Below are positions 1 to 37,281 of a DNA stretch of 37,281 nucleotides, piece by piece. How positions within the stretch are numbered: position 1 is the stretch's first letter; every line of letters starts with the position of its first letter. The translations under genes and the position numbers were made by a program. The DNA is from Bacteroidota bacterium (GTDB taxonomy: Bacteria; Bacteroidota; Ignavibacteria; Tepidaquicellales; Tepidaquicellaceae): NCBI GenBank assembly GCA_021286895.1, contig JAJTBN010000005.1:1-37281 (forward strand), written 5' to 3'. The notes under the pieces are model-generated. The model was not told the origin of the DNA, made no database searches, and saw only the letters and a program-made list of their open reading frames with translations.

Positions 1-30
1 CACGTTCAAGAGCCGAATAAAAAACCCCAT

Positions 31-94
31 AATTTCGATTGGCTTCAGCCGTGGGCTAGGTCGGAGAGCTGAAGGTCTTACACTAATCGAATTT
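31..94. repeat. Imperfect palindromic (REP-like) element at the window edge
   Basis: The arms CTTCAGC (43-49) and GCTGAAG (68-74) pair perfectly. Outside them, AATTTCGATT (31-40) pairs with AATCGAATT (85-93) apart from one extra T. The element lies downstream of the minus-strand lipoprotein gene, so it could help end that transcript, but it has no clear T-tract. It resembles dispersed REP-like palindromes. No second copy was found in this window. Confidence 0.45.
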
Positions 95-186
95 GCGTTC
101 AATAAATAAAGGTGTATACAATAAAAATCGAGTGAAAGTCTTGAATTATAACGAACTTCCACACGATTTATAAAATTACAATTCGG

Positions 187-1500
187 TTATATCGTAAATT
201 CCCAGAGGATGGTTCCGTTATTCGTATCTATGCATACGGCCTTCAACATGGATATAAATATCAGTTTGTCGCCGGAAAGAATTGCGCGCTTTGTTCTGAG
301 GTTCGGACTGCCTTTCGAAAAGACGTAATCGAAGCCGCCTTTTTCAAATACCTTTTCAGGCTCGGCGAATACGTCGGGAAGAAATACTGTCCACGATGGA
401 GTAATGCTCTTGTTCTCGATATCGAAATTTATTTTTGATATCAAAACCTTTGCCGTATCCGAGGCGGTCGAGGAATGCACGATAAATAGCCCTTTATCCC
501 GGCTTATTAAAGTCTTGAAACGTCCGTTATTGCTGAGGTCTTCGATATCCTTGTATTTTCTGTTGATTTCATCCTCGGCGTATTTTATCCTGCCTTTTCC
601 GAATTCGTAACTGCTAAGTTTCCAGTGGTCCGTTTCGTTCTTCATCTGTTCTTCCATTCCGTTAATCGAATCTATAAAATTACGGTTCTTTTCAATCTCT
701 TTATAAATAGGTTTGAGGTAATCCGGAAACACTTCTATTACGTTCACCGAATTCGAACTCTGCAGGAATTCGCCTTTAAGGAAGTCGGGCTGTTCAAATT
801 CTTTTGATTCAAACCTGATGTGCTTCCTCGGATCGCCCGTCATTGACATTGAAATGCTTTTTGCCACATCTACGTAGGAAGTTGACATCGTTTCGTCGTA
901 CTTGAAATTCTTTATCGACATGTTTACCTTTTCAGCCGTGTAATTATCCGGATTCATGAGATAAACGAAACCGCTGTTATCGGCAACCATAGGCATTTTC
1001 TTAATCATATCGAAACCGAAGTATTTTCTGAGTTCATACCATTTTACCTTCGGGAAATTATTTTTCAGGAACGGATTAACTTTTTCGATATCGTCTTTCG
1101 TTACTACAATATCGAGTGTCCGCGGATTTCTGGCGTGAAGTCCTGTTTTTTCGTCAGCGCTGTAATACCAGAGTTTTCCGTCGGTCGCTCCGAGGAAATA
1201 AAGATAATTGTCGTCGCGGTCTCCGAGTTCGATTCTTTTGGAAATTTTGCCCGTGTTGAGGTCATAACTTGTAAGGCGGTATTCCGTGTAACCCGTAGTC
1301 GTTCTAATTCCCTGTTTGCTTGATTTTGATGTTGCCTGAAATATTTCCTCTTTCATGACAAGGAAGTTTTCGCCGTTAACGGAAGCGATGACGGCTTCCT
1401 CAATATTATCCGCGTCATCTTTCATTACATTTTTTTTGAAACAGCCCGAGAAAATTATTCCGGACAATAAAACGAGAAGGAGCGGTAATTTGATTTTCAT
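187..1500 (-). CDS. Hypothetical lipoprotein with a possible PQQ/WD-like C-terminal strand
   Basis: I do not recognise a named family. The N-terminus is a lipoprotein signal peptide: a Lys-rich start, a Leu/Ile-rich core and a lipobox ending SGC at residue 20, so the protein should be membrane-anchored outside the cytoplasm. I chose the ATG at 1500 because it gives a normal 20-residue signal. An in-frame TTG at 1518 would add six residues and has no better ribosome site. The last residues (CIDTNNGTILWEF) resemble the closing strand of PQQ-type beta-propeller repeats, and earlier stretches such as TSYDLNTGKI fit the same pattern, so a degenerate propeller is plausible. The gene is monocistronic as far as can be seen, with a palindrome downstream, and is divergent from the S15-type hydrolase. 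Confidence 0.7.
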   Translation of the reverse strand: MKIKLPLLLVLLSGIIFSGCFKKNVMKDDADNIEEAVIASVNGENFLVMKEEIFQATSKSSKQGIRTTTGYTEYRLTSYDLNTGKISKRIELGDRDDNYLYFLGATDGKLWYYSADEKTGLHARNPRTLDIVVTKDDIEKVNPFLKNNFPKVKWYELRKYFGFDMIKKMPMVADNSGFVYLMNPDNYTAEKVNMSIKNFKYDETMSTSYVDVAKSISMSMTGDPRKHIRFESKEFEQPDFLKGEFLQSSNSVNVIEVFPDYLKPIYKEIEKNRNFIDSINGMEEQMKNETDHWKLSSYEFGKGRIKYAEDEINRKYKDIEDLSNNGRFKTLISRDKGLFIVHSSTASDTAKVLISKINFDIENKSITPSWTVFLPDVFAEPEKVFEKGGFDYVFSKGSPNLRTKRAILSGDKLIFISMLKAVCIDTNNGTILWEFTI

Positions 1501-1694
1501 AAGAATTAAATTTTTCAAATTTAATATTTTGAGTCCTGATATTCAATTGTTTACATGAAATGAGATTATTGGAATAAGATTTTTTGCCGTTATTTCAGTC
1601 CTGTTTGAAATAATTTAATACATAAAACAGCGGAAAATTGATGAAAAACGGGGGTTTTTGCCGTATATCCGAAAAAAAATGAACATATTTCCAT

Positions 1695-1702
1695 TATTTT
1701 TG
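1695..1702 (+). promoter_or_regulatory. Putative Bacteroidota-type -7 element (TATTTTTG)
   Basis: TATTTTTG matches the TAnnTTTG -7 consensus known for the primary sigma factor of Bacteroidota. It lies 57 nt before the ATG of the secreted hydrolase. No good -33 TTTG was found at the expected distance, so this is a weak call. The gene itself has a visible purine-rich ribosome site (AGGGGG, 1748-1753). Confidence 0.35.
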
Positions 1703-1758
1703 TTGAATTTTTATTATATATTCAAAAAATAATTAAAGGGTTCCCACAGGGGGTTATA

Positions 1759-3696
1759 ATGAAAAAGTTTATTCGCTTTTTCCTTTTCGTCGTATTTTGT
1801 ATCATCCTGATTAATCCTGCATATTCACAAAAAAGACACTTTAAAAAAGGGTCATATCAGAATATTCAGACTGATTTCACGCTCACGATGAGTGACGGAA
1901 CGATACTTGATTGTTCCAAATTCATGCCATCGGGGTCGCCGCCTTCGGGAGGCTGGCCGGCAATGATTTTCTGTCACGGATTCGGCGGTACAAAAGATGA
2001 AGTCATCAGCGATGCCGAAGATTTATCTTCGAACGGTTATTTTACGATGTGCTATACGATGCGCGGGCAGGGACAGTCGACGGGCAAGACAAATCTTATA
2101 AGTACGACGGAAATGTACGATTTCGTCGCAGTAGTCGCTTATGTTAAAGCCCAGAGCAACATTAATACTTCAAAAGTCGGAGCAGTTGGCGGTTCGCAGG
2201 GAGGTACAATTCCCATCATGGCAACATCTTATAATCCCGGACTTCTCAGATGCGTAATCTCGGACGTAGGCTCTCCCGAGTTTGCGACATCATGGATTGA
2301 GAACAAATCAGTAAAGATGACGCTTCTCTGGTCGCTAAGTTACGATAATTCAATAGCAAATTACACAAATCAGGTAAGAGCATACAGAAACTGGATACTC
2401 GGCGACACGCCCGCTTACTGGGATTCGCTTGCATACTACGTTCCTCTTAACAGGGATTTTACGAATAAACTTCCGCAGAACACAACCCCAACCTTTATAA
2501 GTTCTGTCTGGCAGGATAAATTCTTTAACGCATACGGCTGGATTCATATGATGCCGAGCATGGCGTTTCCGTATAGGTTCTATGGCGGCACTTTTGACGC
2601 TCACGGAGCAGATGCCGACCAGGAAGAAGGCGATAACCGCGACCAGATGACGGCTGACTGGATGGATTATTATCTCGGAGGTATCGCGAACGGAGTGACG
2701 GATTCAGTAAAATATATTTACGCGGCAAGTTCTTATCCCCGCTCATCAGACGGATGGACATGGAAAAGATTTTATTCGGCGACATGGCCGCCTTCGGGAA
2801 CTCAGAACGTGAATTTTTATTTCCGTCCGGGCGGAGTATTGAAAACCACAGTTAACACTACGCTGCCTGACACTGCCGGTTTTCTGAATAACATTAAAGA
2901 TACGACGATGACGATGACGACTGCGGTAAACTATGAATTCACAGGTTCGGCGTTCGATAATTTGTTCGGCAAAACCCAGCTTGTATTTGAAACCGGAACG
3001 TTGTACACCGAATCAAAAATGGTTGGTACCCCTCTCGTCAACATCCATTACAAACCCGCGAGGGATGTCGCGCAGTTTAATCTGCAGATATACGAAATCA
3101 AATCTGGTACCACGCCTTATCTGATAAGCAGATGCAATTATACCGACAGAAAAGTCACGCCGGGCGTAATTAAGCAGCTTACATTCTACGGGACTTCGCA
3201 TTCGCATATATTTCAGGCAGGAAGCAAGATAAGAGTCGTTCTTACGAACCTCGACAACATTGCCGACGACCCGTTCCTCAGAACAAATCCTTATGTTCTT
3301 CCGACGCTCAAAAAAGGGCGCCACATAATATATATGAACGCCTCGAACCCGACGTATATTCAACTGCCTCTAATCGGATATACCGGAAGTACGGATGTCA
3401 ACGCTATCTCGACGCTTGTTCCTGACAGAGTTTCTCTGTCGCAGAATTATCCTAATCCTTTCAATCCGGAAACGAACATTAAGTTCGCGATTCCCGCGGC
3501 TTACAGCGGAAAAAATGTGACGCTTAAAGTTTACAACATTAAAGGACAGGAAATTCAGACACTCGTTAATCAGAACCTTTCCGCCGGAGAGTACGAAGTG
3601 AAGTTCAACGGCGGCAATGTATCGTCAGGCGTTTACTTCTATTCGCTCTACGTAAACGGATACAGGGAAACAAAGAGATTTGTGCTCGTGAAATAG
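1759..3696 (+). CDS. Secreted S15/CocE-like alpha/beta-hydrolase with T9SS sorting domain
   Basis: The 645-residue protein begins with a signal peptide (about residues 1-23, ending AYSQ). An alpha/beta-hydrolase domain follows, with an oxyanion-type CHGFGG (72-77) and a nucleophile elbow GGSQGG with Ser146. Asp253 (SVWQDKFF) and His282 (GTFDAHG) are good candidates to complete the triad. The layout matches the X-Pro dipeptidyl-peptidase (S15)/CocE acyl-esterase superfamily. The region from about 350 to 540 fits the family's C-terminal jelly-roll domain. Residues 560-645 form a T9SS type A sorting domain (LSQNYPNPFNPETNIKF through SSGVYFYSL and a basic end), so the enzyme is probably exported and cell-attached or released. 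The substrate, peptide or ester, cannot be told from sequence. A ribosome site precedes the ATG and a terminator follows. Confidence 0.85.
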   Translation: MKKFIRFFLFVVFCIILINPAYSQKRHFKKGSYQNIQTDFTLTMSDGTILDCSKFMPSGSPPSGGWPAMIFCHGFGGTKDEVISDAEDLSSNGYFTMCYTMRGQGQSTGKTNLISTTEMYDFVAVVAYVKAQSNINTSKVGAVGGSQGGTIPIMATSYNPGLLRCVISDVGSPEFATSWIENKSVKMTLLWSLSYDNSIANYTNQVRAYRNWILGDTPAYWDSLAYYVPLNRDFTNKLPQNTTPTFISSVWQDKFFNAYGWIHMMPSMAFPYRFYGGTFDAHGADADQEEGDNRDQMTADWMDYYLGGIANGVTDSVKYIYAASSYPRSSDGWTWKRFYSATWPPSGTQNVNFYFRPGGVLKTTVNTTLPDTAGFLNNIKDTTMTMTTAVNYEFTGSAFDNLFGKTQLVFETGTLYTESKMVGTPLVNIHYKPARDVAQFNLQIYEIKSGTTPYLISRCNYTDRKVTPGVIKQLTFYGTSHSHIFQAGSKIRVVLTNLDNIADDPFLRTNPYVLPTLKKGRHIIYMNASNPTYIQLPLIGYTGSTDVNAISTLVPDRVSLSQNYPNPFNPETNIKFAIPAAYSGKNVTLKVYNIKGQEIQTLVNQNLSAGEYEVKFNGGNVSSGVYFYSLYVNGYRETKRFVLVK

Positions 3697-3723
3697 TACT
3701 TCATCAGAAAAGTATATAAAAAG

Positions 3724-3749
3724 AGACGCTATACGGCGTCTTTTTTTTT
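3724..3749 (+). terminator. Rho-independent terminator after the secreted hydrolase
   Basis: AGACGC (3724-3729) pairs with GCGTCT (3736-3741) around a 6-nt loop, and a run of T follows to 3749. It starts 27 nt after the stop codon. Confidence 0.85.
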
Positions 3750-3825
3750 ATGCGCGAGTTACGATATCCTGTTTCCCGATGTGAAAAGAGCGCCGTTCTT
3801 CATATCAATTTAAACAAGGTTGAAT

Positions 3826-3833
3826 TATTTTTG
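3826..3833 (+). promoter_or_regulatory. Putative Bacteroidota-type -7 element before sdaA
   Basis: TATTTTTG fits TAnnTTTG and lies 20 nt before the chosen TTG start of the serine dehydratase gene, giving a short leader. A TATAAT also occurs at 3835-3840 but has no -35 partner at 17 nt. No -33 TTTG was found. Confidence 0.35.
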
Positions 3834-3853
3834 TTATAATAATAAAAGAGAAT

Positions 3854-5050
3854 TTGGAATCAATCAGAGAAATATACAAAATCGGATACGGTCCTTCGAG
3901 CAGCCATACGATGGGGCCGCGCAAAGCCGCCGAGAAGTTCAGACAGAGAACGCTGAATGCGATATCGTACAGGGTTACTCTTTTCGGAAGCCTTGCGGCG
4001 ACGGGCAAAGGGCATTTAACGGACAAGGCGATTCTGGGAGCGCTGAACCCGACAAAGACGGAATTCATCTGGGAGCCTGAGAAATATCTTCCTTATCATC
4101 CGAACGCTATGAAATTCGAGGCGCTTGATCTTGCAGGAAAGACGTTCGATGAGTGGACGGTTTACAGTGTAGGCGGAGGAAAAATAACCGACGGTAAAGA
4201 AGGACAGGATGCGAAGAGCGTTTACAGTTTTTCGACGATGAATGAAATACTGGACTGGACTAACAAGACGGGACGTTCGTTCTGGGAGTACGTTGAGATG
4301 AACGAGGGACCCGAGATTTTTGATTACCTGCTTGAAGTATGGGCGGTAATGCAGGAAACTATCAAGAGGGGACTTGAAGCGGAAGGGATTCTTCCAGGCG
4401 GTCTTAAGATAAGAAGGAAAGCGTCAAGTTATTTCATTAAGTCAAAGGGATTCAGCGGTTCGCTAAAGAAGAAGACGCTTACATTCGCTTACGCGCTTGC
4501 AGTTTCGGAAGAAAACGCGGCGGGAGGACTTGTTGTTACCGCGCCTACGTGCGGTTCTTCGGGTGTTGTTCCGGCGGCTTTGTACAGACTGAAAGAAAGC
4601 ATGGATTTTTCGGACAGGAAGATAGCGCGTGCTCTTGCAACCGCGGGACTTTTTGGAAATATAGTGAAGGAAAACGCTTCGATATCCGGCGCCGAAGTCG
4701 GGTGTCAGGGCGAAGTCGGCACCGCCTGCTCGATGGCCGCTGCCGCGTCCGCGCAGCTGCTTGGAGGAACGCCCGCGCAGATTGAATACGCCGCGGAAAT
4801 GGGAATTGAGCACCATCTCGGCCTTACTTGCGACCCGATAGGCGGACTCGTTCAGGCTCCTTGCATCGAGCGAAACGCTTTTGCCGCGGAAAAGGCACTT
4901 AATGCAGCGACGTATGCGCTGCTTTCGGACGGAAGACATATAGTGAGTTTCGATAAGATTGTCAAAACAATGAATCAGACAGGGCATGACCTGCCGAATA
5001 TCTATAAGGAAACATCGGAAGGCGGTATGGCGGTCTTCGGGCTCGATTAG
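3854..5050 (+). CDS. sdaA: L-serine dehydratase (iron-sulfur type)
   Basis: This enzyme deaminates L-serine to pyruvate and ammonia using a [4Fe-4S] cluster. The N-terminal beta domain opens with the family signature KIGYGPSSSHTMGP (about 9-22). The alpha domain runs from about residue 150 and carries PTCGSSG (231-237), GCQGEVG (283-289), TCDP (325-328) and PCIER (336-340). Cys284, Cys326 and Cys337 match the three cluster-binding cysteines of the family. At 398 residues it is shorter than the E. coli enzyme of about 450, mainly in the beta domain. The start is a TTG: an in-frame stop lies at 3821-3823, no ATG intervenes, and the signature begins nine codons in. It appears monocistronic, between a terminator on the left and a bidirectional one on the right. 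Confidence 0.95.
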   Translation: MESIREIYKIGYGPSSSHTMGPRKAAEKFRQRTLNAISYRVTLFGSLAATGKGHLTDKAILGALNPTKTEFIWEPEKYLPYHPNAMKFEALDLAGKTFDEWTVYSVGGGKITDGKEGQDAKSVYSFSTMNEILDWTNKTGRSFWEYVEMNEGPEIFDYLLEVWAVMQETIKRGLEAEGILPGGLKIRRKASSYFIKSKGFSGSLKKKTLTFAYALAVSEENAAGGLVVTAPTCGSSGVVPAALYRLKESMDFSDRKIARALATAGLFGNIVKENASISGAEVGCQGEVGTACSMAAAASAQLLGGTPAQIEYAAEMGIEHHLGLTCDPIGGLVQAPCIERNAFAAEKALNAATYALLSDGRHIVSFDKIVKTMNQTGHDLPNIYKETSEGGMAVFGLD

Positions 5051-5060
5051 TGTAAAATTG

Positions 5061-5172
5061 AAAATGCAAAATTTAAAAGTACAATTCAAAATGTAAAGTT
5101 AAGATACCGGTAATAATAATTTAAAATTTTTCACTGTATCCGCGGCGGCGGACATTTTGCATTTTAAACTTT
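5061..5172. repeat. AT-rich inverted repeat after sdaA
   Basis: AAAATGCAAAAT (5061-5072) is the exact inverse complement of ATTTTGCATTTT (5154-5165). Both lie in an AT-rich stretch between sdaA and the cytochrome gene. The GCGGCGG block between the arms stands out against the AT-rich background. This may be a degenerate dispersed repeat; its function is unknown. Confidence 0.4.
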
Positions 5173-5186
5173 GAATTAAAAAAGAG

Positions 5187-5225
5187 CGGAGAGGAAACGG
5201 CTAACCGTATTCCCCTCCGTTTTTT
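5187..5225. terminator. Bidirectional terminator between convergent genes
   Basis: The arms CGGAG-A-GGAA-ACGG and CCGT-A-TTCC-CCTCCG pair with one mismatch and one bulge around CTAA. T6 follows on the plus strand. On the minus strand the hairpin is followed by TTTTTT from the A-run at 5178-5183. It serves sdaA (+) and the di-heme cytochrome gene (-). Confidence 0.85.
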
Positions 5226-5267
5226 GTTCTCCCTGTTCTTTTCCGGATTTAGTTTTCCGGTGTAATT

Positions 5268-6254
5268 TTATTTATTCTTAGGTGTAAATTTATTGATGAC
5301 ATTGTTCACGGGCTTCAGAGTCCTGAGATAATCGTAAATCATACCCAGATCCTCCGCGGTCATTCCGCCGTAAAGCGTCCACGGCATCGCTGTGTTGAAA
5401 GATGACGGGTTTACGTTTACGTTTTTCGAGGAATCCGTATCCATCGATTTGAATTTCTGAATAAAAAACTCTTTTGACCAGGATCCGATGCCGCTTGCCA
5501 TGTCGGGTGTAATGTTTGCGCTCCGCAGAGTGAATTCAGGAGTGTAGAATTCAACGCCTCCGGCGAATTGCTTTTCCATTATCGGTTTTCCCTTTTCCTG
5601 CGGGGTATGGCAGTCGGAGCAGCCCGCAATCTGAACAAGATACTTTCCGTACTCGACAGGATTATTTCTGTTAACCTGGTTTTCCATACTGAAAGTCTTA
5701 ACGGGAATTGTTTTTTCGATAAGGCTCATAGGAAATTCGAGCGACTTTTCGGGCACTTTATTTTCTATGGGCTTTAAAGTTCTTATATACGCGACGATTG
5801 AAAAGAGATCCTCTTTAGTGAGGCCGTTATAACTGATATACGGCATTAAAGGAAAAAGCGATTCTCCGTCCTTGTTCACACCGCAGGTTATGGCGCGGAT
5901 AAGTTCTCCGTCGGTCCATGAACCGATGCCTGCCGGAGTTATGTTCTTAGCGTATAAGTTTCCCGGAAGTCCGAGATTTTCCTTTCCGAAAAGTTCTCCG
6001 CCCTTTCCTTCCGTCCCGTTTATAAGCGGTCCAGCGAATTTTGAATAATCGCGCGATGAATGGCAGTCAATGCAGACAACCACATGGCTTACGAGATATT
6101 GCCCTCTTGCAAGGCGTTCCGGCGTCGCCTCAACCCTAACATCCAAAGGCTTGCCGGTTTTTGGATATGTAGAACTGAAATAAATAAAGAAAATAACAAT
6201 AACTGTGATGATACCTAATGCTGAATACATCAGGAATTTGAATAGTTTTCTCAT
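5268..6254 (-). CDS. Membrane-anchored di-heme cytochrome c
   Basis: The protein has 328 residues. An N-terminal hydrophobic segment (about 8-27) is either an uncleaved signal anchor or a signal peptide, placing the rest outside the cytoplasm. Two heme-c motifs are present, CIDCH (61-65) and CSDCH (212-216). Each sits in a class I cytochrome c domain with a plausible distal Met (LFPLMPY near 137, NTAMPW near 285), so the protein is an internal duplication of one fold. It resembles the cytochrome c subunits of membrane-bound gluconate and alcohol dehydrogenases. It lies 114 bp downstream of lhgO on the same strand, with a weak hairpin between, so a joint redox role is possible. The partner enzyme is unknown. 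Confidence 0.88.
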   Translation of the reverse strand: MRKLFKFLMYSALGIITVIVIFFIYFSSTYPKTGKPLDVRVEATPERLARGQYLVSHVVVCIDCHSSRDYSKFAGPLINGTEGKGGELFGKENLGLPGNLYAKNITPAGIGSWTDGELIRAITCGVNKDGESLFPLMPYISYNGLTKEDLFSIVAYIRTLKPIENKVPEKSLEFPMSLIEKTIPVKTFSMENQVNRNNPVEYGKYLVQIAGCSDCHTPQEKGKPIMEKQFAGGVEFYTPEFTLRSANITPDMASGIGSWSKEFFIQKFKSMDTDSSKNVNVNPSSFNTAMPWTLYGGMTAEDLGMIYDYLRTLKPVNNVINKFTPKNK

Positions 6255-6283
6255 GTTCTCCCCTGAATAAGTTTAACAATAAA

Positions 6284-6300
6284 AACGCCCCCTTTGCGTT
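6284..6300 (-). terminator. Weak hairpin/terminator after lhgO
   Basis: On the minus strand, AACGC pairs with GCGTT around a 7-nt loop and is followed by TTTT-ATT. The stem has only 5 bp, so partial read-through into the cytochrome gene is likely. Confidence 0.4.
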
Positions 6301-6368
6301 ATTCAGAAGATTCCTCCGCTATTGACAGAACACTTTTTTTGGAAAAAAGATTCTTTTTCATTGATACG

Positions 6369-7556
6369 TCACGAAAGAAATTTTGTTGCAATCGTATCGC
6401 CTATGGAAAAACAGGAAGTTGCGGCGGGCGAAGGCGCGTTGCATACATGAAGCACTCTTTTATTTTCGATAAACAGGAAATCATCGACGAGTTTTCCGTC
6501 CCTGCTGCATGCCTGCGCGCGTATTCCCGCGCCGCCTGTCTCAAGGTCGGATTCCATAATTGAAGGGGTAAGTTTCTGAAGCGCTTTTGTGAACGCCGGT
6601 TTGGAAAACGAGCGGTAAAATTCCATCATGCCTGTTTTCCAGAATTTCCCCGCGACCGACACGAATCCTCTCCATGTAAGGCTTTCGAACAAATCTTTTA
6701 CGTTCACGTCGAACTTTCCGTAACATTCGCGTCCGAACGCGAATACAGCGTTCGGGCCTGCTTCGATTTCGCCGTTCATTTTTCTTGTGTAATGAACTCC
6801 GAGAAACGGGAACTGGGGGTCGGGGACAGGATATATGAGATTCTTAACGAGGTATGACTTTTCTTTCTTTATTTTATAGTATTCGCCGCGGAAAGGTATT
6901 ATACTTATGTCCAAATTTTTGTTGTTCAGTTTTGCAATGCGGTCCGACTGAAGGCCGCAGCAGGTCAGCAGCATTTTGCTTTCGTAATACTCCCTGTTTG
7001 TTGCTGTTTCGACGAAATCGGATTTTTCGTTTATGTATTCAAGCCTCTCTCCGAAGATTATCTCCGCTCCTTTCCGAAGAAGCAGTTCATGAATTTTTTC
7101 AGAAACCTGTTTGTAGTCGATTATGCCTGTCTGAGGAACGTGCACGCCTTTAACTCCGCTCACGTACGGTTCGAATTCCGCCATCTCTTCCTTTTCAATA
7201 TATCTTAACCCTGCAAGTCCGTTCTCTGTTCCTCTGTCAAAAATATTTTTCAGCGCCGGCAGTTCGCCGTCATTAGTCGCAACAATTATTTTTCCGCATA
7301 TATCATATTCGATTTCGTTCTCGTTGCAGAAATCGAGAAGCATTTTGCAGCCTCGCGTGCAGTTGACCGCTTTCAGGCTTCCGGGTTTGTAGTAAATGCC
7401 GGAATGTATTACGCCGCTGTTGTTGCCTGTCTGGTGGCGTGATACGCCTTCTTCCTTTTCTATAATAAGCAGTTTGAGTTTAGGGTTTTTCTCGAGAAGT
7501 TTGAGAGCGGAACTGAGTCCTACGATTCCCGCGCCGGCAACGATAATGTCATACAT
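6369..7556 (-). CDS. lhgO: L-2-hydroxyglutarate oxidase/dehydrogenase
   Basis: This FAD enzyme of the DAO superfamily oxidises L-2-hydroxyglutarate to 2-oxoglutarate, removing a side product of central metabolism. The Rossmann dinucleotide-binding signature GAGIVG is at residues 8-13. The stretch RHQTGNNSGVIHSGIYY (about 40-56) is a hallmark of LhgO-type enzymes. The C-terminal GGAGIRAQACSRDGKLVDDF matches the family's FAD-binding end. The length (395 residues) is normal, and the ATG start is directly followed by the Rossmann strand. E. coli LhgO passes electrons to the membrane quinone pool; here a di-heme cytochrome c gene lies directly downstream. Confidence 0.92.
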   Translation of the reverse strand: MYDIIVAGAGIVGLSSALKLLEKNPKLKLLIIEKEEGVSRHQTGNNSGVIHSGIYYKPGSLKAVNCTRGCKMLLDFCNENEIEYDICGKIIVATNDGELPALKNIFDRGTENGLAGLRYIEKEEMAEFEPYVSGVKGVHVPQTGIIDYKQVSEKIHELLLRKGAEIIFGERLEYINEKSDFVETATNREYYESKMLLTCCGLQSDRIAKLNNKNLDISIIPFRGEYYKIKKEKSYLVKNLIYPVPDPQFPFLGVHYTRKMNGEIEAGPNAVFAFGRECYGKFDVNVKDLFESLTWRGFVSVAGKFWKTGMMEFYRSFSKPAFTKALQKLTPSIMESDLETGGAGIRAQACSRDGKLVDDFLFIENKRVLHVCNAPSPAATSCFSIGDTIATKFLS

Positions 7557-7622
7557 GATTCAGAGGTTTTTGTATCTACAAAAATGCAAAAAGTTTGTTT
7601 TAAAAAAACCATAAATAAAAAA

Positions 7623-7636
7623 GCGCCTCCCGGCGC
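7623..7636 (-). terminator. Terminator hairpin, copy 1
   Basis: GCGCC-TCCC-GGCGC is a 5-bp GC stem. On the minus strand T-rich sequence (TTTTTTATTTAT) follows, so it can end the transcript of the T9SS gene at 7880. It is the second, outer terminator for that gene. Confidence 0.7.
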
Positions 7637-7678
7637 CTAAAACCTTTTGATTTACATATTACAACTTAAGTGTCGTAT

Positions 7679-7712
7679 CCGAGAGTCTCCCCGTTCTTTG
7701 GGGGACTCTCGG
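7679..7712. repeat. Long GC-rich stem-loop between the two terminator copies
   Basis: CCGAGAGTC plus CCCC (one bulged T between) pairs with GGGG plus GACTCTCGG around a 7-nt loop, giving 13 bp. Outside it, AAGTGTCG (7668-7675) can pair with CGACGCTT (7728-7735) with one mismatch, extending the structure. There is no T-tract, so it is not a simple terminator. It may be part of a small RNA or the scar of a mobile palindrome. Confidence 0.6.
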
Positions 7713-7771
7713 TTAATACATTACAACCGACGCTTCAACTTAGCCTCTTGTGCAATATAGCGCCAATAAAA

Positions 7772-7791
7772 AAAGCGCCTCCCGGCGCTTT
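7772..7791 (-). terminator. Terminator hairpin, copy 2 (bidirectional shape)
   Basis: AAAGCGCC (7772-7779) pairs perfectly with GGCGCTTT (7784-7791) around TCCC. On the minus strand T-rich sequence (TTTTTTTATT) follows. It lies about 90 bp past the stop of the gene at 7880 and is its primary terminator. Confidence 0.8.
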
Positions 7792-7879
7792 AAACTTTTG
7801 ATTTTTAATTTTTATTTTTGATATTTAATTTTTAATATTTGATATCTTAGAGGCGTCTGTTCAAATCAGCGAAAACCCC

Positions 7880-9094
7880 TTATTTAATTACCATCATTTT
7901 TTTCGTATCCGTGAATTCTCCTGCCGTTAACCTGTAATAGTAAACGCCTGACGATAAATCGTTAGCATTGAAATCAACTTTGTATGTTCCTGTCGTTTGC
8001 TGTTCGTTGATTACTCTTGCTACTTCTCTTCCGAGTTCGTCATATACCGCTATCTGAACAAATTCGTTCTTCGGAATCGAGTATGAAATAGACGTAACAG
8101 GGTTGAACGGATTCGGAAAATTCTGTTCGAGAGAAAACTTTACGGGTGTGATACCGTTTTCGTTAACCTGTGTAACGCCTGTAAGTTTAGCGAGCCATAA
8201 AGACGCGTTAAGATGAAGTTTAGCGTGATTGCCGTTTGCCTCTCCAAGCCAACTGCTGTAAAGCGTATGTCCTGACGAGCCTGTTCCGTCATCTGCAGGC
8301 GAACTGTCGCCGATTGCGAATATGCGGCCTGTGCCGTAGGTCGAGGAAACGCACAGCAATCCGGTGCTTCCCTGCGAAACTCCGGTTGTCCAGATTAAAC
8401 CTTTTACGGTCGGATTTATTGTCTGATACATCGTAATAGTCGCGCCGTTATGGAATATCAACTGCGATACCGCGCCCTGCGGCCCGTTCAGAACCGGATC
8501 CGAGGACCAAGCGGCAGCAATATTCGTCGAACTCGGAGACACATCAACGGAATCGAACTTAAACCCGAACGGAAGATTTCCTGCCGAACTGTGCCTCATA
8601 AGGTCGTTCCATACGGCGAGAGCGTCCCAGCCGTCGTTATTTCTGTCGGCATTGTTGTGGTCCGAAATAATAAAAAGTCCGCCTCCGTTATGAACGAAAT
8701 TCATCAGAGCGTTTCTTTCGGCTGACGTGAACGGAGAATTCGGCTCGTCGACAATGAACACATCGTAATTCTGAAGGTCCTGCGCCGCGCTTGTCCCGTA
8801 TGTAATCGTCGTGCCCGCAGGCAGAGTCTCGACAGTATGTCCTAACTGAACGAGTTTGATTCCCCATGATGAAACCGCTCCAGTCCAATATGTTTCGGGT
8901 GTGGAAGAAGTAATCGTAGATTGTAACGGAGTCGGATACCTCGCGGCAACGTGGTTATCCTCGTCTATCACCCAGTCCGCGTTTCCCGCGGTCTGGTAAT
9001 GCGCAGCGTCAAAAAGAAATTTTCTCGGCGTAGCGGAAACAAAAGAAGAAAACGCGATAAACAGAATAATCGCTCTTAATACGGTTTTGCTCAT
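7880..9094 (-). CDS. T9SS-exported protein with GATase-like (DUF4350-type) domain
   Basis: The 404-residue protein has a signal peptide (about 1-22, ending VSA). A central region (about 25-310) has a class I glutamine-amidotransferase-like or DUF4350-like pattern: a first strand LFDAAH, then YDVFIVDEPNSPFTSAERNA, NGGGLFIISDHNNADRN and GRIFAIGDSSPADD. No Cys sits in a nucleophile-elbow setting, so catalysis of the GATase type is unlikely and the role is unknown. Residues 321-404 are a T9SS type A sorting domain (SLEQNFPNPFNPVTSISYSI through SSGVYYYRL and a Lys-rich end), so the protein is probably delivered to the cell surface. The gene is divergent from the cbb3 operon and is followed by two terminator copies. 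Confidence 0.8.
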   Translation of the reverse strand: MSKTVLRAIILFIAFSSFVSATPRKFLFDAAHYQTAGNADWVIDEDNHVAARYPTPLQSTITSSTPETYWTGAVSSWGIKLVQLGHTVETLPAGTTITYGTSAAQDLQNYDVFIVDEPNSPFTSAERNALMNFVHNGGGLFIISDHNNADRNNDGWDALAVWNDLMRHSSAGNLPFGFKFDSVDVSPSSTNIAAAWSSDPVLNGPQGAVSQLIFHNGATITMYQTINPTVKGLIWTTGVSQGSTGLLCVSSTYGTGRIFAIGDSSPADDGTGSSGHTLYSSWLGEANGNHAKLHLNASLWLAKLTGVTQVNENGITPVKFSLEQNFPNPFNPVTSISYSIPKNEFVQIAVYDELGREVARVINEQQTTGTYKVDFNANDLSSGVYYYRLTAGEFTDTKKMMVIK

Positions 9095-9439
9095 ATAAAA
9101 ATTAATGAATGGAAATATAATACAATATTCCCAATAATAATATGGAATAGTTATTTTTTTATACGGGTTCCTAGTTTTAAGGTAATAATATTTTCAGCCG
9201 AAAATTCAAAGAGCCGTGTCAAAAAAGTGAATGTTTTAACAGGCTTTAATGTTACAAGTGTATATCTTAAGTTTCTAGGAGTGAAAGTCCCGGCCGTTCG
9301 CGGCGCCGATAAGCGTTTTCCAAAATGCCTTTATCTCGGACAATTACATCCTTTTAGAGAGAACTTTATAATTTATTTTTTGGGAAAAATCAATTAAATT
9401 ATAAGCAATAAGTAAAAAAAATATCGAAAATCATTTACT
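9095..9439. other. Divergent intergenic region upstream of the cbb3 operon
   Basis: These 345 bp separate a T9SS gene (-) from ccoNO (+) and must hold promoters for both. CCTAG-TTT-TAAG (from 9170) can pair with CTTA-AGTTT-CTAGG (to 9279), which would form a long-range stem in a ccoNO leader. A short GC-rich block (CCCGGCCGTTCGCGGCGCCG, about 9289-9308) is out of keeping with the AT-rich surroundings. No TTGAT-N4-ATCAA FNR-type box and no coding potential were found. The ccoNO ATG has A-rich sequence but no Shine-Dalgarno. Confidence 0.5.
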
Positions 9440-11599
9440 ATGTCTGACCTAACTTCTACCAACACATCGCTGGAGAAATTCAATTACGACAACGCGATCG
9501 TAAGGAATTTTGCCTATGCGGTAATGCTCTGGGGCGCCGTGGGAATGCTCGTCGGCTTGCTGATAGCGGCGCAGATAATTATCCCGAGCCTTAACTTCAA
9601 CCTGCAGTACACGACGTTCGGAAGACTGAGACCCCTTCATACGAACGCGGTTATTTTCGCTTTCGTCGGCAACGCGATTTTCATGGGCCTTTATTATTCA
9701 CTGCAGCGACTGACCAAGGCGCGAATGTTCAGCGACCTGCTTTCCAAGATTCATTTCTGGGGATGGCAGTTGATTATCGTGCTCGCCGCGATTACGCTTC
9801 CTCTCGGCATTACGACGAGCAAGGAATACGCGGAACTGGAGTGGCCTATTGACATACTAATCGCGGTTGTCTGGGTGATATTCGCGATAAACGTTTTCGG
9901 TACTATTATCAAGAGACGCGAACGCCACATGTACGTGGCGATATGGTTCTATATCGCGACGATAGTTACCGTAGCCATACTTCACATTTTCAATTCGCTC
10001 GAACTGCCCGTCAATTTTATTAAGAGTTATCCGATTTACGCGGGCGTTCAGGACGCTTTGGTTCAATGGTGGTACGGTCACAACGCGGTCGCGTTCTTTC
10101 TTACTACTCCTTATCTCGGCCTGATGTATTACTTCCTGCCAAAAGCGGCGGAGAGGCCGGTCTATTCATACAGACTTTCGATAATTCATTTCTGGACCCT
10201 GATATTCATATACATCTGGGCAGGCCCGCACCATCTGCTTTACAGCGCGCTTCCCGACTGGGCGCAGTCGCTCGGCACCGTGTTCTCGATTATGCTTATC
10301 GCGCCTTCATGGGGAGGAATGATAAACGGACTTCTTACGCTGAGAGGCGCGTGGGACAAAGTAAGGGACAACGTTATACTTAAGTTTATGGTCGTAGCCG
10401 TTACGGCATACGGTATGGCGACGTTCGAAGGTCCGACACTTTCGCTGAAGAACGTCAACGCTATAGCCCACTTTACCGATTGGATTATCGCGCACGTGCA
10501 TATAGCCGCGCTCGGCTGGAACGGATTTCTTACTTTCGGTATTTTGTACTGGCTTATTCCGAGACTGTTTAACACACAACTTTACTCGAAGAAGATGGCA
10601 AACTTCCATTTCTGGATAGGGTTTGTCGGCATTCTTTTCTATGCGATACCTATGTACTGGTCGGGCGTCACGCAGGCTTTGATGTGGAAGCAGTTTACGC
10701 CGGAAGGAGTTCTTCAGTATCCCAATTTCCTTGAGACGCTGCTACAGATAAAACCGATGCACATGATTCGCATAACGGGAGGACTTTTCTACTATACGGG
10801 TTTCATCTCAATGCTTTATAATCTTGTAAAGACAATAAAACAGGGAAGTTTTGTCGGCGACGAAGCCGCGGAAGCACCCGCGCTCGAAAAGAACGTGACG
10901 TTCGAACCTGTTAAAGGTTCAATAATGAAGAAACACAGAATAATCGAAAGAAGGCCTGTACAGTTCATAATATTAGCGGTCATCGCGGTTATTATCGGCG
11001 GTCTTATCGAGGTTATTCCGACATATCTGATTAAATCAAATATTCCGACAATAGCGAGCGTAAAGCCTTATACTCCTCTCGAACTTCAGGGCAGGGACTT
11101 ATACATCCGCGAGGCTTGCAACTCATGCCATTCGCAGTTGGTGCGTCCGTTCCGTTCTGAAACCGAAAGATACGGCGAGTACGCGAAAGCGGGTGAATTT
11201 GTTTACGACCATCCGTTCCTATGGGGTTCGAAGAGAACAGGTCCTGACCTGCTGAGAGTCGGCAAGAAATATCCGAACCTTTGGCATTACCTGCACATGG
11301 ACGATCCGACGACGGTTTCTCCGGGCTCGCTGATGCCGAGATTCTCATGGCTGAAGGAACAGACTCTGGATATTTCCACGACGGAAAGGAAAATCAACGC
11401 GATGCGAACACTGGGAGTACCGTACGAACAGGGTTATGAAAAGATAGCGAACACCGAACTGCAGAAGCAGGCGGAAGAAATCGCGCAGGATTTGCAGAAA
11501 CAGGGTATAGACGTAACAAGCGACAAGGAAATTATCGCGCTTATCGCGTATCTTCAGAGACTCGGAACGGATATTAAAAACCAGCAGCCGGCAAAATAA
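9440..11599 (+). CDS. ccoNO: cbb3-type cytochrome c oxidase, fused subunits I and II (CcoN-CcoO)
   Basis: This is the catalytic core of a high-affinity, proton-pumping terminal oxidase. The CcoN part (about 1-480) has many membrane helices and all expected ligands: His67 (RPLHTN), His214 (WWYGHNAV), His264/His265 (AGPHH) for CuB, Tyr258 for the cross-linked tyrosine, and His352/His354 (AHVHIA) for the hemes. Their spacing matches CcoN of Pseudomonas stutzeri with a constant offset of 7. A linker with a hydrophobic helix (about 510-530) leads into CcoO, which has the heme-c motif CNSCH (560-564) followed by the typical QLVRPFRSETERYGEY. Fusion of the two subunits occurs in Bacteroidota/Chlorobiota relatives. 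The gene leads an operon with ccoQ, ccoP, ccoG and ccoH. Confidence 0.97.
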   Translation: MSDLTSTNTSLEKFNYDNAIVRNFAYAVMLWGAVGMLVGLLIAAQIIIPSLNFNLQYTTFGRLRPLHTNAVIFAFVGNAIFMGLYYSLQRLTKARMFSDLLSKIHFWGWQLIIVLAAITLPLGITTSKEYAELEWPIDILIAVVWVIFAINVFGTIIKRRERHMYVAIWFYIATIVTVAILHIFNSLELPVNFIKSYPIYAGVQDALVQWWYGHNAVAFFLTTPYLGLMYYFLPKAAERPVYSYRLSIIHFWTLIFIYIWAGPHHLLYSALPDWAQSLGTVFSIMLIAPSWGGMINGLLTLRGAWDKVRDNVILKFMVVAVTAYGMATFEGPTLSLKNVNAIAHFTDWIIAHVHIAALGWNGFLTFGILYWLIPRLFNTQLYSKKMANFHFWIGFVGILFYAIPMYWSGVTQALMWKQFTPEGVLQYPNFLETLLQIKPMHMIRITGGLFYYTGFISMLYNLVKTIKQGSFVGDEAAEAPALEKNVTFEPVKGSIMKKHRIIERRPVQFIILAVIAVIIGGLIEVIPTYLIKSNIPTIASVKPYTPLELQGRDLYIREACNSCHSQLVRPFRSETERYGEYAKAGEFVYDHPFLWGSKRTGPDLLRVGKKYPNLWHYLHMDDPTTVSPGSLMPRFSWLKEQTLDISTTERKINAMRTLGVPYEQGYEKIANTELQKQAEEIAQDLQKQGIDVTSDKEIIALIAYLQRLGTDIKNQQPAK

Positions 11600-11600
11600 T

Positions 11601-11780
11601 ATGTTCAGCAAATATTTTGAATCGGTTGAGTGGTACGGCATTTTCGCAATCGCGACGATGATACTTTTCGTCATCTCGTTTATCGTAATGCTTATATGGG
11701 CGTTCAGGATAGACAAGAAGAAGTTAGAAGAATACAACAATCTTCCTTTGGAAAATAATAAAAATTTTCAAGATGAATAA
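11601..11780 (+). CDS. ccoQ: CcoQ/FixQ-like small membrane protein
   Basis: A 59-residue frame begins with an ATG directly after the ccoNO stop codon and overlaps ccoP by 8 nt. It has one hydrophobic helix (about residues 13-34, GIFAIATMILFVISFIVMLI). A basic cytoplasmic patch (FRIDKKK) follows, then an acidic tail. Size, topology and position between ccoNO and ccoP fit CcoQ, the small subunit that stabilises cbb3 oxidases. Such proteins have little sequence conservation, so the call rests mostly on context. Confidence 0.8.
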   Translation: MFSKYFESVEWYGIFAIATMILFVISFIVMLIWAFRIDKKKLEEYNNLPLENNKNFQDE

Positions 11781-12591
11781 AAAAGTTTTAATCGGATTGA
11801 CCATAACGGCGGTTACCGCTGTAACGCAGGCAAAGGTCTTCGCGCAGACCGCTGTGCAGGAAACGTCGACGGATACTTATGTTTATCTGATACTCGGGGC
11901 GCTGCTGTTTACTCTGGCGGTTCTTTTCGCTTCAATCATGATTTTTGAGTCGGGAGAGAGAAGGGTGAAAAAGACGGCGGCGGCAGTAGCGGTTTCGAAC
12001 GAGGCGCTGCTTATTACCGAGCATGAATACGACGGTATTCAGGAACTCGACAATCCCGCGCCGGCGTGGTTTCAGTTCCTTTTCTACATAACAATCGCGT
12101 TCGCGATTGCCTATATGATTATATACCACGTAACGGGCAAGCCCAATTTATCCAATGACGAATATGTACAGGAAATGACGGCCGCGCAGATGCAGAAAGA
12201 TGAACTCATCCGCTCGGGAGCGCTAATAAACGAGAACAACGTTGCAGTTCTTACCGAACAAGCCGACCTCGATAAAGGCAAAGAGATATTTACAGCGAAC
12301 TGCGTAAACTGCCACGCGGCGGACGGAGGCGGAAGCGTCGGGCCGAACCTTACCGACCAGTACTGGATTCACGGCGGCGGAATAAAGAATGTCTTCACGA
12401 CGATAAAGTACGGAGTTCCGGCGAAAGGAATGATAACCTGGCAGAACCAGTTGAACCCGAAGCAGATACAGCAGGTCGCCAGTTATGTGCTGACTTTGCA
12501 AGGAACGAAGCCTGCAGCGCCGAAAGCGCCCGAAGGCAACATCTGGGCGGATTCTACAACGGCCGCGCCGAAAGATACACTGAAAAAATAA
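11773..12591 (+). CDS. ccoP: cbb3-type cytochrome c oxidase subunit III (CcoP), mono-heme
   Basis: CcoP brings electrons to the CcoNO core. The 272-residue protein has an N-terminal hydrophobic segment, a second one (about 35-57), then the CcoP signature YDGIQELDNPAPAWFQFLFY (86-105) running into a transmembrane helix. A single cytochrome c domain follows, with CVNCH (177-181) and a probable distal Met220 (AKGMITW). Proteobacterial CcoP usually has two hemes; this one has one. The C-terminus is an Ala/Pro/Lys-rich tail. The gene overlaps ccoQ by 8 nt. Downstream of its stop, after only 14 nt, an inserted GxxExxY unit separates it from ccoG. Confidence 0.95.
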   Translation: MNKKVLIGLTITAVTAVTQAKVFAQTAVQETSTDTYVYLILGALLFTLAVLFASIMIFESGERRVKKTAAAVAVSNEALLITEHEYDGIQELDNPAPAWFQFLFYITIAFAIAYMIIYHVTGKPNLSNDEYVQEMTAAQMQKDELIRSGALINENNVAVLTEQADLDKGKEIFTANCVNCHAADGGGSVGPNLTDQYWIHGGGIKNVFTTIKYGVPAKGMITWQNQLNPKQIQQVASYVLTLQGTKPAAPKAPEGNIWADSTTAAPKDTLKK

Positions 12592-12605
12592 CTTTCTTGT
12601 TGAAG

Positions 12606-12641
12606 TTTAGCCGCTAATTATCGCGAATTAAAGCAAATTAG
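12606..12641. repeat. Left terminal repeat with 10-bp period
   Basis: After TTTA the sequence reads as three successive 10-mers from 12610: GCCGCTAATT, ATCGCGAATT, AAAGCAAATT. The first 24 bp pair with the right repeat (23 of 24). The 10-mers resemble those of the palindromes at 14521, 14650 and 37191 (GCCACRGATT ATCACRGATT). Confidence 0.75.
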
Positions 12642-12668
12642 TTTTTAGAAAATAGATAATATTTTAAA

Positions 12669-13079
12669 ATGATTACAACGGATGTGAACATTTTAAATGA
12701 TAACGACCTGCTTTTCAAAGAAGAGAGTTTCAATATTATCGGGATATGTTTTGAGGTTCATAATATTTTAGGAAAAGGATTGCTTGAATCTGTTTATAAG
12801 GATGCGATGGAGTATGAATTCAGAAAACGAAATGTCCCCTTTGAAAGAGAAAAATTGTTTAAGATAAAATATAAAGATATTTATCTTAATCATTTCTTTT
12901 ATGCAGACTTCGTAGTCTATGATAGTATTATTCTCGAAATTAAGGCGGTAGCTTCCATTATTGACGAACATATAAAACAAACATTAAACTACTTATCTGT
13001 TACAGGTTTAAAATTAGGAATTATTATCAACTTCGGAGATAATTCCGTGAGATTTAAACGTATAGCAAGAACCAAATAA
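12669..13079 (+). CDS. GxxExxY-family protein
   Basis: The 136-residue protein carries the family signature GLLESVY (37-43), preceded by the usual GICFEVHNILGKG. A nuclease-like pattern follows: ADFVV with Asp80, then LEIKAV with Glu90 and Lys92. This D-x9-E-x-K spacing resembles the core of PD-(D/E)XK nucleases. The C-terminal LNYLSVTGLKLGIIINFG is also typical of the family. The biochemical role of GxxExxY proteins is not established to my knowledge. The gene is AT-rich compared with ccoP and ccoG, has no Shine-Dalgarno, and is flanked by inverted repeats inside the cco operon, which suggests recent arrival. It may be co-transcribed with the oxidase genes. Confidence 0.9.
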   Translation: MITTDVNILNDNDLLFKEESFNIIGICFEVHNILGKGLLESVYKDAMEYEFRKRNVPFEREKLFKIKYKDIYLNHFFYADFVVYDSIILEIKAVASIIDEHIKQTLNYLSVTGLKLGIIINFGDNSVRFKRIARTK

Positions 13080-13096
13080 ATATTTATATTAGAAAA

Positions 13097-13120
13097 AATT
13101 AGCGATAATTAGCGGCTAAA
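13097..13120. repeat. Right terminal repeat (inverted copy)
   Basis: The inverse complement of this 24-mer differs from the left repeat at one position. Read inward it also has the 10-bp period (GCCGCTAATT ATCGCTAATT). It ends 13 nt before the ccoG ATG. Confidence 0.75.
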
Positions 13121-13133
13121 TGCCGGTGTATGT

Positions 13134-14507
13134 ATGGAAAATGAATCATTCAGGGACCACCTGTCAACCGTAACGCAGGAAGGCAAGCGCGTCTGGGTCT
13201 ATCCAAAAAAACAAAAAGGAAAGTTTTATACCGCGAGAACAATCGTCAGCTTTTTTCTTCTGGCTTTCCTGTTCGTTACACCATGGATAAAAATCGACGG
13301 ACATCCGTTCTTTTTATTCAATATCTTCGACCGTAAATTCATTCTCTTCGGGTTCGCGTTCGGACCTCAGGACTTCTACATCTTCGCGCTCGGATTCGTG
13401 ACCATGGTCGTGTTCGTTGTTCTCTTTACAGCGGTGTACGGAAGGATTTTCTGCGGATGGATTTGTCCGCAGACGGTGTTTATGGAAATGGTGTTCAGAA
13501 AAATCGAGTATCTTATAGAAGGCGACGCGAGCAAACAGAGAGCGCTCGACGCGGAGCCGATGAACGGGAAAAAGTTCTTCAAGAAGTCTCTAAAGCATGT
13601 TATCTTTTACGCGATTGCCTTTGTAATAGGCAATACGTTGATGGCGTACCTTGTCGGCATCGATAAAACACTGGATATTATCGGTCATCCGCCCGCGGAG
13701 CATCTCGCGGGATTCATTGCAGTGATGGTTTTTTCGGGAGTGTTTTATTTCGTGTTTTCGAAATTCCGCGAGCAGGCATGCACTATCGTCTGTCCATACG
13801 GCAGGCTTCAGGGTGTTCTACTTGACCCGAATTCAATAGTCGTCGCGTACGATTACGTAAGAGGCGAGCCGAGAGGAAAACTGAATGAAACAAAAGGCGA
13901 CTGCATAGACTGCCACCTTTGCGTTGCGGTCTGTCCGACCGGCATCGATATACGCAACGGTACGCAATTGGAATGCGTCAACTGCACATCGTGCATTGAC
14001 GCGTGCGATTCAATTATGGTGAAGGTCAAAAAACCGAAAGGGCTTATCCGCTACGCTTCGATGAAAGGAATTAAAGACAAAGTGAAGTTCGGGTTCACGC
14101 CGAGAATAATTCTCTATACATCGCTGCTGGTCATACTTCTCTCGATTCTGACAGGACTGCTCATGTCGAGAAGCGACGTTAAGGCGAATATACTCAGGTC
14201 GCCGGGCAAGATTTATTCCGAAATGCCGGACGACAGAATAAGCAATCTTTATCACGTCGTGCTGGTTAATAATACTTTCAATGACATGCCGGTAGAGGTA
14301 AAGACAAACACACCGGACGCGCAGATACTGCTAATCGGAAAAGATGTGGTGATACCTTCGCTCAGCGTGCATGAGGCGGAGTTTATGGTAGTGATGGATA
14401 AGAATAAGATTAACACTACTGTCGTGCAGTTGAACATACAGGTGTTTGCTGCCGGAAAACTGTTCTATGAAACAAAGACGACCTTTATAGGTCCGCAGAA
14501 AAAATAA
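13134..14507 (+). CDS. ccoG: Cytochrome c oxidase accessory protein CcoG (polyferredoxin)
   Basis: CcoG is a membrane polyferredoxin of the NapH/RdxA group. In studied bacteria it is linked to copper delivery for cbb3 oxidase assembly. Hydrophobic segments lie at about 36-52, 83-101, 153-172, 190-208 and 325-344. Two [4Fe-4S] sets are present, Cys257/260/263/267 (CIDCHLCVAVCP) and Cys281/284/287/291 (CVNCTSCIDAC). The membrane motifs FCGWICPQT (106-114) and CTIVCPYGR (216-224) are conserved in the family. A C-terminal Ig-like periplasmic domain runs from about 360. The ATG at 13134 has no ribosome site, and the inserted unit ends 13 nt upstream, so its translation signals may have changed. 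Confidence 0.95.
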   Translation: MENESFRDHLSTVTQEGKRVWVYPKKQKGKFYTARTIVSFFLLAFLFVTPWIKIDGHPFFLFNIFDRKFILFGFAFGPQDFYIFALGFVTMVVFVVLFTAVYGRIFCGWICPQTVFMEMVFRKIEYLIEGDASKQRALDAEPMNGKKFFKKSLKHVIFYAIAFVIGNTLMAYLVGIDKTLDIIGHPPAEHLAGFIAVMVFSGVFYFVFSKFREQACTIVCPYGRLQGVLLDPNSIVVAYDYVRGEPRGKLNETKGDCIDCHLCVAVCPTGIDIRNGTQLECVNCTSCIDACDSIMVKVKKPKGLIRYASMKGIKDKVKFGFTPRIILYTSLLVILLSILTGLLMSRSDVKANILRSPGKIYSEMPDDRISNLYHVVLVNNTFNDMPVEVKTNTPDAQILLIGKDVVIPSLSVHEAEFMVVMDKNKINTTVVQLNIQVFAAGKLFYETKTTFIGPQKK

Positions 14508-14520
14508 TTTTAATTTTTCA

Positions 14521-14574
14521 GCCACAGATTAAAACGGAAGAATGGAAAATAATAAAATCCGTGACAATCCGAAG
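14521..14574. repeat. 10-bp-period palindrome, copy C
   Basis: GCCACAGATT AAAACGGAAG at the left end faces AAAATCC GTGACAATCC GAAG at the right end. Read inward from the right this is CTTCGGATT GTCACGGATT. It is the most degenerate of the gene-less copies and begins 14 nt after the ccoG stop. Confidence 0.55.
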
Positions 14575-14579
14575 ATGCT

Positions 14580-14620
14580 CTGCTGTCATCCCCGCATGAT
14601 CTTAACGGGGACCGCGGCAG
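14580..14620. repeat. CCCCG/CGGGG palindromic element
   Basis: CCCCG (14590-14594) pairs with CGGGG (14606-14610), and CTGC (14580-14583) pairs with GCAG (14617-14620). The core GTCATCCCCG...CGGGGA resembles the widespread dispersed element of GTCATTCCCGC...GCGGGAATC type. It sits between two 10-bp-period palindromes. Confidence 0.5.
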
Positions 14621-14649
14621 AAAAATAAATAATAAAAAGATTTTGTACA

Positions 14650-14722
14650 GCCACAGATTATCACAGATTAAAACGGATTAGAGCAAAGAAAGTAATCCAT
14701 GCAATCAGGGTAAATCCGAGGC
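14650..14722. repeat. 10-bp-period palindrome, copy B
   Basis: The left arm reads GCCACAGATT ATCACAGATT as two 10-mers, then AAAACGGATT AGAGC. The right arm read inward is GCCTCGGATT TACCCTGATT, then GCATGGATTA. It ends 3 nt before the ATG of ccoH, so it covers the usual ribosome-binding region of that gene. Confidence 0.65.
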
Positions 14723-14725
14723 GAA

Positions 14726-15178
14726 ATGAAAATAACAAAAATGAACTGGGGATATAAAATACTTACGGCGTTTATAGTATTCTGCGTAGCGGTATTGGGC
14801 GCGGTCATTTTCTTCATGAATCAGAAGGTTGACGTCGTAACCGACAATTATTACGAAAAGGAACTGAAGTATCAGGACCAAATAAACCGCGTTAACAGAA
14901 CAAGGGCTTTAAAAGATACGGTGTTGCTCGCGAACAACGGAAAGGAAATAAAAATAACCTATCCTAACGTTCCCGACAAACCCTCAGCGAAGGATTTCAT
15001 ACTCCTTTACCGCCCGTCCGACGATAAGAAGGATGTGAAAATTCCCGTATCTGCCGATTCGCTGAAATCGCAGGCGGTGAGCATAGAAAGGCTCGATAAA
15101 GGTTACTGGAAGTTGCAGATTAACTGGACTTCATCGGGCAGCGAATACTATCACGAAGCGTCGTTTCTCGTGAAATAA
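14726..15178 (+). CDS. ccoH: FixH/CcoH family cbb3 oxidase assembly protein
   Basis: The 150-residue protein starts MKITKMNWGYKI, followed by one membrane helix (about 12-31, AFIVFCVAVLGAVIFFM) and the family signature VDVVTDNYYEKELKYQDQI (35-53). A periplasmic beta-rich domain follows. FixH/CcoH acts late in cbb3 oxidase assembly. Its stop codon abuts the 3' end of the convergent OsmC-type gene with no gap. The last 13 codons and stop are part of a 459-bp sequence that is repeated at 18463. No ccoI or ccoS follows, so those assembly genes must lie elsewhere if present. Confidence 0.9.
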   Translation: MKITKMNWGYKILTAFIVFCVAVLGAVIFFMNQKVDVVTDNYYEKELKYQDQINRVNRTRALKDTVLLANNGKEIKITYPNVPDKPSAKDFILLYRPSDDKKDVKIPVSADSLKSQAVSIERLDKGYWKLQINWTSSGSEYYHEASFLVK

Positions 15179-15595
15179 TCACTCCGTTATTTCGATGCTG
15201 TGCGTCAGTTCGATTGCCTGCCTGTAAACTGCCGCTACTCCGCAGTATTTTTCCTGCGAAAGTTTCACCGCGTGCTCGACCTTATCATAGGGAATGTTCG
15301 TTCCTTTGAAAATATATCTGAGATGTATCTTGAAATATTTCTTCGGATGTTCTTCCGTCAGTTCGCCTTCCGCCGTAACTTTGAAATCGTCGTACTCAAT
15401 CTTCATCTTGCCGAGCATCGAGACAACGTCCATACCCGTGCATCCGACGAGAGACGCCAGCATCAAAGGTTTGGGCGGCGGTCCTTCGCCGTTTCCCCCG
15501 ACTTCCTTGTGCGCGTCGACGCGCACGTTATATCCCAGTACGTCTATATCAAACGCCATTCCCGACTTGTGTTCGGCAGTTACAGTGTGCTTCAT
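15137..15595. repeat. 459-bp direct repeat, left copy (ccoH tail + OsmC gene)
   Basis: The copy runs from GGCAGCGAATACTATC in ccoH to the OsmC start codon. It matches 18463-18921 without gaps; I count 14 substitutions, about 97% identity. Positions 15301-15553 are identical in both copies, and the differences cluster at the two ends. Confidence 0.95.
15179..15595 (-). CDS. OsmC-family protein, copy 1
   Basis: The 138-residue protein starts MKHTVTAEHKSGMAFDIDV. It has the OsmC-family core: PPPKPLMLASLVGCTGMDVV (about 40-59), with the conserved Cys in LVGCTGMD, and EKYCGVAAVYRQA near the C-terminus with the second Cys. Two-Cys OsmC/YhfA-type proteins use this pair for thiol peroxidase chemistry or related roles; activity here is not proven. 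A longer in-frame start exists 48 codons upstream, but the second copy (18505) begins at the same Met and the extra stretch looks non-coding. Compared with copy 2, five residues differ, for example Thr/Lys in KGTNIPYD. The 5' flanks of the two copies are unrelated, so they have different promoters. Confidence 0.9.
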   Translation of the reverse strand: MKHTVTAEHKSGMAFDIDVLGYNVRVDAHKEVGGNGEGPPPKPLMLASLVGCTGMDVVSMLGKMKIEYDDFKVTAEGELTEEHPKKYFKIHLRYIFKGTNIPYDKVEHAVKLSQEKYCGVAAVYRQAIELTHSIEITE

Positions 15596-16410
15596 TAAAT
15601 CAAATTTTACTAAAATATAAATAAGACAGTATTCAAATAAAGCGCAGGAAGAGATATCAGGAGTTGCAAAATAAAAATATTTGCCTATGAAAAGAAAGCT
15701 TAATTCATATCTAAAGGAGTAATGCAGAAATAAACACAATCTATTAAAAGCGCATATTAAACAATAAAATCAGAAAAACTTTAATATTTAATCCGAAATA
15801 ATCGTTAATCGGCAACTCATTTAAAAAAAAGATTTACCCGATAATGACAAGATTATTCGCGAATATAGTAATTTACTGAAATATGAAAACGAGTATTCGT
15901 CATTTATTAAGTTATAAAAAAATAATTCCAGGTTATTATTAAAATATATAATTATCTTGTATCGTTTATAAAATATACTTAGATTATAAAAGTTGTTTAA
16001 GTCAAAGCAGATTCCCCCGAATCAAAAGACGGCATTGAAACCGGTGACAACAAATAAAGAACATCTGCAAAAACGAGAACGAGAAATAGGCGTCTGCAAT
16101 AATTATTTATATCAATGAATCAATCAATCAATCACATCTTTTTGATAGCGAAAATTCTATTAAGAATAATGTCTCGCAGGGTAATAAACGAATGTACAAA
16201 AAAAGCATTTTAAAATTAGTGGTTTCTTTATAAATCGTAAAATATTTATGATGAGAGAATTAGATATTACAGCATATACATTATGCTTAAACAAAGAATA
16301 GAAATAATGGTTTATTTTAGCATTCACACATCTGTTTCTAAGAAATTAGTTTATATACAGTAGAATAAAATACAGATTATGAAGAAGTAATAGTAGCGAC
16401 CATAAAGGAG
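15596..16410. other. AT-rich non-coding stretch
   Basis: No credible gene was found in these 815 bp. The sequence is much richer in A+T than the cco operon. A small AATC microsatellite (four units) lies at 16118-16133. It ends at a decayed gene fragment (16411) and may be the remnant of older, degraded coding sequence. Confidence 0.6.
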
Positions 16411-16518
16411 ATGATATTGCATACGGCTTTGAGTGTAAACGCTCAGTGGGTACAGGAATACAACAGTAACACATCATTTATAAAACGTTTAAGTTTTCTG
16501 AACGATAGCACGAAATAA
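16411..16518 (+). pseudogene. N-terminal fragment of a YCF48-like T9SS protein
   Basis: A 35-codon frame reads ALSVNAQWVQEYNSNTSFIK and then RLSFLNDSTK before a TAA. It parallels the start of the intact neighbour at 16595 (SLSVNAQWVLQNTGSSTDFH, then SVKFINKNTGW). The stop falls where the neighbour has Gly-Trp, and the same frame continues VFGSG afterwards, as a YCF48-type repeat would. The signal peptide is missing: only MILHTA precedes ALSVNA. This is best read as the remnant of a tandem paralogue, not a real small gene. Confidence 0.65.
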
Positions 16519-16594
16519 GTTTTCGGTTCTGGTTTATTACTTTTACAAATAAAAAAATATTAATGAAACAATAAATAAAAAACTTAAAAATGTT

Positions 16595-17836
16595 ATGAAA
16601 AATTTGTTTCTAATATTCGCTATGCTGATTTCATTGAGCGTGAACGCTCAATGGGTATTGCAGAACACCGGAAGTTCTACGGATTTTCATTCAGTGAAAT
16701 TCATAAATAAGAATACAGGCTGGATTTGCGGAACGGGCGTAATAGCAAAAACAACTAATGCGGGAATAAACTGGGTTCATCAAACACACCCGGCTGGGAA
16801 TAAGAGGTTGAACTGTATAAGTGTCATTGATTCAAACATACTTTATTGTGTAGGAATGTTTAAAACTATATTAAAGACAACAAACGGCGGAACAAACTGG
16901 ATAGCGATTGAAAACGGTCCTTTTGGAACAGGTGACAGTTATATTTCCTCATTCTTTTTAGATAACAACACTGGTTGGATATCAGGTACAGGAACAAAAA
17001 TTTGGAAAACGACTAACGGAGGTAATACATTATCTAATGTCTATATAGGAGGTTGGATATATAGCATATATTTCAAAGATTCTTTAACTGGATTAGTTTG
17101 CGGCGATGGCGGATTTCTCCAAAGAACAACCAACGGCGGCTTAAACTGGTACACGCCAAATATTAATTTGAATTTTATGGGTTATGATTTTTGGGATATG
17201 TCAATAATTAACAACCAATATTGCTGTGTAATAGGTTTACAAAATGGGCCCGTTTATCGATCAACTGATTTTGGTATGAACTGGGATAGCGTGGGAAGAG
17301 TCGCAGATATTTTTGATATTTATAGTGTAAGATTTGCTAATGAAAATACAGGTTGGTGCGGTGGCGGAGGCACACCCGGTGGCAGATTGTTCAGAACTAC
17401 AAATGGAGGTTACGATTGGGTGAGAACGGATAATGATAATAATCCCGGATATATCGGGGATATATACTTTTATAACGACAGCATAGGTTGGGCAACGGGA
17501 AGCAACGGAATGGTGCTATACACAACAAACGGGGGAATAAGTTACGTAAATCAGATTTCTACAGAGATACCGGAATCATTTGTATTACACCAAAACTATC
17601 CGAATCCGTTCAACAATAAAACGAATATAATGGTTGAAATTAAAGAGAAGAATTTTTACAAACTTGAGATATATGATATAACCGGTAAAAAAGTCGATAA
17701 CTTATTCGAAGGAATAAAAACCCCGGGAATTTATCGGATAAATTATGATGCATATAAATTATCGTCCGGAGTTTACTTTTATAAACTGATTAGTTCTAAT
17801 TTCATAAAAACGAAGAAATTTATTTTGTTGAAATAA
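16595..17836 (+). CDS. Secreted YCF48/BNR-like beta-propeller protein with T9SS sorting domain
   Basis: The 413-residue protein has a signal peptide (MKNLFLIFAMLISLSVNA, 1-18). At least six repeats of the type NTGWxxGxG...TTNGGxNW follow, for example NTGWICGTG, NTGWISGTG, RTTNGGLNWY, NTGWCGGGG and YTTNGGISYV. This pattern is typical of YCF48-like and sialidase (BNR/Asp-box) propellers. Residues 331-413 form a T9SS type A sorting domain (LHQNYPNPFNNKTNIMVEI through SSGVYFYKL and a Lys-rich end). A role in surface binding or adhesion is possible but unproven; no catalytic sialidase residues were seen. It lies in the AT-rich insert between the two OsmC copies, next to a decayed paralogue. Confidence 0.85.
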   Translation: MKNLFLIFAMLISLSVNAQWVLQNTGSSTDFHSVKFINKNTGWICGTGVIAKTTNAGINWVHQTHPAGNKRLNCISVIDSNILYCVGMFKTILKTTNGGTNWIAIENGPFGTGDSYISSFFLDNNTGWISGTGTKIWKTTNGGNTLSNVYIGGWIYSIYFKDSLTGLVCGDGGFLQRTTNGGLNWYTPNINLNFMGYDFWDMSIINNQYCCVIGLQNGPVYRSTDFGMNWDSVGRVADIFDIYSVRFANENTGWCGGGGTPGGRLFRTTNGGYDWVRTDNDNNPGYIGDIYFYNDSIGWATGSNGMVLYTTNGGISYVNQISTEIPESFVLHQNYPNPFNNKTNIMVEIKEKNFYKLEIYDITGKKVDNLFEGIKTPGIYRINYDAYKLSSGVYFYKLISSNFIKTKKFILLK

Positions 17837-17887
17837 GTCAATAACGTCCTTATGGATGAACCACCAAAATAGACTTTAAATAAAAAT

Positions 17888-17970
17888 AAAGGGCGGAGCC
17901 TTTGAATTAAAAAGTCGCGGTCAACGACAATCAAAGTTATATCCATAAATGGATATACCCGCCCATTTTT
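17888..17970 (+). other. Predicted branched RNA structure / complex terminator
   Basis: GGGCGG (17891-17896) can pair with CCGCCC (17959-17964), followed by ATTTTTAT. Inside, CTTTGA (17900-17905) pairs with TCAAAG (17931-17936) and encloses GTCG...CGAC. TATATCCA-TAAA-TGGATATA (17938-17957) makes an 8-bp hairpin. Together these form a three-way junction ending in a T-tract. A simpler alternative is the local hairpin AAAGG-GCGGAG-CCTTT (17888-17903). It may be the terminator of the propeller gene or a small structured RNA. No known RNA family was recognised. Confidence 0.35.
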
Positions 17971-18010
17971 ATAATCAATTAAAACATAAATAATAAAAGG
18001 ATTAAATAAA

Positions 18011-18379
18011 ATGAGAAAATCATTTATAACAACTTGCATTATAGCGTTTTTACTTTTAACAGTAAGAACATCCGAAGCGCAAAGTCCGTACGAAACGTCA
18101 TGCGGAAGTACTTTGTTTCAGGCAATGCAATTACCGTTAAATCCGCAGGATGGATTCTTTAAACCGAATAGGACAGATACAATAAACGGAATTCCAACAA
18201 TAAATACTGCGTATTTTCCAGTGTTAATTGTATTTGTCCAATTTCTTGATGACCAAAACGATAACATTTGGCCCAATACGTGTGATACTTCGGGACCAAT
18301 ATTTAGAGATAGTTTGATAGCAAGAATAAAAAACAATAAACAGACTTTAGCCCGGATAAAGCGATCTGTCCCGGGCTAA
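18011..18379 (+). pseudogene. Secreted protein truncated by a palindrome
   Basis: The 122-codon frame starts with a clear signal peptide (about 1-24, MRKSFITTCIIAFLLLTVRTSEAQ) and has a purine-rich AAAAGGATT 10 nt upstream. The mature part contains TAYFPVLIVFVQFLDDQND, which resembles the first strand of secreted M6-like peptidases (VLVxFxD), but the family call is tentative. The frame runs into a perfect 14-bp palindrome at 18342, and its last dozen residues (TLARIKRSVPG) are encoded by that element. The rest of the protein is absent, so this is probably a broken gene. Whether the short product is still made cannot be told. Confidence 0.55.
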
Positions 18380-18384
18380 AGTCT
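18342..18384. repeat. Perfect 14-bp palindromic element
   Basis: AGACTTTAGCCCGG (18342-18355) and CCGGGCTAAAGTCT (18371-18384) are exact inverse complements around a 15-nt loop. The element interrupts the secreted-protein gene. TTATTATATA follows, so it could also stop transcription. The TTTAGCC...GGCTAAA core is of the REP type that is mobilised by IS200-like transposases elsewhere; no such transposase is present here. Confidence 0.8.
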
Positions 18385-18462
18385 TATTATATAAAGATAT
18401 TTTCTGTGATTTAAGTGCCCGACAAGGGTTCCAGGAGTGTTCCGATAGACCGGATTTTGTAC

Positions 18463-18921
18463 GGCAGCGAATACTATCACGAAGCGTCGTTTCTCGTGAA
18501 ATAATCACTTCGTTATTTCGATGATGTGCGTCAGTTCGATTGCCTGCTTATACACCGCCGCTACTCCGCAGTATTTTTCCTGCGAAAGTTTTACCGCATG
18601 CTCGACCTTATCATAAGGAATGTTCTTTCCTTTGAAAATATATCTGAGATGTATCTTGAAATATTTCTTCGGATGTTCTTCCGTCAGTTCGCCTTCCGCC
18701 GTAACTTTGAAATCGTCGTACTCAATCTTCATCTTGCCGAGCATCGAGACAACGTCCATACCCGTGCATCCGACGAGAGACGCCAGCATCAAAGGTTTGG
18801 GCGGCGGTCCTTCGCCGTTTCCCCCGACTTCCTTGTGCGCGTCGACGCGCACGTTATATCCCAGTACGTCTATATCAAATGCCATTTCCGACTTGTGTTC
18901 GGCTGTTACAGTGTGTTTCAT
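18463..18921. repeat. 459-bp direct repeat, right copy
   Basis: This is the second copy of 15137-15595. It carries the last 13 codons and stop of ccoH as a dead fragment (18463-18504) plus a complete OsmC-type gene. Homology stops exactly at the OsmC start codon on one side and inside ccoH on the other. Confidence 0.95.
18505..18921 (-). CDS. OsmC-family protein, copy 2
   Basis: The 138-residue product differs from copy 1 at five positions: SGM to SEM near the start, KGTNI to KGKNI, VYRQ to VYKQ, and HSIEITE to HIIEITK (two changes). Both Cys of the OsmC pair (LVGCTGMD and EKYCGVAA) are kept, so both copies look functional. It is preceded, in transcription order, by hicB and hicA on the same strand, with 38 bp between hicA and its start codon. 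It may therefore be read from the toxin-antitoxin promoter, unlike copy 1. Confidence 0.9.
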   Translation of the reverse strand: MKHTVTAEHKSEMAFDIDVLGYNVRVDAHKEVGGNGEGPPPKPLMLASLVGCTGMDVVSMLGKMKIEYDDFKVTAEGELTEEHPKKYFKIHLRYIFKGKNIPYDKVEHAVKLSQEKYCGVAAVYKQAIELTHIIEITK

Positions 18922-18959
18922 ATTGTTGAAATGAAAAGATTTTTAATAAATGATTTGTA

Positions 18960-19187
18960 TTATTTCATTAATGCCGTGAACTCATCAACCGTTAATCCGC
19001 ATTGACGTAGGATTGCTCTCAATGTTCCTTTAGCTATTTCAGAATGATTGGGTATTGTCAGACGGCGATAAGGATAGTTTGAATTTCTTAATATAATATG
19101 ACTTCCGGTTTGATGGTCTTTTTGGTAACCGATTTTTCCCAGAGTCTTAATAAGTTCATAAGCAGAAAGAACCGGTAAATGGCTCAC
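18960..19187 (-). CDS. hicA: HicA-type mRNA interferase toxin
   Basis: HicA toxins are small double-stranded-RNA-binding-fold RNases that cut mRNA in the ribosome context. The 75-residue protein has the family layout: SAYELIKTLGKIGYQ (8-22), then the catalytic TGSHIIL with its conserved His, RRLTIPNHSEIAKGTLRAIL, and a short C-terminal helix. Length is normal. It starts with GTG, and its first base pairs overlap the hicB stop by 4 bp, so the two are translationally coupled. Confidence 0.92.
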   Translation of the reverse strand: MSHLPVLSAYELIKTLGKIGYQKDHQTGSHIILRNSNYPYRRLTIPNHSEIAKGTLRAILRQCGLTVDEFTALMK

Positions 19188-19396
19188 ACCGCAATCTCCA
19201 CAATTTCTTCGGATATAGAAGGCGGTATCGGTTCATTATGCTTTCTCAGACTTTCGATGTATCCCTTTATTGCATCTTTAGCATTCTCGACAGCTTCGTT
19301 TCTTGTTTTGCCCTGCGAAACACATCCGGGTAAAGAGGGAACTTCCGCAACAAACATTTTATCTTCGTCCTGTTCTATTAATATTCTGTATTTCAT
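19184..19396 (-). CDS. hicB: HicB-type antitoxin
   Basis: The 70-residue protein has the partial RNase-H fold of HicB antitoxins: MKYRILIEQDEDKMFVAEVP, then SLPGCVSQGKTRNEAVENA and a helix DAIKGYIESLRK. It neutralises HicA. Here hicB is upstream of hicA. A C-terminal DNA-binding domain (HTH or RHH), found in many longer HicB proteins, is not present, so autoregulation may be weak or need HicA. The ATG has AAAG upstream. Confidence 0.9.
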   Translation of the reverse strand: MKYRILIEQDEDKMFVAEVPSLPGCVSQGKTRNEAVENAKDAIKGYIESLRKHNEPIPPSISEEIVEIAV

Positions 19397-19511
19397 TGAA
19401 TATCTTTAATTATTATTAAAATATTAAAATTCTTTAAATAATAAAAGGCTTGGCAAGTATGGCTGAATAATATTTGAATGTAAATTACAGGATATGCCTG
19501 ATTTTTATGGT

Positions 19512-19529
19512 CGGACACCGTCCGTTTTT
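19512..19529 (+). terminator. Short hairpin with T-tract upstream of the aminotransferase
   Basis: CGGAC-ACC-GTCCG is followed by TTTTT. The loop has only 3 nt. No plus-strand gene lies upstream within this block, so it may only insulate the aminotransferase promoter. Confidence 0.3.
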
Positions 19530-19554
19530 CCTTTAAAAACACGCCCGTTTAGTG

Positions 19555-19562
19555 TATTTTTG
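19555..19562 (+). promoter_or_regulatory. Putative Bacteroidota-type -7 element
   Basis: TATTTTTG fits TAnnTTTG and lies 22 nt before the ATG of the aminotransferase gene. The same 8-mer stands before the genes at 1759 and 3854. A -33 element is not evident. Confidence 0.4.
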
Positions 19563-19584
19563 TATTATACAAAACCTCAATTAT

Positions 19585-21012
19585 ATGATGACCATAAAAG
19601 ACGTAAACCCTAATCTTATTAAGGCCCAGTACGCCGTAAGAGGCAAGATTGTCGACAGGGCTCAGGAACTTGAAGCAAAGGGCAAAAGAATAATTTATTG
19701 CAACATCGGAAACCCGCAGGCACTGAAACAGAAACCCGTTACGTTCATCAGGCAGGTGCTTTCCTGCCTTGAATATCCGGATATGATGAATATGCCAGAA
19801 GCGAAGAAGATTTTTCCAGCCGACGTTATCGCGCGAGCGAAAATGATTATGGAAAAAAATCCGACAGGCACGGGCGCGTATACAGTGAGTTCCGGCATCG
19901 CGTTTATAAGAAAAGCGATTGCGGAATTTATAGAGAACAGAGACGGCATTCCTGCCGATATGAACAAGATAGTCCTGACGGACGGCGCGAGCAAGGGCGT
20001 GCAGGCGGCGCTTACACTCATTTTGAAAAACGAGAATGACGGCGTTATGATTCCGATTCCGCAGTACCCGCTCTACAGCGCGGCTCTTGCGCTTTACGGT
20101 GCGAAGCAAATCGGATACTTCCTTGACGAAAGCAATTCATGGCAGTTAAACGAAAAAATTCTTGAAGACAGCATTAAGGAAGCAAAAGGCAAGGGAATAA
20201 ATCCGGTCGCGATAGCGGTTATAAACCCGGGAAACCCCACAGGCGCGGTGCTTTCCAAAGACAACATGGAAATGATTATAAGGTTCGCGAAGAAGTACAA
20301 TATCGTTCTTCTTGCCGACGAAGTCTATCAGGAAAACGTTTACCTCGAAGGAATCAAGTTCGTATCTTTCGCTAAAGCGATGCATGATATGAACGAAAAG
20401 GAAGTTACGCTTTTCAGTTTCCATTCGGTATCGAAAGGGTTCCTCGGCGAATGCGGTCACAGAGGCGGCTATTTCGAAGTCAGGAACATGTCTCCCGAAG
20501 TTTACGGGCAGTTGATTAAACTCCAGTCAATCAGTCTGTGCTCGAATGTCGACGGACAGATTGTCACGTACCTGATGGTCGATCCTCCGAAACCCGGTGA
20601 TGAAAGTTACGAACTTTACAAGAAGGAAAAAGACACGATACTCAGCGAACTGAAGTACAAGTCGAGAGTACTCGGCGAAGGCCTAAACAAAATCAACGGA
20701 ATGTCCTGCGACGTTCCGCACGGCGCGATGTACGCTTTCGTGAAATTTGAACTCCCACATAAAAAAGACGTTGACGTTTCGAAGATGACGGTTGATGAAT
20801 TGTACGCTTACGACGCGAAAAGAGATTTCGATTACTGTCTTGCATTGCTTGAAGAAACGGGTATCTGTGTTGTGCCGGGTTCGGGATTCGGACAGATGCC
20901 GGGAACTATGCACTTCAGAACGACGATTCTTCCTCCGCGGGAGGATATATTAAACCTCGTCGAAAAAATGAAAAAGTTCCACGAAGAGTATACAAAAAAA
21001 ATAGCGGTATAA
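19585..21012 (+). CDS. Alanine aminotransferase-like class I/II aminotransferase
   Basis: This PLP enzyme probably exchanges amino groups between alanine and 2-oxoglutarate. The N-terminal IIYCNIGNPQALKQKPVTFI and YPDMMNMPEAKK, and the active-site SFHSVSKGFLGECGHRGGYF, match the eukaryotic-type alanine aminotransferase branch (animal GPT, plant AlaAT). The PLP-binding Lys is about residue 284. GAYTVSSGIAFIRKAIAEFI and LLADEVYQENVY also fit. I chose the ATG at 19585 (a second ATG follows directly). An in-frame GTG at 19552 would start inside the predicted promoter. At 475 residues it has the usual length. A strong terminator follows at 21091. Annotation as a broader-specificity aminotransferase is possible. 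Confidence 0.9.
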   Translation: MMTIKDVNPNLIKAQYAVRGKIVDRAQELEAKGKRIIYCNIGNPQALKQKPVTFIRQVLSCLEYPDMMNMPEAKKIFPADVIARAKMIMEKNPTGTGAYTVSSGIAFIRKAIAEFIENRDGIPADMNKIVLTDGASKGVQAALTLILKNENDGVMIPIPQYPLYSAALALYGAKQIGYFLDESNSWQLNEKILEDSIKEAKGKGINPVAIAVINPGNPTGAVLSKDNMEMIIRFAKKYNIVLLADEVYQENVYLEGIKFVSFAKAMHDMNEKEVTLFSFHSVSKGFLGECGHRGGYFEVRNMSPEVYGQLIKLQSISLCSNVDGQIVTYLMVDPPKPGDESYELYKKEKDTILSELKYKSRVLGEGLNKINGMSCDVPHGAMYAFVKFELPHKKDVDVSKMTVDELYAYDAKRDFDYCLALLEETGICVVPGSGFGQMPGTMHFRTTILPPREDILNLVEKMKKFHEEYTKKIAV

Positions 21013-21029
21013 ATTTTGGTATGGAAAAA

Positions 21030-21050
21030 AAACTAAGTATTACTTAGTTT
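21030..21050 (-). terminator. 9-bp hairpin, probably the terminator of thpR
   Basis: AAACTAAGT-ATT-ACTTAGTTT is a perfect hairpin. On the minus strand a run of T follows (from the A-run at 21025-21032), which suits the minus-strand thpR gene. Confidence 0.65.
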
Positions 21051-21090
21051 GATATTGTTGTTTTTCATTTTTATTGTTCTCCTCCTTATT

Positions 21091-21129
21091 GACAGATGCT
21101 TTTCCTCCTTGAAGCATCTGTCTTTTTTT
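21091..21129 (+). terminator. Strong rho-independent terminator of the aminotransferase gene
   Basis: GACAGATGCTT (21091-21101) pairs perfectly with AAGCATCTGTC (21112-21122), and T7 follows. Confidence 0.9.
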
Positions 21130-21140
21130 ATGCCTCAAAG

Positions 21141-21701
21141 TTACAAAGTAAATCTGTCTATTACGAAATGTTCCGCCCCGTTGGAAGATAAAACACTTTT
21201 ATTGAAAATTAGTTCCTTAAAATTCAAAAATAATTCAAACCCTATGTTCCTGAAATCCGGGAATGATATATTTTCATCACGCCTTACTCTTCCGAGTGTG
21301 AGGTGCGGTCTCAGTGGTTTGTCCTGTCTGTATCCGTAGGAATCAAGAATCTCTACAATTACTTCGTTCAGAGAATATATTTTTCCGTCTTCGTTATCAA
21401 GTTTAGCGACAAGCACTCTCGGATTTTTGAAATTTGGAAAAGCGGTTATGCCGGAATAATGAAGTTTGATTTCGCCCGTTTTGTTTTCAATCTTTTGATG
21501 AAATTCTCTGCGTATATCTTCAGCGGTTTTTTCTTCAGTATCTCCGAGAAAAAAAAGTGTTATATGGGAGTTGCCGGTGTTCTCCCATTTGATTTTCCGC
21601 GCGTTCTCATATCCGATGATTTCCTTCACGTCATTCTGAAGTGATTTAAGTTTTTTTCCTGTATCTTCGTCGAGTTTAAGCGAAAGGAAAGTTCTTAACA
21701 T
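21141..21701 (-). CDS. thpR: RNA 2',3'-cyclic phosphodiesterase (2H family)
   Basis: ThpR/LigT opens 2',3'-cyclic phosphates at RNA ends. The 186-residue protein has both HxTx motifs of the 2H phosphoesterase superfamily: HIT (46-48, SHITLFFLG) and HLT (133-135, RPHLTLGRVR). It begins MLRTFLSLKLD, typical of bacterial ThpR. The C-terminal FKELIFNKSVLSSNGAEHFV is also conserved (SxLxxxGxxY-type end). It is divergent from mazG, 87 bp away, and convergent with the aminotransferase gene. Confidence 0.92.
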   Translation of the reverse strand: MLRTFLSLKLDEDTGKKLKSLQNDVKEIIGYENARKIKWENTGNSHITLFFLGDTEEKTAEDIRREFHQKIENKTGEIKLHYSGITAFPNFKNPRVLVAKLDNEDGKIYSLNEVIVEILDSYGYRQDKPLRPHLTLGRVRRDENISFPDFRNIGFELFLNFKELIFNKSVLSSNGAEHFVIDRFTL

Positions 21702-21788
21702 GGCGTTTGAAATGTTTTTAAATTGAATAACTTCTGATAATTTAGTAATATGAAAACAATAAACAAATGATTAAAACATAAGAATATA

Positions 21789-22577
21789 TTGCAGAACGGC
21801 GATAAAATATTGTGCGAAAAATTTCTTGAATTTGTTAATATTGTGAGGCGGCTGCGAAGGGAATGTCCCTGGGACAGGGAGCAGACGCATGAGAGTCTGA
21901 GAAGATGCCTGCTTGAGGAGTCTTATGAAGTGCTTGAGGCTATTGACAACAACGACATGACTGAACTCCGCAAGGAACTCGGCGATCTTATGCTACAGGT
22001 GGTGTTTCACGGTGTGATGGGAGAGGAGGCGGGAATCTTTAATCTTGCAGACGTGCTTGAGCACGAGACCGAAAAACTCATATACCGCCATCCGCATATT
22101 TTCGGCGACACGAAAGTAAGCGGTAGCGAGGAAGTAAAGACAAACTGGGAAAAACTTAAAAAACGCGAAGGGCGCGAATCAGTGCTCGACGGCGTACCCG
22201 TCGAGATGCCTGCTCTCTTCAGGGCATACAGGATACAGGAGAAGGCGGCTAAGGTCGGTTTCGACTGGAAAGACCACAAGCCGGTTTACGAGAAGATTCT
22301 CGAAGAAGTCGGCGAACTGAGAGAGAACATGGAAAAGAACGAAACGCAGGATAAACTCGAAGACGAGTTCGGGGACGTGCTTTTTTCAATCGTGAATTAC
22401 GCGAGGTTCATGAAGATTAATCCCGAAGACGCGCTTAGAAAGACGATTGAAAAATTTTCGTTCAGGTTCAGGGAAATAGAAAAATTCGCGAAATCAAAAA
22501 ATATCGAATTGGAGAGCATGACACTCGAGGAGATGGATGCTGTCTGGAACGAAGCAAAAAATAAAAGTAAAAAGTGA
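21789..22577 (+). CDS. mazG: Nucleoside triphosphate pyrophosphohydrolase MazG
   Basis: MazG hydrolyses (d)NTPs to monophosphates and pyrophosphate and helps clear damaged nucleotides. The 262-residue protein has two tandem MazG domains. The first has CPWDREQTHESLRRCLLEES with EExxE (43-47) and KELGDLMLQVVFH. The second has ILEEVGELRE and EDEFGDVLFSIVNY. Length is normal. The start is uncertain: TTG at 21789 is the longest option, and a second TTG at 21810 is also possible. Neither has a Shine-Dalgarno. It opens a tight seven-gene plus-strand run and overlaps the NUDIX gene by 4 bp. Confidence 0.95.
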   Translation: MQNGDKILCEKFLEFVNIVRRLRRECPWDREQTHESLRRCLLEESYEVLEAIDNNDMTELRKELGDLMLQVVFHGVMGEEAGIFNLADVLEHETEKLIYRHPHIFGDTKVSGSEEVKTNWEKLKKREGRESVLDGVPVEMPALFRAYRIQEKAAKVGFDWKDHKPVYEKILEEVGELRENMEKNETQDKLEDEFGDVLFSIVNYARFMKINPEDALRKTIEKFSFRFREIEKFAKSKNIELESMTLEEMDAVWNEAKNKSKK

Positions 22578-23005
22578 GAGTAAAACACAATCATTCGGTG
22601 GGGATAATACTGTTCCGCCGGTTTCCCCGCTCGGTTAAATTTCTGCTGATAAAACAACATCAGGGTCACTGGGGGTTTCCGAAAGGGCACATTGAAACAG
22701 GGGAAAGGCATATAGATACTGCGACGAGAGAACTTCATGAAGAAACGGGAATCACGAAAATTAATCTTTTAAGCAGGCGCGTTCTTTTAAGGGACGATTA
22801 TTATTTCGACAAGGAAACCGTAAGAATACATAAAATTGTTGATTACTTTATAGCGGAGACCGAAACACAGAGAGTAAGAATCGACGGAAAGGAAATTCTG
22901 AATTTCAAATGGTGCACGCTGGAAAAAGCCCTGGAAAGGCTGACCTTTAAGGAATCAAAAAAGATTTTAAAACAGGCTGTAAAAATAATAAAGGAACATA
23001 TATAA
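22574..23005 (+). CDS. NUDIX hydrolase (diadenosine polyphosphate hydrolase-like)
   Basis: The Nudix box is perfect: Gly38, Glu44, Arg52-Glu53-Leu54, Glu56-Glu57, Gly59-Ile60. The preceding GHWGFPKGHIETGER and the small size (143 residues) fit the bacterial Ap4A hydrolase-like branch, but the substrate is not certain. It starts at a GTG that overlaps the mazG TGA by 4 bp, so the two nucleotide-sanitising enzymes are translationally coupled. One base separates its stop from the dacB start. Confidence 0.9.
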   Translation: MRVKHNHSVGIILFRRFPRSVKFLLIKQHQGHWGFPKGHIETGERHIDTATRELHEETGITKINLLSRRVLLRDDYYFDKETVRIHKIVDYFIAETETQRVRIDGKEILNFKWCTLEKALERLTFKESKKILKQAVKIIKEHI

Positions 23006-23006
23006 A

Positions 23007-24233
23007 ATGCGGGGTTACAAATACGGGAAAATACTGTTACTTCTGTTAATTCTTCCTTCGTTTGTTTTTGCAAAGGGACGCGACGGGTTATCGGATTTTC
23101 AGAAAGGCATGGACAGTCTTATTAAGATGATAAACTGCGACCTTTCCGTTCAGGTGGTGAGCGGTACTAAATACGATTTGCTTTACGAGTATCAGCCTTC
23201 GAAGAAAATGATACCCGCCTCGATAACGAAAGTGATTACGAGCGCCATCGCGCTTGAGTATCTCGGCGCCGGGTACGAATTCAAGACAATACTTTACACG
23301 GACGACACGGATTTAAGCGACGGAGTCGTGAACGGCAATATATATATTAAAGGTTTCGGCGACCCTGATTTTAAGAGCGCGGACCTTGTAAAAATGGTGC
23401 GCATTTTCGCTTCGAAGAACATTACCGAAATTACGGGTAACATCGTTTACGACGATTCATTTCTCGACAACAAGCATTTCGGTCTTGCAGATTATTATTC
23501 AGGCGACACGAAATTACAGTACTGGCCGTACGTGAACGCATTGAGTTTCGACAGGAATGCCAGCAGGCTTGACGCAGCGGTCGAGGCGGCAAATTTTCTG
23601 AAATCGGAACTCGAACTGAAAAAAGTAAAACTCGACGGTATAATTGTAGCCGGAGTGACGCCTGACAAGCCGAGGGAAATCACAAGAGCCACGCATACGA
23701 TTGACGAAGTGCTCGCGAGCATGAACAAACCGAGCGACAACCATTCTGCTATTACAATATTCAAGGTAGTCGGAGCGGTTTACATGGGCGCTCCCGGAAC
23801 GCTTGAAAAGGGGACTGCCGCCGTTATAGATTTAATGAGTTCACTGGGGATTGCACGTAGCGAATACGAAATTCTTGAGGGTTCAGGACTTACGAGATAC
23901 AATTACGTTACTTCGAATGTTTACATTCAACTGCTGAAATATCTTTTCGACCAGGAGAAGTCGTTCAGCGTGTTCTATCAGTCTTTACCAGTCGCGGGCG
24001 TCGACGGCACGCTCAAAAAACGGATGACAGGCACAGAAGCGGAAAAGAACGTGCATGCGAAGACAGGTTCGATTAACGGGGTCAGCACGCTTACGGGATA
24101 CGCAATTTCACGGGATAATGAACCGCTGATTTTTTATATTGCAATGAACGGGTTTAAGGGAGCAAACTGGGAACAATACCGTAATTATCAGGATGCAATT
24201 TGCAGCCTGCTCTGCAGGTTTTCACGGAATTAA
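23007..24233 (+). CDS. dacB: D-alanyl-D-alanine carboxypeptidase/endopeptidase (PBP4, DacB)
   Basis: DacB-type enzymes (peptidase S13) trim or open peptidoglycan cross-links in the periplasm. A signal peptide (1-22, ending VFA) is present. The three penicillin-binding motifs are intact: SITK (Ser72, Lys75), SDN (243-245) and KTG (352-354). The domain insertion between the first two motifs (about 100-230) is as in PBP4. The C-terminal SINGVSTLTGYAISRDNEPL fits. Length (408 residues) is slightly short for the family. AAGGA lies 12 nt before the ATG, one of the few Shine-Dalgarno sites in the window. Confidence 0.93.
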   Translation: MRGYKYGKILLLLLILPSFVFAKGRDGLSDFQKGMDSLIKMINCDLSVQVVSGTKYDLLYEYQPSKKMIPASITKVITSAIALEYLGAGYEFKTILYTDDTDLSDGVVNGNIYIKGFGDPDFKSADLVKMVRIFASKNITEITGNIVYDDSFLDNKHFGLADYYSGDTKLQYWPYVNALSFDRNASRLDAAVEAANFLKSELELKKVKLDGIIVAGVTPDKPREITRATHTIDEVLASMNKPSDNHSAITIFKVVGAVYMGAPGTLEKGTAAVIDLMSSLGIARSEYEILEGSGLTRYNYVTSNVYIQLLKYLFDQEKSFSVFYQSLPVAGVDGTLKKRMTGTEAEKNVHAKTGSINGVSTLTGYAISRDNEPLIFYIAMNGFKGANWEQYRNYQDAICSLLCRFSRN

Positions 24234-24243
24234 TTTTTGATTT

Positions 24244-24510
24244 ATGTCGACAAAGGAAAAAGAATCGGCCGTTACCGGCATCGATATTCCCGAAATGAGG
24301 AAATTAATTCTGTTTAATTCCGGACATTTCTGGGAGCAGGTGATTTTGCAATTGCAGAAAGCAACCGGCTTTGACGTAATACAGTGCGAACAGATAGCGA
24401 TTATTGCCCATACAAAAGGCAAGGCGGTCGTTAAATCGGGCGGCTATGAAGAACTCGCCCAAATTAATTCGGTTCTCAGGGAAATCAATTTAATTACGGA
24501 AATTAAATAA
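24244..24510 (+). CDS. ClpS-like protein with an altered N-degron pocket
   Basis: The 88-residue protein matches the ClpS adaptor in order and spacing: LILFN (21-25), the helix VILQLQKATGFDVIQCEQIA, IAHTKGKAVVKSGGYEEL and a last strand LITEI. ClpS delivers N-end-rule substrates to the Clp protease. In ClpS the loop after the first strand is normally NDD, whose first Asp binds the alpha-amino group of the substrate. Here it reads NSG (25-27) and the loop is one residue shorter. The pocket His is kept as His56 (AHTKG). It may bind other ligands or be a regulatory paralogue. No clpA or clpC is nearby; it sits between dacB and a TPR gene. Confidence 0.75.
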   Translation: MSTKEKESAVTGIDIPEMRKLILFNSGHFWEQVILQLQKATGFDVIQCEQIAIIAHTKGKAVVKSGGYEELAQINSVLREINLITEIK

Positions 24511-24516
24511 AATAAT

Positions 24517-26409
24517 TTGTTCAGATACCTTTCATACGGCAGAGTGCTTTCAGTTGCTGCGTTGATGCTGATTTTGTTTTCCGGTTTAACAAAGGCGCAG
24601 TACAAATATAATTTTGATTTCGGTAAAGACTGGGACTGGGTTGACCTTCTTATAGACGAACAGTCAAGTCTGTTCGGAGTTCAGGAACAGATTAAATACC
24701 TGAGAGACGAATTTCAGATAGAAGAAGGAAGAATTCTTTTCAGGGAACTCGCGAAACTCGACTCGCTGAACCAGCTGCGCGGACTTCCCGAAGTTATAAA
24801 TGAAGACATTGTTAAGAACAGAAGATACTTCTTTTCAATATATATGCCCGCCGTAAAGGACATAGATTTCGGTGAGCATTTCGGCGGAATAGTCCGCGCC
24901 GCCGTATTCGTCGCGAAGATAAGGGATAATTTCAACGAGGAAAAAAAACCTTTTCAGGACAGAAGGTACATTGTAAAACTTACCGAACTGAAAAAGTCGA
25001 ATATACAACTGAACTTCAATTACAACGCTGCCGATAATATACTCGACGCGCTAACTAAGAATGTCAGCGAAAGCGATATCGTCTCCACTCCGGAGATGAA
25101 ATTTCTTCTCGAAAATTTCGATAATCAGTGTGTTACGAGGGAAGACCTCGAAAACTGTTTCAGACAGGTACGAAAAGACGACCCTCTGACAAAGATTTAT
25201 ATACTGAGCAATCCGATGGCTTTCATGTGTCTCGGATATGTCGAACAGTTTCTTTCCGAGTACAAAAAAAGCCTTGATTTGATAAAAAGGGAACAACAGA
25301 ATATTCTGGAAAACAGCGTTTACCTTCTTTCACTGTTTTTTCCAGAGAACATAGACTTCAAGAACAACGTTTACATGTTTTACGGAAGCAGAAACTGCGG
25401 ATGGAGGTACAGGGATAATTCAATACTGCTCGACTTAAGCAGGTTCGGCGATAATTATGAACTGCTTACGAAATACCTTACGAGGGAATTGTTCTTTGAC
25501 GAAAGAGACGATATACAGTTGAACATTTTAAAGTATCTCTACACGCGGGAAGACACTCTGATTTATAATCTTCTCGACGAGGTTTACAGCAACGGCGTTT
25601 CGAATTACATCGCGCCTATACTTCAGGCAAACAGGCCTTCGTCCCTGCTCGAAAAGGATTTCATACTGTTTAAAAAGACGATGAAGGCAATCGAGGACAG
25701 AAGACCGCAGAATGTTATAGACAGCATGTTTTCTCTGGGCGTAACCGATATGTATTTCCATTCGATGGGCGCGCAGATGGCTTACTGCATCGACGTTTAC
25801 ATGGGAAGGGACGCTCTCAGGCAGACGCTGCTTTTCGGACCCTTGTATTTTTTCGAGAAATACATAGAAACTTACATGCTCGACGACAGCCCGATAAGAA
25901 GCGTGTTCAGGCTGCCTTCAAACATCGAAACGAAAATATACAACATGGGAGCGGGAATATCTTACGACATGCTTTCCGATGTTGTGAACGTCAAGGTGCT
26001 GTACAACGATTCCGCGCAGATGAATCCACAGGTCGGAAAGATATATTCTAAATACAAAGGCAGAAAAGACATCTGGTTCCTGAATTTCATAACAGGAAAA
26101 CTTTATCTTGATAAAGCATACTATCCGCAGTCTCTGGATTATTTCATGAATTGCATGCAGGGAATCAACGATAGAATGAAATTTGTCAGGGACATAGGCG
26201 ATATTTATTTTGAAAACAAGGCTTATAAAGAGAGCGCGAAAATGTACGACAAATATGTTACTTATTCGGGGGGCATACTTGATTCATACTTAAAGCGCGG
26301 CGCCGCGTATTTTGAATCAGGCGAAATTGACAAGGCGAAACAGGATTTTGAAACCGTAATTAAAATGGACCCCGATAACACAAAAGCAAAGGAATATCTA
26401 ATAAAGTGA
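24517..26409 (+). CDS. Secreted TPR-containing protein of unknown function
   Basis: The 630-residue protein starts at a TTG, directly followed by a signal peptide (about 1-28, ending TKAQ). The middle (about 30-500) is alpha-helical and charged. The C-terminus holds at least two TPR units ([20 protein letters not shown] and [20 protein letters not shown], followed by MDPDNTKA). The layout [13 protein letters not shown] near residue 325 recalls secreted zinc-peptidase-like families of this phylum, but no HExxH is present, so any peptidase relation would be a degenerate one. The gene is 6 nt after the clpS-like gene, and its TGA overlaps the uvrB GTG by 4 bp. Confidence 0.8.
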
Positions 26410-28430
26410 ATTTTAAACTTCAATCTCAATACAAGCCGATGGGCGACCAGCCCGCGGCTATAGATAAACTAACGGAAGGAATACTAAGAAACGAAAAGAA
26501 TCAGGTGTTTCTCGGAGTAACGGGTTCCGGAAAGACGTTTTCGATTTCGAACGTTATACAGAACATCGGCAAACCTGTGCTTGTCATGTCGCACAACAAG
26601 ACGCTTGCCGCGCAGTTGTTCGGCGAGTTCAGGAGGTTCTTTCCCGAGAACCGCGTCGAGTTTTTCATATCTTACTACGATTACTACCAGCCTGAGGCGT
26701 ATATTCCGTCGACGGATACTTATATAGCGAAAGACCTGTCAATCAACGAAGAGATAGACAGGCTGCGGCTCCGCGCCACATCCTCGCTCCTTGAAGGGCG
26801 GAAAGACATAATTATCGTATCCTCGGTAAGCTGCATATACGGCATAGGCGCGCCCGAAGAGTACGCAGAGCAGGTGCTTGTTCTGAAAAAAGGCCAGAAG
26901 ATTTCTCGGAAGGATTTGCTGAACAGGTTCGTTGATATTCATTACGTCAGGAATGACGCGGAATTCAAGCGCGGAAATTTCCGCGTGAGAGGCGATACGG
27001 TTGAAATCATCCCCGCGTATGAAGACGAAAAGGGAATTAGAATCGAAATGTTTGACAACGAGATTGAAAGAATCTGCTACATCGAACGACTGACGGGACG
27101 GGTAATAGGAGTCGACGAAAGTGTTTCGATTTATCCCGCGAAATATTTTGTCACAACTCCCGAAAAAATCGAACTCGCGATTGATAACATCAGGAAGGAG
27201 ATGTTCGATCAGGTCCAGTACTTTCAGAAAGAAAACAAATTAATCGAAGCGCAGAGAATAGAACAGCGCACGAATTTCGACATAGAAATGATTAAGGAAG
27301 TCGGTTACTGCACGGGTATTGAAAATTATTCGCGCCACATGGACGGCCGCGCTCCGGGCAGCAGACCCTCATGCCTGTTCGATTATTTCCCGAAAGATTT
27401 TCTTCTTGTTGTCGACGAATCGCACGTAACCGTTCCGCAGATACGCGGCATGTACAACGGCGACAGGATGAGAAAAAAAACGCTCGTCGAGCACGGGTTC
27501 AGGCTGCCTTCCGCGCTCGATAACCGGCCGATGACTTTCGATGAATGGGAAAGCACGATAAATCAGGTCATATTTGTAAGCGCGACGCCCGGAGATTACG
27601 AACTTACGAAGAGCGGCGGCGCGATTGTTGAGCAGGTCATACGCCCGACCGGGCTTCTCGACCCCGAAATTCAGGTGCGGCCTGTGAAGAATCAGATTGA
27701 CGACCTCATCAAGGAAATACGCGAGCGAAGCAAGAAGAACGAAAGAGTACTTGTTACTACTCTTACGAAACGCATGAGCGAGGACCTTACGGATTATCTT
27801 ATCGGAATCGGCGTGAGAGTAAAGTACATGCACTCGGAAGTCGATTCGCTCGACAGGGTTGACATACTCCGCGGTCTGCGCCTCGGCGACTTCGACGTGC
27901 TTGTCGGGGTAAACCTTCTCCGTGAAGGTCTTGACCTGCCCGAGGTTTCGCTCGTAGCGATTCTCGACGCGGACAAGGAAGGGTTTCTCCGTTCCGAAAA
28001 ATCGCTTCTTCAGACCGCGGGAAGAACGGCGAGAAACGTTAACGGGCTCGTGATTATGTATGCCGACAAGGTGACGGATTCTATGAGGAAAGTCATTGAT
28101 GAAACATCGAGAAGGAGAAAAATTCAGGAAGAGTATAACAAGGCGAACAACATTGAGCCGAAGACAATATTCAAAACGTACGAGGAAATTATGTCCACTA
28201 CGATAGTCGCTGATTCGAAAGGAAAATACGAGTCGAGAAAAGAAAGGAAAGAAAAAGAAGAATCAGGACTGTCGGTTATGACTCAGCCCTTGTTTAAGAA
28301 AATCAGCAAGGAGCAGAGGAAGGAATTAATAGACCAACTTAGAGAGGAAATGGTGAACGCGGCGAAGGACCTTGAATTTGAACGGGCGGCTGAACTGAGA
28401 GATGAAATAAAAAGATTAACAAACGATTAA
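26406..28430 (+). CDS. uvrB: Excinuclease ABC subunit B
   Basis: UvrB verifies DNA damage in nucleotide excision repair. Walker A is GVTGSGKT (37-44). The beta-hairpin with [18 protein letters not shown] inserts between the strands at the lesion. The helicase motif [11 protein letters not shown] (DESH), [28 protein letters not shown] and QTAGRTARN are all present. The C-terminal UVR motif, which binds UvrC, is at about 641-674 ([20 protein letters not shown]). Length (674 residues) is typical. It starts at a GTG that overlaps the upstream stop by 4 bp. Confidence 0.98.
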
Positions 28431-28439
28431 TATAAGGTT

Positions 28440-29657
28440 ATGAAGAAATTAGCACTACTGGTTTTATTGCTGGCTTTAAGCGCCCCGTCATTCTGTATAG
28501 AGATTAAGGGAAGAATAATAGACGAACGTTATTTCCCCGTTCCTAATATCTCCGTTGTTTCATCGAAAGGCGGAGGCGATAAGACGGATAAATACGGCAA
28601 CTTTGTGCTTAACGCGGAGAGTTTTCCGATAGACATACTGTTATACGATTATTCGGGAAATATCGGAGTGATATATAAAAACGTCAACACCCAGAATCCG
28701 GAAATGTTCTTCTTCGGCCTTCAGGCGTCGCGGAATATAAACACGGAAATAATGAAAATCGAGTTTCCCGCGATTCCGCAGGGTCGCTCGGCGATAATTA
28801 AATTCGTCAGCGACGATGTCTTTTCCTGCGACGACGTGTTCGCGTCGGCGGGAGATAAAATGAAGGTCCTTACGATACTCTTTCCCGCTTACCAGACGAG
28901 GTTGAACGGAAAAGTGATTTATCTTGAAAAGACCTCGACGTCGTTTGACAAGTATTATGAATTTCCTGTGACAGTCATTAAGGAAAGCGGTTATATCCAG
29001 AATGTTGTAATCGACCAGATGTCCACAGTGTCGAACCCCGGCGAATCTTATGTTACAATCTATCCTCCCGCTTTCGCTTATGACACGAAAGGCTTCTCGG
29101 TTTACGCCGATTTCCTCTCGCTTCACCGCAACTCGGAGATTACACTTAACACCTCGGACGGAGATATTATTTCCTCGAAGATAATAGTGCCGCAGACACT
29201 TCCTTACGCTTACAGGCTGAAGGTCGAAGGGCGCGCGGGATACAAAAAAGGCGAGGGGTTTGTCAGTTATACATACTCATATCCGGGTTCAAACCTTAAC
29301 ATCTCGACTGAAACAGCCGCGAAGCTCGACGCGCCGCAGGATAAGTACTGGGGCGTCTCGAACAATACCCAGTTCGCGTGGGACTGGGGTTCCGGCACCG
29401 GAATATACGTGGCGCATTTTCACGCCTTCAGTCCCGCCGGGGATTTCTACGTAGTAACAAGAGAGAGAAGCACGAATTTTCCCAAAGGCATATCAAACGG
29501 AATACTCGACGGGAACGAATACAGTTGGGAAGTCTCGAAGTACACCACATACACATCCGTCGACGATTTCATAAAAGTGAGACAGTACGCGAACGACCTC
29601 GCATACAAGGCGATAATGACGTCCGAACTCAGAACGTTCAGGATAAACGCGTTCTGA
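28440..29657 (+). CDS. Secreted protein with carboxypeptidase-regulatory-like N-terminal domain
   Basis: A signal peptide (about 1-19, ending SFC or SFCIE) is followed by IKGRIIDERYFPVPNISVVS and DKYGNFVLNAESFPIDILLY. This is the pattern of a CarboxypepD_reg-like or TonB-plug-associated beta-sandwich (about 21-95). The remaining 300 residues, rich in beta-strand and aromatic patterns, were not recognised. No T9SS sorting domain is present. The gene is 9 nt after uvrB with AAGG before the ATG, and it ends the plus-strand run, abutting the convergent methyltransferase gene with no gap. Confidence 0.8.
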   Translation: MKKLALLVLLLALSAPSFCIEIKGRIIDERYFPVPNISVVSSKGGGDKTDKYGNFVLNAESFPIDILLYDYSGNIGVIYKNVNTQNPEMFFFGLQASRNINTEIMKIEFPAIPQGRSAIIKFVSDDVFSCDDVFASAGDKMKVLTILFPAYQTRLNGKVIYLEKTSTSFDKYYEFPVTVIKESGYIQNVVIDQMSTVSNPGESYVTIYPPAFAYDTKGFSVYADFLSLHRNSEITLNTSDGDIISSKIIVPQTLPYAYRLKVEGRAGYKKGEGFVSYTYSYPGSNLNISTETAAKLDAPQDKYWGVSNNTQFAWDWGSGTGIYVAHFHAFSPAGDFYVVTRERSTNFPKGISNGILDGNEYSWEVSKYTTYTSVDDFIKVRQYANDLAYKAIMTSELRTFRINAF

Positions 29658-30206
29658 TTAATAGATATACGGAATAAGTTTCTTTGTTCTCGATTTGTAT
29701 TCCGTGTACTCTTCGCCGAAATATCCGGTGAGGGCGTCTTCTTCAACTTTTATCCTGTATAGTATCGCGGCAGTGACGGGCACGAACACAATCGCGCCGC
29801 TTACGAGGTTTCCCATCGATAAACCCATTCCCAGAAACGATATAAGCAATCCGGTGTATGAAGGATGGCGCAGAACGCTGTAAAGCCCGTCCGTCTTGAG
29901 TCTGTGCTCGTTTTGTATGGTTACGTTCGTCGTGAACATTTTGCCGAGAGAAATAATCGCGAACCATCTTAGTGCAACTCCCGCCGCAAGAAGCGCAATT
30001 CCCGCTATACCCTGCGCGCGGCTTCCCGCGGGATAATTTACCGCGACGAATATTCCCGCCGCTAATGAGACGACAAGCGTTCCCCAGATTATACTTATTG
30101 TGCCCTTGTCTCTTTCACTTGTCTTGCCAGCTTTCGAGCGTGCAGCGACGTTCAGTATGAGTTCAGAAAGCCCCCAGAGACCGAAAATGTATCCGAAATA
30201 CCCCAT
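29658..30206 (-). CDS. Isoprenylcysteine carboxyl methyltransferase-like membrane protein
   Basis: The 182-residue protein has four to five membrane helices. Its C-terminal half carries the ICMT/PEMT signature: GLYSVLRHPSYTGLLISFLG (about 108-127), with RHPxYxG for S-adenosylmethionine binding, and VEEDALTGYFGEEYTEYKSR running into TKKLIPYIY. Bacterial members methylate various, mostly unknown, small molecules or lipids; true prenyl-cysteine substrates are not expected. Length is normal. The gene is single on its strand apart from a doubtful small frame directly upstream. Confidence 0.88.
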   Translation of the reverse strand: MGYFGYIFGLWGLSELILNVAARSKAGKTSERDKGTISIIWGTLVVSLAAGIFVAVNYPAGSRAQGIAGIALLAAGVALRWFAIISLGKMFTTNVTIQNEHRLKTDGLYSVLRHPSYTGLLISFLGMGLSMGNLVSGAIVFVPVTAAILYRIKVEEDALTGYFGEEYTEYKSRTKKLIPYIY

Positions 30207-30674
30207 TGTTTTGTTTTATTCGATAATATTTTTAGAAAACAAGGCCGCTGATTGTATAACGTAAAAATAACGCCGCTGTTTCAAATAAAACACAACAACC
30301 AGAAGCATCAAGATGGAAGTCCCGAATGACAGAAAGTGTAAGGGAGACTTAAATATTTTTGTCTCGTAAAAATAATAAAAACATCCAGCCGGTACTACAT
30401 AGACCTTCGTTTTTATTATTTGTTTTACGATACTCTGCAAAAACTTTATTTATATGTAAATCCGTAAAAAAGATCGTGACACAACGGGCATTATTATGGT
30501 ATCTCAGGAGAGAAATTAAGCAGATAAACTAATAATAATTAATAATATATAATATTTTAGCATAGAGTTATTTAACATAATACGTATAATACACTAATAT
30601 TTTGAACATATAATTAATATAGACTTGACTATTAATAACCCGTAATATATTATATAAATAACAAAAATAGTATT
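30207..30674. other. AT-rich gap of 468 bp with one doubtful small frame
   Basis: A minus-strand frame at 30216-30440 (TTG start, 74 codons) contains a hydrophobic stretch (SFGTSILMLLVVVFYLKQRR) and lies 9 bp upstream of the methyltransferase gene. It has no ribosome site and no recognisable family, so it is not called a gene. From about 30530 to 30670 the sequence is almost pure A and T. This probably holds the promoter of the gene at 30675, but no clear motif can be singled out. Confidence 0.5.
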
Positions 30675-31745
30675 ATGCTGGTAGTTAAGTGTTCTGTATG
30701 CAATTGCGAATTTTTGTATCAGAGCGACGAAAGCGAGGGTGCTCCCGAAAAGCCGGCAGTTATTAAGTTTATTGGCAGTGACGGTAATTCTTTACCTGAC
30801 GCAGGGTCGGGCAAATCTGGTATTACACCAAACACACCTGAAGATACAAAAACTCTCATATATTTGAGGTGTCCGAACGGACACATGAGGCCGTACTGGG
30901 CCTTTCTCGGAGATAAAACTGAAACAGTAAAAATTGGACCTTTCGGATTATTTGCTAAAAAAATCAAGACAAGTTTCATATCAAAAATTGTTTCAATTCC
31001 CCTGGTCAAACCGGATACAGACAATACAAAAGCCGACTCAGTCGAAATGGTCGACGACTATTTCTGGCTGGGGGACATGAAGAGCTGTCTTAAAGATGTC
31101 TGGAATGTTCAGAAAACTGCCGCGGAAAAACTTGTAACATTTGTCACCTGGCTGTGGAGCAGTTATACCACAGTGTTTGTGGGTTCGGCGATAATATTCT
31201 CAGAACAGTTAAACGGTTTGCCTTCTTATTTGTTTATATTGATGATAACGCCGGTACTCCTGTTACCATTTGCATATTATTTTTGCGTAAGAGCGCAGAT
31301 GCCCCGCGAGGAATCGATAATAGATTACAGGATGCCCGAGTTTATAGAAAAGAGCAACCTTAAACTGATTTATAAAAAATCGAAATCATTCAGGCACGCG
31401 GGCAGCGTGACATTCCTGTCGATAATCGCTTTTGTCGCGGCAATACTTTCCTATATCTATTTCCAGTCAACGCAGAGCAGGATAGAAGCCTTTCTTGATA
31501 AGGATAAGTCTGAGATTATTGTAACCGGAAATGTGCCGTCCGGCTTTGTAATGAGTGTATCCGTAGAATCGTGGATGAAAAACAAAACCGGAAAACGAGA
31601 TACAACAATATCGTATATAAATCAGGGAGGCGGCGCCTTTAACCTGTATTTTCCTTTAAAGGATTCATCCTCCGAATATTCGGTACTTGTATTCTGGAAG
31701 AAGAAAGACAGGGAAATGTCATACGCAAAACTTCTGAAAAAATAA
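30675..31745 (+). CDS. Membrane protein with N-terminal zinc-ribbon-like motif, unknown function
   Basis: I do not recognise this 356-residue protein. It starts KCSVCNCEF (Cys6, Cys9, Cys11) and has CPNGH at 66-70, so Cys6/Cys9/Cys66/His70 could bind zinc. Hydrophobic segments lie near 165-180, 184-205 and 240-260. An extracytoplasmic C-terminal domain of about 100 residues follows (VTGNVPSGFVMSVSVESW). The arrangement of a zinc ribbon, two or three helices and an outside beta domain suggests a sensor or assembly role, which is a guess. It is 30 nt upstream of a small hypothetical gene on the same strand. Confidence 0.75.
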   Translation: MLVVKCSVCNCEFLYQSDESEGAPEKPAVIKFIGSDGNSLPDAGSGKSGITPNTPEDTKTLIYLRCPNGHMRPYWAFLGDKTETVKIGPFGLFAKKIKTSFISKIVSIPLVKPDTDNTKADSVEMVDDYFWLGDMKSCLKDVWNVQKTAAEKLVTFVTWLWSSYTTVFVGSAIIFSEQLNGLPSYLFILMITPVLLLPFAYYFCVRAQMPREESIIDYRMPEFIEKSNLKLIYKKSKSFRHAGSVTFLSIIAFVAAILSYIYFQSTQSRIEAFLDKDKSEIIVTGNVPSGFVMSVSVESWMKNKTGKRDTTISYINQGGGAFNLYFPLKDSSSEYSVLVFWKKKDREMSYAKLLKK

Positions 31746-31775
31746 ATCATTTTCAAATTATAAAATATTGAACAC

Positions 31776-32015
31776 ATGGACGAGAAATTACAAAAAATTA
31801 TTGCCGCATATACACCATTCGATTATTCGCAGATTAAACTGGATATCGAAATCAAAAACCATTACATCGCCGCCGAGATGAAGGATAATTTCGTCAATGA
31901 TATCTGCCGCGCATGGCCCGATGTTAACAGTACAGAACTGCATAATATTATGTTCACAAATCTGAAAACAGGCAGGGAAATTGTAAACTATATCGGAAAG
32001 ATTATCGTAAGATAA
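31776..32015 (+). CDS. Small hypothetical protein (79 residues)
   Basis: The protein is soluble, mildly charged and predicted mixed alpha/beta (MDEKLQKIIAAYTPFDYSQI at the start). No family was recognised. It lies between the zinc-ribbon membrane gene (30 nt) and the secreted protein gene (26 nt), so the three probably form one transcription unit. Its ATG has no Shine-Dalgarno, like most genes here. Confidence 0.65.
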   Translation: MDEKLQKIIAAYTPFDYSQIKLDIEIKNHYIAAEMKDNFVNDICRAWPDVNSTELHNIMFTNLKTGREIVNYIGKIIVR

Positions 32016-32041
32016 GCACAAATACTAAAATATACCCGAAT

Positions 32042-32887
32042 ATGAATACTAAATTACTTTTAACGGCATTCTGTATTTTTTTAGTTATGCCGGGATTCTT
32101 GTATTCTCAGGATTTTATCAGGGTCGGACTTTCGCACGATTTCAAGAAAAAAACCGCGATTGAAACCTTCTCACTGGATTTGAACATGACCGAAAAGGAA
32201 GACGCGGCGCCGGTTAAATATTTCCTGTTTAACTCGAAAGGTTTTTATCTGCTGCCTTCTTCCAGTGTAAACCTCGGAGACGGAATAACATCCTCCGAAA
32301 ACAATGTGATGGCTCAGATAAAGGCAGGCAAAATGTTCTTTGGCTCTCCTTTTCACGCTTTCAGCAGGAACAATTCATTTGTCTTAAATGAATCGATAGA
32401 GCTGAATCCGTCATATAATTCGGACAAGAATTTCGAAGAGAAGACCGCGTATGCTCAGATAAAAATTCCGGTTACTCTAATCGGCTCCGTTTCGAACGGA
32501 AATCCGGATAATCCCGGTATAGTTGAAGCGTTCGTCGTTTCGTTCGGACCCTTTACGAATATCGGTTACAGGTGGAGCAGGGAATTAGATATTAATAAAC
32601 TTTATTCTACTGCCGGACTCTTCCTTGATTTCAGGCAAAGGAACATGACAGAAATCGATTGCGCGGAAGTTGATGATTTATCTTTCAGGGTATGCGGAAA
32701 TATATATTATATCGCCTCGGATATATACGACCTGAACAAAGACAGATACGCGGGATTTCTGAAAGCGTCCGTGATAAAGCGTATATTGAAAAAAACGTAT
32801 CTTGGATTGTGCTATAAATACGGAAACGATAATCCGTTATATACCACCATCAACACTCTGGAGTTGTCTTTTGCCGTGAATTACTGA
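32042..32887 (+). CDS. Secreted or outer-membrane protein of unknown function
   Basis: The 281-residue protein has a signal peptide (1-23, ending LYSQ). The mature part has many alternating hydrophobic stretches (IRVGLSHDFKKKTAIETFSL, AGLFLDFRQRNMTEI). It ends in an alternating strand with a terminal aromatic (TLELSFAVNY), a pattern seen in outer-membrane beta-barrels. This is suggestive only. It is the last of three unrecognised plus-strand genes and is convergent with era, 6 bp away. Confidence 0.7.
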   Translation: MNTKLLLTAFCIFLVMPGFLYSQDFIRVGLSHDFKKKTAIETFSLDLNMTEKEDAAPVKYFLFNSKGFYLLPSSSVNLGDGITSSENNVMAQIKAGKMFFGSPFHAFSRNNSFVLNESIELNPSYNSDKNFEEKTAYAQIKIPVTLIGSVSNGNPDNPGIVEAFVVSFGPFTNIGYRWSRELDINKLYSTAGLFLDFRQRNMTEIDCAEVDDLSFRVCGNIYYIASDIYDLNKDRYAGFLKASVIKRILKKTYLGLCYKYGNDNPLYTTINTLELSFAVNY

Positions 32888-32893
32888 CGTTTA

Positions 32894-33778
32894 TCAAAAA
32901 TTGCTCTTCAGAAACCTGATGTCTTTGCGCCAGTCCTTGCGGACCTTGACGAAAAGTTTCAGGAAGACTTCCTTGCCGAGAAAATCTTCTATACCTTTTC
33001 TCGACATCTCTCCGAGTTTCTTTATCATTTCGCCGTTCTTTCCGAGAATTATCATCTTCTGCGATTCGCGTTCGAGTATAATATCGGCGTTTATATAATC
33101 TTTCTGTCCGAAATCCCTTACCTTGAATTCGCGCACGTCCACAAAAACACTGTACGGGACTTCTTCTTTGTACAACGTTAGTATGTTCTCTCGTATGATT
33201 TCCGATACGAAGAACTTTTCCGGCTTGTCGGTAAGAGTATCCGCGTCGTAATAGAAATCGCCTTCCGGCAGAAGTTCGATTATGCGGGCTTTAAGTGTAT
33301 CGAGGTTGTATTTTGCCTTCGCGGAAACGGGAATAATATCGTTAAACCCGAATTCGTCGCGTAGTTCTATCATTTTCTTCTGAATGTTCTCCTGAGGAAT
33401 CAGGTCGACTTTGTTCAGCACGACGATTCTCGGCATTCCCTTGAAATCCTTGTGAAAGTCTGATTCGATTTTCTTTACGTCGTTCAGGTTTATGTTCTGA
33501 GCGTCGAGTATGTAAACAAGCACGTCCGCCTCCTTGAACGATGCTTTAATTTCCTTCAGCATGAACTTCTGCATCTCGTACTTGGGCTCCAGTATGCCCG
33601 GCGTGTCCATGAAAATTATCTGGTGGTCCTTTCCCGTAAGTATCCCGAGTATCTTGTTTCTCGTAGTCTGTACCTTGGGGTTAACGACCGAAAGCCTGAA
33701 GTCGAGCATCGCGTTCATTAACGTCGACTTGCCCGCGTTCGGTTTTCCAATCAGTGCTGTGTAACCGCTTTTAATCAA
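32894..33778 (-). CDS. era: GTPase Era
   Basis: Era binds the 3' end of 16S rRNA and acts in small-subunit maturation. The GTPase motifs are G1 GKPNAGKS (11-18; most Era proteins have GRPNVGKS), G3 DTPG (58-61), G4 NKVD (122-125) and G5 SAK (152-154). The C-terminal KH domain carries GKNGEMIKKLG and ends VKVRKDWRKDI. Length (294 residues) is normal. The start is a TTG three codons before the usual SGYTALIG strand; no ATG is near. AT-rich repeat sequence begins 2 bp upstream, so there is no Shine-Dalgarno. The transcript leader would include a minisatellite array. Confidence 0.96.
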   Translation of the reverse strand: MIKSGYTALIGKPNAGKSTLMNAMLDFRLSVVNPKVQTTRNKILGILTGKDHQIIFMDTPGILEPKYEMQKFMLKEIKASFKEADVLVYILDAQNINLNDVKKIESDFHKDFKGMPRIVVLNKVDLIPQENIQKKMIELRDEFGFNDIIPVSAKAKYNLDTLKARIIELLPEGDFYYDADTLTDKPEKFFVSEIIRENILTLYKEEVPYSVFVDVREFKVRDFGQKDYINADIILERESQKMIILGKNGEMIKKLGEMSRKGIEDFLGKEVFLKLFVKVRKDWRKDIRFLKSNF

Positions 33779-33780
33779 TT

Positions 33781-33811
33781 TGTAATTAGTAATTAATAAT
33801 TAGTAATTATG
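33781..33811. repeat. Left AT-rich flank of the minisatellite (TAATTAGTAATTA type)
   Basis: The sequence is built from AATTAGT/AATTAAT 7-mers. It is an inverted counterpart of 34161-34199; at least 19 bp match exactly (AATTACTAATTATTAATTA on the inverse strand). It reaches to within 2 bp of the era start codon. Confidence 0.7.
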
Positions 33812-33830
33812 TTCGTTATTTTAATTTCAG

Positions 33831-34142
33831 CAATATAACCCGACCCTTCACGGCTAATTGCCGTAATGGAAATGTCAAATTAATTCTTGCAATATAACCC
33901 GACCCTTCACGGCTAATTGTCGTAATGGAAATGTCGAATTAATTCTTGTAATATACCCCGACCCTTCACGGCTAATTGCCGTAATGGAAATGTCAAATTA
34001 ATTCTTGCAATATAACCCGACCCTTCACGGCTAATTGCCGTAATGGAAATGTCAATATACCCCTGTCCTTCACTGCCAATTACCGTAAAGGAAATGTCAA
34101 TATACCCCTGTCCTTCACTGCCAATTACCGTAAAGGAAATGT
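33831..34142. repeat. Minisatellite: three 59-bp and three 45-bp tandem units
   Basis: Units start at 33831, 33890, 33949 (59 bp each) and 34008, 34053, 34098 (45 bp each). The short units lack the 14-bp tail CAAATTAATTCTTG. Units 1-4 share the body ACCCTTCACGGCTAATTGCC, in which ACGGC-TAATT-GCCGT forms a hairpin (unit 2 has one G-T pair). Unit 4 has that body but the short length. Units 5 and 6 are identical to each other and have a diverged body (CCTTCACTGCCAATTACCGT). There are no spacers, so this is not CRISPR. Confidence 0.95.
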
Positions 34143-34160
34143 TAAATGAACCTGAACAGA

Positions 34161-34199
34161 AATAATTATTAATTATTAATTACTAATTATTAATTATTT
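34161..34199. repeat. Right AT-rich flank of the minisatellite
   Basis: AATTATTAATTACTAATTATT-type sequence inversely repeats the left flank. It overlaps the last codons and stop (IINN*) of the OB-fold lipoprotein gene, so the repeat forms the end of that coding sequence. Confidence 0.7.
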
Positions 34200-34689
34200 T
34201 AATCTGTTCTTTCCCGTTCATAATAATCTGCGGCTTTCCCTTGTACTGTCCGATTCTTCCCCTGACCTCGACGTTTTTTCCCTTGAACCTGTTCAGGTCG
34301 CCGAACTGCTCGTACTTGTCGGGGAAGACGACCGCCGTAAAAATATTCCCGGGATACCGTTTCTCAAAATTCAGGTACGCGACTTTTTCCCTTACATTAA
34401 CTTCCGCCACGTAACCCGTTACAAGGGCGTTCTGCCCGATTTTACCGCTCGTTTCGGAAGATTTCAGTTTGATGTACTCTTCCGTCGATTTGTTTTGTTT
34501 CTGCAGGTTGCTGCCTGCGGTCTGATTCTCGCTTGCTGTCTCCTTCTTAACGGGCGCGTCGTCTGAACGGAGCTCCTCCTTTTGCACAGTATTCGGCTCC
34601 TCCTTTTTCGAAACAATCACTTCTTCTTTCTTCTTCCCGCACCCGTTCAGCAAAAAGACAACAACAAGAAGAAATATTGTGTTTCTCAT
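34183..34689 (-). CDS. Lipoprotein with OB-fold (tRNA_anti-like) domain
   Basis: A lipoprotein signal ends at LLNGC (Cys17), followed by a Lys/Glu-rich linker (about 18-70). The C-terminal domain (about 72-168) has the OB-fold order QNALVTGYVAEVNVREKVAY, FTAVVFPDKYEQFG, GKNVEVRGRIGQYKGKPQII. It resembles OB domains that occur with surface nucleases or alone. Nucleic-acid binding at the cell surface is possible but inferred. Its ATG overlaps the stop of the TPR gene by 1 nt (TAATG), so the two are translationally coupled. Its stop lies in an AT-rich repeat. Confidence 0.82.
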   Translation of the reverse strand: MRNTIFLLVVVFLLNGCGKKKEEVIVSKKEEPNTVQKEELRSDDAPVKKETASENQTAGSNLQKQNKSTEEYIKLKSSETSGKIGQNALVTGYVAEVNVREKVAYLNFEKRYPGNIFTAVVFPDKYEQFGDLNRFKGKNVEVRGRIGQYKGKPQIIMNGKEQIKIINN

Positions 34690-35531
34690 TATTTATTGGT
34701 TAGTTTCTCCTTTGCTTCTTTGTAATAATCAAGCACCGACTTGTCGTTCCAGAGTTCGGGCTTGAGTTTAAGCCCGTATTCCATATCGCCTACTGCTTTC
34801 TTGTAGTCGCCCATCGCGAGATAAAGTATTCCTCGTCTTATAAATACCTCGCCGTCCGAAGGGTCAAGTTCTTCGGCTTTTTTATAATCCTCCATTGCCT
34901 TATCGTAGTTCTTAAGGTACTTGTATATCGTGCCCCTGAAGTAATAACTCTTCGCTATGGAAGGGTTTGCCGAAATCGCCTTGTTCGCGTCAACGAGCGC
35001 TTCTTCGTACTTATCGAGATTCATGTAAAGAGCGCCGCGGTTCCAGTAAGTGTCGACATACATCGGGTCGTATTCCTCCGCTTTGTCAAACGTAGCGAAG
35101 GATTCCGGAAGTTTGTTAAGATATCCGTACAGAGTCCCGAGCGAATTAAGGCTCATCATGTCTTTCGGGTCGAGCGTCAGCGCCGCGTTCAGGTCCTTAA
35201 AAGCGTTTTCAACGTCGTTCTTGAACATATACGCCGCCCCGCGGTTGCTGTACGCGCGCATGAAATCCTTTTTGTTTTCGATGGCTTTCGAAAAATTCCC
35301 TATCGCTTTGTCAAAATCTTTGCGCATCATGTAAATGAAACCGATTGAATTATACGCCTCGGCTTCATTCGGGTTCTTCTTTATAATTATGTTAAAGTAA
35401 CTCAGTGCCGTTTCATAATCCTTATTCGATATCGCTTCATTACCTTTTCTGTAAAGTGTGTCGATTGACTGGGTGAATGCCGCGGAATAAAGGGAAATGA
35501 AAATAACGATAAGCAATAAAGTTTTTTTCAT
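34689..35531 (-). CDS. Secreted tetratricopeptide repeat (TPR) protein
   Basis: I chose the ATG at 35531 because it starts a clear signal peptide (MKKTLLLIVIFISLYSAAFT). A longer frame would overlap the aldehyde dehydrogenase gene with unlikely sequence. The 280-residue protein has seven or more TPR units, for example AEAYNSIGFIYMMRKDFDKA, AYSNRGAAYMFKNDVENAFK, DTYWNRGALYMNLDKYEEAL and VFIRRGILYLAMGDYKKAVG. TPRs mediate protein-protein contacts; the partner is unknown. It is coupled to the OB-fold lipoprotein gene, so the two may act together at the envelope. Confidence 0.9.
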   Translation of the reverse strand: MKKTLLLIVIFISLYSAAFTQSIDTLYRKGNEAISNKDYETALSYFNIIIKKNPNEAEAYNSIGFIYMMRKDFDKAIGNFSKAIENKKDFMRAYSNRGAAYMFKNDVENAFKDLNAALTLDPKDMMSLNSLGTLYGYLNKLPESFATFDKAEEYDPMYVDTYWNRGALYMNLDKYEEALVDANKAISANPSIAKSYYFRGTIYKYLKNYDKAMEDYKKAEELDPSDGEVFIRRGILYLAMGDYKKAVGDMEYGLKLKPELWNDKSVLDYYKEAKEKLTNK

Positions 35532-35550
35532 CGCGTTATTGATTAAGTAA

Positions 35551-35573
35551 GGCGGCCGGGATATCCGGCCGCC
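35551..35573. terminator. GC-rich hairpin between the aldehyde dehydrogenase and TPR genes
   Basis: GGCGGCCGG and CCGGCCGCC pair perfectly (9 bp) around a 5-nt loop. It is a probable terminator of the minus-strand aldehyde dehydrogenase gene (stop at 35585), but no good T-tract follows on that strand. It lies 20 nt before the TPR gene start. Confidence 0.6.
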
Positions 35574-35584
35574 GTATTTTCCGT

Positions 35585-37093
35585 TTAATAATTGTCTATC
35601 TGTGCTCTCTGAAGTTTGCCTGAATAGTCGATGTATACCGCTTTCCATTCAGTGTAGAAATCATATACCGTCCATCCGCCTTCGCGGTGACCGTTTCCTG
35701 TCGCTTTCACGCCGCCGAAAGGCATGTGGGCTTCAGCGCCGATTGTCGCGCCGTTTATGTATGTGATGCCCGCCTGTATGTCGCGCACCGCTCTGAACGC
35801 GTCGTTAACGTCGTTAGTGAATATGCTCGATGAGAGGCCGTATTCAGTTCCGTTGAGAATCTCAACCGCTTCGTCAAGCGATTTGCATTTAAGCACCGCG
35901 AGAACCGGTCCGAAAATTTCTTCCTTCGCGATTCTCATGTCGGGAGTAACATCCTTGAATATGGTCGGTTTGTAGAACCAGCCTTTTGCGAGATTTCCTT
36001 CTTTGGCGTAATCGCCGCCCGCTATGAGTGTCGCTTTGTCTTCCTTGAGTCCAATCTGAACGTAATCGTTTACGGTTTCCCTCTGCGCTTCGCTTACACA
36101 CGGTCCGACGTCGACTCCCTTGTCGTTTCCGTATCCGAGTTTAAGTTTGTTGACTCTTTCGGTGAGCATGCCGAGGAACTTGTCGTGAATCTTTTCGTGA
36201 AGTATGAGCCTCGAAGTCGCGGTGCATCTCTGACCCGTCGTTCCGAAAGCGCCCCAGAGAACCGCTTCGAGGGCGAGGTCGAGATTCGCGTCGTCCATGA
36301 CAATCTGCGCGTTCTTGCCGCCGAGTTCGAGGGAAACTCTCTTGAGTTCTCTTCCGCCCACCTCGTTGATTCTCTTGCCGACTGCCGTCGAGCCTGTGAA
36401 TGAAATAAAATCGATTTCCTTGTTTTCGAGGAAGCATTCGCCGACTACTCTGCCGCTTCCGTGAACGAGATTCAAAACTCCGGGGATGTAGTCTTTGCCG
36501 AGAACTTCATGCATTGCCTCGTCTATAATCTTTACCAGCGTGTTCGCCGTTTTCGGGGTAAGTTCCGCGGGTTTGAAAACCACCGTGTTTCCGGATACAA
36601 GCGCCGGGAAAATTTTCCATGTCGGAATTGCCATCGGGAAATTCCATGGCGTGATAATTCCGCCTACGCCGATGGGAATTCTGAAACTGAGATTCATCTT
36701 GTTCGGCAGTTCACTCGGAGCGTTCATTCCGAAAAGCCTCCTGCCCTCTGAAGCCGCGTAATACGCGGTGTCAATGCCTTCCTGCGTGTCGCCTTTTGTT
36801 TCCGCGAAGACCTTTCCCATTTCGCGAGTCATTTCGAACGCTATGTCGTCTTTCCTTTGAAGCATTATATCGCCGACAATCTTGAGCACATCGCCTCTCT
36901 TGGGGGCAGGTACAAGGCGCCATTTTTTAAACGCTTCTCTTGCCGCTTTTACCGCTTCGTTAACGTCTTCCTTTGTCGATGAAGGGAAATATCCTATTAA
37001 ATCTTCCGTGTTTGCAGGGTTTCTGTTTTCGGTGTATTTGCCGCTTTTAGAGTCTTTCCATTCGCCGTTGATAAAATTCTTAAAGTAGTCCAT
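35585..37093 (-). CDS. NAD(P)-dependent aldehyde dehydrogenase
   Basis: Aldehyde dehydrogenases oxidise aldehydes to acids. The 502-residue protein has the full family layout: PWNF with Asn151 of the oxyanion hole, VVFKPAEL (171-178) and FTGSTAVGK (232-240) in the cofactor site, LELGGK with the general base Glu256, and the catalytic Cys290 in TTGQRC. The C-terminus GGWTVYDFYTEWKAVYIDYS is conserved in close relatives. Sequence style suggests a semialdehyde dehydrogenase (2-oxoglutarate semialdehyde or aminoadipate semialdehyde type), but the substrate cannot be fixed. It starts at an ATG and is the first gene of a minus-strand run with the TPR and lipoprotein genes, separated by a GC-rich hairpin. 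Confidence 0.92.
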   Translation of the reverse strand: MDYFKNFINGEWKDSKSGKYTENRNPANTEDLIGYFPSSTKEDVNEAVKAAREAFKKWRLVPAPKRGDVLKIVGDIMLQRKDDIAFEMTREMGKVFAETKGDTQEGIDTAYYAASEGRRLFGMNAPSELPNKMNLSFRIPIGVGGIITPWNFPMAIPTWKIFPALVSGNTVVFKPAELTPKTANTLVKIIDEAMHEVLGKDYIPGVLNLVHGSGRVVGECFLENKEIDFISFTGSTAVGKRINEVGGRELKRVSLELGGKNAQIVMDDANLDLALEAVLWGAFGTTGQRCTATSRLILHEKIHDKFLGMLTERVNKLKLGYGNDKGVDVGPCVSEAQRETVNDYVQIGLKEDKATLIAGGDYAKEGNLAKGWFYKPTIFKDVTPDMRIAKEEIFGPVLAVLKCKSLDEAVEILNGTEYGLSSSIFTNDVNDAFRAVRDIQAGITYINGATIGAEAHMPFGGVKATGNGHREGGWTVYDFYTEWKAVYIDYSGKLQRAQIDNY

Positions 37094-37190
37094 ATATTAG
37101 TTTAAAGGTTTATTTTCGTAGATTTTATAAAATATGTAATAGGCATGAGATTAAAAATTCAAAATTTAGGTGGCTAATAAGAGATTTTCT

Positions 37191-37270
37191 GCCACGGATT
37201 ATCACGGATTCCACGGATTAAGAGCAGGCTTTTGTTTTTAAATCCGTTTTAATCTGTGTCAATCTGTGGC
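37191..37270. repeat. 10-bp-period palindrome, copy A
   Basis: The left arm reads GCCACGGATT ATCACGGATT, then CCACGGATTA AGAGC. The right arm read inward is GCCACAGATT GACACAGATT, then AAAACGGATT. The arms can form a long imperfect hairpin. It is the best-kept gene-less copy and shares AGAGC with copy B at 14650. It lies upstream of the aldehyde dehydrogenase gene. Confidence 0.75.
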
Positions 37271-37281
37271 AAAAGATTATC

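Follow-up and report, generated by a model that had tools for sequence, protein, structure and literature searches.

The 515-bp segment between ccoP and ccoG in the window (the whole 37,281-nucleotide stretch analysed, positions 1 to 37,281 of contig JAJTBN010000005.1, assembly GCA_021286895.1, from a Bacteroidota bacterium) is probably one copy of a very widespread, minimal, self-contained unit, in which a GxxExxY nuclease would bind and cut its own iterons and host repair would finish the process. On the combined analysis, the unit is best read as resembling REPIN/RAYT but relying on an unrelated nuclease.

The original prediction, a 515-bp segment with 24-bp inverted ends and a single GxxExxY gene, proved exact (Table 1). 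The two 24-nt arms are complementary at 23 of 24 positions (96%) and are separated by 467 nt. Their arm score, which measures the strongest inverted match that the sequence upstream of a gene makes with the sequence downstream, was 21.5, far above the maximum of 12.0 obtained in 100 shuffles. Both arms have TTTAGC outermost, followed by inward-facing tandem iterons with a period of 10 and an AT spacer (CGCTAATT-AT-CGCGAATT on the left, CGCTAATT-AT-CGCTAATT on the right). The 136-aa GxxExxY reading frame is the only sizeable ORF between them. The spacing claimed for the segment was borne out, from the ccoP stop at 12591 and to the ccoG start at 13134, as was its AT-richness: G+C content was 0.28 in the unit, 0.51 in ccoP and 0.46 in ccoG. 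Elsewhere in the window, two nearly identical OsmC-like genes lie 3 kb apart on the minus strand (15179-15739 and 18505-18921), and the product of a gene between them has a C-terminal sorting-like tail.

Table 1. Positions of the GxxExxY unit, its parts and the adjoining host genes in the window.
Feature	Position	Strand	Size or distance	Basis
GxxExxY unit including both arms	12606-13120		515 bp	
Left terminal inverted array, TTTAGC + inward iterons	12606..12629	+		Arm comparison; other copies built alike
Left-arm iteron CGCTAATT	12612-12619	+		
Left-arm iteron CGCGAATT	12622-12629	+		
Degenerate third iteron AGCAAATT, left side	12632-12639	+		
GxxExxY gene, PD-(D/E)XK nuclease family	12669..13079	+	136 aa	ORF list, profile search, alignment, model
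Right terminal inverted array, outer end TTTAGC	13097..13120	-		
Right-arm iterons, both CGCTAATT	13107-13114 and 13097-13104	-		
ccoP, upstream host gene outside unit	11773..12591	+	14 nt away	
ccoG, downstream host gene outside unit	13134..14507	+	13 nt away	

The window protein scored 136.5 bits against TIGR04256 (cut-off 35) and 125.1 bits against PF13366 PDDEXK_3 (cut-off 22), and PDDEXK_3/GxxExxY was its only match in Pfam and NCBIfam. Its assignment to the GxxExxY family rests on a score above the curated cut-off, the G-x-x-E-x-x-Y motif (GLLESVY, residues 37-43) and the D plus E-x-K core. In an alignment of 82 family sequences, G35, G37, E40, Y43, D80, E90, K92 and N121 were invariant. 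The predicted structure (pLDDT 92.7, pTM 0.84) had the element order H-H-E-E-E-H-E-E, and its alpha-beta core with D...ExK places the protein in the PD-(D/E)XK superfamily. The best solved match in Foldseek was Cas4 SSO0001 (E 5e-4, TM 0.56 on the query); further matches were a lambda-type exonuclease, the Argonaute-associated Cas4-like ACE1 and, weakly, a Holliday-junction resolvase. A PDB sequence search returned T7 endonuclease I as its sole match, which was not significant (E 2). The fold is thus predicted to be a Cas4/lambda-exonuclease-like PD-(D/E)XK fold with D80/E90/K92. Pfam, residue invariance and the confident model agree on the Asp80/Glu90/Lys92 core that had been proposed from the sequence. 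Neither Pfam and NCBIfam profiles nor fold matches revealed a recognised transposase (DDE, HUH, or tyrosine or serine recombinase). dN/dS was 0.03-0.24 for close GxxExxY pairs where it could be calculated. These ratios indicate that the protein is functional and maintained, with the gene under purifying selection.

Inverted flanks were surveyed around the GxxExxY genes of 59 related genomes and of a broad set of 80 loci in named genomes of diverse bacteria, with an arm score of at least 15 regarded as strong. Strong flanks were found for 111 of 174 genes, or 109 of 169 (64%) after removal of duplicates. The corresponding figures were 2 of 297 (0.7%) for genes neighbouring them in these loci and 2.9% for mispaired flanks. 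The prediction that such flanks would recur in the family therefore held, with about a third of the genes lacking clear arms. Armed loci occurred in Bacteroidota, Chloroflexota, Planctomycetota, Verrucomicrobiota, Cloacimonadota, Pseudomonadota, Desulfobacterota, Acidobacteriota and Cyanobacteriota; the phylum of each broad-set locus was assigned from the title of its sequence record. The median unit span from outer end to outer end was 515 bp. Arms consisted of 2-4 iterons with the core CRCNNA(G/T) (variants CACAGAG, CGCAAAG, CACTAAG, CACGAAT, CGCAGAT and others), facing inward in 95 of 99 units and outward in 4. The iterons were spaced 8-10 bp, about one helical turn, a spacing almost absent from shuffled arms. 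At the sequence level, these data demonstrate that the inverted-array architecture around GxxExxY genes is general and has no one common sequence.

Many GxxExxY copies were conserved between species along with their flanks. No two sites of one genome were found to carry near-identical copies, apart from a tandem duplication in G014. At this locus (L114, contig C8), near-identical copies are arranged palindrome-gene-palindrome-gene-palindrome and adjoin a TIGR02436 gene. In G009 (L100), local duplication affects the sequence on either side of the GxxExxY gene and takes in the end of its reading frame. In Sphingomonas, one copy separates fabD from fabG. Target-site duplications of 3-9 bp showed no excess over shuffled pairing in 74 units. 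Co-directionality with both neighbours (47 of 77 copies, compared with 56% of control triples) was not significant.

Genes of TIGR02436 (four-helix-bundle, 23S intervening-sequence protein family) in the same relatives (loci L377-L406, 29 scored) had like flanks: 25 of 29 scored at least 15, compared with 8% of mispaired flanks, with iterons of 7-8 bp (AGTATTG, TTAGTAG, AGAATCA and so on). The organisation evidently extends beyond a single protein family, which makes it more rather than less interesting.

TIR similarity was correlated with protein identity (Mantel r 0.48, n=109; maximum 0.13 in 999 permutations), also in the 46 units of the broad set alone (r 0.46; permutation maximum 0.13). 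The nearest protein relative shared the iteron class in 84 of 94 cases (42 expected), and the protein tree required 7 changes of iteron class, compared with 17.6 in shuffles (minimum 15). The window's own genome carries units with CGCTAATT, CACAGAG and CACTAAG iterons. Judged from these comparisons, iteron sequence matches the GxxExxY protein lineage. Residues 76-78, 107 and 126-129 co-vary with iteron type and are candidate iteron contacts.

Arrays also occur without the gene. In the window's genome, solo arrays of several types are scattered in intergenic regions. At five loci (L002, L014, L019, L020 and L033), intergenic clusters mix CACAGAG, CACGAATT, CACGGATT and CGCGAATT solo arrays, as if some intergenic spots collect them. 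A general array pattern was counted in 395 genomes of the phylum, with the unit arms themselves included in the count. Genomes with the gene (n=183) averaged 8.4 arrays (median 3), about ten times the 0.9 (median 0) of the 212 that lack it (p 2e-22). This excess was repeated inside two families, and array number was correlated with GxxExxY copy number (Spearman 0.57, 395 genomes). Genomes with many repeats and no gene also occur, for example G159 with 26. The gene is thus flanked by inverted copies of a genome-scattered repeat, as in REP/RAYT systems. In Geobacter metallireducens, a 2009 study read paired repeat arrays as sites of global regulators (IHF/HU) (PMC2700814). Its class 1 paired tandem repeats have been seen at a constant distance from IS elements, and its class 2 consists of three tandem TCTCCGTS(Y) in opposite-strand pairs at variable distance (PMC2700814). 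The class 2 pairs look like the solo form of a GxxExxY-type array; they were published as repeats only, assigned to IHF/HU and not connected there with GxxExxY (PMC2700814).

At the ccoP-ccoG junction, a GxxExxY gene of the same subfamily was present in G000, G001, G002 and G009, so this site has been occupied for a longer time. G003, of the same genus, had only a 28-bp palindrome there, and more distant relatives had no GxxExxY unit or similar at this junction. G000 and G002 shared 64% identity in GxxExxY and 90% in ccoG, and the GxxExxY protein of L146, from another family, was 67% identical to that of G002. On these values, the junction is a clear case neither of simple vertical inheritance nor of a fresh, precise insertion. 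In G001 (L093, contig C5), about 13 tandem units of ~52 bp (AATCAGTGCTAATCAGTGGC...) follow the GxxExxY gene at ccoP-ccoG, and two solo inverted arrays lie upstream of it.

The precise empty site expected in relatives was not found in clean form at ccoP-ccoG, but was very clear at two junctions in Bacteroides, radA-FAD and sufC-sufD, which carry a unit in some species and lack one in others. Empty radA-FAD gaps measured 4-122 nt. On the tree of the radA-FAD flank genes, filled and empty states changed 13 times, nearly as for random labels (mean 15.1), and an empty (L283) and a filled (L268) allele had flanks 97.9% identical. This gap hosts three GxxExxY lineages, each with its own iteron type. 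L271 and L274, with CACAGAG and CACAGATT iterons respectively, had flanks 91% and proteins 59% identical; the pattern was the same for L275 and L276 (86% and 57%). The left arm of L276 is a hybrid, its outermost iteron of CACAGAG type and its inner ones CACGGATT and CACAGATT, which looks like the trace of a replacement of one unit by another within the arm. In L293 and L302 an arm was retained and the gene was gone. Empty and filled radA-FAD alleles differ over the entire spacer, a difference that allele exchange by homologous recombination via the flanking genes would also give; such exchange may carry some of the turnover.

The sufC-sufD junction was empty with a gap of 0 in L361, L365 and L367 and filled in other alleles. 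In L359 an internal deletion left arm sequence on both sides, and in L353, L355 and L358 the GxxExxY arms surround another repeat. In these three alleles and in L356, L360, L362, L364 and L372, other palindromic repeats, of GTCATCCTGAGCG type and GAAGAATGAAGAAT iteron type, lie within GxxExxY arms or elsewhere in the gap. Further Bacteroides copies lie at presumed mutA-mutB and murG-murC junctions, read from flanking peptides. In terms of sequence comparison, these junctions demonstrate that gene and cognate arms form one evolutionary unit, which appears, disappears and is swapped as a whole at fixed positions between genes, and that gene-less arms and solo arrays are left behind in genomes.

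Different lineages repeatedly filling the same sites would also be expected of a defence or homing-type nuclease that cuts incoming or allelic DNA, with the arms protecting or marking self, iteron diversity reflecting an arms race, and spread by homing rather than transposition. Homing and restriction enzymes are both represented among PD-(D/E)XK nucleases. The structural matches to Cas4 and then to ACE1, together with the lack of a target-site duplication, agree with such a role. However, the phage search returned no phage-record homologue of GxxExxY, the defence-model libraries gave marginal matches only (a candidate model at E 0.0026 across 44 residues), and the single ORF between the arms leaves the unit with no partner methyltransferase for modification. 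We therefore regard a defence or homing role as unlikely. It is likewise improbable that the iterons are operator- or nucleoid-type sites of GxxExxY or another protein, with the gene autoregulated and junction exchange amounting to ordinary allelic recombination. The closeness of the arms to the gene, the conserved genes of the flanking operons and the IHF/HU interpretation of the opposite-strand three-repeat pairs in G. metallireducens (PMC2700814) fit such sites. Against them, the nuclease residues are invariant across 82 sequences, close relatives lack gene and arms altogether, other lineages take their place, and co-directionality with neighbours is not in excess.

We also give a low probability to a passive unit, in which GxxExxY would serve as cargo or in a host function, its arms being ends or insertion sites of repeats moved in trans by a RAYT/IS200-type or DDE transposase. 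The many-type solo arrays crowding the intergenic regions of the window's genome, the other repeat families inside units or at the same sites (sufC-sufD), and the constant spacing between class 1 repeats and IS elements in G. metallireducens (PMC2700814) could all be accommodated in this way. However, an enzyme acting in trans would predict neither that iterons follow GxxExxY phylogeny, as they do even within one genomic site, nor that repeat number follows GxxExxY presence. Chance inverted matches in AT-rich DNA, conceivable from the composition of unit and flanks, are refuted by the far lower scores of shuffles, neighbour genes and mispaired flanks, by the Mantel controls and by the equal frequency of mixed-composition arms such as ACCACAGAG.

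In the preferred reading, that of a unit acted on by its own nuclease, the GxxExxY protein would bind its own iterons, probably as a dimer per array or bridging two ends, and would cut or nick at or near the arms. Host recombination would then repair the break, and the unit would be copied into, or swapped at, sites in a manner like homing or cassette exchange. Solo arrays would be non-autonomous derivatives, as REPINs depend on RAYT. The original prediction held that the protein may act on the repeats and move or maintain its own unit. Co-variation of iterons with protein and joint replacement at one locus indirectly support action on the repeats; the lack of both target-site duplications and recent dispersed copies does not, and argues against ordinary cut-and-paste transposition. 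We infer cleavage and movement by the GxxExxY protein from these sequence patterns, and the nuclease likely drives the movement of the unit.

The closest parallel is REP/REPIN-RAYT (TnpA-REP). Both have a small nuclease gene between inverted short repeats that are also scattered without the gene, and in both the type of repeat goes with the type of protein. The RAYT protein is an HUH/Y1 tyrosine nuclease, whereas the window unit encodes no such enzyme, its gene matching PDDEXK_3/GxxExxY only, with a PD-(D/E)XK fold. REP ends are one bulged palindrome, in contrast to tandem iteron arrays with a period of 8-10 bp, and GxxExxY differs further in having several lineages per genome and site-wise replacement. 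The GxxExxY units resemble IS elements and MITEs in their compactness, terminal inverted repeats and gene-less derivatives, but have no known transposase fold, target-site duplication or burst of near-identical copies. Homing endonuclease genes include those of PD-(D/E)XK type, such as I-SspI. Like them, GxxExxY is a free-standing nuclease gene found repeatedly at the same conserved site and patchy among close relatives, the site being uninterrupted in element-free relatives (sufC-sufD, radA-FAD); unlike them, it is intergenic (in no intron or intein), with its own repeat arms and with repeats scattered elsewhere. Cas4/lambda-exonuclease-type nucleases (SSO0001, ACE1) share the fold and the D-ExK core, but have ~200-270 aa rather than 136, and no CRISPR or Argonaute gene adjoins the unit in the window. 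In having a small nuclease gene, inverted short repeats and scattered derivatives, the GxxExxY unit works like REPIN/RAYT (for example PMC2817692, PMC3116915). The searched literature, which omits many subscription journals and preprints, held no earlier account of GxxExxY genes with repeats; GxxExxY is mentioned in passing by two papers and PF13366 by one, TIGR04256 by none, and an earlier description may exist elsewhere.

The GxxExxY units look like minimal mobile units of a class not previously described, and may be the source of very common unexplained genomic repeats. A wider proposal, to which we give somewhat less than even confidence, is that they constitute a novel type of autonomous mobile element in at least nine bacterial phyla, in which a Cas4-like PD-(D/E)XK nuclease would mobilise itself and dispersed solo arrays via lineage-specific iteron arrays, by cut and repair (homing or cassette exchange) with no target-site duplication. 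Intergenic repeats of the ubiquitous CACAGAG, CGCAAAG and CACGAATT types would be its products, and TIGR02436 units with 7-8-bp iterons a parallel class. TIGR04256 is a common uncharacterised family, present in 183 of 395 sampled genomes of the phylum, and matching short inverted arrays are widespread and unexplained in bacterial genomes. Through the tie between repeat and protein, a probable producer can be named for the repeats and a probable substrate for the protein. If the nuclease drives exchange, the engine of this element class would be neither DDE, HUH nor site-specific recombinase. The natural lineages offer many protein/iteron pairs, and with them material on a compact sequence-specific nuclease.
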